Source: Candidatus Methylomirabilis sp. (GTDB lineage: Bacteria > Methylomirabilota > Methylomirabilia > Methylomirabilales > Methylomirabilaceae). From it: a stretch of DNA of 64,000 nucleotides. This document shows positions 1-64,000 of the stretch, piece after piece. Both the position numbers and the translations under genes were made by a program. The notes below the pieces were generated by a model that searched no databases, was not told where the DNA came from, and saw only the letters and a list, made by a program, of their open reading frames with translations. The number at the start of each line of letters is the position of its first letter. The first letter of the stretch is position 1. The stretch lies in the NCBI RefSeq assembly GCF_028716865.1, contig NZ_JAQUOY010000004.1, positions 1 to 64,000 on the forward strand, given 5' to 3'.

Positions 1-2
1 TC

Positions 3-773
3 ACGCCGCTGCTCACCAGCGGGCGCGTGAGGGCGGACGAGGTCGTGGTCTGCCTCGCCACAGGGAACGGGCTCAAGGATCCTAAGGCGGCGCTGCGAGT
101 CCTGCCGTCGCCGGCCACGATCGATCCTTCATTGCAGGAGGTCGAAAAGTTCCTGAAGCTGCGACTCTATGAGATCCGGGCCGCCGGGGCCAAGAACGGC
201 GATAAGAACCTGTTTGAGCAAGTCCCGTCGGTGGCCGAGGTCGCCACGAGGGTGCGGCAGGAGTTCGGGGTTAAGCTTACTGCGGAGTACGGGGGCAAGG
301 TGCGGTCGTTGATCGAGGAGTTTGTGAAGAAGGGGAAGCCGATCACCAAGGCGGACCTTCAGTATATCGTGGAGAATGTGCTCAAGGGGCTTTCGGTCCA
401 CAAGCTCATCCTCACGGTAGAGGATTTCAGGGTCTCGACGTCGCTTCATGGCCAGGCGGAGGCGGCTGTGTGGGTCCTGTTCGAGGGGGAGAAGGTCGAG
501 GCGACCGCCGTGGGCGTCGGGCCGGTGGATGCGGTCATCAATGCCCTGAAACAGGCCGCCTTGACTAGGGGTAAGCTCTCCTTTGAGTTGATCGACTATA
601 ATGTACAGATCAACTCGCCAGGGACCGACGCCTCAGTCGAGACCACCATTGTCATGAAGGACGCCGAAGGGAACCGGATCGTCGCCATCGGGACCTCCCC
701 CGATATTATCGTCGCCTCAGTGAACGCCTTCATAGAAGGCTATAACCTGCTGTGGCTACGGCAGAAGCGGTGA
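3..773 (+). CDS. Threonine synthase C-terminus fused to a LeuA-type regulatory domain (5' partial)
   Basis: The gene enters from the left edge; the reading frame is open from base 3. The first ~25 residues (TSGRVRADEVVVCLATGNG followed by LKDP) match the conserved end of threonine synthase, the PLP enzyme making threonine from O-phosphohomoserine. After a linker, residues ~70-130 resemble the linker subdomain of 2-isopropylmalate synthase, and ~130-250 carry the LeuA allosteric domain hallmarks GVGPVDAV, SPGTDAS and DIIVASVNAF. The LeuA domain binds a branched-chain end product in its usual host. I infer a feedback-regulated threonine synthase, since threonine feeds isoleucine synthesis. The catalytic part lies outside the window, so the identity of the enzyme half rests on a short segment. 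The stop overlaps the convergent glycosylase gene by 18 bp. Confidence 0.8.
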   Translation, partial: TPLLTSGRVRADEVVVCLATGNGLKDPKAALRVLPSPATIDPSLQEVEKFLKLRLYEIRAAGAKNGDKNLFEQVPSVAEVATRVRQEFGVKLTAEYGGKVRSLIEEFVKKGKPITKADLQYIVENVLKGLSVHKLILTVEDFRVSTSLHGQAEAAVWVLFEGEKVEATAVGVGPVDAVINALKQAALTRGKLSFELIDYNVQINSPGTDASVETTIVMKDAEGNRIVAIGTSPDIIVASVNAFIEGYNLLWLRQKR

Positions 774-1439
774 TCCGTTCGGCAGGTCGTACCGGAGGGG
801 GCAACCCTCGCAGCGGGCTATTTTCCGGCAATAGGTCTTGCCGACAGCCACCAGTAGGGCGTGATATTCATTGAAGAGCGCCGAGTCGGCCGACAGGTGT
901 GTCATGAAGAGGCGCTGGATCCCAGTATAGGAAGTATTCGCCGCAATCAGCCCGTGCCGTTCCAGCACCCGGCGGGTGTAGGCGTCTACGACAAAGATCG
1001 GTCGATCGCCTGCATACAGCAGGATCGAGTCGGCCGTCTCCTCGCCAATCCCTGAAATTCCCAGCAACTCCTTGCGCAATTCGGTCAACTCCGTCCGAAA
1101 CATCCGCTGCACGCTCCCGTTGTAACGCGTCAGTAAGAAGCGCGTGAACTGTTTCAGGCGTCCAGCCTTCATGTTATAATAACCTGCCGATCGGATGAGC
1201 CTTGCGAGCGACTCCTGTGGCGCGGCATCGATCCCGCGGGGGTTGAGTAGCCGTGCGATCCGTATCGCCGCGATCGCCTTCTCAACATTGGTCCAAGCGG
1301 TATTCTGAGTCAAGATGGCGCCGACGATGACCTCAAACCGGGAGCGAGCCGGCCACCAGCGCTGTGGTCCAAAATGTCGAAAGAGATGGCGGTAGAGGGA
1401 GAGAAGTCGACGTCCGGTTGTCTGTGGCATACCGATCAT
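756..1439 (-). CDS. Endonuclease III-related DNA glycosylase (MagIII/COG2231-like)
   Basis: A 227-residue HhH-GPD protein for base excision repair. The helix-hairpin-helix is LLGISGIGEETADSILLYAG (~residues 128-147) and the catalytic Asp sits in VVDAYTRRVLERHG. The position of the EndoIII catalytic lysine is Glu, so a monofunctional glycosylase is more likely than an AP lyase. Of the four Cys that hold the [4Fe-4S] cluster in EndoIII only three remain (YCRKIARCEGCPL); the fourth position is Leu, so a cluster is doubtful. MagIII-type 3-methyladenine glycosylases of this branch lack the cluster. Start is uncertain: ATG at 1439 or ATG at 1430 (MPQTTGRR); neither has a clear ribosome site. It stands alone, convergent with the upstream gene and divergent from ruvX. 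Confidence 0.8.
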   Translation of the reverse strand: MIGMPQTTGRRLLSLYRHLFRHFGPQRWWPARSRFEVIVGAILTQNTAWTNVEKAIAAIRIARLLNPRGIDAAPQESLARLIRSAGYYNMKAGRLKQFTRFLLTRYNGSVQRMFRTELTELRKELLGISGIGEETADSILLYAGDRPIFVVDAYTRRVLERHGLIAANTSYTGIQRLFMTHLSADSALFNEYHALLVAVGKTYCRKIARCEGCPLRYDLPNGSPLLP

Positions 1440-1483
1440 TGTGACTGGTTTTTCTGAGAGGTCAAGGGGAGAGTCAGCGAGCA

Positions 1484-1918
1484 GTGACGCGATACTTGGG
1501 GATCGATTTTGGGACGCGGCGGATCGGGGTGGCCGTGAGCGATGAGCTGGGGCTCACAGCCCAGCCTCTGCCATCACTCGAACCGTCCTCAGAGGAAGAG
1601 GCCATCCGTGCCATTCGAGGGCTTATTGAGCAGTATGGTGTGCTTGAAGTGGTCGTCGGCCTGCCGAAGAATATGAACGGCTCCCTCGGCCCAGCGGCCG
1701 AGCAGGCCCTTGCGTTTGCCAGGCGGCTGGAAGAGGGTGGGGCGGTAAAGGCGACGATGTGGGACGAGCGACTGACCAGCAGGGCGGCTGAACGGTTACT
1801 GATCGAGGCCGACCTGTCGCGGGCCAAACGGAAGCGGCACGTCGATCAGATGGCTGCTGTCCTTATCCTGCAGGGTTTCTTGGATCGCTACCATCGCCAG
1901 CAGGAGCGTTCCTTGTGA
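1484..1918 (+). CDS. ruvX: Putative pre-16S rRNA nuclease / Holliday junction resolvase-like protein RuvX (YqgF)
   Basis: 144 residues, the usual length for YqgF/RuvX, an RNase H-fold nuclease implicated in 16S rRNA 5'-end maturation. The N-terminal GIDFGTRRIGVAVSDELG carries the first acidic residue, VVGLPKNMNGSLG the central loop, MWDERLTSRAAERLL the Glu and HVDQMAAVLILQGFLD the last Asp. Start is GTG. The stop overlaps the GTG start of mltG by four bases, an RuvX-MltG pairing common in bacteria, so the two are probably translationally coupled. Confidence 0.93.
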   Translation: MTRYLGIDFGTRRIGVAVSDELGLTAQPLPSLEPSSEEEAIRAIRGLIEQYGVLEVVVGLPKNMNGSLGPAAEQALAFARRLEEGGAVKATMWDERLTSRAAERLLIEADLSRAKRKRHVDQMAAVLILQGFLDRYHRQQERSL

Positions 1919-2934
1919 GCACGACACTCTCCTCACCTCCGCTGCCGCCGCGGGCGCTTGTCCTCTGCCTCTGCCTGCTGGTGGGAGGAGGTGCCTTATG
2001 GTACGTCCTGAGCGGGCCGGCGCCGGCTACGCACGAGGCCACGCGGGCCGTTGTCATCAGACCGCAGACGAGAGCTTTCGATATCGCGAGGACACTGAAA
2101 GAAGCACATGTGATCCGCAGTCGTTTTGCCTTCCTGGCTGTTGCTGTCGCGCGTGGCACGCAACGGCGCCTGCTTGCCGGAGAATATGAGTTTGCCCCCG
2201 GTCTCACCCTGCTTGAGGTGGTCCGGCGGCTCGAACAAGGGAAAGGGCTCGTCCATCAGGTGACGATTCCCGAGGGCTTCGCTGCTCGGCAGATTGCCGA
2301 GATGCTTCAAGCAAGAGGACTGATCGATCAGGAGCGGTTTATGGGCCTCGTGCGGGACCGTCGGTTGTTGGCCCAGTACAGAGTGGATGGTACGTCGCTT
2401 GAAGGATACCTTTTTCCCGATACCTATCGTCTCGTCAAGGGGCTGAGCGAGGAGGCGATGATTGGGCGGATGGTTCAGCGGTTTACCGAGATCTTCGGGC
2501 CTGCAGAACGGGCGCGCGCCAGCGCGCTCAAGATGTCAGTTGCAGAGGTGGTAACCATCGCGTCCTTGATCGAACGAGAAGCGATGGTGGACGAAGAACG
2601 GCCGCTCATCTCATCGGTGTTCCATAACAGGCTACGACTGGGGATGCCGTTGCAATCCGATCCGACGGTGCTCTACAGTCTCTCGCGGTTTAGCGGTAAG
2701 CTCACCAAAGCGAATCTGCAGGCGCCCTCGCCGTACAACACATATCTGCACCGAGGCCTGCCGCCCGGTCCGATCGCCAGCCCTGGACGCGCCTCCATCA
2801 TCGCCGCCCTTTATCCCGCCTCTTCCCGTTATCTGTACTTTGTATCGAAAAATGACGGGACGCATGCCTTCTCAAATACGCTACGAGAGCACGACGCGAT
2901 GGTGAGGCGCTATCAGATCAGGAGGGTGGGATGA
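1915..2934 (+). CDS. mltG: Endolytic murein transglycosylase MltG (YceG family)
   Basis: 339 residues. An N-terminal membrane anchor (~residues 10-32) is followed by a LysM-like segment (~45-110) and the YceG catalytic domain. The catalytic Glu lies in VTIASLIEREAMVDEERPLI, and SVFHNRLRLGMPLQSDPTVLY plus YNTYLHRGLPPGPIASPG are family signatures. The enzyme cleaves nascent glycan strands at the outer face of the inner membrane and sets chain length. Start GTG overlaps the ruvX stop; its own stop overlaps the ATG of the following lipoprotein gene (ATGATG region), so ruvX-mltG-TPR form one operon. Confidence 0.94.
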   Translation: MSTTLSSPPLPPRALVLCLCLLVGGGALWYVLSGPAPATHEATRAVVIRPQTRAFDIARTLKEAHVIRSRFAFLAVAVARGTQRRLLAGEYEFAPGLTLLEVVRRLEQGKGLVHQVTIPEGFAARQIAEMLQARGLIDQERFMGLVRDRRLLAQYRVDGTSLEGYLFPDTYRLVKGLSEEAMIGRMVQRFTEIFGPAERARASALKMSVAEVVTIASLIEREAMVDEERPLISSVFHNRLRLGMPLQSDPTVLYSLSRFSGKLTKANLQAPSPYNTYLHRGLPPGPIASPGRASIIAALYPASSRYLYFVSKNDGTHAFSNTLREHDAMVRRYQIRRVG

Positions 2935-3683
2935 TGCGGGGTCCGGTCGCCATCGTTCTTCTGGGCTGCCTGCTCGCCGCCTGCGCCACAGAGCAGATAG
3001 CAGCGGAGCGGGAAAAGGCCGATAGCCATTATAATATTGGCATCGCACGCCTGGCCAGTGGGGACGTCAAACAGGCCATTGCAGAGTTCAGCCAGGCGAT
3101 TGGGAACACCTCGGACAATCCGGCGTATCACAACGCCCTGGGATTGGCGTACCTGGTGGATCGTAGGCCAGATCCGGCCATCGCCTCCCTCCAACGGGCT
3201 ATCGAACTCGATCCGAAATTTTCTGATGCCTACAATAATCTCGGTTCGGCCTATGTCCAGCGGGCCGAGTACGATCAGGCCATTAAGGCTTTCACGCTTG
3301 CGCTATCAAATCCCGCCTACCTGACCCCTGAGCAGGCGCACCTGAATCTTGGGAATGTCTATGTGGTCCAGGGTCGGGTTGCCGACGCGATCGGGGAGTT
3401 CAAGCTGGCATTAGACGTGGTCCCTGATTTCGCTGAGGCCCATAATCGGCTAGGCGCCCTCTATCTGACGCAAGGACGATCGGAACTGGCGATCGCCGAA
3501 CTGACGCTGGCCGTAAAACAGATACCGGACCTCGCCACTGCACATCAGAGCCTGGGCTTTGCCTACCTGTCGGCTGGAGAGAAAGACCGGGCGCGACAGG
3601 CATTTCAAAAGGTGGTGGAGGTGAGCCCCACGAGCGAGATGGCCGCCGAGGCGATGCGTCAGCTCAAACAGCTCAGCCAGTAG
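2931..3683 (+). CDS. TPR-repeat lipoprotein (PilF/NlpI-like)
   Basis: 250 residues with a lipoprotein signal: LLGCLLAACATEQ places a lipobox Cys at about residue 19. The rest is tandem tetratricopeptide repeats (about six units, e.g. AYHNALGLAYLVDRRPDPAI, AEAHNRLGALYLTQGRSELA). Such proteins act as periplasmic adaptors; PilF helps the type IV pilus secretin assemble and NlpI binds murein hydrolases. No secretin genes are nearby, while mltG overlaps directly upstream, so a role at the cell wall is as likely as a pilus role. Specific function is not decidable from sequence. Confidence 0.85.
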   Translation: MMRGPVAIVLLGCLLAACATEQIAAEREKADSHYNIGIARLASGDVKQAIAEFSQAIGNTSDNPAYHNALGLAYLVDRRPDPAIASLQRAIELDPKFSDAYNNLGSAYVQRAEYDQAIKAFTLALSNPAYLTPEQAHLNLGNVYVVQGRVADAIGEFKLALDVVPDFAEAHNRLGALYLTQGRSELAIAELTLAVKQIPDLATAHQSLGFAYLSAGEKDRARQAFQKVVEVSPTSEMAAEAMRQLKQLSQ

Positions 3684-3719
3684 TCTCGGTGTACCCCCTT
3701 CCCTCCCGCGAGCAAGAAA

Positions 3720-4787
3720 GTGCTCAATAAGATCGACCTCAAAGGACTGAGTCTAGAGGAGATGGAGCGCTTTGTTGCCGACCACGGCGAGTCGGCCTAC
3801 CGCGGCCGCCAGCTCTTCCACTGGATCTACGGGCACGGCGCAAGTGCCTTCGCGGAGATGACCGATCTGCCGATCGCGTTACGCGCGAGGCTGGCCGAGC
3901 GGGCCTCGATTGGCGCCCTCGTACACCTTGGCAGAGAGGTGTCCCGGGACGGCACGCGGAAATACCTGTGTGGCTGTACGGACGGACAAGCGATCGAGAC
4001 GGTACTGATTCCCGATGAGAGACGGTTGACCGCGTGCCTCTCCACCCAGGTAGGGTGTGCTCTGGCCTGCGCCTTTTGCCTGACTGGACACATGGGTTTT
4101 GTCCGGCACTTGCAGGCGGGCGAGATCGTCGATCAGGTACTCGTGCTCCAGCAGGATCTTCAGCCGGGAGAGCGGATCGGTAACCTCGTGTTGATGGGGA
4201 TGGGGGAACCGCTCCACAATTACGACGCCACGGTGAAGGCGCTCACAATTCTGGCGCACCCCCTGGGCCTTGCGTATCCTCCTCGCCGGATCACGCTCTC
4301 CACCGTCGGCCTGGTCCCGGAGATCGTGCGCCTTGGCCAAAGTGGACTTGGGGTGAACCTGGCCGTATCACTTCACGCGGCCACCGATGAGCTTCGCGAC
4401 CGCCTGGTCCCGATCAACCGGCGCTATCCCCTCAAAGTGTTAATGACCGCGCTCAGGGCGTATCCGCTTCCGCCTCGCCGCCGTCTCACCTTTGAGTATG
4501 TGCTCATCGATGGGGTAAACGACCGATCGGAGGACGCCCGAGAACTCGTAAGGCTTTTACGCGGTCTTCGGTGCAAGATCAACCTCCTGCCCTTGAATGA
4601 GGCCCCTACCATCCTGTTCCGGCGACCTTCCCAGGAGCACGTCGAGGCCTTTCAACGCATCCTGAAGTCAGCCGGTATCCTGGCCACCATCCGCGAGAGC
4701 CGCGGCCGAGACATCTCGGCCGCCTGTGGCTTGCTGGCAACCGTAAGCACCGAGAAAAGGCTTGACACTCAGGCGTGCCTTACCTAA
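3720..4787 (+). CDS. rlmN: 23S rRNA (adenine-2503-C2)/tRNA methyltransferase RlmN
   Basis: 355-residue radical SAM enzyme that methylates C2 of A2503 in 23S rRNA and A37 in some tRNAs. The radical SAM cluster motif CALACAFC is at ~residues 112-119. GNLVLMGMGEPLHNYD and ITLSTVGLVP are SAM-binding segments, and the C-terminal DISAACGLL carries the Cys that resolves the protein-RNA adduct. Start GTG (3720), 36 bp after the lipoprotein gene. The 3' end contains the -35 box of the downstream tRNA gene, and the stop overlaps its -10 box. Confidence 0.95.
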   Translation: MLNKIDLKGLSLEEMERFVADHGESAYRGRQLFHWIYGHGASAFAEMTDLPIALRARLAERASIGALVHLGREVSRDGTRKYLCGCTDGQAIETVLIPDERRLTACLSTQVGCALACAFCLTGHMGFVRHLQAGEIVDQVLVLQQDLQPGERIGNLVLMGMGEPLHNYDATVKALTILAHPLGLAYPPRRITLSTVGLVPEIVRLGQSGLGVNLAVSLHAATDELRDRLVPINRRYPLKVLMTALRAYPLPPRRRLTFEYVLIDGVNDRSEDARELVRLLRGLRCKINLLPLNEAPTILFRRPSQEHVEAFQRILKSAGILATIRESRGRDISAACGLLATVSTEKRLDTQACLT

Positions 4788-4790
4788 TAT
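4762..4790 (+). promoter_or_regulatory. Sigma-70-type promoter for tRNA-fMet
   Basis: TTGACA at 4762-4767, a 17-bp spacer and TAATAT at 4785-4790, nearly consensus. It lies inside the end of rlmN. The expected start of transcription (about 4796-4798) coincides with the first base of the tRNA. Confidence 0.8.
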
Positions 4791-4795
4791 GTCTT

Positions 4796-5305
<510 letters not shown>

Positions 5306-5902
5306 ATGGATTATCACGTATTCAGCAAAGAGATCGAAGAGTTTCGCGGCTGTCAGTTTCTGTATCTACGCGAAAGCCAGAAGATTGAGGAACTGGTTCG
5401 ATCGTACCTGGAGTCGCCGGAGCTTCACAGTCTCGATTGCAATAAGCAGCTTCTCTTTCACTTGCTGAATTCTGAATACGCTCCCCTGCAGCGGTTTACT
5501 CGGACCGGCTTGCAGCCGGACGGATTTTGGGTTCGCACATTCCCGCGGGTTGGGCCGTGGATCGTTTACGCTGGGATTGTCGCCATTTGGGTGTTGAGTA
5601 TCATCTATGCGCTCTTCTCGCACATTTCAACCATGCATTCCATTGGGGCGTGGGTTTTGGTTCTTATGATAACAGGCCTCACGGCGTATTACCTGCGTGG
5701 GTGGTTACGGCTCAGAGCGATCACGGGTGAAATGCGGGAGCTTTTCGATCGTGAGATCCTGCCCGGTCACTTCGATCCAACGACCTTGAGCGATCATCTT
5801 CATGCGCTGAAGCAAAAGGGATTGAAGGTTCATCCAAACGTGTTTGCGCTGCTTCAGTTGCAGCAACGCCTGCAGAGTCCACCGGCAGGGACAGCCCTCT
5901 AA
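5306..5902 (+). CDS. Hypothetical two-TM membrane protein
   Basis: 198 residues from ATG 5306, chosen because AGGGAG lies five bases upstream; a start at 5255 is possible in the same frame. An N-terminal soluble helical part (~1-85) is followed by two hydrophobic helices (about residues 92-115 and 121-140, around IVYAGIVAIWVLSIIYALF and IGAWVLVLMITGLTAYYL) and a cytoplasmic-looking tail rich in charged residues and Leu. I do not recognise the family. It stands alone, followed convergently by tRNA-Glu. Confidence 0.6.
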   Translation: MDYHVFSKEIEEFRGCQFLYLRESQKIEELVRSYLESPELHSLDCNKQLLFHLLNSEYAPLQRFTRTGLQPDGFWVRTFPRVGPWIVYAGIVAIWVLSIIYALFSHISTMHSIGAWVLVLMITGLTAYYLRGWLRLRAITGEMRELFDREILPGHFDPTTLSDHLHALKQKGLKVHPNVFALLQLQQRLQSPPAGTAL

Positions 5903-5973
5903 CCCCGTGAACCGATTCGGCGCTTCTTCCATATCCAGGTGCCGTTTGGTCGCGCGAGAGGGCGGAGAGCGTG

Positions 5974-6050
5974 TGGCGTCCCCAACGGGATTCGAACCCG
6001 TGTTTCGGCCTTGAAAGGGCCGCGTCCTGGGCCGGCTAGACGATGGGGAC
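5974..6050 (-). tRNA. tRNA-Glu (TTC)
   Basis: Read on the minus strand from 6050: acceptor GTCCCCA pairs with TGGGGAC, the anticodon arm is CGGCC-CTTTCAA-GGCCG (anticodon TTC) and the T arm ACGGG-TTCGAAT-CCCGT. CCA is encoded at 5976-5974, unlike the tRNA-fMet in this window. Confidence 0.96.
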
Positions 6051-6118
6051 GGTGAAGGAAAGGCCGGTACTTTATAGCATAGTTCCGGCCACGTGGGAAG
6101 GGCTGGTTGCGAGATCCT

Positions 6119-6490
6119 TTAGCGATGAGCAATTACCTCGACCCGGCCACGGTCGTTCACAAAGAGATTTAAGAGACCACTGATCAGGCTTAGCAGGATT
6201 GCCCCGAATACCGCAGACCAGAAGCCGTGCACCTCGAACCCGGAGATCATCAGCGAGACGAGTTTCAGCAGGGCTGCGTTGAGCAACGGGATAAAAAGCC
6301 CCAGTGTCATGATCGTGAGTGGAAGCGTCAAGATCATGATGACGGGTCGTACAAAGGCATTAATCACGCCGAGAAAAAAGGCGGCAGCCAATGCAGGTAG
6401 GACCCCCCGCACCTCGATGCCTGGAATGACGGTCGACACGATGAGGAGGGCCAGCGCATTGAGAAAAAGTCGGATGAGAAATCCCATCAC
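6119..6490 (-). CDS. Phage-holin-superfamily IV / YvlD-like membrane protein
   Basis: 123 residues, four hydrophobic helices. The pattern GVLPALAAAFFLGVINAFVR then PLTIMTLGLFIPLLNAALL matches the YvlD/DUF360 'phage holin family' of small chromosomal membrane proteins. The name comes from fold similarity; lysis activity is not implied. It begins 15 bp after the acyl-AMP ligase stop on the same strand and probably shares its transcript. Confidence 0.8.
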   Translation of the reverse strand: MMGFLIRLFLNALALLIVSTVIPGIEVRGVLPALAAAFFLGVINAFVRPVIMILTLPLTIMTLGLFIPLLNAALLKLVSLMISGFEVHGFWSAVFGAILLSLISGLLNLFVNDRGRVEVIAHR

Positions 6491-6504
6491 TTACTCCTCA
6501 CGGT

Positions 6505-8403
6505 TCAACCGAATTCGCCCCGGAGGAACCGTTCCCTGGCGTCGAGCCGCATCCGTTTGCCGCTGGTGGTCTTACTGAGAGTTCCCGGCGCGACCAGCAG
6601 CACCTGGTCGAGAACCGTCCCGCCTGCCGGTCGATAGACGTCATCCACTCGAGAACGGATCTCCCGCATCAAGATGTCCCTGAGCGGCTCATGGCAGTGT
6701 GGGTCGGCAAGCTCGACAACGGCTACGACACGCTGGGTTCCGGATCTGACGTCGGTCACGCCGAAGACAACGCTCCGACCAGGTTTGACCCCCTCAACGG
6801 TTTCGATCACCTCTTCCAGGTGGGCCGGGGCGTAGTTGCGGCCACCCTTGATCACCGTTTCTTTCAGCCTGCCGGTGATGTACAGCTCTCCTGCTGCGTC
6901 GATCATCCCCTCATCGCCGGTATACAGCCACCGTCGCCCGTCTCGCTCTCGAATCACCTGTGCGGTGGCCTCCGGGTCCCCAAAATAGCCATCCATAAGG
7001 CTTGGTCCTGCAACAATCATCTCCCCAAGGCGCCCTGACGGGAGCTGGTTACCTTCGGCATCAATGATTCGGAGTTCAAAGCCCGTCAGTGGCCGCCCCA
7101 CAGACACCCACTCCTCGCCCCGCTCGCGGCAGACCTGATAGGGGCCTGCGAGGTCCGGGAAGGAGACGGCGAGCGCCATCTCGGCCAGCCCATAGACCGG
7201 CGACAACGCTTCCCGACGGAGACCGAACCGGCCGAACTCGCGTTGGAACGCTTCCATCGCCTGCACCGTCACCGGCTCCGCGCCGTTCATCAGGATCCGA
7301 AGGTGGGAGAGGTCAAGGCGGCTCCCTTGTCCATAGGTCGGATGGTGCTCAAACCGTCTGGGGGCAATCCGGCACATTCTCGCGAGTCGTCCGACAGCAG
7401 AGTTGTTTGCGACCGAGATCGTCGCCCTGAACTGATGGAGCGCCCAGATCCAGCGGATGGGATCGCGGGTGAAGTCGGTGGGCGACATCAGGTAAGCTTC
7501 TAGACCGAGCGCAAAGGACCCCAGCGTGACCCCGATGAGCCCCATATCGTGGTAGAGCGGCAACCAGGACACGACCTTGTCGTCAGGCCTCGGCTGGACC
7601 GTTTTCCCGAACGCCCTGATGTTGGCCAAGAGCGCTCGATGACTGAGCATCACACCCTTCTGGACGCCGGTTGATCCCGATGTGAACTGTATCAGCGCCG
7701 TGGCGCTCGCGTCGAGGCTCGGCGTCCGTAGCTTTGCGGTTCCTCGCAGGAGGTCGGACGCGGCCACAAACGCCGGCGCTTCAGGGAGAAACCTGGCGGC
7801 AGTCTGACATACGGGAGCGAAATCTCGTTCGGCGATTACTACGGCAGGCCGCGCGGTCTGGCAGACGTGGACCTGCTGGTCCACGTAACGACTGAGGCGT
7901 TGAAACCCTTCCAGCATCGCCATGAGAGGTCGCCCCGCCTTCTTCCCCTGTCGCCAGCGTTGGGCTGAAGGCTGTTGTAGGAGCCGGTCGATCACCCACT
8001 TGGCGGGGGCATACGTGCGGGTAGCGGTTGCCGCAGCCAGTGTGTGCAGCAGGCCTTTCGGGAGCAGAAGGGGTGGGTACGTGGGGACGGCCACAGCACC
8101 CGCCAGCCAGGCACCGAAGAGGGCTTGAAGGATCGGTCGGCCGGTGGGGAGCATGATGAGAACCCGGTCGCCCGACCGAACCCCGAGTTCCTGAAGGAGC
8201 GCTGCCACCCGCTCGGCCTCCTGGTACAGCATGCCGAATCGAACCGGCTCACCGGGGTCGAGGCCACGGAGCAGATAGCACCAGGCCTCATCCATACGGT
8301 GTTCCGCTTGGTAGCGGACAATCTCGCCGATCGTGTCCGATACCCTGAGGGCAGCGAGCGAGGAGGGATCGAAAAGGCTGGCCTTCGAGGAGGAGGTCGT
8401 CAT
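6505..8403 (-). CDS. Fatty acyl-AMP ligase (FAAL)/AMP-binding protein
   Basis: 632 residues from ATG 8403 (MTTSSSKASLF); an upstream in-frame extension to 8550 looks non-coding. Adenylate-forming motifs are clear: LIQFTSGSTGVQKGVMLSH (A3), SWLPLYHDMGLIG, NGAEPV, SPVYGLAEM (A5), YTGDEGMIDAAGELYITGR (A7-A8) and KGGRNYAPAHLEE. NGAEPV and the wording around SPVYGLAEMALAVSF are typical of the FAAL branch, which activates fatty acids as acyl adenylates for transfer to a carrier protein. No carrier protein or polyketide synthase is adjacent, so the acceptor is unknown. Confidence 0.85.
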   Translation of the reverse strand: MTTSSSKASLFDPSSLAALRVSDTIGEIVRYQAEHRMDEAWCYLLRGLDPGEPVRFGMLYQEAERVAALLQELGVRSGDRVLIMLPTGRPILQALFGAWLAGAVAVPTYPPLLLPKGLLHTLAAATATRTYAPAKWVIDRLLQQPSAQRWRQGKKAGRPLMAMLEGFQRLSRYVDQQVHVCQTARPAVVIAERDFAPVCQTAARFLPEAPAFVAASDLLRGTAKLRTPSLDASATALIQFTSGSTGVQKGVMLSHRALLANIRAFGKTVQPRPDDKVVSWLPLYHDMGLIGVTLGSFALGLEAYLMSPTDFTRDPIRWIWALHQFRATISVANNSAVGRLARMCRIAPRRFEHHPTYGQGSRLDLSHLRILMNGAEPVTVQAMEAFQREFGRFGLRREALSPVYGLAEMALAVSFPDLAGPYQVCRERGEEWVSVGRPLTGFELRIIDAEGNQLPSGRLGEMIVAGPSLMDGYFGDPEATAQVIRERDGRRWLYTGDEGMIDAAGELYITGRLKETVIKGGRNYAPAHLEEVIETVEGVKPGRSVVFGVTDVRSGTQRVVAVVELADPHCHEPLRDILMREIRSRVDDVYRPAGGTVLDQVLLVAPGTLSKTTSGKRMRLDARERFLRGEFG

Positions 8404-8484
8404 AGTTACATATCCACCCAGAGGCTTGTGTGAACCCAGCGCTGGCAGGTGGTCTGATACCTTTTCTGAGGTTTTGAAATGAGG

Positions 8485-8513
8485 TTGACTAAGCTTCCAT
8501 AGCATACTATCCT
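8485..8513 (+). promoter_or_regulatory. Possible promoter for the gene at 8574
   Basis: TTGACT (8485-8490), 17-bp spacer and TATCCT (8508-8513) in the divergent gap between the ligase and the next plus-strand gene. Moderate match only. Confidence 0.4.
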
Positions 8514-8573
8514 CGGCCTGGCAAGCAATTGTCATAGGGGGACATGCCATGCGATTGCATGGGAAGGGTGGTG

Positions 8574-9029
8574 ATGACCGCGTTCGATCGGGGTCATTCG
8601 GAGCAGGGAGACGCGCTGATTCGGGAACTGGCCGTAGTCCGAAAGATGCTTGGCCGACTCGAAACCAAACTGCAGGAGAGCGATGCCGATCATGTCCCCA
8701 AGAAGGATGATCTGGAGTTTCGTCTCGCCCTACAGCGTATTGGAGACAATCGGTTGACTCAACTGGCGCTGGACTATGCCGTTAGTGTCAGGGGGCTCAC
8801 TGGGCCGATGGTCTCTCGCGCCTGGAAGCAGGAGCTGGCGGAGGAGGTGGAGGAGGCTCACCGCCTCCTCCTGAGCCGTCTGCAGAGGTTGGAGCGCCTG
8901 GCTCAGTCCCCTGTGGGCCGCCTGTGGTTGCGGCTGCAGACCTATCTTCGTCGAGTCTTTCGTAAGCCTTCCCATTTACAGCGCTCGCCTTTACCCAGGG
9001 AGAATGGCGATCGTGAGCGGTTGCGTTGA
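8574..9029 (+). CDS. Hypothetical charged, helical protein
   Basis: 151 residues from ATG 8574; GGGAAGG six to seven bases upstream supports it over the ATG at 8544. The sequence is highly charged and helix-prone, with heptad-like Leu spacing (RELAVVRKMLGRLETKLQ; EEVEEAHRLLLSRLQRLERL) that suggests coiled coil. No transmembrane segment, signal or known motif is seen. Its stop overlaps the start of the YdcF gene by one base, so the two are likely co-translated. Confidence 0.55.
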   Translation: MTAFDRGHSEQGDALIRELAVVRKMLGRLETKLQESDADHVPKKDDLEFRLALQRIGDNRLTQLALDYAVSVRGLTGPMVSRAWKQELAEEVEEAHRLLLSRLQRLERLAQSPVGRLWLRLQTYLRRVFRKPSHLQRSPLPRENGDRERLR

Positions 9030-9724
9030 TGGGAAGACTGATCCGGTGGCTGATCGTTTTTCCGCTCCTGGGCCTTCTGCTCTATGTCGGCCATCCATTC
9101 CTCCTGAGAGCCATGGGTCGCTACCTGATCACGGAGGATCGTCTACAAAAGGCCGGGGTGATCGCGGTCCTGGCAGGAGACGGAGGCGTTGCTCGGACGC
9201 TCGAAGCTGTCAGGCTCTATCAGGACGGCTATGCCCCCAGGATCGTCCTGACCCATCAACTCTTACCGCCAGGATACGAAGCGCTGGCACGGCTGGGCAT
9301 TACCGTTCCGGAAGAGCGGGATATCCAATGGATGGTCCTCAAGGCGATGCGAATTCCCACTACCGTCGTCCTCCAGGTCGATGAACGGGCCGACAGTACC
9401 GAGAGCGAGATGGTCTACCTCACACGCTTTCTCAAAAAGCACCGGATAGAAACAGTTATCCTTGTTACGAATAGATCGCATTCAACACGGGCAAGCAAGA
9501 TTCTGGCCCGCGCCTCCGGCGGGAAGATTACAATTATCAGCCGGCCCACCCGCTACGACACCTTTGATCCGGAAGGGTGGTGGCATTCTCGCGCTGATGC
9601 GAAAGAGGTCCTGTCTGAATATGAGAAGCTGCTCAATTATCTCGTGCAGCCGGTGAGCGCCGGTCTCACCGGCTGGCTGAAAGGCGGGAGTGATTCGTCC
9701 GTTCCGGTCGAGGCCACCTTCTGA
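9029..9724 (+). CDS. YdcF/DUF218 family membrane-anchored protein
   Basis: 231 residues. An N-terminal hydrophobic anchor (WLIVFPLLGLLLYVG) is followed by the DUF218 Rossmann-like domain: AGVIAVLAGDGGVARTLEAV, IVLTHQLLPPGYE, DSTESEMVYL and VILVTNRSHSTRASKIL. The SxxTxxE pattern and the NRSHSTRA segment are family hallmarks. E. coli relatives SanA and ElyC are linked to envelope integrity. The ATG overlaps the preceding stop. Confidence 0.82.
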   Translation: MGRLIRWLIVFPLLGLLLYVGHPFLLRAMGRYLITEDRLQKAGVIAVLAGDGGVARTLEAVRLYQDGYAPRIVLTHQLLPPGYEALARLGITVPEERDIQWMVLKAMRIPTTVVLQVDERADSTESEMVYLTRFLKKHRIETVILVTNRSHSTRASKILARASGGKITIISRPTRYDTFDPEGWWHSRADAKEVLSEYEKLLNYLVQPVSAGLTGWLKGGSDSSVPVEATF

Positions 9725-9797
9725 TCATCAGGCTCCCAAGGTTCGGTCTCTGCGAGAGGGTTAAACCGTACACCGTATATGGATGGAGGGACACGTT

Positions 9798-10256
9798 ATG
9801 CAAGAGAAACGAGGGATGTTGGACAAGATTTGGGGGGCGCTGGAACCGACCAGCCCGGAGCCGACGACACGGCCGGCTCCTATGATGGAGATGTCGACGA
9901 GCACTTTTGTCGTCGGCGAGAAGATCCAGATTCGCGGAGATCTGACCGGCGAAGGGGATGTCCAGCTCATGGGTGGGTTTCACGGGACTATTGATCTTGT
10001 GGGAACGGTTGTGATCGGAGAGTCGGCCCAAGTGGAGGCCGACATCGCTGCGACCAACATTCGTGTTGGCGGCCACGTGAAGGGCAATCTGATCGCCAGC
10101 GGACGGGTCGACCTCCTGCCAACCGGCAGCGTCACGGGTAACGTGAAGACCGGCAGCATCGCCGCCGCCGAGGGTGCCTCCTTGCATGGCGAAATTGAGA
10201 TCAATCGCCGACAGGTCCAAGGCCAGATGGAGAGGGATCGGACCGGTTCAGCCTAG
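9798..10256 (+). CDS. Bactofilin (polymer-forming cytoskeletal protein)
   Basis: 152 residues from ATG 9798 (GGAGGG at 9785-9790). After a disordered ~35-residue N-terminus, the bactofilin domain shows regular Gly/Val-rich turns of a right-handed beta-helix: VVGEKIQIRGDLTGEGDVQL, GTIDLVGTVVIGESAQV, GHVKGNLIASGRVDLLPTG. Bactofilins polymerise without nucleotide at the inner membrane and help place wall-modifying enzymes. Upstream of clpB with a 55-bp gap. Confidence 0.9.
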   Translation: MQEKRGMLDKIWGALEPTSPEPTTRPAPMMEMSTSTFVVGEKIQIRGDLTGEGDVQLMGGFHGTIDLVGTVVIGESAQVEADIAATNIRVGGHVKGNLIASGRVDLLPTGSVTGNVKTGSIAAAEGASLHGEIEINRRQVQGQMERDRTGSA

Positions 10257-10311
10257 CCTGAAAAGCTCAGTTGCGCTCAGTCCTTGGCGGTACGCGTGAT
10301 AAGGAGGGCGT

Positions 10312-12909
10312 ATGGCCTTTATGCGGTTTGATAAATTCACCTTTAAGGCGCAGGAGGCGATCCAGCAGGCCCAGAAGCTGGCCGAGGAGCGGGAGCATCA
10401 GGCGATTGAGGTTGAGCACCTGTTGCTGGCGCTCGTCGATCAGGCGGAAGGCGTGGTTCAGCCGATCCTGAGAAAGATGGGGGCCAATCCCGGCCAGATC
10501 GCCTCACGACTCACGGAGGAGCTGAGGCGGTTACCCAAGGTCTCGGGCGTGGCCCAGGGCCAGGTTCACATCACGCCCCGCCTGGAAAAGGTGTTAAACG
10601 GGGCGCTGTCCGAGGCGGAACGCCTGAAGGACGAGTATGTCAGCACCGAGCATCTGCTCCTGGCGATCTCTGACGAGGGCGGCGGTGCTGTCGGGAAGGT
10701 CCTGCGCGAGGCTGGAATCACCAGAGACAGAATTTACGCGGCCTTGCAGGAGATCCGGGGCAGCCAGCGCGTGACCGACCAGACCCCGGAGGAGAAGTAT
10801 CAGGCGCTGGAACGATATGCCCGCAATCTGACCGATCTGGCCAGAAAAGGGAAGTTGGACCCGGTCATCGGTCGAGACGATGAAATCCGCCGGGTGATCC
10901 AGGTCCTGGCGCGCCGGACCAAGAACAACCCGGTCCTGATCGGCGAGCCTGGCGTAGGTAAGACCGCCATCGTGGAAGGGCTGGCGCAGCGAATTGTCAG
11001 CGGGGATGTGCCGGAATCACTGAAGAACAAGCGCGTCCTCGCGCTGGACATCGGCGCGCTTGTGGCCGGAAGCAAGTACCGTGGAGAGTTTGAGGACCGG
11101 CTGAAGGCGGTCCTGCGTGAGGTTACTGAACAGGAGGGGCAGATCGTCCTGTTCATCGATGAATTGCATACGCTCGTCGGGGCCGGTGCTGCCGAAGGGG
11201 CCGTAGACGCCTCGAACATGCTCAAGCCTGCGCTGGCTCGGGGTGAGCTTCGGTGCGTGGGGGCCACGACGTTGGACGAATACCGCAAGCGGGTAGAGAA
11301 GGATGCCGCGCTTGAGCGGCGCTTCCAACCGGTTCTGGTCGGCGAGCCGTCAGTTGAGGATACCATCTCGATCCTCCGTGGCCTGAAAGAGCGGTACGAG
11401 GTCCACCACGGCGTCCGGATCAAGGACTCGGCGCTGGTGTCTGCCGCAGTCCTCAGCAACCGGTACATCGCCGACCGGTTCCTGCCGGATAAGGCGATCG
11501 ACCTGATCGATGAGGCGGCGTCACGTCTCCGGATGGAGATCGACAGTATGCCGACAGAGCTGGACGAGTTCAGTCGGCGAGCCCGACAGCTCGAGATCGA
11601 ACGCGAGGCCCTGAAGAAGGAGGCCGATTCGGAGTCGCAGGAGCGCCTTGCGCGTCTGGCAGATGAGCTCACGGAGATTCGGACGAAAGAAGAAGGGCTC
11701 AAAGCCCGCTGGGAACAGGAGAAGGGATTCATCCAGCGGATCAGGAGCCTCAAGGAGCGAATTGAGGCGGCGAAACTCCAGGAGCAGATGGCCGAACGGC
11801 AGGGAGAGCTGGGGAAGGTCGCCGAGCTCCGCTACGGCCTGATTGCGTCTCTCCAGAAAGAGATGGAATCAGAAAAACGCGGCCTCGAGCAGGTCCAGCA
11901 GGACGGCGCCCTGCTCAAGGAGGAGGTCGATGAGGAAGATATCGCTGAAGTCGTCTCCAAGTGGACCGGGATTCCGGTCTCCAGGATGTTGGAGGGGGAG
12001 ACACAGAAGCTCCTGACCATGGAAGAGAAACTCAGGGAGCGGGTGGTGGGGCAGTATGAGGCGATCACCGCGGTAAGCGATGCCATTCGCCGCGCCCGCT
12101 CGGGGCTCCAGGATCCGAATCGGCCGATCGGATCATTCATCTTCCTGGGACCGACGGGGGTAGGGAAGACCGAGCTGGCCAGGGCGCTGGCCGAGTTCCT
12201 GTTCGACGACGAGCGCGCGATGGTCCGCCTGGACATGAGCGAGTACATGGAGAAACACACGGTCTCCCGCCTGATTGGCGCGCCGCCAGGGTATGTGGGG
12301 TTCGAGGAAGGGGGCCAGCTCACCGAGGCGGTCCGGCGTCGCCCATACTCCGTCCTGCTCCTGGATGAGATCGAAAAGGCCCACAGCGACGTCTTCAATA
12401 TTCTGCTGCAGATCCTGGACGACGGCCGTCTGACCGATGGCCAGGGGCGGACCGTGGACTTCAAGAACGTGATCATTATCATGACCAGCAACCTAGGCAG
12501 CCAGGCGATTCAGGAGCTGGGCGGCCGTGATGACGAGGAGATGCGACGACGAGTAATGGAGGCCGTAAGGGCCAATTTCCGGCCGGAGTTCCTCAACCGC
12601 GTTGATGAGATGTTGATCTTTCACACCCTCTCGCTGGCCCAGATCAAAGCGATCGTGGAGATCCAGCTCAAGCGGGTGGAGAAGCGACTTGTTGAGCGAA
12701 AACTGACGCTTGAGGTGACCGATCAGGCCAAAGAGTTCCTCGCCAAAGAAGGGTACGATCCGGTCTTTGGGGCGCGGCCGCTCAGGCGAGCCATTCAGCG
12801 AGCGCTGCAGGACCCGCTGGCCCGTCGGCTGCTGGAGCATGAGTTTACCGAAGGCGACACCGTGAGGGTCGATGCGGCTCGCGGAGAACTGATCCTCAGC
12901 AAGGGATAG
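10312..12909 (+). CDS. clpB: ATP-dependent disaggregase ClpB
   Basis: 865 residues, full length. Clp N repeats at ~1-145; NBD1 with Walker [14 protein letters not shown] (~201) and Walker [12 protein letters not shown]; the coiled-coil middle domain (~400-530), which separates ClpB from ClpC/ClpA; NBD2 with [14 protein letters not shown] and sensor [10 protein letters not shown] near the C-terminus. With DnaK it threads aggregated proteins through a hexameric pore. Start ATG 10312 has AAGGAGG five bases upstream. The selenoprotein gene follows after 13 bp and may be cotranscribed; no HrcA/CIRCE-type operator is evident upstream. Confidence 0.97.
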
Positions 12910-12922
12910 AGCGGGAAGGGGT

Positions 12923-13717
12923 ATGGCACCGGTCCCGTATATCGAACAGATTCGGCGGCTCTACCCGAACGAGCCGCCTTACCAGTGGACGGTCAATCTG
13001 ACGAGTCCCTGGGCGCCGATGGTCAAGCCGGTCCGGAACTGTCGGATCGCCCTGATCAGCTCCGGGGGGATTTACCGCCCCCCGCAGGAGCCGTTCAATC
13101 CTATCAAGAACGACCTGACCTTCAAGGAGATCCCGAAAACGGCCGATCTGGCCGACCTCCGAATCTCCCACTACTCCAGGAACGCGCGGGACGTCAAAGA
13201 CCTTAACACCATCTTCCCCCTTGAGCGGTTTAGGGAATTAGAGGCTCAAGGTCTCATTGGTGAGCTGGCCTCACCGGCCTTCACCTTCATGGGTCGGATC
13301 TTCACGCGGACCAGGCTTCAGAAAGAGATGGCGCCGCATCTCATCGTTCGCCTGCGGGACATGGGCGTCGATGCGGCCTTCCTGGTCCCAGTCTGACAAT
13401 TGTGCCACCAGTCCGTGGGACTGTTCGCCCGCGCGATCGAGGAGGCCGGCATTCCCACCGTCATGCTCTCCGCTGCCCTCGATATCACCTCCTCCGTCAA
13501 ACCGCCCCGCGCCGTCTTCGTAAACTTTCCCCTCGGTCACCAGGCGGGCAAGCCTTTCGACCCGGAGGGGCAGACCCGGATCCTGCTCGACACGCTCCAT
13601 GTCCTGGAGACGGCGACCACTCAGGGCACTCTCGTCCAGCTTCCCTACAAGTGGGACGAACGCGATCCCCTGGACTCCTGGGAAGAGGAGGAGATGCTCC
13701 ACCCGTCACTGATGTGA
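12923..13717 (+). CDS. GrdB-family selenoprotein, TGA (13394-13396) read as selenocysteine
   Basis: A single 264-codon frame interrupted by TGA at codon 158. Both sides stay in the same frame and together form one GrdB-like domain (glycine/sarcosine/betaine/D-proline reductase component B family). Sequence around the stop reads FLVPV-U-QLCHQSVGLFARAIEEAG, so the TGA falls on the redox U-x-x-C position where relatives carry Cys or Sec. A hairpin with a GU-containing apical loop starts 12 bases downstream (separate entry). Start ATG 12923 has AAGGGG upstream; gene follows clpB by 13 bp. The protein is much shorter than true GrdB (~430 residues), so glycine reduction is not implied; a thiol/selenol redox role is inference. 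Decoding requires selA, selB and selC elsewhere. Confidence 0.85.
13409..13423 (+). promoter_or_regulatory. SECIS-like hairpin in the selenoprotein mRNA
   Basis: CAGTCC (13409-13414), loop GTG (13415-13417) and GGACTG (13418-13423): a perfect 6-bp stem. The first loop G is 19 nt past the TGA and the loop starts with GU, as in bacterial SECIS elements recognised by SelB. Position and loop agree with the known rule; the 3-nt loop is short. Confidence 0.7.
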
Positions 13718-13797
13718 CCTACCTTTAGAGACGCTTCCGATAAGGTGTCCCACAAGATTGCCTCACAAAACGCTGCTTGAAGTCAACCCATTTTACC

Positions 13798-13826
13798 TTG
13801 ACAAGAGAAGGGCGTGGGATTATTAT
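13798..13826 (+). promoter_or_regulatory. Promoter for glyA operon
   Basis: TTGACA (13798-13803), 17-bp spacer, TATTAT (13821-13826), ~50 bp before the glyA start codon. Confidence 0.78.
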
Positions 13827-13876
13827 TCATCTCGACTTGACTCATCTTTATCTATAGTTATCTGGGGAGCTAAAGC

Positions 13877-15145
13877 GTGAAGCGTCTTATCGATGTTGAC
13901 CCGGAAATTGCAGAAGTAATTCGGCTCGAGACCGAGCGTCAGGCCACCAAGCTGGAGTTAATCGCCTCGGAGAATTTTGTCAGCGCTGCGGTGATGGAGG
14001 CGGCCGGCTCCACGCTCACCAACAAATATGCCGAGGGGTACCCGGGACGACGCTACTACGGTGGGTGCGAGTTTGTTGACATGGCGGAGAACCTGGCGAT
14101 CGAGCGAGCCAAGCGGCTCTTTGGCGCCGACCATGTCAACGTTCAGCCGCACTCCGGCACGCAGGCCAACATGGCCGTCTACTTTTCTGTCCTGGAGCCA
14201 GGGGATACTATTCTTGGGCTGAACTTATCCCACGGGGGTCACCTGTCACACGGGAGCCCGGTCAACTTTTCCGGCCGCTTCTTCAAAGTGATCCCGTACG
14301 GTGTGGATAGAGCGACGGAGCAGGTGGACTTTGATACGCTCCGATCTCTGGCCAAGACGCACCGACCCAAGCTGATCGTGGTCGGCGCCAGCGCCTATCC
14401 CAGAACCCTCGACTTCGCGAGGTTTGGCGAGATTGCGAAAGAGACCGGCGCGCTCATCATGACCGATATCGCTCATATCGCCGGGCTGATCGTGGCCAAG
14501 CTGCACCCGAGCCCTGTCCCCCACGCTGAGTTTGTGACCACCACTACCCACAAGACGCTTCGCGGTCCGCGAGGTGGAATGATCATGTGTAAGGCTGCGT
14601 ATGCCCCGGTCCTGAATAAGCAGGTCTTTCCCGGGATGCAGGGCGGTCCGCTGATGCACATTATCGCGGCCAAGGCGGTGGCATTTGCCGAGGCGCTCTC
14701 GCCGGAGTTTACCTCCTATCAGCGTCAGATCGTCGCGAATGCGAGGGCGTTGGGAGAGGCGCTGCAAGGTCACGGCTTCCGTCTGGTCTCCGGCGGAACC
14801 GATACTCATCTTCTCCTGGTCGATCTGCGAGGGAAAGGGCTGACAGGGAAGGCGGCCGAGGTCGCGCTGGATCAGGCAGGGATCACGGCCAACAAGAACG
14901 CCATCCCCTTCGATCAGGAAAAGCCGACCGTGACCTCCGGCATTCGAATCGGGACGCCGGCCGTGACGACTCGTGGGATGCGGGAAGGCGAAATGAGAGA
15001 GATCGCGAATCTCATTGCCGACGTCCTGAAAGATGTCTCGAACGCTGCGGCCCTGTCTGGGGTCGCGGCCCGCGTGAAAGAGCTGTGTGACTCCTTCCCG
15101 TTGTACCGAGAGCAGCTTGCCCTCTCCTCTCCCCACCTGGCGTAA
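13877..15145 (+). CDS. glyA: Serine hydroxymethyltransferase
   Basis: 422 residues, full length PLP enzyme interconverting serine and glycine with tetrahydrofolate. The PLP lysine lies in [32 protein letters not shown] and [14 protein letters not shown] are family signatures. GTG start with GGGGAG seven bases upstream. A strong promoter precedes it; nrdR follows after 21 bp, a common glyA-nrdR pairing. Confidence 0.97.
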
Positions 15146-15166
15146 GATCCTCCGAGGGACTCATTT

Positions 15167-15640
15167 GTGAAGTGTCCCTACTGTGGCAGTCTCGAAGAAA
15201 AAGTCGTCGATTCTCGTGAGGGCAAGGATGGCGCGGTGGTCCGCCGCCGCCGCCAATGCCAGCAGTGCCTCAAGCGTTTCACCACCTATGAGCGGATCGA
15301 GGAGATCCACTTCATGGTCATTAAGACGGATGGACGGCGGGAGCCGTTCGATCGGCACAAGATTCTGGCGGGATTGCTCAAGGCGACGCAGAAGCGGCCT
15401 GTCAGCGTCGTCCAACTCGAGAAAATTGTGGATGAGATTGAAGGCCGCCTTGCGGAGAAGGCGGAGCGCGAAATGCCTTCTACTGAGATCGGTGAGTTGA
15501 TCATGGAGCGGCTCCACGAGATTGATGAGGTGGCGTACGTCCGTTTCGCATCGGTGTATCGTCAGTTCAAGGACGTCAGGCAGTTCGTCGAGGAGGTCAA
15601 GGGCCTCCGGGAAGGGGAGAGGCATCGGAGAGCCCCGTAA
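15167..15640 (+). CDS. nrdR: Transcriptional repressor NrdR
   Basis: 157 residues. An N-terminal zinc ribbon (MKCPYCGSLEEKVVDSREG and RRRQCQQC) is followed by an ATP-cone domain (IKTDGRREPFDRHKILAGLL). NrdR senses ATP/dATP and represses ribonucleotide reductase genes through NrdR boxes. GTG start. No reductase gene lies in the window, so targets are elsewhere. Confidence 0.96.
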   Translation: MKCPYCGSLEEKVVDSREGKDGAVVRRRRQCQQCLKRFTTYERIEEIHFMVIKTDGRREPFDRHKILAGLLKATQKRPVSVVQLEKIVDEIEGRLAEKAEREMPSTEIGELIMERLHEIDEVAYVRFASVYRQFKDVRQFVEEVKGLREGERHRRAP

Positions 15641-15683
15641 AGGATAGCGATGAGTCCTTCGGGGAGCGGATCTCGAAGCGACG

Positions 15684-16493
15684 ATGGAACTTACCTTAAT
15701 CTACCTTGTATTGGCGTTCTACCTTAGCGCGAGCCTGGCGTACATGGGCTCCCTTGCCGGTCGGCCCGGTAAGTTGCTGCGAGCCGCTGGCATCTTAGCC
15801 CGGGTCGGGTTTGTTCTGCATACGGGGGCCTTGGCGGTTCATCTCTACCAGTATGGCCGTCCACCAGCCAATCTTGCCGATTGGCTTTCCTTCTATGCGT
15901 GGGCCACGGTTGCCGTGTATATCATCACCGAGGTACACTACGAAAGCAAGGTGATCGGCTCGTTCGCGATCCCGCTGGTGGTCCTCCTGCTCGGGGCATC
16001 GGCCGCCCTGCCCAAGACGATCGAAACCCTATCCCCGCCGCTGAAGCACTTCGGGGTCTGGACACACGTGATCCTAACGCTCCTCGGGAATGCCGCCTTT
16101 GCCCTCGCCTGCTGCGGGGCAGTGATGTTCCTGGTCCAGGAATGGCTGCTCAAATCCAAACATCCAGGCGTTCTCTTCGAGCGCCTCCCCTCATTGAAAC
16201 TGCTCGACGATTTATGCTACTTCAGTCTCGTGCTGGGCTTCCCACTGCTGACCCTCGGTCTGCTGAGCGGTGTGCTGGTGAGTTATTCCACGTGGGGTTC
16301 CTTCCTGTCCTGGGACGGCAGGCAGATATGGTCAACCATCACCTGGGTCTTCTACGCGGCGCTGTTACATGGACGGTTGGCAGGGGGCTGGCGAGGCCGA
16401 AAGGCCGCCATTCTGTCAATCATCGGGTTTTGTGGAGTCGCCTTTGGTTTCCTCGTGGCGAATCTCCTCATCAGAGGGACGCACGCATTCTAA
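15684..16493 (+). CDS. CcsA/HemX-like cytochrome c assembly membrane protein
   Basis: 269 residues with about eight hydrophobic helices, matching the CcsA/CcmC fold. The conserved core around WLSFYAWATVAVYIITE and GRQIWSTITWVFYAALLHG, with His residues positioned in the loops, resembles heme-handling proteins. Placement directly before hemA is the HemX arrangement; HemX relatives influence GluTR levels, while CcsA attaches heme to cytochrome c. Which role applies cannot be told from sequence. Confidence 0.82.
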   Translation: MELTLIYLVLAFYLSASLAYMGSLAGRPGKLLRAAGILARVGFVLHTGALAVHLYQYGRPPANLADWLSFYAWATVAVYIITEVHYESKVIGSFAIPLVVLLLGASAALPKTIETLSPPLKHFGVWTHVILTLLGNAAFALACCGAVMFLVQEWLLKSKHPGVLFERLPSLKLLDDLCYFSLVLGFPLLTLGLLSGVLVSYSTWGSFLSWDGRQIWSTITWVFYAALLHGRLAGGWRGRKAAILSIIGFCGVAFGFLVANLLIRGTHAF

Positions 16494-16521
16494 AGAATGT
16501 GCGAGGTGCCTTGATACTGTA

Positions 16522-17790
16522 ATGGAAATCATTGTCCTTGGTCTGAGCCACAAGACAGCGCCAATTGAACTCCGGGAGAAGCTCTACGTCCCGGAATCCG
16601 AGCTGCCGGAAATCTTGGAGGAGATCGGGGGATGCGGGCAGATCCTTGAGCGGTTGTTCCTCTCCACCTGCAACCGGGTGGAGGCGTACGCTGTCGTGGA
16701 GGACGTGGAGGGCGCGCGTCAGTTCCTCGTGGAATTCCTGGCCGAGCGGCACAAGCTTTCGGTGCAGGCCTTCGAGCCCTCACTGTATCTGTTGACCGCC
16801 GATCAGGCCATCCGGCATATCTTCCGTGTCGCGTCGAGCCTTGATGCGATGGTGGTTGGTGAATCCCAGATCCTGGGCCAGGTGAAGGCGGCCTACGCGG
16901 TTGCCCTCGAGCGGGAAGCCACGGGCCTGATTCTCAATGCCCTTATGGACAGGGCGTTGCGCGTCGCGAAGCGGGTGCGAACCGAGACCGGAATCGCCAC
17001 CTCAGCCGTCTCGGTCTCTACCGCCGCCATCGAGCTGGCCAAGAAGATCTTCGGTGACCTGACGGGTCGCACGGTCATGCTGATCGGGGCCGGGAAGATG
17101 TCGGAGTTATCGGCCAAACATCTGCTGGCTGATGGTGTGGGCACGGTGATCGTGGCCAATCGGAATTTCGATCGTGCGGTGGAAATGGCCGAGCGATGGA
17201 ATGGCCGGGCTGTTCGGTTCGATCACGTCAAGTCGGAGATGGTTCAGGCCGACATTGTCATCAGTTCGACCGGCGCCCCGCACCAGATCCTCTCCAGGGC
17301 CGACCTCCAGGAGATTATCCTGCAGCGCCGCAACCGTCCGATCTTTGTGATCGACATCGCCGTTCCCAGGGATGTCGATCCCGAGGCCAACGAGATCGAT
17401 AATGTGTACCTGTATGATCTCGATGACCTCCAGGGGGTGGTGCAGGCCAATCTTCGCGAGCGACAGCGTGAGGCGGAACTGGCGGAGGCGATGATCGACC
17501 GGGAGGTCAAGCAGTTTGCCGAGTGGCTTGCGAGCCTCCATGTCGTCCCGACGATCGTTGCCATGCGCAAGAAGGTGGAATCAATCCGCGAGGAGGAACT
17601 TCAAAAGATCTTTGCGAAATTGCAAGACTTAACGGCAGAGGAACGTCATACTATCTCCCTTATGACCAGCTCGATCGTGAACAAGATCCTGCACGATCCG
17701 ACGACAGAACTGAAACGCCAGTCGGCCATGAAAGAGGGCCACCTGTACGTGAATGTGCTGCGCAGGCTCTTCGGCATCAGGGAGGATTAA
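16522..17790 (+). CDS. hemA: Glutamyl-tRNA reductase
   Basis: 422 residues from ATG 16522 (MEIIVLGLSHKTAPIELREK). The catalytic Cys is in LFLSTCNRVEAYAV; NADPH domain around MLIGAGKMSEL. It makes glutamate-1-semialdehyde, the first committed step of C5 tetrapyrrole synthesis. An extended ORF from 16369 overlaps the preceding gene and is not needed. Gap to the upstream gene is 28 bp; hemC follows after 22 bp. Confidence 0.96.
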   Translation: MEIIVLGLSHKTAPIELREKLYVPESELPEILEEIGGCGQILERLFLSTCNRVEAYAVVEDVEGARQFLVEFLAERHKLSVQAFEPSLYLLTADQAIRHIFRVASSLDAMVVGESQILGQVKAAYAVALEREATGLILNALMDRALRVAKRVRTETGIATSAVSVSTAAIELAKKIFGDLTGRTVMLIGAGKMSELSAKHLLADGVGTVIVANRNFDRAVEMAERWNGRAVRFDHVKSEMVQADIVISSTGAPHQILSRADLQEIILQRRNRPIFVIDIAVPRDVDPEANEIDNVYLYDLDDLQGVVQANLRERQREAELAEAMIDREVKQFAEWLASLHVVPTIVAMRKKVESIREEELQKIFAKLQDLTAEERHTISLMTSSIVNKILHDPTTELKRQSAMKEGHLYVNVLRRLFGIRED

Positions 17791-17812
17791 AGCGACCGGT
17801 GCGAGGTATAAT

Positions 17813-18748
17813 ATGCTGAAGCTGGGTACGCGCGGAAGTCCGCTGGCGCTCTGCCAGGCAGGGCTCGTGTCGGAAGGCCTGAGCCGACGATGGCCCGGTC
17901 TGAAAGTCGTCATCATTCCTATCAAGACCTCCGGTGACAAGTTCCTCGATGTGGCCCTTTCGCAGGTGGGCGGGAAGGGTCTCTTTGTAAAGGAGATCGA
18001 GGAGGCCCTGCTCGATCACCGGATCGATCTTGCGGTCCACAGCATGAAGGATCTGCCTGCGGAGCTGGCGCCGGGCCTTCGGGTGGGGGCCGTCACGCAC
18101 CGCGAAGACCCGCTTGATGCGCTCGTGGCCAGGAACGGCCTACGGTTTACGGAACTGCCTCGCGAGGCCAGGATCGGCACCAGCAGCCTCCGCCGACAGG
18201 TTCAGCTCCTCCATTGTCGCCCGAACCTCCAGATCATTCCCCTGCGCGGCAATGTGCAGACGCGGCTGAACAAGCTCGAGACGCTCGATCTTGAGGCCGT
18301 AGTCCTGGCGGCTGCGGGCCTCATCCGCCTCGGTCTGCAGGATCGGATTACTGAGTGTCTGCCGCCGGATCTGTGCCTGCCGGCGATCGGCCAGGGAGCG
18401 CTGGCGATTGAAATCCGGCAGAACGATCAGCGAACGGCCGAGCTTATCGAGACGCTCGATCATCGTGAGACTCGACAGGCTACGATGGCGGAACGGGCAT
18501 TCCTGCAGCGCCTGGGCGGGAGCTGCGTGACCCCGATCGCCGCCTTTGGCCAGATTGAAGGAGAAACGCTCGTTCTCACTGGAATGGTTGCCGGCCTGGA
18601 CGGCAAGCGGCTACTTAGAGAAGCCGTTCGGGGGGAGACCGGCGCGCCGGAGCAGGTGGGACAGGCGTTGGCCGAGGCGCTGCTTGCCGCTGGAGCCGGG
18701 GAGATCCTCCGGGAGATTGATGCCCAGCTCTCAGAGGGGCGCAGATGA
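17813..18748 (+). CDS. hemC: Porphobilinogen deaminase (hydroxymethylbilane synthase)
   Basis: 311 residues from ATG 17813 (MLKLGTRGSPLALCQAG), GCGAGGT just upstream. Motifs: HSMKDLPAELAPGL, IGTSSLRRQVQLLH, LRGNVQTRLNKL and the dipyrromethane cofactor Cys in LGGSCVTPIAAFG. Polymerises four porphobilinogens. The stop overlaps the ATG of cobA-hemD by four bases. Confidence 0.96.
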   Translation: MLKLGTRGSPLALCQAGLVSEGLSRRWPGLKVVIIPIKTSGDKFLDVALSQVGGKGLFVKEIEEALLDHRIDLAVHSMKDLPAELAPGLRVGAVTHREDPLDALVARNGLRFTELPREARIGTSSLRRQVQLLHCRPNLQIIPLRGNVQTRLNKLETLDLEAVVLAAAGLIRLGLQDRITECLPPDLCLPAIGQGALAIEIRQNDQRTAELIETLDHRETRQATMAERAFLQRLGGSCVTPIAAFGQIEGETLVLTGMVAGLDGKRLLREAVRGETGAPEQVGQALAEALLAAGAGEILREIDAQLSEGRR

Positions 18749-20277
18749 GGGGAAAGGTCTATCTCATTGGCGCCGGGCCTGGTGATCCCGGCCTGTTTAC
18801 CCTGCGTGGTGTCGCATGCCTCCGCGAGGCTGATGTGATCGTGTACGACTACCTCGCTAACCCGCGCCTCCTTGCCTATGCAAAGCCTGACGCCGAGTTG
18901 ATCTATGCCGGCAAGAAAGGCGGCGAGGCCGATGCGGCCACACAGGAGGAGATCGGCCGTCTCCTGATTGATAAGGCTCTGTCCGGAAAGGTGGTGGCGC
19001 GGCTGAAAGGGGGCGACCCGTTTATCTTCGGGCGGGGCGGCGAAGAAGGGGAGGAGCTATTCCAGGCAGGCATTCCCTTCGAGGTTGTTCCAGGGATCAC
19101 CTCTGCGATTGCCGTACCTGCGTATGCAGGCATCCCCCTCACCCACCGCGATTATGCCTCGACCGTCGCCATTCTGACCGGACACGAGGATCCTTCGAAA
19201 CAGACTTCGGTGATCGCCTGGGAGAAGGTGGCGACCGGTATCGGAACGTTGGTATTCCTGATGGGCTGTAGCAATCTTCCAACAATTGTCGACAAGCTCC
19301 TCGGATATGGTCGATCTAAAGAGACGCCTGCCGCCGTCATGCACTGGGGCACCAAGCCCGAGCAGGAGACGGTCACCGGTACGCTCGAAAACATTGTGGC
19401 GCTCGCCAAGATGCGCGGACTGGGGCCGCCGGCAGTCCTGGTAGTCGGCGATGTCGTCAGGCTTCGGGAGCGGCTGAACTGGTTCGAGCGGCGGCCACTC
19501 TTTGGGAAGCGGATCCTTGTGACCAGGACCCGCGAGCAGGCGGGGCGCTTTGCTGAGCTGCTGGAGGGACAAGGGGCGGAGGTTCTGGAGATTCCCCTCA
19601 TTGAGATCGTGCCACCCAAAAGCTGGGAGCCGTTGGACCAGGCTATCGGGCGGTTCGAAAGCTACCAATGGGTGATCTTTACCAGTGCGAACGGCGTCGA
19701 TGCCTTTTTCCGCCGGCTACGCGAGCTTCGCCAGGATGCCAGACGTCTTGGTGCCGTCAGGATCTGTGCTATCGGACCTGCAACCGCCGATACACTGGAG
19801 AGATATACCATAATCCCCGACCTGGTCCCGGCCGAGTTCCGCGCCGAAGGGGTCATCGAGGCGCTGAAGCCGTATGATCTGCAAGGCGCGAAGATCCTGC
19901 TGCCACGGGCCGAAGTCGCGAGGGATCTGTTGCCGACGGATCTCGAACGACGGGGCGCAACCGTTGACGTGGTGCCTGTCTACAGGACGGTGCAATCACG
20001 CACTGCCGGGGACGTCTTGAAGCCGCTTCTCCAGGATCGGAAGATCGACCTCGTCACCTTCACCAGCTCCTCCACCGTCACCAACTTCGTGGAGGCGCTG
20101 GGGCAGGAAGACCTCAAGGCGATCTGTGACGGGTTGCGCGTTGCGTGTATCGGCCCTATCACACAAGAGACAGCCGAACGCTTCGGTCTGCCGATCGACA
20201 TCATCCCGGAGCGCTACACGATTCCATCCCTGGTTGACGCCATCGTCCAGTATTTTCGAACATCGGGCGCGGGGTAG
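18745..20277 (+). CDS. Fused uroporphyrinogen-III C-methyltransferase / uroporphyrinogen-III synthase
   Basis: 510 residues. Residues 1-~245 are SUMT (CobA): VYLIGAGPGDPGLFTLRG, VARLKGGDPFIFGRGGEE, VVPGITSAIAVPAYAGIPLTH, TLVFLMGCSNL. Residues ~250-505 are HemD: RILVTRTREQAGRFAELL, VIFTSANGVDAFFRRL, DLVTFTSSSTVTNFVEAL. The fusion couples ring closure of hydroxymethylbilane to methylation toward siroheme, cobalamin or heme d1. This domain order is known in several phyla. Overlaps hemC by four bases. Confidence 0.95.
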   Translation: MRGKVYLIGAGPGDPGLFTLRGVACLREADVIVYDYLANPRLLAYAKPDAELIYAGKKGGEADAATQEEIGRLLIDKALSGKVVARLKGGDPFIFGRGGEEGEELFQAGIPFEVVPGITSAIAVPAYAGIPLTHRDYASTVAILTGHEDPSKQTSVIAWEKVATGIGTLVFLMGCSNLPTIVDKLLGYGRSKETPAAVMHWGTKPEQETVTGTLENIVALAKMRGLGPPAVLVVGDVVRLRERLNWFERRPLFGKRILVTRTREQAGRFAELLEGQGAEVLEIPLIEIVPPKSWEPLDQAIGRFESYQWVIFTSANGVDAFFRRLRELRQDARRLGAVRICAIGPATADTLERYTIIPDLVPAEFRAEGVIEALKPYDLQGAKILLPRAEVARDLLPTDLERRGATVDVVPVYRTVQSRTAGDVLKPLLQDRKIDLVTFTSSSTVTNFVEALGQEDLKAICDGLRVACIGPITQETAERFGLPIDIIPERYTIPSLVDAIVQYFRTSGAG

Positions 20278-20337
20278 CGCTAGCGGGGAATTCTGGTATT
20301 ACTGAGGAGACAGCAGGACGCCACATGGGAGGATCGA

Positions 20338-20607
20338 TTGGCTAAACGAAGTGACAGCGTGATCATGTTGTTGGTGATCCTCATATTGGGGGCATTGATA
20401 GGGACTGTGATAGGAGAGGTCATCGCCACCGTGGCGCCCGGTGGGACACTGGAAAAGATCTTCAGCAAGGGGATCAATCCTGGTCTCTCCCCACCGGCAA
20501 CCCTTGACCTGAAGATACTGAGTCTTTCCTTCGGTTTCACCGTCAAGATCAATTTCTCGAGCTTGCTGGGCATCGGCCTGGCTCTCTTACTCTACCGGAA
20601 GCTGTGA
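20338..20607 (+). CDS. DUF4321 small membrane protein
   Basis: 89 residues from TTG 20338 (GGGAGG six bases upstream). Two hydrophobic helices, VIMLLVILILGALIGTVIGE and SSLLGIGLALLLYRKL, flank a short loop containing LSFGFTVKINF. This matches DUF4321 proteins, which are often found next to maf. Function unknown. The stop overlaps the maf GTG start. Confidence 0.72.
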   Translation: MAKRSDSVIMLLVILILGALIGTVIGEVIATVAPGGTLEKIFSKGINPGLSPPATLDLKILSLSFGFTVKINFSSLLGIGLALLLYRKL

Positions 20608-21188
20608 TTATCCTGGCCTCTGCTTCTCCCCGGCGAGAGTTGCTGCTACAGGCGCTGTGGGTCGATCACCGGATCATCCCCAGCCTGGTTGACGAAGCGG
20701 GTTCGCTGCCAGGGACAACGACGGCATCCCACGCCGAAACCCTGGCTCTTCGAAAGGCAGCCGAGGTAGCGGCCAGGGTAGGGGAGGGGTTGGTCCTTGG
20801 CGCCGACACCATCGTCGAATGCGGCGGTCGCCTCCTAGGTAAGCCGAAAGACCTGGACGAGGCTCGCGAGTTTCTGTGCCTGTTAAGCGGTCGGAGTCAT
20901 CTGGTGGTGACCGGGCTCGCCCTCGTGCAGGCCGGCGATGGCAGAACAGAGGTCGGACACGAGGTGACCGAGGTACAGATGCGAGCCTTGACGGGTAAGG
21001 AAATTGACGCCTACGTGCAGACGGGTGAGCCGTCTGATAAGGCCGGGGGCTACGCGATCCAGGGAGCGGCCGAGGGCTTCATTGAGGGGATCAAAGGAAG
21101 TTTTACAAATGTGGTCGGCCTACCGCTCGGCAGGCTGCGCACGCTGCTCCTGCGGTTTGGCATCGATCCGCTCCATCGACAGGTCTGA
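20604..21188 (+). CDS. maf: Maf-family nucleotide pyrophosphatase
   Basis: 194 residues. ILASASPRRELLLQ at the N-terminus, GADTIVECGGRLLGKPKD in the middle, SDKAGGYAIQGAAEGFIEGIKGS near the C-terminus: the Maf/Ham1-like fold that hydrolyses modified or non-canonical NTPs. Start GTG 20604 overlaps the DUF4321 stop. Last gene of the glyA-hem-maf run. Confidence 0.93.
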   Translation: MIILASASPRRELLLQALWVDHRIIPSLVDEAGSLPGTTTASHAETLALRKAAEVAARVGEGLVLGADTIVECGGRLLGKPKDLDEAREFLCLLSGRSHLVVTGLALVQAGDGRTEVGHEVTEVQMRALTGKEIDAYVQTGEPSDKAGGYAIQGAAEGFIEGIKGSFTNVVGLPLGRLRTLLLRFGIDPLHRQV

Positions 21189-21305
21189 GGGCCAGCTTTA
21201 GCGAGCGGCCATTACACCCCGTTACTCATAAACTACAGCGTGTCCAACGTGGGCGGACAACTTGCCGCCTTCTTGGGAATTACATCACGCTCTTGGCGAT
21301 AGCAG

Positions 21306-21692
21306 ATGAATGACCTGGAGATCGTTCAAGCGTTTAGTCCTCTGTACGACGACGTAAAGGAGGCAGATCAGTTTTATGTCAAGAAGCCGCTTCTGGCGCA
21401 TTACACATCCCTAAGCACGCTTGAGAAGATCCTGAAAGCTGATGAAATCTGGTTTTCCAATCCCCTATTCATGAACGATCTTGAGGAGGTGAAGTTTGGG
21501 GTTTTACGAGGTGTCGACCTTGTCCTGCGGAGTCAGGAAATCAGGAACGCGTGCAGATCCGTTCCTCGAGCCCAACTCTTCACACAGTGCTTTGTTCACT
21601 ACTTCCAGACCTTCGAGAGCGAGCACGCATGTACGGCAGGAGGGAGCACACGATGGCGAACGCCAAACGTGAGAAACCGAATCAGAAGCTAA
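21306..21692 (+). pseudogene. Truncated DUF2971 gene
   Basis: The first ~100 residues (PLLAHYTSLSTLEKILKADE, IWFSNPLFMNDLEEVKFG) match the start of DUF2971 proteins, which are normally 250+ residues and common in defence or mobile contexts. The homology stops near FVHYFQTFESEHAC and the remaining codons overlap the following gene's start. I read it as a 3' truncated remnant. Confidence 0.65.
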
Positions 21693-22219
21693 CCAATGAA
21701 GAGCCAGTGGCGTTGCCGGAGACCGACGATGGGACGATTCTGTTCAATGTTCCGTTCCCCAAGGACCTGGCCCAGCTCAAGACCATGGCTCCCATCATCC
21801 TCAAGCAGCCGTATCAGATTGATTACATCCACAGCTACGGACAGGACTCCCCGTTCTTTGCCGGCTTGGCCAACGGCAAGCTGCTAGGGACCGTCTGCAC
21901 GTCGTGTGGCTACAAATACGCGACACCCAAACTGCACTGTATGGATTGCGGCAGTGAGTGTGAGTGGTTCGAACTGCCCCAGGTCGGCGCGGTCCATACC
22001 TTTACGGTCTGTTATTTTGGGAGCGAGGAGTTCCTGAAGGAAACCCCCTTTGTGCTGATCCTGGTAGAGTGGCCCGGTGTCGATACCCTGTTTCTCTCGC
22101 GGCTGCTCGGCATCGATCCGCTGAACCCCTCGCTGGAGTGGGTCGGGATGCAGGTGCGGGCGAAATTCCGCCGCCTCTCCAAGTTCAAGCCGACCGATGT
22201 CTACTTCGTCCCGGCGTAG
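21653..22219 (+). CDS. Zn-ribbon/OB-fold (DUF35) acyl-CoA-associated protein
   Basis: 188 residues from ATG 21653 (GGCAGGAGGGA upstream). A zinc ribbon TVCTSCGYKYATPKLHCMDCG is followed by an OB-fold (GAVHTFTVCYFGSEEF, MQVRAKFRRLSKFKPTDVYF). DUF35 proteins are partners of thiolases and HMG-CoA synthase-like enzymes; here no thiolase is adjacent, though a thiolase/DUF35 pair lies at 61.8 kb. An N-terminal ~70-residue extension (FPKDLAQLKTMAPIILKQPY) is part of longer versions of the family. Confidence 0.82.
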   Translation: MANAKREKPNQKLTNEEPVALPETDDGTILFNVPFPKDLAQLKTMAPIILKQPYQIDYIHSYGQDSPFFAGLANGKLLGTVCTSCGYKYATPKLHCMDCGSECEWFELPQVGAVHTFTVCYFGSEEFLKETPFVLILVEWPGVDTLFLSRLLGIDPLNPSLEWVGMQVRAKFRRLSKFKPTDVYFVPA

Positions 22220-22358
22220 CGGTTTCCGGCATCGCGAAAACACCACGCCATGACGACTGAGGTATCGACGACGAATCGCGTGGGCATCAACATCTGCCTT
22301 CCTCGATCATGTCGCGAATCGATAGTCCGCATCTGTTTTTGTTGGAGATCAGGCCATG
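22201..22358 (-). pseudogene. VapBC toxin-antitoxin remnant
   Basis: On the minus strand, one frame ends GLSIRDMIEEGRC-stop, matching the C-terminus of VapB-type antitoxins. Overlapping it, ATG at 22293 (or 22287) after GAGGAAGG opens MPTRFVVDTSVVMAWCF, the beginning of a PIN-domain toxin with its first catalytic Asp. The toxin homology ends after ~27 residues, where the DUF35 gene's stop lies. The antitoxin start is lost under the higA start. Confidence 0.6.
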
Positions 22359-22748
22359 CCTACGAAGTCGAAATTACGGACTACCACTAGCAAAGGGTCT
22401 GCCTTGCCGCATGGTCGTGGCCGGCGTGCTTTGATTGCGCGACGGCTACCCATCAATCGAGCGCCTACTCATCCGGGAGAGATGCTCTTGGAGGAGTTCC
22501 TGAGGCCGCTCGGGATCAGTCAGTCGGAGTGTGCGACTCGCCTGGGCGTGTCCTTTCCGAGGCTAAATGAGATCATTCATAGGAAGAGAGGGGTCACCCC
22601 CGATACGGCATTGCGCTTAGCGCGAGTACTCGGCATGTCAGCCGACTTCTGGCTTGGTTTGCAGCAGGATTGGGACCTGTGGCATGCGATGCGCGGGGAA
22701 GGGGCTGTCAAGATTGCACGCCTCGAGCCGCTTCGTCGATTGGCTTGA
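22356..22748 (+). CDS. higA: HigA-family antitoxin (orphan)
   Basis: 130 residues. The HigA HTH domain is clear from ~residue 33: INRAPTHPGEMLLEEFLRPL, then GISQSECATRLGVSFPRLNE and SADFWLGLQQDWDLWHA. The first ~30 residues are basic and low complexity. HigB RNase normally precedes higA; upstream here is only the VapBC remnant, so it is an orphan antitoxin or repressor. GGAG lies eight bases before the ATG. Confidence 0.85.
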   Translation: MPTKSKLRTTTSKGSALPHGRGRRALIARRLPINRAPTHPGEMLLEEFLRPLGISQSECATRLGVSFPRLNEIIHRKRGVTPDTALRLARVLGMSADFWLGLQQDWDLWHAMRGEGAVKIARLEPLRRLA

Positions 22749-22997
22749 ACGGCTACGCGTTCATCGAAAAGGCGGGGACCGGTATCAGCGTATCAGGGAA
22801 GAGGCCAGGCGGGGCGGCTATCCGGAACCCGCTTCCCGTGCAGGCGTTCGACGTGAAGGCGCATCGCGAGGCCGGGCGCAGCGAGTCCCCGCTTTGTTCA
22901 CCGCCATCAACGCGGCCGTGGATCGCGGACGCCGCCCCGGTCGATTCCTTATATCACTGACAGCCCTGCAAATGTTTGATGCGAAGAAGGGACACCA

Positions 22998-23345
22998 ATG
23001 AGTAGCTTTGATACAACCATTGCCAAGATCCGTGCGTTTCGAGACGCACGCGATTGGATGCAGTTCCATAATCCCAAGAACCTCGCAATTTCCATTAATC
23101 TGGAATCGGCGGAGCTACTTGAGCATTTCCAGTGGAAGTCGATGGAGGAAAGCGAGGTGCACGCGAGAGCGGCGCGCGAAGAGATCGCAGACGAAATGGC
23201 GGATGTCGCAATCTACCTGTTTGAGTTGGCTGATAACCTTGGGATCGATCTGCTCTCCAGTGTTGATGCGAAACTCGCCAAGAACGAAAGCAAATACCCT
23301 GTCGCGAAAGCCAAGGGTTCGGCAGCAAAATACAATCAACTCTAA
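22998..23345 (+). CDS. MazG-like nucleotide pyrophosphohydrolase
   Basis: 115 residues. The Mg-binding pattern of the MazG/dUTPase all-alpha fold is complete: ESAELLEHFQW and then EEIADEMADVAIYLFELAD. Proteins of this size (RS21-C6/dCTPase-like) hydrolyse dCTP or modified dNTPs. It is preceded by 249 bp with no recognisable gene and followed directly by a RAYT-type repeat. Confidence 0.88.
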   Translation: MSSFDTTIAKIRAFRDARDWMQFHNPKNLAISINLESAELLEHFQWKSMEESEVHARAAREEIADEMADVAIYLFELADNLGIDLLSSVDAKLAKNESKYPVAKAKGSAAKYNQL

Positions 23346-23359
23346 GCCATGAACATTCT

Positions 23360-23405
23360 GGAAAATAGGGACAGCGACTATTAGCAATGAGAAACTATAA
23401 GAACG
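23360..23405 (+). repeat. RAYT/REP-like repeat, copy 1
   Basis: About 46 bp shared with 34498-34543. The core AATAGGGACAGCGACTATT has inverted ends (AATAG/CTATT), as in REP-like elements mobilised by RAYT transposases. No transposase gene is in the window. Confidence 0.7.
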
Positions 23406-23430
23406 CTGCACGATGCCACCCCCACCGGGG

Positions 23431-23743
23431 GGGATAGTCTTGGGTATTGGCTTGGGAGTCGCGCCGGGCGACGCCTCCTCCTGCAGTATGGAGCGGCCTT
23501 GGGGGTGACGCGCCAGCGACTCTTCGTGGCCGAGCAGTTTTTCGGGCGATACGGTCCCTGGACGGTCTTCCTGGCCCGCTTCATCGGCGGCCTCAGGTTC
23601 ATGGCGGGGCCCCTTTCTTCGATCGGGTGGTCCACCTCGTCGCTATGGCACACTGGGTTTTAGCCCTCTTTGTATTCTTGATGGCACTAGGCTTCGTTGG
23701 CTGGCTCCTTTGGGGCTCGAAGGTCCAGCAGGGCAAGGGGTGA
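23431..23743 (+). pseudogene. Broken DedA-family membrane protein gene
   Basis: In the frame starting at 23431 the translation begins GDSLGYWLGSRAGRRLLLQY and continues with FFGRYGPWTVFLARFIGGLR-FMAGPL, the conserved heart of DedA proteins. The frame then stops; a hydrophobic C-terminal-like helix (AHWVLALFVFLMALGFVGWL) continues in another frame to 23743. Start, middle and frame are damaged, so it is a remnant with at least one frameshift and internal deletion. Confidence 0.65.
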
Positions 23744-23773
23744 GTAGAATTCGTCATGGGTGGCTGCCGCTAT

Positions 23774-26700
23774 TTACCGCGCCTTTGGGGCTGGCCGTTC
23801 GCGGCGCTCCTGCCGCCGTGCCAGCAGGGCATAGATCGCCGGCAGCACCAGCAGTGTGAGTGCCGTGGACGAGATCAGACCGCCGATGACGACGCGGGCC
23901 AGTGGGCGCTGGATCTCGGCGCCGATCCCGTGCGAGAGCGCTGCCGGTAGGAACCCGATTACCGCCACGATCCCGGACACGATGATCGGTCGGAATCTGA
24001 TCTCACACCCTCGCACGACAGCCTCACGGAGCGGCAGTCCCTCCTCATAAGCTTGGCGAATTGACGAGACCAGGACGACGCCGTTCAACACACTCACCCC
24101 AAAGACCGCGATGTAGCCGACCGCAGCGGAAATATTGAAGTTGGTCTGCCAGAGGTACAAGGCCAGCGTGCCCCCGATGAGCGCAAACGGCAGATTCAAC
24201 ATGATCAGCAGGGCGTGACCGATCGACTGGAACGCGCCGAAGAGCAGGATGAAGATGATAAAAATCACGAGCGGCACGATGATATACAGGCGCGAAAGCG
24301 CCCGCTGCTGATCTTCGAACCGCCCGCTCCACACCATGCTATAGCCCTGAGGCAACTTGACGGTCGTCTCGACCTTTCGCATGGCCTCGGCTACCAGGCT
24401 CCCCATGTCGCGCTCTCGAACACTCCATTTAATCGCCACTCGCCGAATATTCCCTTCGCGTAAGATCTGAGCCAGCCCCTCGGTCTTTTTGATCTCGGCG
24501 AGTTGGGTGACCGGAATACGCTCGCCGCTCGGAGCGCTGATCGCCAGGTTCTGTAAGTTCGCCAGCGAGTCCCCGCTCTGCAGGAGCCCCACGGCCAGGC
24601 CGAACCGTCGCTCTCCCTCGAATACCTCCGTGACGATCCGTCCCTTCGTGGCCGCCTCAATGGCGTCCTGCACGTCCTGGACGTTGATCCCGTACCGGGC
24701 CGTCGCACTGCGGTCCACCGCAACCTGGATCTGCGGCTGGCCGACAAGGTGATCGTAGTCAATGTCTGCGACCCCGCGAATGCTGCTCAGAACGCCTGTA
24801 ATCTCCTTTGCCTTGTCTTCCAGCACAAACAGATCGGGCCCAAAGAGCTTGATCGCGAGCTCCCCTTTCACTCCCGCGAGCGCCTCATCCACGTTGTCCT
24901 TGATCGGCTGCGAGAAGTTCGTCGTAATGCCTGGAATGTCTCCCAGCGCCCCGCTCATGGCCTCGATAAGTGTCTCTTTATTCCTGAATGACCACTCTTC
25001 TCGAGGCTTGAGCCCGATGTAGAATTCGGCGTTGTCGGGGCCGTTCGGATCCGTGCCATCATCGGGCGCGCCTTGTTGGGAGACCGCGACGCGTACCTCC
25101 GAAAACTTCACCAGCCGCTCGCGGATCTCATGGACGTACGGGCGGGCTCCTTCGAGTGAGATCCCCACAGGGAACTTAACGCGCAGCCAGATATCTCCCT
25201 CATCGAGCTCAGGCAGAAACTCCTTCCCAAGCGCTGCAAAGACCAACAATGACAGTATGAGCAGACCGCCTGCGCCAAGCAGTGGAATGAGCGGGCGGTC
25301 GATACACCAACGGAGCGTCGGGACATACGGCCGCCGGAGCCATCGGAGGACCGGACTCTCGCGTTCCGATGGCGGCCGGTGGAAAAAGAAGCTGGAGAGC
25401 AAGGGAATCACTGTTAGCGTAAGAAGGAGCGAGCCGATGACGGCAAGCGAGATGGTCACGGCCATCGGCCGGAAGAGCTTGCCCTCGATCCGCTGAAATG
25501 TGAGGATCGGCACATAGACGGTCATGATGATCAGCACAGCGAACGTCAAGGGTCGCGCAACCTCCATGGCAGCATGCTGCACCTTGTGGATGACCCTGTG
25601 CTCTGTCGGTGTGTGCCCACTGAGATGGCGAACGATGTTTTCTGTCATGATGACAGCGCCGTCAACGATGATGCCAAAGTCGATTGCGCCGAGCGAAAGC
25701 AGGTTGGCCGGGATGCCGCGCAGATCCATGAAGATGAATGCGAACAGGAGCGAGAGCGGGATGGTGAGCGCCACGATCAAAGCCGCCCGCAGGTTGTAGA
25801 GGAAGAGCCAGAGCAGCAGGATCACCAGCACCGCGCCTTCGATGAGGTTCCGCATGACCGTTGTGACCGTTGTCTTCACAAGTCGGTCACGGCTGTAGTA
25901 CGGTCGCATCTCTACTCCGGATGGCAGCAGTGTCTGGATCTCCTCGATTTTCTTGCGAGCCCCATCGATGACCTTCCCGGGGTTCTCCCCCTTTCGCATG
26001 AGGACAATGCCCTGCACGAGGTCGTCCTCGTGATCGCGTCCGAGCACGCCGAAACGGATCGCGTGGCCGATGCCGACCTGTCCGATGTCGCGAATGCGGA
26101 CCGGCGTGCCCCTCTGCGCAGTCACAACGATGTTCTCGATGTCGCGCGTGGATCGGATGAGGCCGATGCCACGGACCATCAGCGCGTACTCGCCCTGTGG
26201 GATGTAACTGCCGCCGGCATTGGCGTTGTTGCTCGAGACGGCATCGAACACCTGCTTTAATGTGAGGTTGTAGGCTCGAAGCCGGGAAGGATCGATGGTA
26301 ATCCGGTATTGCTTGATGCCGCCGCCCCAGGAGACGACATCCACTACACCGGGCACCTTCCGGAATTCGCGCTCGATGACCCAATCCTGGAGCGCCTTCA
26401 GCTCGACGAGTGGCATTGTCTTCGATTCGAGCGTGTAGCGGTACACTTCACCGATGACGCTGGACAGCGGCCCGAGGCCCGGCTTCGCATCCGGCGGGAT
26501 CTCCGCCTGCGCGAGGCGCTCCTGCACCTGCTGCCGCGCCCAGTAGTTGTCGGTGCCGTCTTCGAAGAGGACCCGGATGTTCGAGAGCCCGAAGATCGAT
26601 GTTGACCTCAGGAATGTGATCTTTGCGACGCCGTTCAGCTCCTTCTCAAGCGGAATCGTGATGTGGCGCTCAACCTCTTCGGCCGCTCGACCTGGCCAGA

Positions 26701-26854
26701 TCGTGATCACGTCAACCTGGACATCGGCGACGTCTGGGTAGGCTTCGATCGGCAACCGGTAGAAAGACACGATCCCACCAACCGTCAGCAGGAGCGCGAG
26801 CGCCAGCGTAATAAAGCGCTGATGCAGCGCAAAGGTAATCAGGCGCTGGATCAT
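23774..26854 (-). CDS. CusA/CzcA heavy-metal RND efflux pump
   Basis: 1026 residues, full length. Twelve-TM RND layout with an N-terminal helix (ITLALALLLTVGGIVSFYRL), periplasmic porter domains, and the TM4 proton relay motif LGAIDFGIIVDGAVIMTEN typical of the heavy-metal (HME) class rather than the drug class. A second large porter region follows TM7 (~530-870). It pumps metal ions from periplasm through the CusB-like adaptor and TolC-like duct. Metal specificity (Cu/Ag versus Zn/Co/Cd/Ni) is not resolved. The start overlaps the adaptor stop by four bases. Confidence 0.94.
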   Translation of the reverse strand: MIQRLITFALHQRFITLALALLLTVGGIVSFYRLPIEAYPDVADVQVDVITIWPGRAAEEVERHITIPLEKELNGVAKITFLRSTSIFGLSNIRVLFEDGTDNYWARQQVQERLAQAEIPPDAKPGLGPLSSVIGEVYRYTLESKTMPLVELKALQDWVIEREFRKVPGVVDVVSWGGGIKQYRITIDPSRLRAYNLTLKQVFDAVSSNNANAGGSYIPQGEYALMVRGIGLIRSTRDIENIVVTAQRGTPVRIRDIGQVGIGHAIRFGVLGRDHEDDLVQGIVLMRKGENPGKVIDGARKKIEEIQTLLPSGVEMRPYYSRDRLVKTTVTTVMRNLIEGAVLVILLLWLFLYNLRAALIVALTIPLSLLFAFIFMDLRGIPANLLSLGAIDFGIIVDGAVIMTENIVRHLSGHTPTEHRVIHKVQHAAMEVARPLTFAVLIIMTVYVPILTFQRIEGKLFRPMAVTISLAVIGSLLLTLTVIPLLSSFFFHRPPSERESPVLRWLRRPYVPTLRWCIDRPLIPLLGAGGLLILSLLVFAALGKEFLPELDEGDIWLRVKFPVGISLEGARPYVHEIRERLVKFSEVRVAVSQQGAPDDGTDPNGPDNAEFYIGLKPREEWSFRNKETLIEAMSGALGDIPGITTNFSQPIKDNVDEALAGVKGELAIKLFGPDLFVLEDKAKEITGVLSSIRGVADIDYDHLVGQPQIQVAVDRSATARYGINVQDVQDAIEAATKGRIVTEVFEGERRFGLAVGLLQSGDSLANLQNLAISAPSGERIPVTQLAEIKKTEGLAQILREGNIRRVAIKWSVRERDMGSLVAEAMRKVETTVKLPQGYSMVWSGRFEDQQRALSRLYIIVPLVIFIIFILLFGAFQSIGHALLIMLNLPFALIGGTLALYLWQTNFNISAAVGYIAVFGVSVLNGVVLVSSIRQAYEEGLPLREAVVRGCEIRFRPIIVSGIVAVIGFLPAALSHGIGAEIQRPLARVVIGGLISSTALTLLVLPAIYALLARRQERRERPAPKAR

Positions 26855-27987
26855 TTTACCGTCCTCTTCAAGAGGATGCTGCCGGTGCTGACCACGCGGT
26901 CCTTGGATGTCACTCCATTCAGGACCTCAACGGCACCGTCGAGGTCGGCGCCCAGCTTGACCGGACGCCGTTCGTACTCGTCCTTTCCCTTGACGATGAG
27001 CACGAACGTTTCATTGTTCTCCTGCTGGATGGCGCTCTGGGGAAGGGCCAGTACCTTGGCGGAGCCGGTCGAAATAATCACCTTGACGAACATCTCAGCC
27101 TTGAGCGCGCGTCCTCTGTTTGGCACCACCACGCGGACCTTGACCGTCCGGGACTGGGGATCGACCGAGTCGCTGATATAGCTTACCCGTCCCTCATACC
27201 GCGTACCCGGGCAGCACGGCAGCGTCACTACCGCTGCCTGGCCGAGGTGGACCGTGGGTACATCGGGTTCATATACGTCGGCGAGGACCCACATGGTGCT
27301 GAGATCGGAAATGAGAAAGAGATTGGGCGGGGTGTCGGACTGTCCGTATGCAACCACCTGTCCTGGGATGACGTTCCGCTCGACAATAACGCCACCCCGT
27401 GGCGCCGTTACAACGACCGTTGTCGACGTATCCGTCCGCGCCGCGATGTCGCTCAATTGCGAATCCGGGACGCCCAGTGTTCGCAGGCGTGAGGCTGCCC
27501 GCTCCTTTTCGGCCATGGCCTTTCGATAGTCGTTCTCCGTGTCGCGAAGCTCCTTCTGTGCAATGGCTTTCGCTTGGAACAGCTCACGCGCCAGCGTGAC
27601 GGCCTTTTCAGCTCGCTCGAGGTCAGACACGGCCTTGGCATAATCCGACTTGGCGGTGCCGAGATCTGGGCTGTCCAGCACCAGGAGCCGGTGGCCTGGC
27701 TCGACGATGTTGCCGGGGTGCGCCAGGACTTCAGCAACACGGCCTGTAACCGGAGCGTTGACCCGGACAAGTCGCTCTTCGTTAAACTGAACCTTCCCCG
27801 TCGTTTCGAGCGCCTGCTGACGGGTTCGGTATTCAGGCGAACTGATCATCACAGTCTCTACCGCGGCGTTGGGAGGCTTCGACTCGGGCGCTGGCTTCGC
27901 AGGCGTTCCTGACGATTTGGACGAGCCGTCGCCGCACGCGGCACAAACTATTGTCACGAACAGAAGAGGGAGGACACGAAAGCGCAT
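26851..27987 (-). CDS. CusB/CzcB-type periplasmic adaptor lipoprotein
   Basis: 378 residues from ATG 27987; GGAG lies seven bases upstream. The signal MRFRVLPLLFVTIVCAACG has a lipobox Cys, so it is membrane-tethered. Features: VNAPVTGRVAEVLAHPGNIV (barrel/lipoyl), a helical hairpin (~AVSDLERAEKAVTLARELF), the second lipoyl half VTAPRGGVIVERNVIPGQVV. An alternative start at 28044 would overlap the TolC stop in ATGA fashion but adds a poor signal peptide. Links the RND pump to the outer membrane duct. Confidence 0.9.
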   Translation of the reverse strand: MRFRVLPLLFVTIVCAACGDGSSKSSGTPAKPAPESKPPNAAVETVMISSPEYRTRQQALETTGKVQFNEERLVRVNAPVTGRVAEVLAHPGNIVEPGHRLLVLDSPDLGTAKSDYAKAVSDLERAEKAVTLARELFQAKAIAQKELRDTENDYRKAMAEKERAASRLRTLGVPDSQLSDIAARTDTSTTVVVTAPRGGVIVERNVIPGQVVAYGQSDTPPNLFLISDLSTMWVLADVYEPDVPTVHLGQAAVVTLPCCPGTRYEGRVSYISDSVDPQSRTVKVRVVVPNRGRALKAEMFVKVIISTGSAKVLALPQSAIQQENNETFVLIVKGKDEYERRPVKLGADLDGAVEVLNGVTSKDRVVSTGSILLKRTVK

Positions 27988-28040
27988 ATACATTCTCCAG
28001 TGGACCGCAGCTATGGTACGAAGACGAGTACGGGCGTCGG

Positions 28041-29297
28041 TCATTTGGCCACGTCCATTCCTACCACTGCATTAAGCTGGTGAAGGTTCGTCAGGTAGGT
28101 TGCCAGCGCCTGGCGGTAAGCTAATTGCACGCCCCGGTGGGTCCGTTCCGCTTCCAGCAGGTCCAGGATAGATGTCCGACCGCTCTTGTACGCAAACTCG
28201 GCGATCTCCCTGGACTCCTTGGCCCGGTTAAGATAGACCTGTTCGTAGAGTCGAACCCGCTCCCGGCTGGTCCGGAAGGCGGCATAACTCACCTCCACGT
28301 CGTTGCTAATCTGGTTGCGAACAGCCTCAGCAATCGAGGAGGCCCGGATTGCTTCCGCTTTGGTTCTGGCAATCTCTCCCTGATTTCGGTCGAAGATGCG
28401 GAGCGGGAAGCTGAAGCCAAAGCCGACGCTGTTCTCTTGGGGACCGGCCGGAAAGAGCGGGTTGATCGAACTTGATACCCCTGGTTCGGTGTGATGATAG
28501 CCGAGCGCTAAAGAGACATCGGTGTAGCTGTTGGCGATGGCCAGTCTGATGTCTGCCTCCGTCTTCTTCTTCAAGGTTTCGACTGAACGGAGATCCGGCC
28601 GGTTACGGAGGGCAAGCTCGTTTAAGTCGGCCAGTGACATGTCGAACTCTCTGAACTCGAGTTCGCCTTCGATCTCGAACTCTTCAGCCAACTCCGGGGT
28701 AGCCAGCAATGTCCTTAAGGTCGTCCTGGCCGTTTTCAGGGCCAGGTTCGCGTCCTGTACGTCGTTTTCAAATTGGAGCTCCTGAAGCTCGATCTTCAGG
28801 AGATCGGCCCCCGAGATGTCGCCCTTCTGAAACCTGATCGTGTTGAGACCTTCCTCCTCCTGAAAATTCTTGAGGTTCTGCTGGGCTAGTTCCAGGTTCG
28901 ATCTGGCCAGCAGGGCGTCCGTGAACGTCTTTCGCACTGAGAAGACCAGACCTCGCCGGGCCTCAGAAAAATCGCTGGCGGTGATCTCAGTAGAGAGCTT
29001 CGCGCTGTCAATTCGGCGCCCGCGCTTACTCCCGCGCTCGAAGAGCTGGGATACTCCAGCCGTAAAGTCCTGCGATGAGCTTACGAAGACCGGATTGGGC
29101 AGGAGCCCAGCGGTCACCTCGTTGGCTCGGGCGGAGACAACGCCCTGCGACTGAGCCCGAAGCGTCGGGTTACGCTGGAGCGCCAGCTCCACGGCCTGTT
29201 CCAATGCCAGGTTTCGGATCTCGGCGGCCGCCGCATAGAGGGGTAACATGATAAATGCGAGGGCCGCCGCCCATAGAAGGGGGCGGAATAGCGTCAT
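28041..29297 (-). CDS. TolC-family outer membrane efflux protein (CusC/CzcC-like)
   Basis: 418 residues with a Sec signal (LLWAAALAFIMLPLYAAAAE, cleavage near AAA-AE). Two OEP repeats: LALEQAVELALQRNPTLRAQ and the mirrored half LALRNRPDLRSVETLKKKTE; long coiled helices between. Forms the trimeric exit duct for the pump. First of the three efflux genes; a small secreted ORF precedes it by ~65 bp. Confidence 0.92.
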   Translation of the reverse strand: MTLFRPLLWAAALAFIMLPLYAAAAEIRNLALEQAVELALQRNPTLRAQSQGVVSARANEVTAGLLPNPVFVSSSQDFTAGVSQLFERGSKRGRRIDSAKLSTEITASDFSEARRGLVFSVRKTFTDALLARSNLELAQQNLKNFQEEEGLNTIRFQKGDISGADLLKIELQELQFENDVQDANLALKTARTTLRTLLATPELAEEFEIEGELEFREFDMSLADLNELALRNRPDLRSVETLKKKTEADIRLAIANSYTDVSLALGYHHTEPGVSSSINPLFPAGPQENSVGFGFSFPLRIFDRNQGEIARTKAEAIRASSIAEAVRNQISNDVEVSYAAFRTSRERVRLYEQVYLNRAKESREIAEFAYKSGRTSILDLLEAERTHRGVQLAYRQALATYLTNLHQLNAVVGMDVAK

Positions 29298-29361
29298 TTC
29301 GACCTCCTGTTTCTAACGGGTCGTAGCGGTCAACAACAAAACAGGGTTGTGGAAACGGAAG

Positions 29362-29733
29362 CTAGGCTGAACGTTGGGCGGGCTCGATTTCCCCTTCTGG
29401 GGAGGCGGACTCCGACTGGGTCGCATTACGGGTGCGGACTATGCGGTAGTTGGATGTTGAAGGCAGCGTGGGACGAGACGCGAGAGAATGGTAACCCGTC
29501 GCGGTGAACACAAGACCGCGCAAAGGCCCTGGCGACGGAGCAGGGGTATGCGCCGTAGGAGACTTGATCTCTCCGCTGGCATCCGGCATCACGGCCTCGA
29601 AGCCGCAGGCTTGCGCGAGATTCTTGAAGCGTGATCCGTCGATGTCCAGCAGATCAAAGAGGACATAGGAGGAGGTGGCGATCATGCAGACAGCAAAGAT
29701 CGAAAAGAGATGTCGGGAGCAGAAGCGTCGCAT
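29362..29733 (-). CDS. Small hypothetical protein leading the efflux operon
   Basis: 123 residues. An N-terminal hydrophobic stretch (LFSIFAVCMIATSSYVLFDL) looks like a signal or anchor; the rest is Pro/Ser/Thr-rich and probably extended. Two Cys but no His/Met cluster. It lies between a decent promoter and tolC on the same strand, so it probably belongs to the operon. No family recognised. Confidence 0.5.
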   Translation of the reverse strand: MRRFCSRHLFSIFAVCMIATSSYVLFDLLDIDGSRFKNLAQACGFEAVMPDASGEIKSPTAHTPAPSPGPLRGLVFTATGYHSLASRPTLPSTSNYRIVRTRNATQSESASPEGEIEPAQRSA

Positions 29734-29760
29734 ATCAGACCTATTCGTTGTTAAAGCCGT

Positions 29761-29788
29761 AGCTTACTCTTTTGTGCCGGGCTGTCAA
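29761..29788 (-). promoter_or_regulatory. Promoter for the metal efflux operon
   Basis: Minus strand TTGACA (29788-29783), 16-bp spacer, TAAGCT (29766-29761), ~30 bp before the small ORF's ATG. No obvious MerR-type long-spacer operator or two-component gene was found nearby. Confidence 0.5.
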
Positions 29789-30039
29789 GCCTTTTTCAAT
29801 CTCCCAAAAACAGCGATCGCCATAGCTGAGATACTGCTGTACGCCAATCACCGCCGTTTTACGACCCGGTGACCAGCATGGCTCGCCACGTGCGAGGCGC
29901 TTGGCTGTTGCCGCGGTCTCCTGGAGTCCGCGTGACCTGCGCTGAGACAGACCCCTCTCCTTACGTCCTGCGCTGCCCCCGATCCACCGTCCTTCCCCGC
30001 TCGCATCGCCATTCCCTATTTTTCGATGCAACATATCCA

Positions 30040-30069
30040 TTGACAAGCAAAAAACAGCCCTCCTATACT
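30040..30069 (+). promoter_or_regulatory. Promoter for gspA-gspB
   Basis: TTGACA (30040-30045), 18-bp spacer, TATACT (30064-30069). The rest of the 437-bp divergent gap (29734-30170) holds a heptamer-type repeat (~30105-30132) and no convincing gene; the minus ORF at 29741-30046 lacks coding character. Confidence 0.68.
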
Positions 30070-30170
30070 TCCAGACATTGAAAGCAATGCCTTATCAAAT
30101 TGATGATCAGTTGTCAGCTATCAGCAAGCTGAGTTCGGAAGGGCAGCGCAGCCACCTTCCACGTCACGTG

Positions 30171-31766
30171 ATGTATACGACGCATTTCGGCCTCACCGAG
30201 GCCCCGTTCTCCATGACGCCAGATCCGCGCTATCTCTATATGAGTGAGCGCCACCGTGACGCCCTGGCACACCTTCTCTACGGGGTCGGAGAAGGCGGCG
30301 GATTCGTGCAGCTCACCGGCGAGGTTGGAACCGGGAAGACGACACTCTGTCGGTGTCTGCTGGAGCAACTGCCGCCCCGCGTGGATGTGGCTCTCATCCT
30401 CAATCCGCGGCTCACGGATATCGAGCTGCTCGCCGCGGTGTGCGACGAACTCCGCATCTCGTATCCCGTCGGCACGACCAGCGGGAAGCTCTTCGTCGAC
30501 GCGCTCTACCGACACCTGCTCGATGCGCATGCGCAGGGGCGTCGCACGGTGCTCATCGTCGATGAGGCGCAGGACCTCGTCGCCGATGTCCTGGAGCAGA
30601 TCCGGCTGCTGACGAATCTCGAGACCCCAACCCAGAAGCTCCTGCAGATCATCCTCATCGGCCAGCCGGAGCTGATCCGACTACTCGATAAGGAAGATCT
30701 CCGGCAATTGGCCCAGCGGGTCACCGCGCGCTATCACCTGCTGGCGTTCTCCGAGGACGACACGCGAGCCTATATCGTTCATCGACTCCAGATCGCCGGC
30801 CAAAAGGAAAAGATCTTCACCGATGCGGCGATACGCGCAGTGCACGAGGCGGCGCGCGGCATCCCGCGGCTGATTAACGCCATCTGCGACCGCGCGCTGC
30901 TCGGGGCATACACGCAAGACCAACGTCGTGTCATGGCCGCCACGGTGCGCCGCGCGGCGAGCGAGGTGCTCGGCGAGACGCTCACGCCGCGGCTCGCGCG
31001 TCGATGGCGGTGGGTGGGCGCAGCGGTGCTCGTCGCAGTGCTCGTCGGGGGCACCTGGGCGCTCGTCACTCAGGGGCAGGCTCGGTTGATCCGGCGTACC
31101 GTGATCCCGAGTGCGATGAATCCGACCCCGACGTCCGCTATACTGTCGGCGCTCCTCTCGGATCCCTCGCTACGCGCCGACAGGAAGTCGGCCTTCGCCA
31201 GCCTCTATGCGAGTTGGCGCCTTGACGTCAACGACTCCATGGACGACCTCGACTGCGAGCGCGGTCGCTCCGAAGGACTGCAGTGTCTCTTCAAGACGGG
31301 CACGTGGGGCAAGCTTCGGCGATTCAACCTGCCGGCCATCATCGAGCTGTCGACGCCGACGGGAGATCGTCGGTACGCCACGGTGGTGGCCCTGGACGAG
31401 CAGAACGCGACCCTCGACTTCGGGCGGCGGCGGCACGTGTTCCCGCTGAGTGAGATCGACCTCTACTGGGATGGTCCGTTCATTCTCCTCTGGAAGGCGC
31501 CCGAGTTGAACTCGGTTCCCATCAGGCCGGGCACGCGCGGCAAGGACGTGGAGTGGGTGCGAGAGCAACTCGCCGAGTTCGACGGCATCCCCGGAGGAGG
31601 ACGGAATCGCCAGGTCTTCGACGACGACCTCCGCGCCCGGGTGATCGCCTTTCAACGTAGTCGGTCGCTCCTGGCCGACGGGATCGTCGGAAAGGAGACG
31701 CTGATCCATTTGAGCGCCGCCCAGCGCGATCCAAAGGTGCCTCGCCTCCGACGGGCAGGCTCGTAG
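30171..31766 (+). CDS. gspA: GspA/ExeA-type AAA ATPase with peptidoglycan-binding domain
   Basis: 531 residues from ATG 30171 (MYTTHFGLTEAPFSMTPDPR, the usual family start); upstream in-frame starts to 30078 would extend into repeat sequence. AAA domain with Walker A LTGEVGTGKTTLCRCL (~50) and Walker B VLIVDEAQDL (~127); one TM helix (AAVLVAVLVGGTWALV, ~282-300); a C-terminal PG_binding_1 domain (GTRGKDVEWVREQLAEFDGI, AFQRSRSLLADGIVGKETL). With GspB it inserts the type II secretin through peptidoglycan in an ATP-dependent way. The secretin and other gsp genes are not in the window. Confidence 0.9.
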   Translation: MYTTHFGLTEAPFSMTPDPRYLYMSERHRDALAHLLYGVGEGGGFVQLTGEVGTGKTTLCRCLLEQLPPRVDVALILNPRLTDIELLAAVCDELRISYPVGTTSGKLFVDALYRHLLDAHAQGRRTVLIVDEAQDLVADVLEQIRLLTNLETPTQKLLQIILIGQPELIRLLDKEDLRQLAQRVTARYHLLAFSEDDTRAYIVHRLQIAGQKEKIFTDAAIRAVHEAARGIPRLINAICDRALLGAYTQDQRRVMAATVRRAASEVLGETLTPRLARRWRWVGAAVLVAVLVGGTWALVTQGQARLIRRTVIPSAMNPTPTSAILSALLSDPSLRADRKSAFASLYASWRLDVNDSMDDLDCERGRSEGLQCLFKTGTWGKLRRFNLPAIIELSTPTGDRRYATVVALDEQNATLDFGRRRHVFPLSEIDLYWDGPFILLWKAPELNSVPIRPGTRGKDVEWVREQLAEFDGIPGGGRNRQVFDDDLRARVIAFQRSRSLLADGIVGKETLIHLSAAQRDPKVPRLRRAGS

Positions 31767-31773
31767 GCCGCAC

Positions 31774-32535
31774 ATGTCCTACATCCTCGACGCATTGAAG
31801 AAGGCCGACCGGGACCGACAGCCGGTGGCCGTTCCCACGCCGGCAACCGTCCACCGGACGCCGGCGCCTCCTTCACGGCGCCGCCGCCTCTGGCCGTGGA
31901 TCGCCGGTGCGGTGATCGTTGTGAACGTGGGCGTCTGGCTGTGGCTACTGCGTCCGGCGCCCTCCGTCCCCGCCGGAGCGCTGGTGAACGTGACTCAGGA
32001 GCGCGCGACATCCCCGGCGCCGGCGGCGCCGGAGCACGCCGCACGGGTGCGTCCCGTCGAGCCCGTCGTCACACCGGATGCGCTGGACAAGGCGGCGGTT
32101 GCTATGGTGCCGTCGCAAGCCCCACCCTCTGCAACGAGGAGCGCGCCCTCAGCGCCCCTGTCGCGGCTGGAGCAAAATCCTGACGCGGCCCCGCGGTCCG
32201 CCTCGCCTCCGAAGCCTGAGACCGCGCCGGAGAAGTTCCCGGCTCCTGCAGTGACCTCGGCTCCTGTGAAACCCATGGAGCGAGACCCGGTAACACCGCC
32301 GGCGTCTCAAGAACCGCCGGTACCTCAGGAGGTCTTTGCGAATCTGCACCTCCAGGTTCACGTCTATTCCGAGGTCCCCGCAGAGCGCCGGGTCTTCATC
32401 AACAACCAAAAGTACGTCGAAGGCCAGCGGATCGACGCCAATCTCGTGATCGAGAGCATCACGTCCGACGGAGTCTTCGTGAGCTACCGGGGCAAGCGGG
32501 TGTTGCTCCGGGCCGATCAGTCTACCTCTCGCTGA
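31774..32535 (+). CDS. gspB: GspB-like secretion assembly protein
   Basis: 253 residues. MSYILDALKKADRDRQ is the diagnostic GspB/ExeB N-terminus, then one TM helix (WPWIAGAVIVVNVGVWLWLL), a long Pro/Ala-rich periplasmic spacer (~60-180) and a C-terminal GspB domain (LQVHVYSEVPAERRVFINNQ, EGQRIDANLVIESI, GVFVSYRGKRVLL). Partner of GspA, seven bases downstream of it. Confidence 0.9.
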   Translation: MSYILDALKKADRDRQPVAVPTPATVHRTPAPPSRRRRLWPWIAGAVIVVNVGVWLWLLRPAPSVPAGALVNVTQERATSPAPAAPEHAARVRPVEPVVTPDALDKAAVAMVPSQAPPSATRSAPSAPLSRLEQNPDAAPRSASPPKPETAPEKFPAPAVTSAPVKPMERDPVTPPASQEPPVPQEVFANLHLQVHVYSEVPAERRVFINNQKYVEGQRIDANLVIESITSDGVFVSYRGKRVLLRADQSTSR

Positions 32536-32632
32536 CGAGCGCGAAGAGGTTTCGTCTCGACCACGTGTTTGGAGACACGGCGCCGAGCTTTGCGTCGCGC
32601 TCTCATTCCAATTGCAAGTCAGGAGAGAAGAA

Positions 32633-34444
32633 ATGAAGATATTATTTCGTTGCCTTCTATTTGGGATAGGTATTTTTAATCTTGCAGTAGTAGCGATAGC
32701 CGCGGAAGGGGTGGACGACAAGCGTCTATTGTCTGCGCATACCGATAACAGTAACTGGCTGACCTATGGACATGGCTACAGTAATCAACGTTACTCTGAA
32801 CTTGATGAAATTAATCGCGATAACGTGAAACGGCTGGTCCCCCGCTGGATCTATCAGACCGGGATACCGGGCACGTTTCAAACCAATCCGCTGATTGCCG
32901 ACGGGATCATGTACCTCAGCACACCCTATAACCACGTCGTTGCCCTGGACGCCGTGACCGGAAAGGTGAAATGGCGTTACGAGCACAAGCTCACAACAGA
33001 GGAATTATGTTGTGGGCCGACTAATCGTGGTGTGGCGATGGGTTACGGTAAGATTTACATGATTACCGTCGACGCCCGCCTGATCGCTCTCGACATGAAC
33101 ACCGGGGCCGTGCTCTGGGATGTGCCGGTAGCGGATCCCAACACCGGCGCGCGGGAGTCACTGGATTTTCTGGCGGAGGCCGATGCTTTGAAAACATGGA
33201 AAGTCATCGGCTGGACAGGTTTTTCCGGAAACATGGCACCGCTGGTATTTGATGGACAGGTGATCATTGGCATCACCGGCGCCGGGTACGGCCTCACGCT
33301 GAGGGCAACCACGGAAGGCGATCCGCATGCGGTGGTGGGGATTGCCGGGGAAGACCAGGGTCTGCGGGCTTTTGTATCAGCATATGACGCTGGCAGCGGA
33401 AAGTTGCGCTGGCGCTGGTATTCCACACCCACGCAGGGGTGGGAAGGAAAATTCTCCGGCCAGACCGTCGCGGGTGACTCGCTGGAACGCGATCTGAAAG
33501 CGGAGAAAGCCGCGCTGCCCAAATACGCAGATGCCTGGAAGAGAGGTGGTGGTTCGGTGTGGACCCATCCCGCTCTGGATCCAGCCGCGGGGTTGCTTTA
33601 TGTCGGCACCGGCAATCCGGCGCCGCAAATGGATGACTCTACGCGTCCCGGCGACAATCTCTACACGTCTTCGCTGGTCGCCCTGGATGCCCGGACCGGC
33701 CAGATGAAATGGTACTTCCAGGAGGTTCCTCACGATGTGTGGAACTATGATGTGGCAAGCCCTCCGATCCTCATCGATACCATGCATAACGGTCGTCTCA
33801 CGCCTGCCGTGGCCCAAGCCGGCAAGACTGGTTGGCTGTATGTCCTCAACCGCCTGACCGGTAAATTGTTATCACGTTCAGAGCCGTTCGTGCCACAGCA
33901 TAATATTTTCCGGCGCCCGACACGGGATGGGATCGTGATTTCCCCTGGTTTGGTCGGGGGTAACGACTGGTCTCCCGCCGCCTATAACCGGCAGACCGGT
34001 TGGATCTATGTCGCGGCGGTGCACATGCCGACTAAATACACCGTACACGATGTACCACCTGAAAAGCGTAAGCCGGGATTAAGCGACATCTACGTTGCAG
34101 CAACCAGCGCCGAGGAATCCGGTACGGGCAGGTTAAGTGCCATCGATCCCGCTTCCGGAAAGATTCAATGGCAGGTACAAACCGATAAACCCCTGGTAGG
34201 AGGGGTAGCGACGAGCGCGGGAGGATTGGTGTTTGCGGGAGAAAGCAATGGTCAATTTACCGCCCGTGACGCAAGCGACGGTAGTTTGTTGTGGCAGTTC
34301 AACACGGGGGCCGGTGTCAATGCGCCGCCGGTCATTTACAAGGCGGGTGGAAAGCAATTTGTCGTGGTCGCTGCCGGAGGGCACCAGAAGTTCCAGTTTC
34401 CCCTGGGAGACGCGATAATCGCATTTGGCTTACCGGACAACTAA
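32633..34444 (+). CDS. PQQ-dependent dehydrogenase (methanol/ethanol dehydrogenase family)
   Basis: 603 residues from ATG 32633 (AGGAG seven bases upstream). Signal peptide to about residue 26 (NLAVVAIAA). The eight-bladed propeller shows tryptophan-docking repeats (VVALDAVTGKVKWRYEHKL, SLVALDARTGQMKWYFQEVP) and a vicinal Cys pair ELCCGPTNRG (~126) that contacts PQQ. No C-terminal heme c motif (CxxCH). By eye the catalytic Asp is in VALDARTG; the residue two positions later, Asp in lanthanide enzymes, is Arg here. Periplasmic alcohol, aldose or similar oxidation; substrate unknown and no mxaG/mxaJ neighbours. Confidence 0.85.
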   Translation: MKILFRCLLFGIGIFNLAVVAIAAEGVDDKRLLSAHTDNSNWLTYGHGYSNQRYSELDEINRDNVKRLVPRWIYQTGIPGTFQTNPLIADGIMYLSTPYNHVVALDAVTGKVKWRYEHKLTTEELCCGPTNRGVAMGYGKIYMITVDARLIALDMNTGAVLWDVPVADPNTGARESLDFLAEADALKTWKVIGWTGFSGNMAPLVFDGQVIIGITGAGYGLTLRATTEGDPHAVVGIAGEDQGLRAFVSAYDAGSGKLRWRWYSTPTQGWEGKFSGQTVAGDSLERDLKAEKAALPKYADAWKRGGGSVWTHPALDPAAGLLYVGTGNPAPQMDDSTRPGDNLYTSSLVALDARTGQMKWYFQEVPHDVWNYDVASPPILIDTMHNGRLTPAVAQAGKTGWLYVLNRLTGKLLSRSEPFVPQHNIFRRPTRDGIVISPGLVGGNDWSPAAYNRQTGWIYVAAVHMPTKYTVHDVPPEKRKPGLSDIYVAATSAEESGTGRLSAIDPASGKIQWQVQTDKPLVGGVATSAGGLVFAGESNGQFTARDASDGSLLWQFNTGAGVNAPPVIYKAGGKQFVVVAAGGHQKFQFPLGDAIIAFGLPDN

Positions 34445-34497
34445 CGTCTTTTCTCAGTATCTTTCAAGATCAAGAGTCAAGTTCTCTGCCTCCTTCA

Positions 34498-34543
34498 GGA
34501 AAATAGGGACAGCGACTATTAAAAATGAGAAACTACAAGAACA
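34498..34543 (+). repeat. RAYT/REP-like repeat, copy 2
   Basis: Same ~46-bp element as at 23360-23405, with six mismatches, in the gap between the PQQ dehydrogenase and the ankyrin gene. ATGCCAC follows both copies at different distances. Confidence 0.7.
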
Positions 34544-34646
34544 CCGAACGTAAAAATCAGATGCCACACGTTGACGATTTGGTTCGGTGATCCACTTCGT
34601 TTCGCGTTTGAAACTGTGACTACCTGACGCCGAAGGAGGGGCGACT

Positions 34647-35159
34647 ATGAGCGACGATGTGAACGCCGCAGACAAACACGGTATAACAGTCTTGATGAAA
34701 GTGTGCCAAGACGGCAGTCCCGAGGCCGTGCAAGCGTTGATCGCGAAGGGCGCGCAGGTGAACGCCAGAGATGAATATGGCTGGTCGGCCTTAATGCGAG
34801 CGTCTCTGAGAGGCCGCCTCGAGGTCGTCCAGGCGCTGCTTGCTGCGGGCGCGTATGTGCACGTCAAATCTGACGGGGGCTGGACGGCCTTGATGCGAGC
34901 GGCTCTGGGAGGCCATCGCGAGGTCGTCCAGGCCCTGCTTGCGGCGGGCGCGGATGTGAACGTCCAACAGGACAATGGCGCAACGGCCTTGATATGGGCG
35001 TCTCAGGAAGGCCATCGCGAGATCGTCCAGGTGCTGCTCGCGGCGGGCGCGAATGTGAACGCCAAAACGAACAAGGGCGTAACGGCCATGATGATAGCGT
35101 TTAATAGGAGCGAGGACGAGATCGTGAAGCTCCTCAAGGAAGCCGGGGCAAAGGAATAG
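34647..35159 (+). CDS. Ankyrin-repeat protein
   Basis: 170 residues composed of five ankyrin repeats of 33 residues (e.g. YGWSALMRASLRGRLEVVQA, NGATALIWASQEGHREIVQV). No signal peptide or TM. Strong ribosome site (AAGGAGGGG) before ATG. Ankyrin stacks are protein-binding modules; the partner cannot be inferred. High internal similarity of repeats 2-4 suggests recent repeat expansion. Confidence 0.9.
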   Translation: MSDDVNAADKHGITVLMKVCQDGSPEAVQALIAKGAQVNARDEYGWSALMRASLRGRLEVVQALLAAGAYVHVKSDGGWTALMRAALGGHREVVQALLAAGADVNVQQDNGATALIWASQEGHREIVQVLLAAGANVNAKTNKGVTAMMIAFNRSEDEIVKLLKEAGAKE

Positions 35160-35209
35160 CCCTCAAGGAAGATTGCCAATGGCAATAGGGAGATCCAGGA
35201 GGGGTTCTA

Positions 35210-35266
35210 ATGGCGCGTCTACTTATCGTCTGTCCAGAGCGCCTCATCCCACGCAAGGGCTTATGA
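35210..35266 (+). other. Very short ORF with a strong ribosome site
   Basis: 18 codons (MARLLIVCPERLIPRKGL) behind AGGAGGGG. It may be the start of a lost gene or a leader peptide for the monooxygenase; nothing else supports translation. Confidence 0.2.
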
Positions 35267-35390
35267 CAACGCGTCGCAGGCTCTTGCGTGATCGGTCGGG
35301 GAGATAGGTAACAACACAGTTCGGAGACGCAGGTGACGTCGCTTGTCGGATAGAGTAGGTGTGAGGCCAGCCGAGAAAGGAGTAATGCTC

Positions 35391-35690
35391 ATGCCGGATA
35401 GTGGGGTACGGGTGGTGGCCCGCATTGTGGCTCGTCCCGGGAAGGAAGACGAACTCCGGGCCCTGCTGCAGGGCCTGATCGAGCCCACGCGCAGGGAGCC
35501 TGGGTGCGTGACGTATGAACTGCTTCAGAACAAGACGGATCCAGCCGATTTCACGTTTGTGGAGGAGTGGCGCAGTGAGGCAGATCTTGATGCGCACTTG
35601 CAGTCGGCACATTTAAGACAAGCTCGTTCCAGGTTATCTGAGCTGGCCGTTACCGATCCGGACATCCGCCGGTATACGGTTGTCGGGTAG
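35391..35690 (+). CDS. Antibiotic biosynthesis monooxygenase (ABM/YgiN) domain protein
   Basis: 99 residues from ATG 35391, eight bases after AAGGAG; an ATG at 35385 is too close. VVARIVARPGKEDELRALLQ, EPGCVTYELLQNKTDPADFT, FVEEWRSEADLDAHLQSAHL form the ferredoxin-like ABM fold. Family members include quinol monooxygenase YgiN and heme-degrading enzymes. Cofactor-free quinol oxidation is the usual annotation; not proven here. Confidence 0.88.
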   Translation: MPDSGVRVVARIVARPGKEDELRALLQGLIEPTRREPGCVTYELLQNKTDPADFTFVEEWRSEADLDAHLQSAHLRQARSRLSELAVTDPDIRRYTVVG

Positions 35691-35768
35691 CGACTCAGCG
35701 CATCGGTTGCCTGTCGCGTACTCTTTTTGTTAATATCCGACTCGATGATGTTATACCAACCGTTTCCT

Positions 35769-35797
35769 TTGACAGACTCAGGGCGAACGGTTGGAAT
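35769..35797 (+). promoter_or_regulatory. Promoter for valS
   Basis: TTGACA (35769-35774), 17-bp spacer, TGGAAT (35792-35797), about 45 bp before the valS start. The leader is too short for a T-box. Confidence 0.5.
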
Positions 35798-35843
35798 GTC
35801 GAAGTTCTCACCATGAACGGATTCCCGTTAAGGGGTGGAGTTG

Positions 35844-38648
35844 ATGACAGAACCTGAGATGCCACGCACGAAGAAGACCGGATACGATCCCTACGGGATT
35901 GAAGAGCGTTGGGCCAAGGTCTGGGAGGCGACCGGCTCGAGCCACGTCGATGAGTCCTCGCCGAAGCCGCCGTATGCCATCGTGATCCCTCCGCCCAATA
36001 TCACCGGCTTCCTGCATATCGGCCACGCCATGAACAACACGCTTCAGGATATCTTGATTCGATGGCGGCGGATGCAAGGGTATAACGCGCTCTGGATACC
36101 CGGTACCGACCATGCGGGCATCGCGACTCAGAATGTGGTTGAGCGACAGCTCCAGGAAGAGGGGCGTCGGCGCGAGGATCTTGGCCGCACCGGGTTCGTG
36201 GACCGGGTCTGGCGGTGGAAGGCGGAATCCGGCGGGACGATTATCCGCCAGCTCAAGCGGCTTGGTGCCTCCTGCGACTGGGAACGGGAATGTTTCACCA
36301 TGGATGAGGATCGCCAGCAGGCGGTCCGCGAGGTGTTCGTGCGGCTGTACGACGATGGGCTGATCTACCGAGGCGAGCGGCTGATCAATTGGTGCCCCCG
36401 ATGCCAAACAGCGCTCTCAGACATCGAGGTAGAGTACGAAGATACGCAGGGGTCGCTCTACCATATCAGGTATCCCATGGCGGATGACCCTGAGACTGCG
36501 CTCATCGTTGCCACCACAAGGCCAGAGACGATGTTGGGAGACACCGCCGTTGCTGTTCACCCGGATGACGCGCGATACAACCGATTGATTGGTCGTCAGG
36601 TGAGGCTGCCACTGACCGGGCGGACCATCCCGGTGGTAGGCGACTCGATTCTGGTAGATCGGGAGTTTGGCACCGGTGCTGTCAAGATTACGCCGGCGCA
36701 CGACTTTAACGATTTTGAGGCAGGGGAGCGACACGGCCTGCCGCGGATTGCCCTTTTCACCAGAAAGGGAAGAATCTCACCCGCAGTGCAACCGGAAGCG
36801 CGAATAGATCCTGCACTTTTCAAAGAGGTCGGAGGTAAACCGGTTGCGGTCGCGCGTGAGAGGGTACTGGATCGGTTGCGTCAGGAAGGATTACTGGAGA
36901 AGGTGGAACCGCACCTGCATGCGCTCGGGAAGTGCTACCGCTGCAGGAGCGTGGTGGAGCCGTTCCTCTCGACGCAATGGTTCGTGAAGGTCAAGCCGCT
37001 GGCAGAGCCCGCTATCCGGGCGGTGGAGGATGGGAGGACCAGGTTTGTCCCGGAACATTGGGAGAACACCTACTTTGCCTGGATGCGGAACATCAAGGAC
37101 TGGTGCATCTCGCGTCAACTCTGGTGGGGACACCAGATTCCGGCCTGGTACTGCAAGGGATGTGACGCGGACAATATCTTCGGGGTACGTACAGGGGTGG
37201 AGTCTGGGCCAGGTCGTCCAGTGCTTTCGACGGAAGTGTGGGCTTTCGCCCCTGAAGCGCGGCCGATTGTCTCGGCGGAACGGCCTGCCGGTTGCCCCCG
37301 ATGCGGCAGCCAGCAGCTTATCCAAGATCCCGATGTCCTCGACACCTGGTTCTCATCGGCCCTCTGGCCATTCTCAACGATGGGATGGCCGAAGCAGAGC
37401 GAACTGCTCACACGCTTCTATCCCACCTCGACCCTGGTGACCAGCTTCGATATCATCTTCTTCTGGGTCGCCAGGATGATGATGATGGGGCTCAAGTTCA
37501 GAGAAGATGTCCCGTTCAGGGAGGTCTATATCCATGCCCTGGTGCGCGATGCTGAAGGGCAGAAGATGTCAAAGTCGAAGGGGAACGTAATTGACCCCCT
37601 CGAGATTATCGATAAATATGGCGCCGATGCGTTCCGATTCACCCTGGCCGCGCTTGCCGCGCAAGGTCGCGACATCCGGCTCTCGGAGGAGCGGATCGAG
37701 GGGTATCGCCATTTCTGCAATAAGCTGTGGAACGCCAATCAGTTTCTCGCCCGACACCTGCCGCTCCTGGAAGGCTCCCTTCCGCCCGTAAGCTCCCTCT
37801 CCCTTGATCTGGCTGATCGGTGGCTGCTGAGCCGCTTGCACGAACTCATCGGGTCGGTCACAAAAGCATTGGAAGAGTACCGATTCAATGAGGCCGCGTC
37901 GGCGCTCTACCAGTTCGTCTGGCACGAGTACTGCGACTGGTATGTAGAGATCGTCAAGGCCCGCCTTTCCTCGGATGCAAGCCGGGAGCAGCGACTGGCC
38001 GGGGTCGCCCTGCTGTGCCTGGGACTGGATACTGCATTACGCCTGCTGCACCCGTTTATGCCGTTTATTACCGAAGAGATTTGGCAGCAACTGCCGCAGC
38101 ATGGGAGTAGTCTGATGGTCGCTGAGTGGCCCAAGGGGGACCCTGGCTGGCAGGATGCCAACGCCGAAGCGTCGATAAACTTCTTAATGGATCTGGCGCG
38201 GGCGACCCGCGATCTGCGTTCAGACCTGGAGATCGCTCCTTCGAAGTCGATCCGGCTTGTGCTGCGGACCTCTTCTGACACTGACGACAGAGCGATAGAT
38301 GCGATCATGCCGTACCTCGTCGCGCTCACGCGTGCGGAGCAGGTCACCTCCGGCCAGCACCTGGATCGACCTTCACCGGCCGCGGTGGCCTTGGTGGGCG
38401 GCATTGAGGTGCATCTGCCGGTGGACGACCTATCGGTCTTTGCAGTCCGGCAGCAGAAGCTGCAGCGGGAGTTGGAAAAGCTGGAGCAGGAGCTTGCAAG
38501 GGTGGATAAGAAATTGAACAATCCTAACTTTCTGTTGAAGGCGCCGGAGGAGGTGGTGACCAAGGAGCGGGAAGAGCATACCCGGCTCATGAATACCAGG
38601 AACAAGCACCTTCAGCATCTTGAACGAATCGAGCAGTTCTTACGATAG
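35844..38648 (+). CDS. valS: Valyl-tRNA synthetase
   Basis: 934 residues from ATG 35844 (AGGGG eight bases upstream; GTG 35835 possible). Class I signature PPPNITGFLHIGHAMNNT (HIGH) and KMSKSKGNVIDP; editing domain with TTRPETMLGDTAVAVHP; C-terminal coiled-coil tRNA-binding arm (QQKLQRELEKLEQELARVDK). Charges tRNA-Val and hydrolyses Thr-tRNA-Val. birA follows after three bases. Confidence 0.97.
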   Translation: MTEPEMPRTKKTGYDPYGIEERWAKVWEATGSSHVDESSPKPPYAIVIPPPNITGFLHIGHAMNNTLQDILIRWRRMQGYNALWIPGTDHAGIATQNVVERQLQEEGRRREDLGRTGFVDRVWRWKAESGGTIIRQLKRLGASCDWERECFTMDEDRQQAVREVFVRLYDDGLIYRGERLINWCPRCQTALSDIEVEYEDTQGSLYHIRYPMADDPETALIVATTRPETMLGDTAVAVHPDDARYNRLIGRQVRLPLTGRTIPVVGDSILVDREFGTGAVKITPAHDFNDFEAGERHGLPRIALFTRKGRISPAVQPEARIDPALFKEVGGKPVAVARERVLDRLRQEGLLEKVEPHLHALGKCYRCRSVVEPFLSTQWFVKVKPLAEPAIRAVEDGRTRFVPEHWENTYFAWMRNIKDWCISRQLWWGHQIPAWYCKGCDADNIFGVRTGVESGPGRPVLSTEVWAFAPEARPIVSAERPAGCPRCGSQQLIQDPDVLDTWFSSALWPFSTMGWPKQSELLTRFYPTSTLVTSFDIIFFWVARMMMMGLKFREDVPFREVYIHALVRDAEGQKMSKSKGNVIDPLEIIDKYGADAFRFTLAALAAQGRDIRLSEERIEGYRHFCNKLWNANQFLARHLPLLEGSLPPVSSLSLDLADRWLLSRLHELIGSVTKALEEYRFNEAASALYQFVWHEYCDWYVEIVKARLSSDASREQRLAGVALLCLGLDTALRLLHPFMPFITEEIWQQLPQHGSSLMVAEWPKGDPGWQDANAEASINFLMDLARATRDLRSDLEIAPSKSIRLVLRTSSDTDDRAIDAIMPYLVALTRAEQVTSGQHLDRPSPAAVALVGGIEVHLPVDDLSVFAVRQQKLQRELEKLEQELARVDKKLNNPNFLLKAPEEVVTKEREEHTRLMNTRNKHLQHLERIEQFLR

Positions 38649-38651
38649 GGG

Positions 38652-39482
38652 ATGAGGCTTGAGGAGGCCGTGAAGAGCCCTCAGGAGATCTTGGCGCCGC
38701 TAGACGAGTCGGCAATCCGGGCCGGCTTGGTTACGCGGCGGATCGGGACCACGATCCACCTGTTCCAGGAGGTCGATTCGACCAACGACGAAGCGGTGGC
38801 GCTGGCCAGCCGTAGCGAGGCGGAGGGGGCGATCGTCATTGCGGAGGCGCAGCGGCGGGGGCGCGGTCGGCTGGGCCGTCGGTGGCAGTCGCCCAGGGGG
38901 TTGGGTCTGTATCTCTCTGTCATCCTGAGGCCGACGATCCCGCCACACGGTGCGCCCGTACTCACCCTCATGGGTGCGGTAGCAGGAGTCGAGGCCATTG
39001 AGCGGACGACAGGGCTCATCACGGCGCTCAAGTGGCCGAACGATCTGATTGTGCATGGGCGAAAGGTGGGGGGCATGCTTAGCGAGATGGCTGTAGAAGG
39101 CTCCCGCCTCCTGCATGTCATCCTGGGGATCGGCATCAACGTGAATCAGACCGAGGCAGACTTCGATGGGGAACTGCGTCAGACTGCCGGCTCGCTCCGA
39201 GTTGAGGCCGGCCATCCCGTAGATCGAACAGCGATAGTGCGGTCATTCTGTGAGAGCCTCGACAGTTGGTACGAGCGGTTCTTATCCGATAGTTCCCTGC
39301 CTATTCTTGAGCATGTCAGGCGCCGCTGTCTGACCTTAGGTCGGCAGGTCACGGCTCGCTCCGGCGATCAGGAGATATCCGGTCTTGCAGTCGAACTGGA
39401 AAGTGATGGTCGACTGGTGATCCGGGACGCGAGGGGCGCATTACATCACCTGCTTGCCGGTGATGTGACGCTGACGGGGTAG
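38652..39482 (+). CDS. birA: Biotin-[acetyl-CoA carboxylase] ligase
   Basis: 276 residues. Catalytic domain motifs EVDSTNDEAVAL, QRRGRGRLGRRWQSP (biotinyl-AMP loop), ALKWPNDLIVHGRKVGGMLS, GIGINVNQ; C-terminal SH3-like part VTARSGDQEISGLAVELE. The N-terminal ~35 residues are too short for the winged helix of E. coli BirA, so this is a class I ligase without DNA binding. coaX follows, a frequent BirA-CoaX pair. Confidence 0.94.
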   Translation: MRLEEAVKSPQEILAPLDESAIRAGLVTRRIGTTIHLFQEVDSTNDEAVALASRSEAEGAIVIAEAQRRGRGRLGRRWQSPRGLGLYLSVILRPTIPPHGAPVLTLMGAVAGVEAIERTTGLITALKWPNDLIVHGRKVGGMLSEMAVEGSRLLHVILGIGINVNQTEADFDGELRQTAGSLRVEAGHPVDRTAIVRSFCESLDSWYERFLSDSSLPILEHVRRRCLTLGRQVTARSGDQEISGLAVELESDGRLVIRDARGALHHLLAGDVTLTG

Positions 39483-39488
39483 AGACGA

Positions 39489-40253
39489 ATGTTACTCGCG
39501 CTGGACGTGGGAAACACCAATACGGTGGTTGGGGTGTTTGAGGGTAAGGAACTCAGGGTGCACTGGCGCCTCAGCACCCGGCGTGAGGGGACCGGAGACG
39601 AGTACGGGATGTTGATCAGAAATCTGTTACTCCTCGCCGGGCTGGAACTGGACCAGATCTCAGCCATCATCATCGCTTCGGTGGTCCCGCCGCTTCAGTC
39701 ATCATTGGAAGAGATGGCCCATCGCTACTTCCGGATCGTTCCCCTGGTTGTCGGTCCGGGGATCAAGACCGGCATGCCGATCCTGTACGACAGTCCGCGG
39801 GAGGTGGGTGCCGACCGGATCGTCAATGCGGTAGCCGCATTCGAGATCTACGGCGGCCCGGCGATTGTGGTGGATTTCGGCACTGCCACCACCTTTGATG
39901 CGGTCTCGGCCAAAGGGGAGTATATCGGAGGCGTCATCGCTCCCGGTATCGGGATCGCCGCCGAGGCCCTTTTTGAGCGGACAGCTAAGTTGCCACGGAT
40001 CGATATCGCCAGGCCGAACACTGTGGTGGGAAAAACGACGGTGGCCAGCATGCAATCCGGCCTGTTCTTCGGTTATCTTGGGCTGGTTGAAGGGATCGTG
40101 ATGCGGATGCGTGAAGAGATGGGGGGCGATCCCATCGTGATCGGTACTGGAGGTCTTGCCCACCTGATTCTCGCGGAGTCGTCAAACGTCAAGCATGTGG
40201 ACCCGCTGCTCACGCTGACCGGCCTACGGATTATCTATGAACGCAACATGTAG
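39489..40253 (+). CDS. coaX: Type III pantothenate kinase
   Basis: 254 residues, ASKHA fold. [20 protein letters not shown] (phosphate 1), [40 protein letters not shown] (phosphate 2) and [10 protein letters not shown] (adenosine loop). First step of coenzyme A synthesis. Converges with tatA on the other strand; the short gap carries AC-rich CCCTAAACCC-like sequence and no clear terminator. Confidence 0.96.
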
Positions 40254-40315
40254 GGGCGCCCCTGTGGACGCTCTCACGTGCTGTTACCCTAAACCCTATC
40301 CCCTACACCCTGTTT

Positions 40316-40567
40316 TTATGCCTCTCGCTTCATCCCGCAGTGAGGGCACGCGATCCAGTCTTTTTGGAGCGGTTGGCGGCACTGGCTGCAGACGATCTTG
40401 TCGGGGGGCGCAGTCGTATCCTCTTTTTGGGGCGCCTCGATCGACTTCTTAAACTCGCGGATTGCCGTCCCGAGGGAGCTGCCAATCTGGGGGAGTTTTC
40501 CGGCCCCAAAGATAATGAGTGCGATCAAGAAGATGACCAACAGTTCAGGCATACCCAGACCGAACAT
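40316..40567 (-). CDS. tatA: TatA/TatE-type twin-arginine translocase subunit with C-terminal zinc ribbon
   Basis: 83 residues from ATG 40567 (GGAGG five bases upstream). [29 protein letters not shown] is the TatA anchor and hinge, followed by the amphipathic helix [14 protein letters not shown]. After a short linker the C-terminus has CSQC and CPHC (spaced 13), an apparent four-Cys zinc ribbon not found in classical TatA. No tatB or tatC is adjacent. Confidence 0.9.
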
Positions 40568-40702
40568 CGCATCCTCCAATCAGCGCATAATTATATTCTC
40601 ACCCTACTTATGGTGAGTACCATATTGAGCAAAGGAATTCAATAAAAACCGAGGAATCTCAGAAAGGACTCATGACATCTTCCCACGGCTGGTGTTTTTC
40701 CC

Positions 40703-40736
40703 TTGACAAATTTCGCTCTCCTCATTACCCTATAAT
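40703..40736 (+). promoter_or_regulatory. Probable promoter region of rplM-rpsI
   Basis: A perfect TATAAT (40731-40736) lies 39 bp before the rplM start. TTGACA is at 40703-40708 but 22 bp away, too far for a normal spacer, so the true -35 is unclear. Confidence 0.45.
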
Positions 40737-40775
40737 GGCTCTGGAACCGTAATCGTGAGAGGAGAAAGCTGACAC

Positions 40776-41225
40776 ATGGCGAAGACGATTCATGCGCATG
40801 TCGACGATATCGATAGGCGGTGGCACCTGATTGACGCGTCGGGACGGGTACTTGGGAGGCTGGCGACCGAGGTGGCCGTGCTCCTGCGAGGGAAGCATAA
40901 GCCGATCTTCAGTCCGCACCTGGACACCGGGGATTTCGTGGTAATTGTGAATGCTGAGCGAGTGGTGTTTACGGGCAAGAAGCTGAAGGATAAGGTCTAC
41001 TACCGCCATTCGGGCTATCCTGGCGGGCTGAAGACCACCACGGCTGAGCAGATGCTGAGGGCCCACCCAACGCGAATCCTGGAGGCCGCTGTCCGCGGGA
41101 TGTTGCCCAAAACGAAGTTGGGCGATGCGCTGTTCCGCAAACTCAAAGTGTACGCCGGCCCTGATCATCCACATGCGTCACAGCGGCCGACACTATTGGT
41201 TAAAACGACCGTAAAGGAGGGATAA
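40776..41225 (+). CDS. rplM: 50S ribosomal protein L13
   Basis: 149 residues, standard length. [40 protein letters not shown] and [20 protein letters not shown] are L13 signatures. Early assembly protein of the 50S subunit. Ribosome site AGGAG; rpsI follows after nine bases. Confidence 0.98.
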
Positions 41226-41234
41226 ATCTCAGCT

Positions 41235-41633
41235 ATGCCAGCGGAAGGTGCGTTGTTGTATGGAACTGGCCGGCGAAAGTCGTCTGTCGCGAGGGTGTGG
41301 CTTTCGCCCGGTGATGGGAAAATGATGGTTAACCGGCGGCCCCTGCAGGAGTACTTCAACCGTCCGACTAATCAAACCCTGGCTGTTCAGCCCCTGAAGA
41401 CGGTAGGGGTGGAAGGGAAGTTCGACCTGCGTGTCAACGTGTCCGGCGGAGGGTTGACCGGCCAGGCTGGCGCCGTTCGACTTGGCATCGCCCGGGCACT
41501 CCTGGTCGTGGATGCTTCCTTGCGGTCGTCGCTTCGAAAGGCGGGGCTCCTGACGCGGGATCCTCGAGTGAAGGAGCGGAAGAAATATGGCCAGAAGGGA
41601 GCCCGCGCACGGTTCCAATTCTCAAAGCGCTAA
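41235..41633 (+). CDS. rpsI: 30S ribosomal protein S9
   Basis: 132 residues. [17 protein letters not shown] at the start, [19 protein letters not shown] in the middle and the conserved tail [16 protein letters not shown], whose last residues touch P-site tRNA. A strong terminator follows. Confidence 0.98.
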
Positions 41634-41653
41634 TTGGTGTCTTGTATATCGAG

Positions 41654-41688
41654 AAGGAAGGTCCGTCGCGACCTTCCTTTTTGTTTTT
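41654..41688 (+). terminator. Rho-independent terminator of rplM-rpsI
   Basis: AAGGAAGGTC (41654-41663), six-base loop, GACCTTCCTT (41670-41679), then a T-rich tract (TTTGTTTTT). Confidence 0.9.
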
Positions 41689-41696
41689 AGGAGGTA

Positions 41697-41826
41697 ACTA
41701 CTCAGGCGGATAGGCTGAAGGCTGAGGACTGAAGGCTATGAGATCTTGAAGGGCTCGATTCGTGCCTTGCGAGATAATTTACGGCCTTCAGCCTTCAGCC
41801 TAAACCCCTGCGCTGTTACGCTATTG
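41697..41826 (+). repeat. Heptamer repeat with four-helix-bundle gene tail, copy A
   Basis: GGCTGAA-type heptamers at ~41711-41736 and the complementary CCTTCAG units at ~41784-41800. Between them one frame reads ILKGSIRALRDNLRPSAFSL, like the end of a four-helix-bundle (S23/IVP) protein. The right half is nearly the same as at 63481-63540. Confidence 0.6.
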
Positions 41827-41828
41827 CC

Positions 41829-42899
41829 ATGAAACAACAAATGGACGATGCAGGACGTAAGATTCGGGTGGCGGTGGTCGGAGCCAGCGGCTATACCGGT
41901 GTGGAGCTTCTCCGTCTCCTCATCAACCATCCGGCTGTGGAGATCACCGCGCTTACCTCGGAGAGTTATGCGGATTCGTCGATCGAAGAGGTATTCCCCA
42001 GCCTCTTTGGCATGCTTACGCTGACATGCAAAAAGTTCGACCCGCGTGAGGTGGCGAAGCAGGCTGACCTGATCTTCCTGGCCGTGCCCCACAACACCGC
42101 AATGACCGCCGCAGCCGAGTTGCTGCCCTTAGGCAGAAAGGTCATTGATCTAAGCGCCGACTTTCGTCTACGCGATCCCGCCGTCTATCGCCAGTGGTAC
42201 GGCGTAGACCATGCGGCGCCGGAGCTGTTGAAAGAAGCGGTCTATGCCCTTCCCGAGTTCTACCGCCAGCAGCTTACCACCGCACGACTGGCGGCGGCGC
42301 CCGGCTGCTACCCCACGGCGGTCCTGCTCGGACTACTCCCCCTGTTCAAACGGGAGGTTATCGATCCGGACTCTCTGGTCATTGACGCGATCTCCGGCGC
42401 TTCGGGCGCAGGGCGGAAGCCGGACCTTCCGCTGCATTTCGCCGAGCTTTATGGCAATTGTAAGGCGTACAAGGTTGCGTGCCACCGGCATACGCCGGAG
42501 ATTGAGCAGGAACTGAGCTGTTGCATCGGTCGAGAGGTACAGGTCACGTTCACGCCGCACCTGGTGGCAACAGTCCGAGGGATCCTGGCCACCATCACCG
42601 CCACGTTCGTGACCTTCAAAGACGCGGAGGAACTCCGCACACTCTACCGGGAGTGCTACCAGAACGAGCCATTCGTGAGAATCCTCCCTAAAGGCCGGTT
42701 GCCTGAGACCAAGCAGGTACGCGGTTCCAACCTCTGCGACATCGGTCTCGCCGTTGATGCCAGGACGCGACGCGCCATCGTCGTGGTGGCCATCGACAAT
42801 CTCGTGAAGGGTGCCTCGGGACAGGCGATCCAGGCGATGAACGTAATGATGGGTCTCGACGAACGGACGGGGTTGCAACTCGCCCCGCTCTTCCCCTAA
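41829..42899 (+). CDS. argC: N-acetyl-gamma-glutamyl-phosphate reductase
   Basis: 356 residues. NADPH loop VAVVGASGYTGVELLRLLIN; catalytic Cys in AAAPGCYPTAVLLGLLPL; substrate segment SGASGAGRKPDLPLHFAEL; His in KVACHRHTPEIEQEL. Third step of arginine synthesis. argJ follows after 22 bp. Confidence 0.96.
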   Translation: MKQQMDDAGRKIRVAVVGASGYTGVELLRLLINHPAVEITALTSESYADSSIEEVFPSLFGMLTLTCKKFDPREVAKQADLIFLAVPHNTAMTAAAELLPLGRKVIDLSADFRLRDPAVYRQWYGVDHAAPELLKEAVYALPEFYRQQLTTARLAAAPGCYPTAVLLGLLPLFKREVIDPDSLVIDAISGASGAGRKPDLPLHFAELYGNCKAYKVACHRHTPEIEQELSCCIGREVQVTFTPHLVATVRGILATITATFVTFKDAEELRTLYRECYQNEPFVRILPKGRLPETKQVRGSNLCDIGLAVDARTRRAIVVVAIDNLVKGASGQAIQAMNVMMGLDERTGLQLAPLFP

Positions 42900-42921
42900 G
42901 CCAGGCCAAGGCTTTCCGTCT

Positions 42922-44139
42922 ATGAAACAGTCAACGATACGGGACATCCCAGGGGGGGTTACAGCGGTCAAGGGTGTCCGGGCTGCCGGAGTTTGCTGCG
43001 GCATCAAACAGTCCGCGCTTGACCTCGCCCTCATCGCATCGGATCGGCCCGCCACCGTGGCCGGGGTTACGACGAGCAATCGGTCCAAGGCTGCGCCGGT
43101 CCTCCTCTGCGAGCGTCAACTGAAGGGCGGCAGATTCTCCGCAGTCGTGGCCAATAGCGGTAATGCAAACGCCTGCACGGGATCTCAAGGCGAACGGGAC
43201 GCGGCGCAGATGCGCGATCGGCTTGCCCGGATTCTCGACCGTCCGGCAGGCGAAATCTTTGTTGCCTCCACCGGGGTGATCGGCAAACGACTTCCGATCT
43301 CCAAGGTCCTCTCGGGGATTCGCAAGGGCTTTGAACGTCTTTCGGTCGAAGGTGGCGAGGCGGCGGCCAGGGCTATCATGACCACAGACACCCATCCAAA
43401 GCAGGCAGCGGTCAGCCTTGAACTGGATGGGAAACCCGTCATAATCGGCGGAATGGCAAAGGGGTCCGGGATGATCGCGCCCAATCTGGCCACGATGCTC
43501 TGTTTCGTCGGCACCGATGCCCAGGCTTCCGCCCCGCTTTTGCGCCAAGTTCTGCGGCGGGCAGTCGGGAATACCTTTAACGCCATCACGGTGGATGGCT
43601 GCATGAGTACGAATGATATCGTGTTGCTGTTTGCCAATGGGATGAGCGATGCGCCGCCCCTGAAAGCCGGCACTCCGAAGTTGGTTGCGTTTGAAGAGGC
43701 ACTTTCTCAGATTCTCTCTCGCCTGGCCCGAATGATTGTGAAGGACGGAGAAGGGGCGACCAAACTCATTCGTGTAGAGGTGAGAGGATCGCGGACGGCG
43801 CACGATGCCGGGATTGCAGCGAAGGCGGTCGCCGACTCCGCCCTTGTCAAGACGGCCTTCTTCGGGGAGGATTGTAATTGGGGGCGGATCATGGCCGCCC
43901 TCGGCGCCTCGGGGATCCGATTCGACCCCAGCCGCGTGGAGATCGCGCTGGATACGATCCCCGTGGTCCGGAATGGGGTCGGTCTGGGGGAAGCGGCAGA
44001 GCGGCGGGCGGCCGCACGAATGCGCCGACCTGAGTTCGACCTGACCATTCACTTGCACGCAGGCACAGGCGAAGCGATTGTCCTGACCACCGATATGAGT
44101 GAAGCGTATGTCAGGATCAACGCTGGGTATCGGAGCTAG
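42922..44139 (+). CDS. argJ: Glutamate N-acetyltransferase / ArgJ
   Basis: 405 residues. Self-cleavage site at Ala-Thr in GMIAPNLATMLCFVGTDAQ; ANSGNANACTG oxyanion region; NTFNAITVDGCMSTNDIVLL and EDCNWGRIMAALGASG are conserved. Recycles acetyl from N-acetylornithine to glutamate; mono- or bifunctional is not decidable by eye. Whether it also uses acetyl-CoA depends on an argA elsewhere. Confidence 0.95.
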   Translation: MKQSTIRDIPGGVTAVKGVRAAGVCCGIKQSALDLALIASDRPATVAGVTTSNRSKAAPVLLCERQLKGGRFSAVVANSGNANACTGSQGERDAAQMRDRLARILDRPAGEIFVASTGVIGKRLPISKVLSGIRKGFERLSVEGGEAAARAIMTTDTHPKQAAVSLELDGKPVIIGGMAKGSGMIAPNLATMLCFVGTDAQASAPLLRQVLRRAVGNTFNAITVDGCMSTNDIVLLFANGMSDAPPLKAGTPKLVAFEEALSQILSRLARMIVKDGEGATKLIRVEVRGSRTAHDAGIAAKAVADSALVKTAFFGEDCNWGRIMAALGASGIRFDPSRVEIALDTIPVVRNGVGLGEAAERRAAARMRRPEFDLTIHLHAGTGEAIVLTTDMSEAYVRINAGYRS

Positions 44140-44169
44140 CGTAGCGCGTCTAACGCTTCCCTACATATT

Positions 44170-44196
44170 CCGTTCACCCTGAGCCTGTCGAAGGGT
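44170..44196 (+). repeat. CCTGAGCCTGTCGAAGGG-type dispersed palindromic repeat
   Basis: The element CCGTTCACCCTGAGCCTG then TCGAAGGGT in the argJ-rpsB gap belongs to a short imperfect palindrome recurrent in many environmental genomes. One copy here. Confidence 0.5.
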
Positions 44197-44239
44197 CAAT
44201 GAGGATTTGCAAGGCAGACTCTATTGGGCCTGTTTTCTC

Positions 44240-44269
44240 TTGCCCGGATCTATTCTAACGTGGTATAAA
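44240..44269 (+). promoter_or_regulatory. Promoter for rpsB-tsf
   Basis: TTGCCC (44240-44245), 18-bp spacer, TATAAA (44264-44269) preceded by TG (extended -10). Predicts a ~155-nt leader. Confidence 0.5.
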
Positions 44270-44320
44270 TACTGGCTATTGACGAATCAAGAACTGGTAC
44301 ACACTTCACACGTCCTCTGA

Positions 44321-44366
44321 TCCCTGAAAGGGTGCCCCCACCAGTAGCGGAGGGGTCTTTCAGGGA
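44321..44366 (+). promoter_or_regulatory. Structured leader RNA upstream of rpsB
   Basis: TCCCTGAAAG (44321-44330) pairs perfectly with CTTTCAGGGA (44357-44366), with an inner CCCC/GGGG helix (44335-44338 with 44352-44355). No T run follows. A second hairpin GCTGCT-TG-AGCAGC (44399-44412) lies ~10 bp before the ribosome site. The arrangement suits autogenous control by S2, as known for other rpsB leaders; inference only. Confidence 0.5.
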
Positions 44367-44432
44367 GGTGACGAGGGCGGAGGCCACAACCCAGAGGGCT
44401 GCTTGAGCAGCTCAGTCGAACGGAGGAGCGGC

Positions 44433-45227
44433 GTGACGACGGTTACGGTGACCATCAAAGAGCTATTGGAGGCGGGGGTCCACTTCGGGCACCAGACCAA
44501 GCGCTGGAACCCGAAGATGAAGAAGTTTCTGTTTGGAGAGCAGAACGGTATCTACATCATTGATCTGCAAAAAACCCTGAAGAAATTTCACGAAGCTATC
44601 GAGTTTGTCAGCGGTGTGGCAACCGACGGTTTGCCGGTCGTATTCGTCGGAACGAAAAAGCAGGCCGCCGATGTGATCGAGCAGGAGGCCACTCGGTGTG
44701 AACAATTCTTTGTGAACCACCGCTGGTTGGGCGGGACCCTCACCAACTTTCAGACCGTCAGGAAGAGCGTGGGTCGGCTGCGCCACATTGAAGAGATGGA
44801 GGCCAAGGGCGAGTGCGAGCGTCTGACAAAGAAAGAGGTTGCAAAGCTGCAACGGGAGCGACAGAAGCTTGAATATGCCTTAGGGGGAATTAAGGGGATG
44901 GATCGACTGCCCGGCGCGATCTTTGTGATCGACACCAAGAAAGAGCGGATCGCCGTGTGCGAGGCGAGGCGCCTCGGGATTCCGGTCATAGCCGTCGTGG
45001 ATACGAACTGCGACCCCGACGAGGTGGACTATCCGATTCCCGGGAATGACGATGCCATTCGGGCCATTCGACTGATGGCGGTCCGCATGGCTGACGCCAT
45101 TCAGGAGAGCCGAGCCGTGCGGCTGAAGGCTGCCGAGGAATTGGCTGTTGCGGAAGTCCAGCCGGTCCCTCCATCAGAAGAAACGAGTCCGACTGAAGCG
45201 CCCCTGGAGATCCTCCAACAGATCTAA
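44433..45227 (+). CDS. rpsB: 30S ribosomal protein S2
   Basis: 264 residues from GTG 44433 (GGAGGAG eight bases upstream); the frame extends upstream to 44403 but into leader. [52 protein letters not shown] and [20 protein letters not shown] are S2 signatures. tsf follows after a repeat-bearing 135-bp gap. Confidence 0.97.
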
Positions 45228-45254
45228 GATTGAGCAAAGCGATCCGCTTTAAGT

Positions 45255-45335
45255 GGAGAAGGCTGAAGGTAGATAGGCTGAAGGTTGTTAGGTAGTTCTC
45301 CTTCAGCCTTCAGTCTAAATGCCTAACTGCTGAGC
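45255..45335 (+). repeat. Heptamer repeat, copy B
   Basis: AGGCTGAAGG units and the complementary CCTTCAGCCTTCAG units face each other between rpsB and tsf, forming a potential long hairpin. Same family as the copies near 41.7, 61.7 and 63.5 kb. Confidence 0.6.
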
Positions 45336-45362
45336 GCTATTTTTCAAGGAAAGAGGGTGAGG

Positions 45363-47304
<1,942 letters not shown>

Positions 47305-47307
47305 GGG

Positions 47308-47355
47308 CTGTCAGCGGTCAGCTATGAGCTGATAGCTGAAAGCTGATCGCTGCAT
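47308..47355 (+). repeat. Heptamer repeat (AGCTGAT type), copy C
   Basis: CAGCTAT-gagctg-ATAGCTG forms a hairpin built of AGCTGAN heptamers in the frr-cdsA gap. Confidence 0.55.
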
Positions 47356-47358
47356 TCT

Positions 47359-48162
47359 ATGCATCTGAAAAGGATCCTCAGCGCTGCCGCTCTTCTTCCA
47401 GCCTTTCTCCTGCTGGTTCAGTTCGGAACCGCCTTTCACTTCTTCTTGCTTATTACTCTCGCGATCCTGATTGGATTGTACGAGTTCTACGGGATGGCAA
47501 AGGCCGGTGGCTGGCGCCCGTTGACGTCCCTGGGGATGGGGAGCGGTCTGGCGCTGAGTTGCATGGAGTTCCTCGGGGCGCCGGCGCCTTGGCTGATATC
47601 GGTCCTGACGGGGGTAGTCATCCTCCTGCTAATCAGTCTCCTGGTAGGAGGGGCAGAGCCGAAAGAGGCCGTCTCGCGAGGGGCAATCACCCTGTTCGGC
47701 CTCATCTATGTTGCGGGACTGCTGAGCTTCCCGGCGCTCCTGCGGGCCATGGCGTCGGGACGCACCTATATCTTTTACCTGGTCTTGGTGACCTGGGCAG
47801 GGGATACCGGGGCGTTCTATGTGGGCTCACTCATGGGGAAGAGGCCGCTCTGTCCCTCGGTGAGCCCGCGCAAGACCGTGGAAGGGAGCGTGGGCGGACT
47901 TGTCTGTTCTGTGCTGGCTTCCGGTCTGGCCAAGTTCTGGTTTTGGGAGGAACTCGGGACTGTTGAGTGTCTTGTGATGGGAGTCGGGCTGGGAGTGATG
48001 GGCCAGATTGGGGATCTGTGCGAATCGATGCTGAAACGAGGTTTCGGGGTGAAGGATACCGGCGCGCTGATCCCGGGCCACGGTGGTATGCTGGATCGAG
48101 TGGATAGCCTCCTCTTCGCCGGGCCGGTACTCTATGTGGCTGCGCTGGCGGGGTGGGTGTGA
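47359..48162 (+). CDS. cdsA: Phosphatidate cytidylyltransferase
   Basis: 267 residues, about seven TM helices. The C-terminal signature KDTGALIPGHGGMLDRVDSL (Mg-binding Asp) is complete, and TWAGDTGAFYVGSLMGKRPL and SPRKTVEGSVGG are conserved. Makes CDP-diacylglycerol. The stop overlaps lnt's ATG by one base. Confidence 0.95.
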   Translation: MHLKRILSAAALLPAFLLLVQFGTAFHFFLLITLAILIGLYEFYGMAKAGGWRPLTSLGMGSGLALSCMEFLGAPAPWLISVLTGVVILLLISLLVGGAEPKEAVSRGAITLFGLIYVAGLLSFPALLRAMASGRTYIFYLVLVTWAGDTGAFYVGSLMGKRPLCPSVSPRKTVEGSVGGLVCSVLASGLAKFWFWEELGTVECLVMGVGLGVMGQIGDLCESMLKRGFGVKDTGALIPGHGGMLDRVDSLLFAGPVLYVAALAGWV

Positions 48163-49715
48163 TGCCGGCCTTGCTGGCTGCGCTTTCAGCAGGGCTCCTC
48201 ATCCTTGCGTTTCCGAAGCCCGACCTGGGGTGGCTGGCGTTCGTGGCCCTTGTCCCGTTGCTGTTGGCCATTCGCGGTCGGACTCCGGCTCGGGCTTTTT
48301 TTCTGGGGAGTCTTGCAGGATGGCTCTTTTATATGGTGAGTATCTCCTGGGTGACGCATTCGATGATGGTATACGGTGGCGTCCCGTTTGCTCTCAGTGC
48401 GCTTGCGCTGATCATCCTGGCAGCCTACCTATCGCTCTATATTGGATTGTTCGCGATGGGAACCGCTTGGATGGCAGGTGCGCCGTGGCCGCTTAACATT
48501 CTTGGCCCATCGGCCTTGTGGGTCGGATTGGAGTACCTGCGGGCCTATGCGCTGACGGGATTGCCCTGGATCCTCCTGGGGTATACGCAATACCGGCACA
48601 GCGTGCTCCTGCCGATTGCCTCCGTCGCGGGGGTGTACGGCCTATCGTTTGTTATCGCCCTTATCAATATCACCTTGATACAGATGGTCGGAGTCGCGCC
48701 TGCCCGTCTTCGGACAATCGTGCTCACCGGCGCAGTTGCGTTGTGCCTGATCTGGTCTCCTAAACTCCTGTCGCCGTCTCCTGCGTCGGCCGGCGCAGAA
48801 CAGACGCTTGGGGTCGCCCTCGTGCAAGGCAACATCGATCAGGGGCTGAAGTGGGATCCGACGATGCAGGCCACCACCATCGAGCGGTATCGCAGCCTCA
48901 GCCTGGAGGCAGCCAAGCATACCCCGACCCTCATTGTGTGGCCTGAAACCGCCGCTCCTTTCTTCCTTCGGTATGAACCGGCGTTGCGAGACCGCATCCT
49001 GGACATCGCCGCTGAGACCGGTAGCTACCTCCTGGTAGGCAGCCCGGATGCGGAGCCGGCTGCGGCTGCGGATGGCGGTACCCGCTATCGCAACAGCGCG
49101 TTCCTGATCTCTCCCAAGCGGGAACTCCTCGGCAAGTACGACAAGATTCACATGGTTCCCTTTGGGGAGTATGTCCCTCTCAAGTCGGTCCTCTTTTTTA
49201 TCAACAAACTGGCGTATGGGATCGGTGATTTCGAAGGGGGTCGGACCTATACCGTGTTTGACACCCCGGGCGGCCGTTTCGCAGTTACCATCTGCTACGA
49301 GGCGATCTTTCCGGATCAGGTTCGACGCTATGTGAAAGAAGGGGCGGAGTTCCTGGTTAATATTACGAACGATGCCTGGTTCGGCCGCTCGGCTGCCCCG
49401 ACCCAGCATCTGGCAATGGCTGTTCTTCGGGCCGCTGAAAATCGCCGATACCTGGTCCGAGCGGCCAATACGGGGATTTCCGCTATTGTGGATCCGAGCG
49501 GTCGGATCCTCCATGCCTCCGATCTCTTTGTACCTACCGTCATTACAGACCAGATCCGCGTGGAGCGAGCGCAGACGTTTTATACCCGTTACGGCGATCT
49601 CTTTGCGTGGATCTGCGTCATCTTTACTGTCGTAGTGTTTATGGCAACGTGGGCCCGGAGTGCCGTGAGAATCACTCCGGTGTCTGCTGTCGCTTCACAA
49701 AGGAGGATGCAATGA
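48162..49715 (+). CDS. lnt: Apolipoprotein N-acyltransferase
   Basis: 517 residues. N-terminal TM bundle then a nitrilase-like periplasmic domain (~215-480): catalytic Glu in LIVWPETAAPFF, Lys in LLGKYDKIHMVPFGEYVP and Cys in AVTICYEAIFPD. Adds the third acyl chain to lipoproteins, consistent with the lipobox proteins in this window. The stop overlaps the prfB ATG (ATGA). Confidence 0.95.
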   Translation: MPALLAALSAGLLILAFPKPDLGWLAFVALVPLLLAIRGRTPARAFFLGSLAGWLFYMVSISWVTHSMMVYGGVPFALSALALIILAAYLSLYIGLFAMGTAWMAGAPWPLNILGPSALWVGLEYLRAYALTGLPWILLGYTQYRHSVLLPIASVAGVYGLSFVIALINITLIQMVGVAPARLRTIVLTGAVALCLIWSPKLLSPSPASAGAEQTLGVALVQGNIDQGLKWDPTMQATTIERYRSLSLEAAKHTPTLIVWPETAAPFFLRYEPALRDRILDIAAETGSYLLVGSPDAEPAAAADGGTRYRNSAFLISPKRELLGKYDKIHMVPFGEYVPLKSVLFFINKLAYGIGDFEGGRTYTVFDTPGGRFAVTICYEAIFPDQVRRYVKEGAEFLVNITNDAWFGRSAAPTQHLAMAVLRAAENRRYLVRAANTGISAIVDPSGRILHASDLFVPTVITDQIRVERAQTFYTRYGDLFAWICVIFTVVVFMATWARSAVRITPVSAVASQRRMQ

Positions 49716-50828
49716 TCGCAGAGTATGCGCGCACACTCGATGGTTTGAAGGACAAGCTGCACACCCTCCGGGACTATCTTTGACGTCGCGGGGAAACAGG
49801 CGCGTCTGGCCGCGATTGAAGAGCTGCTTCACTCGCAGGAATTCTGGGCCGACACCTCCCGCGCTCGGGAGATCATGAAGGAGCAACGCCCACTCAAGGA
49901 GATTGTTGACCAGGTAGATTATCTCGAGCGTGAGCTCGAAGAGGTGACGATCTTGCTCGGTCTGTTGCGGGAGGAAGAGGACCCGCAGACCCTGAAGGAG
50001 CTGGGAAGCTCACTTCAGCGCCTAGAGGATCAGGTCACTGCGCTCGAGTTGACGGCTGTCATGACGGGAGAGTACGACTCGGGCAATGCGATCCTCTCCA
50101 TCAATCCGGGCGCCGGCGGCACTGAGTCGCAGGATTGGGCACAAATGTTGTTGCGAATGTACCTGCGTTGGGCGGAAGCCGGCGGCTATAAGACCGAGGT
50201 CATTGACCTGCTCCCTGCGGAGGAGGCCGGGATCAAGAGCGCCACGGTGACGGTGACGGGCCAGTATGCCTATGGCCGCCTGAAAGCCGAGATTGGGGTC
50301 CACCGTCTGGTGCGCATCTCGCCGTTCGATGCCAACCACCGCCGTCACACCTCCTTTGCGTCGGTGTTCATCTACCCTGAGATCGATGAGACCATCGATG
50401 TGGCGATTGACGAGAAGGATCTTCGCATTGACACCTACCGCTCCAGCGGGGCAGGCGGGCAGCATGTGAACGTGACCGACTCTGCGGTGCGGATCACGCA
50501 CCTGCCGACGGGCATTGTCGTGTCCTGTCAGAATGAGCGCTCGCAGCATAAAAATAAGGCCATGGCCATGAAGGTCCTGCGCGCCAGACTGTACGACCAC
50601 TATCGTCGGGAGCAGGAGAAGGAAATGGCTAAGCTCGAAGGCGAAAAGAAGGACATTGCGTGGGGCAGCCAGATCCGTTCCTACGTCCTGGCCCCTTACC
50701 AGCTTGTGAAGGACCACCGGACCAGCCTGGAAACCGGCAATGTTGAGAAGGTCCTGGACGGAGGGATCGAGCCGTTCATCGATGCCTTTCTGCTGAAAGG
50801 GCGACAGGTGTCCGGTGCGGCGAAATGA
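49712..50828 (+). CDS. prfB: Peptide chain release factor 2, with programmed +1 frameshift
   Basis: ATG 49712 (AAAGGAGG five bases upstream) opens 23 codons that end at CTT TGA. Translation then continues in the +1 frame at GAC (49782-49784) to 50828, giving 371 residues, the usual RF2 length. The frameshift needs 49781 skipped. Domains: GGQ loop in RSSGAGGQHVNVTDSAVRIT, RF2-specific SPF tripeptide in RISPFDANHRR. Recognises UGA and UAA, so low RF2 favours the shift (autoregulation). RF2 also competes with selenocysteine insertion at UGA. Confidence 0.96.
49776..49784 (+). promoter_or_regulatory. prfB +1 frameshift site
   Basis: CTTTGAC slippery core at 49778-49784. The upstream SD-like stimulator is weaker than the canonical AGGGGG: only CCGGGA is visible at 49768-49773. 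Confidence 0.9.
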
Positions 50829-50862
50829 AATCTGCTGCCCAATTGTGGGAAACGAAAATCGG

Positions 50863-50892
50863 TTGACAGCTTCCTGTCGTTTTTTATATAAA
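50863..50892 (+). promoter_or_regulatory. Promoter of the truncated M23 / giant gene unit
   Basis: TTGACA (50863-50868), 18-bp spacer, TATAAA (50887-50892). The same promoter with minor changes recurs at 57528-57557. Confidence 0.75.
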
Positions 50893-50965
50893 GGCGCTAC
50901 CCCCTCAACGCTCATCGGGTGTTCGTAGTTCGTGACCGGAACAACACTGGAAAGGATGCGGCTCG

Positions 50966-51205
50966 ATGGCGAAGAAGTTTTACACGGTCCTTATCCTTCC
51001 CGATGCCAGCTCTCAGATCCGAAGGTTCCATATCGCCAAGCCCCTCTTCAGCGCGCTCACCGTCATCGCAGGCCTCGTTGTTGTCGCTCCGTTGTTTCTG
51101 ACCTATCAGTCGGTAAGCCACACTGGTTATATTCTGGAACTTCGGCAGCTTCGAACAACAGCAAACGAGCAGGCTAATCTGCTGATAGGAGAAGGGGGCA
51201 GGTGA
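50966..51205 (+). pseudogene. Truncated M23 peptidase gene (N-terminal part only)
   Basis: 79 codons. The first ~73 residues (MAKKFYTVLILPDASSQIRR, one TM helix, ELRQLRTTANEQANLL) parallel the start of the intact M23 gene at 57632: near identical in the first 26 residues, diverged in the TM segment. After NLL the sequence is unrelated and stops at TGA overlapping a GTG in the giant gene. It lost its coiled-coil and peptidase parts but may still be translated as a small membrane protein. Confidence 0.75.
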
Positions 51206-51213
51206 TAAGGATT

Positions 51214-54200
51214 ATGAAGGTATCAAATAAGCAAATAATATCTTTGCTGACTTTGTTTATTGTTACTTTTTTATTTGCCAGAGCGACCTTGGCCCAGCAG
51301 GTTAGTCCGGAGATACCAATAACCCTGGCAGAAAATAAGCAGCATTTTCCTACGGCTGCCTATGATTCGGTCAACAACAGACACCTCATAGTATTCAAAA
51401 CCCAAAGGCATGATGGTCAATACGACTATGACGATGTCCATGGGCAATTGATAAAGGCAGATGGGAGTGTATATGGAAACATATTCCCGGTAAGTATATC
51501 GGGCGTTGATTCTATTAATGGAGAACTCATATATCCGGCAAGCGGTGAAGCCTCATTTTCCGTCGCTTTTGATTTCTTAAGCAGGAAATATCTCATAGCT
51601 TACAGTGATCGGAGCGGCAACCCGAAACTGGTGGGTCAATTGTTGGATGCGGATGGGAAAAAGGTTGACAATCTTTTTTTGATTGGGTCGGGACTCTCCA
51701 GTGGTGCTCGCGTGACCTATGATTCCGTTGAGCGGCGCTTTTTGGTGGTCTGGTCGAGTGAGAATCGCATCAACGGTCAGTTGGTGGACCCCCATGGAGT
51801 GCTCATTGGTAACGCGTTTCCCATATCCTCCCTGACCGGCAGGGTTCAGATCGACCCCAGCGTTGTGTTTGACCCTCCCAACCATCAGTTTTTGATCATC
51901 TGGCGGGAGATGTACGACGAGGCTAGGTCGGGCGCTTCCTCCCTGCATGGGCAACGAGTGAATAGCGATGGCAGCCTTCAGGGAATCGAACTTATCCTGT
52001 CCAGCGAGATCAACTCCCACCTTTTCTCCGTTGGGATTGATCACCAAACTGGCAAGTTTCTAGTTCTCTGGAATAAGGGAGCCCCTTCTATCCCTGGCCA
52101 TTCCAGCGACATCCTTGGTCAATTTTTCAATTCGGATGGTGCGTTTTCTGGCCTTCCTTTTCTTGTCTCTACCAGCATAGGAGCTGCCGGTCAAGGGACC
52201 CCTTCCGTAGTCTATGATGCTTCCCAACGACTTTTCCTTGCAGTGTGGGAGAGCGATCGAGTCGCGACCTCGTCTGCCACCATCGCCGGTCAGGTCATTT
52301 ACCCCAGCGGGGAACTCTGGGGGAGCAACTTTAGCGTGACCCAATCCGGTCTTCAGGATCTTGCGACCCCCTCAATGTCTTTGAATACCTTAGATGACGA
52401 TATCCTCCTGGTCTGGGGAGGTAGGACAAGTGAGGATGAGGGCGATATCTGGGGAGCCTTCCTAACGCTGCCAACCAATAATTCCTTATCTCTGAACAGT
52501 AGTGTCCCAACGTTGAATACGGAAAGTGCTTTAGCTGACAATCCCCCATCTCTGAATATAGCGGGGGGTTCCACTATTATCTGGGAAGCTGGAACGTATA
52601 CTTATAAAGATGTCCTGATCACCGAGAACTCCACCCTGATCTTCAACGGGGCGGTCACCTTGAACGCGACGACCCTCACCATCGACCCCGGCTCGGCCAT
52701 CTCGGCGGACGGCAGGGGGTATCCGGCTGGCCAGGGACCCGGAGCGGGTGTGACAGGTCAAGCTGGTAGCGGCGGGGCCGGCTATGGTGGGACAGGGGGT
52801 GATGGATACAAGGCAGCAGGCGGTACTATTTATGGTTCCGCTACGACACCGGAGGAGCTGGGGAGTGGTGGCGGAGGGGGCTCAAATGGGGGGGCAGGGG
52901 GGGGCGCCATCAAGCTGGCGGTGAATACCCTTGTGATCAATGGGAGTATCCGGGCCAATGGCGCCAAAGGTGTTGGGTACGAGGGGTTTGGCGGCAGTGG
53001 GAGCGGTGGGAGCATATACATTATTGCCCAGAGTCTAACCGGGTCGGGGAGCATCTCCGCCAACGGGGGCGCCTACAACTCCTGGCGGGGGGGACGCGGG
53101 GGTGGAGGCAGAATTGCCATCTACTACCAGACCTCCAGCTTTACCGGACAAGTCGAGGCCAAGGTCGGTGACAATGGCAATAGTGGTGAGAATGGGACGG
53201 TCGGGTTCTTTGACACCGTGAACAATGATTTCTATGCCGGCCATTCCTGGAGGTTTCAGGAGAACGATGGGCCGTTCAACTTTAGGAGGGTCATACTCAA
53301 CAATTCCCAAGTCACCACTCAGGGGAATATCCGGTTAACCGCCAATGAGCTCATCATCGGGAACCATTCGAAGTTCACGCTAGGTGGCGATACCACCGTG
53401 GTGGAGGTGGACAAAGTCACGCTTCAAAGCAACTCCAGCTTCATCCTCACAGGCACGTCGCGACTGGTCACCAACTCCGTTGCGCTCGACGGGACGTCGT
53501 CGGTAACGACTGCGGGCGCTGAGAACATTGCGACCCCGTCTATCCGGATCGCAGGGGGCTCGACGATCACCTGGGCCCCCGGGGCCTACCAGTACGACAG
53601 CGTCCTGATCACCGAGAACTCCACCCTGATCTTCAACGGGGCGGTCACCTTGAACGCGACGACCCTCACCATCGACCCCGGCTCGGCCATCTCGGCGGAC
53701 GGCAGGGGGTATCCGGCTGGCCAGGGACCCGGAGCGGGTGTGACAGGTCAAGCTGGTAGCGGCGGGGCCGGCTATGGTGGGACAGGGGGTGATGGATACA
53801 AGGCAGCAGGCGGTACTATTTATGGTTCCGCTACGACACCGGAGGAGCTGGGGAGTGGTGGCGGAGGGGGCTCAAATGGGGGGGCAGGGGGGGGCGCCAT
53901 CAAGCTGGCGGTGAATACCCTTGTGATCAATGGGAGTATCCGGGCCAATGGCGCCAAAGGTGTTGGGTACGAGGGGTTTGGCGGCAGTGGGAGCGGTGGG
54001 AGCATATACATTATTGCCCAGAGTCTAACCGGGTCGGGGAGCATCTCCGCCAACGGGGGCGCCTACAACTCCTGGCGGGGGGGACGCGGGGGTGGAGGCA
54101 GAATTGCCATCTACTACCAGACCTCCAGCTTTACCGGACAAGTCGAGGCCAAGGTCGGTGACAATGGCAATAGTGGTGAGAATGGGACGGTGGTTAGGAA

Positions 54201-57200
54201 TCCATCATTCGAGGAAGCCCCGGTCAGTTTGTCAAGCTTGTCTGAGAAGTCTTTTAGCGAGTCAAACTTCACTGAAATAATCTCATCAAAAAAAGGGATA
54301 ATTGAGAATGTAACGGTCAGCGGACAGTTAAATGGAACGCTGAATTTTGCAAGTTTTGAAATGATCAGCGTTCAAACCGGTTCATTTGCCGGCAAAGGAT
54401 TTTCTACCGGTAGATGGGAAGCAAATCTTGAGGGTGTTCCATATAAAGGTAACTGGCAAGGAGTACTTTATCTAAAAGAAGCCGAAAAAAGAATCTATCT
54501 AAACGGAATTATCTCTGGTGAAGTATCGGGAATTGTTGAGGGCTATCTAGTTGAATCTACGCCGGAAAGCAATATCTACGACAAATATCAGGCTACATGG
54601 AGATTTAATCGAGTTGGCACCAGGACTACCTCTGGGAAAATCAACTTGAATGGTACGGTCTCTTATCAGACAACCACTGAATATCCTTCAACTCAATTGT
54701 ACGTTCTACAAAGTTCTATCGAAGGAACAGCTTTCGGGCACTATACGGGGCCATTGAGCACCGTTTTAACCCATGTGAGGGTGGCAGGCGGAACGAACCC
54801 TTACGATGGCGAAGGGTTCTCTTTTATTACCTATGTCTCTGATTCAGGCCAGGGTGAAGGTTGGACATATGATAGGCTTGTTGCTCCAGATAAAGTAGAG
54901 TTAAAAGGTATGTTTGGCAGTCCTCTGTTGGGCACTGTCAATGCAACCTTGAACGAAGCAGAAATATCAAGAAGCCTCCTTGTGACCATAGAGAGGTTAG
55001 GCTTGGGATTGCCACCTGGACCTGATTTGAAAGTTGTAACCTGGGGGCCAAGCAGGGTTAGCCCGGGACAAACAATAGATTACATTATAGAAGTGAGGAA
55101 CGATGGAATTAAAGCAGCGGAAAATGTAACCGTAATCGATGAACTTCCATGGCAGGTAAGTCATGTTTCAAATACTGGTGAGGGAACTTACAAAGAAACT
55201 TCGAGAGAAGTAGTTTGGAATTTAGGAAGTCTTGGCGCAAGAAGCAAAACATTATTAACTACTAAAGGAGAAGTTGTTGGGGGATTGGAAGGTCATACTT
55301 TCTTTGAAAATATAGTACACATTCCTAAAATGGAGACAGCAGTAGAGGTTGATCCCACAATAGAGGAGTCTTACGAAGTTCTAGAGGCCAATCAAAATTA
55401 TGGGAAAACAGATATCACATTTTCAACTTCTTCGGAACGCGGGGTTATCAATACGGAATTAAATATCACAGAAGTACCAAAAAAAATAGAGCCGGCTCTT
55501 GAAATAACTGAATCGAACAATTGGACAGAAGTCATCCTTAGATTATTGGTTCAAGCCAATTCTGAGAACCAGATAGAAATTAAACAGAAATTTACCGATA
55601 AGGCCAGAGATCTTCTTGAAAAATATGAAAACTACAAAGATCTCAGAACAGCCCAGAAAAAAAGACAAGATTTTCTAAATTGGCTATGGGGAAAAGGGTA
55701 TATCAGCGAGACAAATTATAAAATGTTTACATCCAAAAATTCTGGAGGCTTTTGGACTAAATTTATTATCAATAATTTCAATTTTATGGAAAAATGGGCA
55801 GAAAAAGCAGGGTTCGATAAGTTTTTAGCACCTCAGATTGCTAAATATTTTACGAAGTCAGCCGATGCGGCGATAGATGGTTTTATTCACATTTACAATC
55901 CTCAACAGTTAGACGCAGCAATCAGATTTGAATGGGCTTATAGGTTTCCCCGAGGTTTGGATGGACCATCAAGTCTATCGGAAGCCAAAGAAATGTACTT
56001 AAAAGAAAAGTCCTTTGATATGGGTACCCATACAAATGAGGTAATCACTGCGCATGATCCAAACATCAAGTATGGCCCTGAAGGAAATGTTTCACCGGGG
56101 GAGAAATTAGACTATAAGGTTGAATATGAGAACGAAGGCGAAGGGATTGCCTTTGGCGTCTACTTCACCGATACCTTGGACCAAGACCTGAACGACTCGA
56201 CCCTGGTCATTGGACCAGTTATCGATATCCAGACCGGCGCTCAAATCGCTCGCCCTGGAACGTATAACCCGCAAACCCGGACCATCACTTGGTTCGTGGG
56301 CGAAGTCGGCCCCGGTCATGGGGGGTACGCCGAATTGAGCGCTAATGTCCGCGGCGATGCCCCCAAGGGCACTGAGGTTATCAACTTTGCTACGGTTTAT
56401 TTTCCCTCGGTCCCTGAAGTGACTAGAACCAATGGTATTGTGTCTATTGTAGGTTTAGATACCACGCCCCCGACGATTACGGCCTCAGTCTCCCAAGCAC
56501 CCAACGCTGCCGGATGGAACAACACTAATGTGACCGTGACCCTTACGGCTCAGGACGAAGTGGGCGGTACGGGGGTCAAGGAGATCAGCTACTCGCTGAA
56601 TGGAGCGCAGACTGGCGGGAATGCGGTGGCTGGAAGTAATGTCTCAGTGACAATCTCCGCTGAGGGGACTACCACCTTAACGTACTTCGCTAAGGATAAC
56701 GCGGGGAACCAAGAGGCTCCAAAGTCCCTTACCATCCGAGTCGATAAGACTCCACCAATGGTCACGGCCAGCCGCACGCCCAACCCCAATGCCAGTGGGT
56801 GGAGCAATACCGATGTAGTGGTGAGCTTCAACTGCTCGGATGGGTTGTCAGGGGTGGAAAGCTGCTCTGCTCCCATGGTCCTGACGGCCGAAAGGGCAGG
56901 GCAGTCGGCCACAGGGACGGCAGAGGATAAGGCGGGAAACAAGGCTACCGTCATGGTGAGCGGGATCAACATCGACAAGACTCCACCGGTCATTTCTGGG
57001 CTGCCGGTCCCGGGCTGTACCATCTGGCCGCCCAACCACCGGCTGGTTCAGGTTGCCACGGTGACGGCCAGCGACGCTCTTTCAGGGCTGACCGCAGCTT
57101 CTCCGGCTGTAGTAGGGGTTAGCAACGAACCAGAATCAGGGTTAGGTGACGGAGATATTGCGTCAGATATCGTCATCACTGGTGGCACCGTTCAACTTCG

Positions 57201-57327
57201 AGCTGAGCGTTCGGGTACCGGCACGGGGCGGATTTATACGCTGACTGCCACAGCAAGCGATCTGGCGGGAAATCCTGCAACTGCCAGGGCGACATGTATG
57301 GTTCCCCACGATCAGCGGCAGAAGTGA
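51214..57327 (+). CDS. Giant mosaic secreted protein (propeller, Gly-rich repeats, DUF11-like and Ig-like domains)
   Basis: 2037 residues from ATG 51214 (GTG 51202 overlaps the preceding stop). Sec signal to ~30 (FARATLAQQ). Residues ~30-440: seven units of the type YDxxxxxFLVVW...GQ...DG, probably a seven-bladed propeller. ~450-1000: Gly-rich, beta-helix-like repeats, two of them identical in DNA (467-663 and 797-993). ~993-1630: AT-rich segment of different composition, including a DUF11-like domain (VSPGQTIDYIIEVRNDG, ~1280). ~1630-1745: second DUF11-like domain (GEKLDYKVEYENEGEG). ~1750-2037: Ig-like units starting DTTPPTITA and DKTPPMVTA. No C-terminal anchor or sorting motif. Likely a surface or extracellular adhesin-type protein; assembled from several sources. 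Confidence 0.85.
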   Translation: MKVSNKQIISLLTLFIVTFLFARATLAQQVSPEIPITLAENKQHFPTAAYDSVNNRHLIVFKTQRHDGQYDYDDVHGQLIKADGSVYGNIFPVSISGVDSINGELIYPASGEASFSVAFDFLSRKYLIAYSDRSGNPKLVGQLLDADGKKVDNLFLIGSGLSSGARVTYDSVERRFLVVWSSENRINGQLVDPHGVLIGNAFPISSLTGRVQIDPSVVFDPPNHQFLIIWREMYDEARSGASSLHGQRVNSDGSLQGIELILSSEINSHLFSVGIDHQTGKFLVLWNKGAPSIPGHSSDILGQFFNSDGAFSGLPFLVSTSIGAAGQGTPSVVYDASQRLFLAVWESDRVATSSATIAGQVIYPSGELWGSNFSVTQSGLQDLATPSMSLNTLDDDILLVWGGRTSEDEGDIWGAFLTLPTNNSLSLNSSVPTLNTESALADNPPSLNIAGGSTIIWEAGTYTYKDVLITENSTLIFNGAVTLNATTLTIDPGSAISADGRGYPAGQGPGAGVTGQAGSGGAGYGGTGGDGYKAAGGTIYGSATTPEELGSGGGGGSNGGAGGGAIKLAVNTLVINGSIRANGAKGVGYEGFGGSGSGGSIYIIAQSLTGSGSISANGGAYNSWRGGRGGGGRIAIYYQTSSFTGQVEAKVGDNGNSGENGTVGFFDTVNNDFYAGHSWRFQENDGPFNFRRVILNNSQVTTQGNIRLTANELIIGNHSKFTLGGDTTVVEVDKVTLQSNSSFILTGTSRLVTNSVALDGTSSVTTAGAENIATPSIRIAGGSTITWAPGAYQYDSVLITENSTLIFNGAVTLNATTLTIDPGSAISADGRGYPAGQGPGAGVTGQAGSGGAGYGGTGGDGYKAAGGTIYGSATTPEELGSGGGGGSNGGAGGGAIKLAVNTLVINGSIRANGAKGVGYEGFGGSGSGGSIYIIAQSLTGSGSISANGGAYNSWRGGRGGGGRIAIYYQTSSFTGQVEAKVGDNGNSGENGTVVRNPSFEEAPVSLSSLSEKSFSESNFTEIISSKKGIIENVTVSGQLNGTLNFASFEMISVQTGSFAGKGFSTGRWEANLEGVPYKGNWQGVLYLKEAEKRIYLNGIISGEVSGIVEGYLVESTPESNIYDKYQATWRFNRVGTRTTSGKINLNGTVSYQTTTEYPSTQLYVLQSSIEGTAFGHYTGPLSTVLTHVRVAGGTNPYDGEGFSFITYVSDSGQGEGWTYDRLVAPDKVELKGMFGSPLLGTVNATLNEAEISRSLLVTIERLGLGLPPGPDLKVVTWGPSRVSPGQTIDYIIEVRNDGIKAAENVTVIDELPWQVSHVSNTGEGTYKETSREVVWNLGSLGARSKTLLTTKGEVVGGLEGHTFFENIVHIPKMETAVEVDPTIEESYEVLEANQNYGKTDITFSTSSERGVINTELNITEVPKKIEPALEITESNNWTEVILRLLVQANSENQIEIKQKFTDKARDLLEKYENYKDLRTAQKKRQDFLNWLWGKGYISETNYKMFTSKNSGGFWTKFIINNFNFMEKWAEKAGFDKFLAPQIAKYFTKSADAAIDGFIHIYNPQQLDAAIRFEWAYRFPRGLDGPSSLSEAKEMYLKEKSFDMGTHTNEVITAHDPNIKYGPEGNVSPGEKLDYKVEYENEGEGIAFGVYFTDTLDQDLNDSTLVIGPVIDIQTGAQIARPGTYNPQTRTITWFVGEVGPGHGGYAELSANVRGDAPKGTEVINFATVYFPSVPEVTRTNGIVSIVGLDTTPPTITASVSQAPNAAGWNNTNVTVTLTAQDEVGGTGVKEISYSLNGAQTGGNAVAGSNVSVTISAEGTTTLTYFAKDNAGNQEAPKSLTIRVDKTPPMVTASRTPNPNASGWSNTDVVVSFNCSDGLSGVESCSAPMVLTAERAGQSATGTAEDKAGNKATVMVSGINIDKTPPVISGLPVPGCTIWPPNHRLVQVATVTASDALSGLTAASPAVVGVSNEPESGLGDGDIASDIVITGGTVQLRAERSGTGTGRIYTLTATASDLAGNPATARATCMVPHDQRQK
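52612..53201 (+). repeat. 590-bp perfect direct repeat, copy 1
   Basis: By reading, every base matches 53602-54191; offset 990 bp (330 codons), so frame is kept. Encodes the Gly-rich segment from VLITENSTLIFNGAVTLNAT to NSGENGTV. Confidence 0.9.
53602..54191 (+). repeat. 590-bp perfect direct repeat, copy 2
   Basis: Right copy. Its left flank is a diverged relative of copy 1's left flank (AGGSTITWAPGAYQYDS versus AGGSTIIWEAGTYTYKD), but its right flank switches abruptly to AT-rich unrelated sequence (VRNPSFEEAPVSL). Confidence 0.9.
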
Positions 57328-57527
57328 CGAATGTTTCTCCGGAGTTGTGCCCAGAAGGCTGTAGAAAAAGTGCAAAGGGCGTATTCACTCGATAGTTTGA
57401 GAACCCATCCGCATACCCGGCGTCTACCCCGCCTGCGATGAGTGCTGGCATAAAGATTTCTGCCTTTTATTGACGCGGGAGCTGGAGACCATGCGCTTGG
57501 ACTGGTCTTATCTCCAACGAAAATCGG
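57328..57527 (+). other. Gap after the giant gene, nothing recognised
   Basis: 200 bp to the next promoter. No terminator-like hairpin with T run and no gene. Homology to the first M23 locus resumes at about 57515 (AACGAAAATCGG). Confidence 0.4.
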
Positions 57528-57557
57528 TTGACAGCTTCCCGTCGTTTTTGATATAAA
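57528..57557 (+). promoter_or_regulatory. Promoter of the intact M23 peptidase gene
   Basis: TTGACA (57528-57533), 18-bp spacer, TATAAA (57552-57557), nearly identical to 50863-50892 including the surrounding leader. Confidence 0.75.
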
Positions 57558-57631
57558 GGCACACTACCCTCTTAGCGCTCATCGGTTGTTCGTAGTTCGT
57601 AACAGAAACAGACTGGAAAGGATGCGGCTCG

Positions 57632-58597
57632 ATGGCGAAGAAGTTTTACACGGTCCTTATCCTTCCCGATGCCAGCTCTCAGATCCGAAGGTTCCATATC
57701 GCCAAGCCCCTCTTGAGCGCGCTTGCCGTCACCGCTGGGCTCATTTTCATTGCCTTTCTCTTCCTCATCTATCAGGCGGTGGGCCATACCGGTCACATGC
57801 TGGAGCTCCGTCAGCTTCGAACAACAGCAAACGAACAGGCCGACCTGCTACAGAAGTTTGAACATATCGAGAATCAAATGGCCAAGCTCAGGGAGTTTGA
57901 TCTCCGTTTGCGGACGGCTGCCGGTCTGGAGGTGAAGGATGCGGAGAGTTCGATTGTTGGCGTGGGCGGGGCGGATACCTTAAGTTCGAGTGCCTTGATG
58001 GTGGCGGCTCTTGCTCATCAGACCTCACGCACTGACCCTGCGGCCAAGATCAGGACGAACAATCTGGGCGGGGAACTCGACCGCTTAAGCCGCGAGATGA
58101 ACGATCGCAATAAGAGCTTTCAGGGTCTGATCGGATCGCTCGAGGCGAAGCGGAGCCTCCTGGCCTCTACCCCGACGATCTGGCCGGTCAAGGGATGGCT
58201 CACGGCCGGGTTCGGGCAGCGCCGCTCTCCCTTTACCGGGCAGCGACAGATGCACGAAGGAGTCGATATCGCGAATACCGTTGGGACACCGGTCATCGCC
58301 CCTGCCGACGGGATCGTCACGTATACGGGTCCGCTCGGCGGTTTCGGCGACGTGATCTCAGTCGATCACGGCCACAAGATCTCTACCTTCTATGCCCACT
58401 TGCAGCAGCACAAGGTATCCCAGGGTCAGCGGGTGAGAAGAGGGGATGTGATCGGCCTTGTGGGAGCAACGGGCCGCGTGACCGGGCCCCATCTTCACTA
58501 TGAGATCCAGGTGAACGAGGCGCCGGTTGATCCAACCAAGTATGTTATCGACCCGGAAGCGGTAAAATTTCTCGGGAATGGTGAATCGGCCGAGTAG
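57632..58597 (+). CDS. M23-family murein endopeptidase, membrane-anchored
   Basis: 321 residues. N-terminal cytoplasmic stretch, one TM helix (~31-50), a coiled coil (~55-170), then a LytM/M23 domain: Zn ligands in MHEGVDIANT and the HxH of GPHLHYEIQV, with YAHLQQHKVSQGQRVRRGD between. All four zinc-site positions appear present, so it should be active. Cleaves peptidoglycan cross-links or acts in division/elongation. Commonly found between prfB and secA. Confidence 0.92.
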   Translation: MAKKFYTVLILPDASSQIRRFHIAKPLLSALAVTAGLIFIAFLFLIYQAVGHTGHMLELRQLRTTANEQADLLQKFEHIENQMAKLREFDLRLRTAAGLEVKDAESSIVGVGGADTLSSSALMVAALAHQTSRTDPAAKIRTNNLGGELDRLSREMNDRNKSFQGLIGSLEAKRSLLASTPTIWPVKGWLTAGFGQRRSPFTGQRQMHEGVDIANTVGTPVIAPADGIVTYTGPLGGFGDVISVDHGHKISTFYAHLQQHKVSQGQRVRRGDVIGLVGATGRVTGPHLHYEIQVNEAPVDPTKYVIDPEAVKFLGNGESAE

Positions 58598-58630
58598 CGA
58601 TCGGATTACTTGGTTGCAGATTGTGGATAA

Positions 58631-58666
58631 AAACCCCTAGAGAAACAGATCCTCTAGGGGTTTTTT
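58631..58666 (+). terminator. Rho-independent terminator after the M23 gene
   Basis: AAACCCCTAGAG (58631-58642), nine-base loop, CTCTAGGGGTTT (58652-58663) with six T in all. Confidence 0.92.
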
Positions 58667-58701
58667 GTTACTGATTCAAAAATGCCCCCGCCCGTGTCCT
58701 G

Positions 58702-58744
58702 AAATCCCCCCAACCCCTCTTTTCAAGGGGGAGAAGGGGGATTT
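58702..58744 (+). repeat. AAATCCCCC / GGGGGATTT inverted repeat
   Basis: A 43-bp imperfect palindrome (AAATCCCCC at 58702-58710, GGGGGATTT at 58736-58744) with a CTTTTCAAG-like centre, typical of short dispersed palindromes in environmental genomes. One copy in the window. Confidence 0.6.
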
Positions 58745-58760
58745 GTATGCCGCTTTCGGA

Positions 58761-58789
58761 TTGAAGGCTTCCCGCTTCTGTGGTAGTAT
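58761..58789 (+). promoter_or_regulatory. Promoter for secA
   Basis: TTGAAG (58761-58766), 17-bp spacer, TAGTAT (58784-58789), about 43 bp before the start codon. Confidence 0.6.
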
Positions 58790-58831
58790 CCGCTCGAAAT
58801 CGCCTGTTAATAAGGAGGTGAGGACTCGAAG

Positions 58832-61657
58832 ATGTTTATGAAGTTAGTATCTAAGGTCGTTGGAACAAAAAACGAGCGCGAACTCAAGCGAATCAAGCCG
58901 ATGGTGGCTGCGATTAATGAGCTTGAGCCGACGCTGAAGGCGCTCTCGGATGATGATCTTCGCGACAAGACGATCGAGTTTAAGGAGCGGATCGCGCAGG
59001 GGGCAAGTGTCGACGATCTCCTCGTCGAGGCCTTCGCGGTCGTGCGGGAGGCCGGACGTCGCGTGCTCGCCATGCGCCACTTTGACGTCCAACTGCTTGG
59101 CGGCATCGTCCTGCACGAGGGCAAGATCGCTGAGATGGCGACCGGCGAAGGCAAAACCCTGGTGGCCACCCTCCCGGTCTATCTGAATGCCCTGGCGGGA
59201 AAGGGCGTCCACGTGGTGACCGTGAACGACTACCTGGCCAAGCGCGATAGCCAGTGGATGGGCGGCATCTACCGATTCCTCGGCCTCTCCGTGGGCCTGA
59301 TCCAGCACGACATGGACGACGCGACCCGCAAACGGTCCTATGACGCCGATGTCACCTACGGGACCAACAACGAATACGGCTTTGATTACCTCCGAGATAA
59401 CATGAAGTTTGCCGCCGCGGAGTTCGTGCAGCGAGAACTGCACTATGCCATTGTGGATGAGGTGGACTCAATCCTGATCGATGAGGCCAGAACGCCGCTC
59501 ATCATCTCCGGGCCGGCGGAGGAATCGACCGAAAAGTACTATCAGATCGACCGAATCATCCCACGACTGAAGCAGGGGGCCACCATTGTGGGTGGCAAGA
59601 TGTACGAGGCCGAGGCTCAGGTATCCGGGGATTATATGGTCGACGAAAAGGCGAAGTCGGTCGCCCTGACCGAGAGCGGTGTCGCCAAGGTGGAGAATCT
59701 GCTGGGGATCAAGAACCTCTACGACCCGGCCCATATGGACTTCGTCCACCACGTCCAGCAGGCGCTGAGGGCGCATGTCCTGTACAAGCTGGACGTCGAC
59801 TATGTGGTCAAGGATGGTGAGGTGGTGATCGTCGATGAGTTCACCGGCCGCCTGATGCCCGGGAGACGTTGGAGCGACGGGCTCCATCAGGCGGTTGAGG
59901 CCAAAGAGCGGGTGAAGATCGAACGGGAGAACCAGACCCTGGCCACCATCACCTTCCAGAACTACTTCCGGATGTACACCAAGCTGGCGGGGATGACCGG
60001 GACGGCCGATACAGAGGCGGCTGAATTCGCCCAGATCTACAATCTCGACGTAATGGTGATGCCGACGAACCAGCCGATGGTCCGAACCAACTACCCGGAT
60101 GTCATCTACAAGAGCGGACAGGAAAAATACGATGCCGTTGTGGAGGAGATCGCCGAGTTGCACAAGACCGGCCGGCCGGTCCTGGTCGGGACCACTTCGA
60201 TTGAGAAGAACGAAAAGCTCTCGGCTCTCCTGAAACGAAAGGGGATCCCCCATCAGGTGCTGAACGCCAAGCAGCACGAGCGGGAGGCGGAGATCGTAGC
60301 TCAGGCCGGTCGCTTCAAGGCGGTTACTATCGCCACCAATATGGCCGGTCGAGGGACCGACATTCTTCTGGGTGGCAATCCGAAGTTCCTGGCGGCGGAG
60401 CGGCTCCAGCGAGGTGAGGCGCCGGAGGAGAAGGTTGATCCTCAGGAGCGTGCCAACACCCTGACTGAGGTCCGTCAGATGCAGCACTATGGCCTGCTGG
60501 ATTTGTCGGTGAACGCCGAGGAGTATGCCGCGGCGCTGACCGTCGTTCACAAGCAGACCGAGGCCGAACACCAGCAGGTGGTCGCCCTGGGCGGCATGCA
60601 CATCATCGGGACCGAGCGCCATGAGGCCCGACGGATCGATAATCAGCTCCGGGGGCGCGCCGGTCGTCAGGGCGACCCTGGCTCATCCCGCTTTTATCTG
60701 TCGCTGGAGGACGATCTCCTGCGCCTGTTCGGGTCCGACCGCATCAGCAGCATCATGGAGAAGCTGGGGATGGAGGAGGGGGAACCGATTGAGCACGGCA
60801 TGGTCACCCGCGCGATCGAGACGGCTCAGAAGCGGGTAGAGGCCCACAACTTCGAGATCCGCAAGCATCTTATCGAGTACGACGATGTCATGAATACGCA
60901 GCGGAAGATCATCTACGCCGAACGCCGCAAGATCCTTGATGGAGAGGGCCTTCAGGATACCTTGGCGGAGATGCGGGGCGAGGTGATCGACGAACTGCTC
61001 TCGCTGTACGCCAATGAGGAGAGCTACGCCGAGCAGTGGGATCTGGCGGGCCTGACCGAGGCGGTGAAACGACAGTTCGACCTGGAGATCTCGTGGCCGC
61101 CGGAGGAAGTAGCCGGGCTCACCGTAGCGTCGCTGCGCGATAGCATCGAGGAACGAGCCCTCGAGGCCTACGAGGAGCGAGAGGCGAAGCTCGGCCCTGA
61201 GTTGATGCGGTACCTGGAGCGAATGATCATGTTGCAGGTGGTGGACGGGCAGTGGAAGGACCACCTCCTGGCCATGGATCATCTGAAGGAGGGAATCGGA
61301 CTTCGGGGATATGGCCAGAAAGACCCGCTCATCGAGTACAAACGCGAAGGCTTCGCGATGTTCGAGGCGATGGTCGAGCGGCTCAAGCAGCAGACGATTG
61401 AGTACCTCTACAGGGTCCAGGTAGCGCCTGCCGAGGCCCTCGCATTTGCGGAGGCGGGGGAAGCGCCATCGGGCGGAGGCGGGGACGGCGACCATGCCCT
61501 TCGTCCTCCATCCGGACCGCAGCCGAAAGCTGCCGAGCGCTCTCTCCGCCCGGTCGCCGCGGCCGCTCCTATCAAGGTCACCGGCACGAAGATCGGGCGG
61601 AACGATCCCTGCCCCTGCGGCAGCGGCCGGAAATATAAGAAGTGCTGCGGCGCGTGA
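58832..61657 (+). CDS. secA: Protein translocase ATPase SecA
   Basis: 941 residues. Walker [20 protein letters not shown] (~103), DEAD-type segment [20 protein letters not shown], preprotein cross-linking domain (~225-370), second motor domain with [20 protein letters not shown], scaffold/wing, and the C-terminal zinc motif [13 protein letters not shown] that binds SecB or ribosomes. AAGGAGG is 13 bases before the ATG, a long spacing. Drives Sec export of the many signal-peptide proteins here. Confidence 0.97.
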
Positions 61658-61670
61658 CAGGGGAAGCGTG

Positions 61671-61797
61671 CAGCGATCAGCTTTCAGCGGTTAGGGGTGT
61701 AGGCTGAAGACTGAGGGCTGAAGGATCCTCAAAGCCTTTCACCTTCAGTCTATTCACCTTCGGCCTTCTGCCTGGTGCTGAACGCTGAAGGCCGGCC
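61671..61797 (+). repeat. Heptamer repeat, copy D
   Basis: TAGGCTGAAGACTGAGGGCT units followed by complementary CACCTTCAGTCT and CTTCGGCCTTCTGCCT units, then GCTGAACGCTGAAGGC, filling the secA-thiolase gap. Confidence 0.6.
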
Positions 61798-61806
61798 AAG
61801 GGTAGC

Positions 61807-62967
61807 ATGATGCGCGGGGTGTCGGTCATTGGCATCGGGTGCACGCCGTTCGGGAAACAGAACGGCGTCGGCATCACTGACCTGGCGCTGCAGGCATGTC
61901 GGGAGGCTCTTCGCGATGCGCAGGTCCCCACGAGTCTGGTGCAGGCGTTCTACCTCGGCAACTTCGTCTCAGAGGCTCTCGTCCATCAGGGGTCACTGGC
62001 CCCGATCGTCGCGCATCGGCTCGGCTTCGGGTCGATTCCCTGTACAAAGGTGGAAGGGGCGTGCGCCTCGTCCGGTATCGCCTTCCGTCATGGGGTGCTG
62101 CTGATCGCATCGGGTCTCTGCGATATCGTACTCGCCGCCGGTGTCGAGAAGATGACCTCGGCGGAGACAGGGGCGGTGACGGAGGCGCTGGCATCGGCCG
62201 GCGACACGGAGAGCGAGATGCGACTGGGTCTTACTTTCCCTGGGACCTTCGGGATCATCATGCGACGGCATATGCACCAGTACGGAACAACGCGCGAGCA
62301 GGTAGCGATGGTTTCGATCAAGAACCGATCCAACGGCAGCGCCAATCCCAAAGCCCATTTTCAAAAGCCCGTGGCCTTGGAGGAGATCCTGGAATCACGG
62401 TTGATCTGCGATCCGCTTCGACTGTACGACTGTACCCCGATCAGCGATGGCGCTGCGGCTGCCGTCCTCTGCGCGGCCGATCTGGCAGCCGAGTTCACCG
62501 ATCGGCCGGTTGATGTCATCGGTTCCGGCCACGCCATGGGTCCCGCGACACTGTTCGAGATGGCGGACCTGACCACCTTCGAGGCCTCGGTGTCCGCCGC
62601 GCAGCAGGCCTACCGAGAGGCCGGTCTCGCCCCGAGCGATATCGATGTGGCGGAGGTGCACGATTGCTTCACCATCGCCGAGATCACGGCCATCGAAGAC
62701 CTGGGATTCGTCAAGAAAGGGCAGGGGGGACCAGCTGTCGCCGATGGACTCACGGCGCGTGACGGAAAGCTCCCGATTAACCCGAGCGGCGGCCTGCTGA
62801 GCAAGGGCCACCCGGTGGGCGCCACAGGCCTCGCCCAGATCTATGAGATCGTCGGGCAACTCAGGGGTGAAGCCATCAACCAGGTAAAGGACGCCCAGAT
62901 CGGCTTGGCTCACAACCTTGGTGGGACCGGAGCGGTCAGCACGGTCCACATCCTGAAGCGGCGATGA
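61807..62967 (+). CDS. Thiolase-family protein (DUF35-associated type)
   Basis: 386 residues. Nucleophilic Cys in KVEGACASSGIAFRHG, His in VAEVHDCFTIAEI and GGLLSKGHPVGATGLAQIYE near the C-terminus; the CxG motif of classical thiolases is replaced by HNLGGTGAVSTVH. This is the SCP-x/archaeal-type thiolase that pairs with a DUF35 OB-fold protein, which is the next gene (four-base overlap). Acetoacetyl-CoA synthesis/cleavage or another acyl-CoA reaction; substrate open. Confidence 0.9.
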   Translation: MMRGVSVIGIGCTPFGKQNGVGITDLALQACREALRDAQVPTSLVQAFYLGNFVSEALVHQGSLAPIVAHRLGFGSIPCTKVEGACASSGIAFRHGVLLIASGLCDIVLAAGVEKMTSAETGAVTEALASAGDTESEMRLGLTFPGTFGIIMRRHMHQYGTTREQVAMVSIKNRSNGSANPKAHFQKPVALEEILESRLICDPLRLYDCTPISDGAAAAVLCAADLAAEFTDRPVDVIGSGHAMGPATLFEMADLTTFEASVSAAQQAYREAGLAPSDIDVAEVHDCFTIAEITAIEDLGFVKKGQGGPAVADGLTARDGKLPINPSGGLLSKGHPVGATGLAQIYEIVGQLRGEAINQVKDAQIGLAHNLGGTGAVSTVHILKRR

Positions 62968-63293
62968 GGATGGCCTCATTCGAGGCGTTTGCGTGTGACG
63001 CCTGCAAGGGCCTGTTTGCCCGGCCTCAAAGCGCCTGTCGGCGCTGCGGGGCGCCCACCGTTCTGTCGGTGAACCTGTCGGGTCGAGGGACGCTCGCTTC
63101 CTTCACAACGATTCGGGTGGCGCCGACTGCCTTCCAGGGGCAGGAGCCGTACGACATCGCGGTCATCGATCTGGATGAGGGGCTGCGGATCACAGCTCGT
63201 CTCACTGTCCCGGAGGGAAGAGAGGCGGGGATCGGTGATCCGGCGATCTTTGAAGAGATGCGTCCGTATGGGCCGGCCTTTCGACTGATCTGA
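62964..63293 (+). CDS. DUF35 Zn-ribbon/OB-fold protein, thiolase partner
   Basis: 109 residues. Zinc ribbon FACDACKGLFARPQSACRRC then an OB-fold (RGTLASFTTIRVAPTAFQGQ, GLRITARLTV). In archaea such a protein bridges thiolase and HMG-CoA synthase and holds CoA intermediates. Start overlaps the thiolase stop (ATGA). Confidence 0.88.
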   Translation: MRMASFEAFACDACKGLFARPQSACRRCGAPTVLSVNLSGRGTLASFTTIRVAPTAFQGQEPYDIAVIDLDEGLRITARLTVPEGREAGIGDPAIFEEMRPYGPAFRLI

Positions 63294-63304
63294 GAGTGGG
63301 AGTA

Positions 63305-63345
63305 AATACTCAGGTAGATAGACTGAAGACTGAAGGCTGTTAGGG
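63305..63345 (+). repeat. Heptamer repeat, copy E left part
   Basis: TACTCAGGTAGATAGACTGA and further CTGAAGGCTG units, matching the left part of copy A (41697-41736). Confidence 0.55.
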
Positions 63346-63411
63346 GTAAAGCAGTAATCACACAACACTTCTGGCATTTGAGTTGGCTGATGACGTCGCA
63401 ATCTGTCGGAG

Positions 63412-63546
63412 CATTTGGACTTCTTGCCCAATGAGGAGTCCTCTCTGATAGAACTAAAGGTCGTAGAAACCGAGAAGGTCTTGAATGGCTTGATTCGTGC
63501 CTTGCGAGATAATGTAGAGCCTTCAGCCTTCAGCCTAAACGCCTAA
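63412..63546 (+). pseudogene. Four-helix-bundle (S23/IVP-type) protein remnant
   Basis: One frame reads HLDFLPNEESSLIELK, then ETEKVLNGLIRALRDN and PSAFSLNA before a stop at 63544, the typical C-terminal helix of four-helix-bundle proteins followed by the heptamer-encoded tail. No start or N-terminal half is present. Its last ~60 bp resemble copy A at 41.75-41.81 kb. Confidence 0.6.
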
Positions 63547-63574
63547 GTAGTTACGAGTGGGAGTGAGCGGCAGC

Positions 63575-64000
63575 ATGCTGACGATGGCGGGGATCCAGAT
63601 GGGGTGTGGAGCCGACCCTGTGGCGAATCTGGAAAGAGCGCTGAAGCTCAGCCGGGTCGCGGTCGAGCGGGGAGCAAAGATCATCTGCTTTGCGGAGTGC
63701 TTTGCCTGGCCCTGGTTTCCCCGTCAGGTCGATCAATCGCAGTTTGCCACCGCCGAGCCGGTCCCCGGACCGCTCAGCGAGACGATTGCCGCATTTGCGC
63801 GGGAATGCCAAGTCGTTGTCGTGGCGCCGATCTTCGAGCGCGGCGCCGATGCCGCCTGTTACAGTACGGCCCTTGTGTTTGACGCCGACGGGACCCTGCT
63901 GGGTCACTACCGGAAAAACCATATCCCGCAACTTCCGAACTATCAGGAACGGTCCTATTTCCAGCCTGGGAATCAGGGATTCCCCGTGTTCCATACCCGA
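63575..64000 (+). CDS. Carbon-nitrogen hydrolase (nitrilase superfamily), 3' partial
   Basis: 142 codons run off the right edge. ATG 63575 is likely; GTG 63563 is possible. Catalytic Glu in KIICFAECFAWPW and Lys in GHYRKNHIPQLPNYQE are visible; the Cys lies beyond the window. The segment around NYQERSYFQPGN resembles N-carbamoylputrescine amidase and related amidases. Substrate cannot be assigned. Confidence 0.85.
   Translation, partial: MLTMAGIQMGCGADPVANLERALKLSRVAVERGAKIICFAECFAWPWFPRQVDQSQFATAEPVPGPLSETIAAFARECQVVVVAPIFERGADAACYSTALVFDADGTLLGHYRKNHIPQLPNYQERSYFQPGNQGFPVFHTR

Follow-up and report, generated by a model that had tools for sequence, protein, structure and literature searches.

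The window analyzed here, a stretch of 64,000 nucleotides from Candidatus Methylomirabilis sp., carries a PrdB-like gene immediately downstream of clpB (Table 1), in the position that a preliminary description of this DNA had given for it. The internal TGA at residue 158 and the terminal TGA are the sole stops in the 264-residue frame. The preliminary description had proposed that what looks like two short genes is one frame encoding a continuous protein, with the TGA at a U-Q-L-C site, and this reading was upheld. The standard ORF listing does split the gene at this codon, GC3 is 0.79 and 0.83 in the two halves with the same codon-position bias in both, and the two sides are equally constrained, as detailed below.

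Table 1. Coordinates of the features at the PrdB-like locus of the window
Feature	Position	Strand	Details and basis
clpB	10312..12909	+	Ends 13 nt upstream of the PrdB-like gene
Purine-rich, ribosome-binding-like stretch	12911..12922	+	Between clpB and the ATG; putative, from sequence
PrdB-like selenoprotein gene	12923..13717	+	ATG at 12923; 264 aa with predicted Sec158; real stop is TGA 13715-13717
Internal UGA, predicted to be read as selenocysteine (U158 in U-Q-L-C-H)	13394..13396	+	TGA conservation; Cys in Pseudomonadota
SECIS-like hairpin CAGUCC-GUG-GGACUG	13409..13423	+	Spacer of 12 nt, 13397-13408; CAGUCC, 13409-13414; loop GUG, 13415-13417; GGACUG, 13418-13423; synonymous freeze, covariation, absent in Cys homologues
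Sigma-70-like promoter match (11/12)	13798..13826	+	Before the downstream glyA; consensus match only

As judged from the arrangement of the genes, clpB and the PrdB-like gene probably share a transcript, and the promoter-like match suggests that they form a unit separate from glyA. The clpB gene was found directly upstream and on the same strand in 11/11 congeners with the PrdB-like gene, and the downstream genes vary (glyA in some congeners, other genes elsewhere). In two congeners without the gene (L199:3285-3369 and L200:2541-2546), the next gene after clpB is a CoA-transferase gene, and in a third congener a CoA-transferase gene comes after the selenoprotein gene. Since the CoA-transferase gene follows in both states, the presence or absence of the selenoprotein gene looks like clean gene gain or loss. 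A further genome without the gene (G001) gave no information on this point, a contig end truncating its clpB. The adjacency to clpB was seen within the one genus, and the neighbors differ in more distant relatives, those at class level including a CoA transferase, an acyl-CoA ligase, HpaB-type enzymes, and methylmalonyl-CoA mutase. Because these neighbors differ from locus to locus, they were ruled out as a basis for proposing a pathway, and a clustering of the neighbors of 82 Cys homologues was dropped because shadow frames of GC-rich DNA dominated it. It was also observed that in two congeners (L140:6809-7861 and L136:4418-5996) the 3' end of the gene (residues about 238-264) is repeated 1-1.5 kb downstream; in L140 a nucleotidyltransferase and HEPN pair lies between the copies, which would fit the insertion of a small toxin-antitoxin-like module at the 3' end of the gene. 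In Roseomonas (L051:5971-8356), a Cys homologue adjoins a gene annotated as the protein adenylyltransferase SelO.

A search of 14 congener genomes found an orthologue in 11 (79-90% identity), which together with the window gene gave 12 genus-level sequences. Each of the 11 orthologues has exactly one internal TGA, at the same codon, which is thus unchanged in 12/12 sequences; the terminal stop is TGA in 9/12 and TAA in 3/12. The median dN/dS among the 12 sequences was 0.12 before and 0.09 after the internal TGA. At the level of the phylum, 95 genomes were searched (E <= 1e-20) and relatives were found in 67, and every one of the more than 100 matches listed has exactly one TGA. Genomes with several copies were common among the matches listed, the maximum being four. 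The alignment with Cys homologues that had been proposed as a check was carried out, and Pseudomonadota homologues have Cys at the UGA column (V-P-N-C-P-V-C-H-Q), the frame running through without interruption. Cys forms of the family were seen in Pseudomonadota only, the phylum matches listed always being the Sec form; in the contig scan for homologues, the search pattern required Cys at the Sec position, so that only Cys forms could be found.

The genome is 99.98% complete in 53 contigs, and the search for selA, selB, selC, and selD, also proposed as a check, found all four. The scores were 604 bits for selA, 381 bits for selB (cut-off, 242), 400 bits for selD, and 67 bits for the tRNA-Sec (cut-off, 47), the last in agreement with ARAGORN (anticodon tca). 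The selD gene (L017, G000:C3:103676-104599) is itself a selenoprotein gene, with an in-frame TGA in SHGAG-U-ACKIS. The presence of the SelA/SelB/SelC/SelD system, together with a selD that has its own in-frame TGA, makes it very probable that this cell reads UGA as Sec.

A 6-bp stem with a GU loop had been described as starting 12 nt after the TGA. The stem and its offset were recovered, but the loop is GUG and not GU, placing the apical loop 18 nt after the UGA. The bacterial SECIS is characterized by a hairpin shortly after the UGA with a G in a small apical loop (PMC1088965), and the window hairpin has both of these features. Codons +3 to +9 after the TGA (TGC CAC CAG TCC GTG GGA CTG) exhibit no synonymous variation in the 12 genus-level sequences, and the surrounding codons vary. 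At least 5/6 stem pairs were present in 68/70 Sec genes of the phylum versus 1/19 Cys homologues (Fisher, 1e-15, a value overstated by shared ancestry). The variants kept in Sec genes were CAGUCC/GGACUG, CAGGCC/GGCCUG, CAAGCC/GGCUUG, CAGACC/GGUCUG, CACACC/GGUGUG, CGUUGC/GCAACG, and CGUAGC/GCUACG, and covariation, with both sides changed, was found at 4/6 pair positions among the 70 Sec genes. The mean number of stem pairs in Sec genes was 5.7, versus 4.0 predicted from the protein sequence and codon usage, and the corresponding values for the Cys homologues, the protein motif of which is similar, were 3.5 and 3.3. When one arm was slid by 1-3 bases, the mean for Sec genes fell to 1.0-2.4 pairs. 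For the single sequence, the hairpin strength was not rare given the protein and codon usage (p about 0.07), and longer folds of the window sequence were unremarkable (z of +0.30 and -0.25). Energy folding of longer native stretches being uninformative, the comparative stem test was used instead. An Rfam scan for the SECIS model returned no match to it, and the single hit, to an unrelated frameshift element, was attributed to chance.

The same single TGA thus recurs in every listed phylum match, followed by a hairpin whose conservation and covariation are restricted to Sec forms, indicating that the TGA is not there by chance. The splitting of the gene in the standard ORF listing would also be expected if the TGA were a true stop and the halves were separate genes or a decayed pseudogene. 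However, every listed phylum homologue retains the TGA, purifying selection is as strong after it as before it, and the Cys homologues continue through this position without a break, making this reading very improbable; on these sequence comparisons, a stop, pseudogene, or sequencing error at this codon may be considered excluded for practical purposes. A readable frame alone cannot tell Sec from another amino acid inserted by suppression or a code change, but the genome has the full Sec system with a tRNA-Sec, Cys is the alternative residue at the TGA column, only the TGA forms retain the SECIS-like hairpin, and TGA also terminates the PrdB-like gene itself at 13715. Insertion of another amino acid is therefore extremely improbable. 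Decoding as Sec, previously proposed from context, is strongly supported by the sel genes, the hairpin, and the Cys homologues, and from the evolution of the sequence we regard the UGA as almost certainly decoded in this way.

The preliminary description had assigned the protein to the GrdB family. At the superfamily level this stands: the PF07355 (GRDB) score is 27.8 bits (gathering cut-off, 22), with a match confined to the C-terminal portion of the profile (216-345 of 347). Among curated families, however, PrdB is the nearest. The best NCBIfam model was PrdB (TIGR04483), at 165.1 bits and below its equivalog cut-off of 300, and GrdB-type models scored 41-47 bits. The protein had also been called short, and this was not borne out, 264 residues being a normal length for PrdB. 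In a maximum-likelihood tree, the window protein grouped with relatives from the genus and the class in a distinct clade (100/98), separate from clostridial PrdB and distant from the GrdB-like proteins of the phylum, the deep order being weakly supported; the Pseudomonadota Cys proteins were nested in another Sec subclade. The term "unrecognised" holds at most for the window locus, since descriptions of PrdB/UxxC selenoproteins date from 2005 and 2008, and these proteins ranked with the most abundant families of the Sargasso Sea and GOS surveys (PMC1088965, PMC2398784). Reviews also list PrdB, and 63 predicted selenoprotein genes have been noted in one Methylomirabilota MAG (2026 review, PMC13188914). 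A literature search on selenoproteins of the window genus found no paper beyond one review line.

Both proline reductase and glycine reductase rely on a partner protein whose pyruvoyl group activates the amine substrates (see also PMC10838667). Profile searches of the window genome with PF09338 (GrdE/PrdA type) and PrdA (TIGR04480) gave no match. The PF09338 search found partners in 10/60 relatives, on the same contigs as GrdB-like TGA genes and close to them, and these PF09338 genes were not near PrdB-like genes. A GrdA search of the window genome gave no match, and no control matched in that search either. In Terrisporobacter, prdB is close to prdA. The GrdB-like genes of the relatives (L181-L190) are separate genes with an in-frame TGA (S-T-U-G or A-T-U-G), close to the PF09338 genes, and have other stems (such as CGYUGC/GCARCG) at the same hairpin offset. 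On the basis of the profile searches, the window gene is a predicted orphan PrdB-like selenoprotein without a PrdA/GrdE-type pyruvoyl partner. Since most phylum genomes with the PrdB-like family are without the partner that defines proline and glycine reductase, the names "D-proline reductase" and "glycine reductase" are probably incorrect for the PrdB-like proteins of the phylum.

The AlphaFold model (mean pLDDT, 75; pTM, 0.80) has an alpha/beta core in which Sec158 lies between a strand (151-155) and a helix (159-174), with Cys161-His162 beside it; sequence-based and fold-based searches for relatives of solved structure returned none that was convincing. The modeled strand-Sec158-helix layout suits a nucleophilic selenolate with Cys161 as the resolving thiol. 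In the proposed mechanism, the SelA/SelB/SelC/SelD system would decode the UGA as Sec under the direction of the hairpin, and the Sec158 selenolate would then most likely attack an electrophilic small substrate, giving a selenenyl intermediate that Cys161 would resolve and cellular thiols would recycle. Because no pyruvoyl-type partner was found in the genome, Schiff-base chemistry on amines, as in D-proline or glycine reductase, is unlikely, and the substrate would then be something else. We give about even odds to the protein being a stand-alone selenol reductase of an already electrophilic small molecule. The co-location with clpB suggests a role in stress or detoxification. In Synergistota, a GrdB-like/GrdE-like pair has been proposed to cleave the C-F bond of fluoroacetate, suggesting that the superfamily extends beyond amino acids.

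The protein could also be a genuine subunit of D-proline or glycine reductase with a partner that has diverged too far to be recognized, as its membership in the superfamily and the U-x-x-C-H motif common to PrdB might suggest. However, the score of 165 bits against a 300-bit cut-off, the clade separate from PrdB, and the lack of a PF09338 or PrdA match in a genome whose relatives yield partners near their GrdB-like genes in the PF09338 search make this unlikely. A little less unlikely, though still doubtful, is that the protein works with ClpB as a thiol-disulfide or protein-repair partner and is not a small-molecule enzyme. The clpB gene lies directly upstream in all genus-level loci with the gene and the model has a strand-UxxC-helix layout, but the adjacency does not hold outside the genus, two congeners have clpB without the PrdB-like gene, and the characterized relatives act on small molecules. 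The best overall explanation, with a probability of roughly 0.7, is a stand-alone selenoprotein of the PrdB/GrdB superfamily in which the UGA encodes Sec and the substrate would not be an amine. More tentatively, and at somewhat less than an even chance, a set of the PrdB-like selenoproteins of the phylum, including the window protein, may be single-subunit selenoenzymes without a pyruvoyl partner that act on substrates other than proline and glycine, forming an undescribed class of selenium-dependent reductases that is here tied to the ClpB stress response. The gene is a clear case of a Sec codon splitting a gene in a standard ORF listing, and a selenoprotein family that ranks with the most abundant in ocean samples (PMC2398784) may hold a further function.

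Among known systems, PrdB, the Sec subunit of D-proline reductase (TIGR04483), has in common with the window protein its size, homology over residues 28-244, and one Sec in UxxC followed by His. The window protein differs in scoring below the equivalog cut-off, in the lack of PrdA in its genome, in forming its own clade, and in having clpB, not prdA, as the neighboring gene. GrdB (selenoprotein B of glycine/sarcosine/betaine reductase) has C-terminal domain homology and Sec at the equivalent site, and the GrdB-like genes of relatives have the hairpin at an equal offset, but GrdB is longer, and the relatives' genes lie near PF09338 genes and branch apart. The Pseudomonadota Cys proteins annotated as "glycine/sarcosine/betaine reductase selenoprotein B family protein" are similar in length range, have 35-42% identity, and carry Cys at the Sec column; they differ in having Cys instead of Sec, no hairpin, and another subclade and neighbors. 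The UxxC selenoproteins reported as "proline reductase PrdB" from the Sargasso Sea and GOS surveys (PMC1088965, PMC2398784) agree by description in the UxxC motif, in PF07355, and in the occurrence of both Sec and Cys forms.
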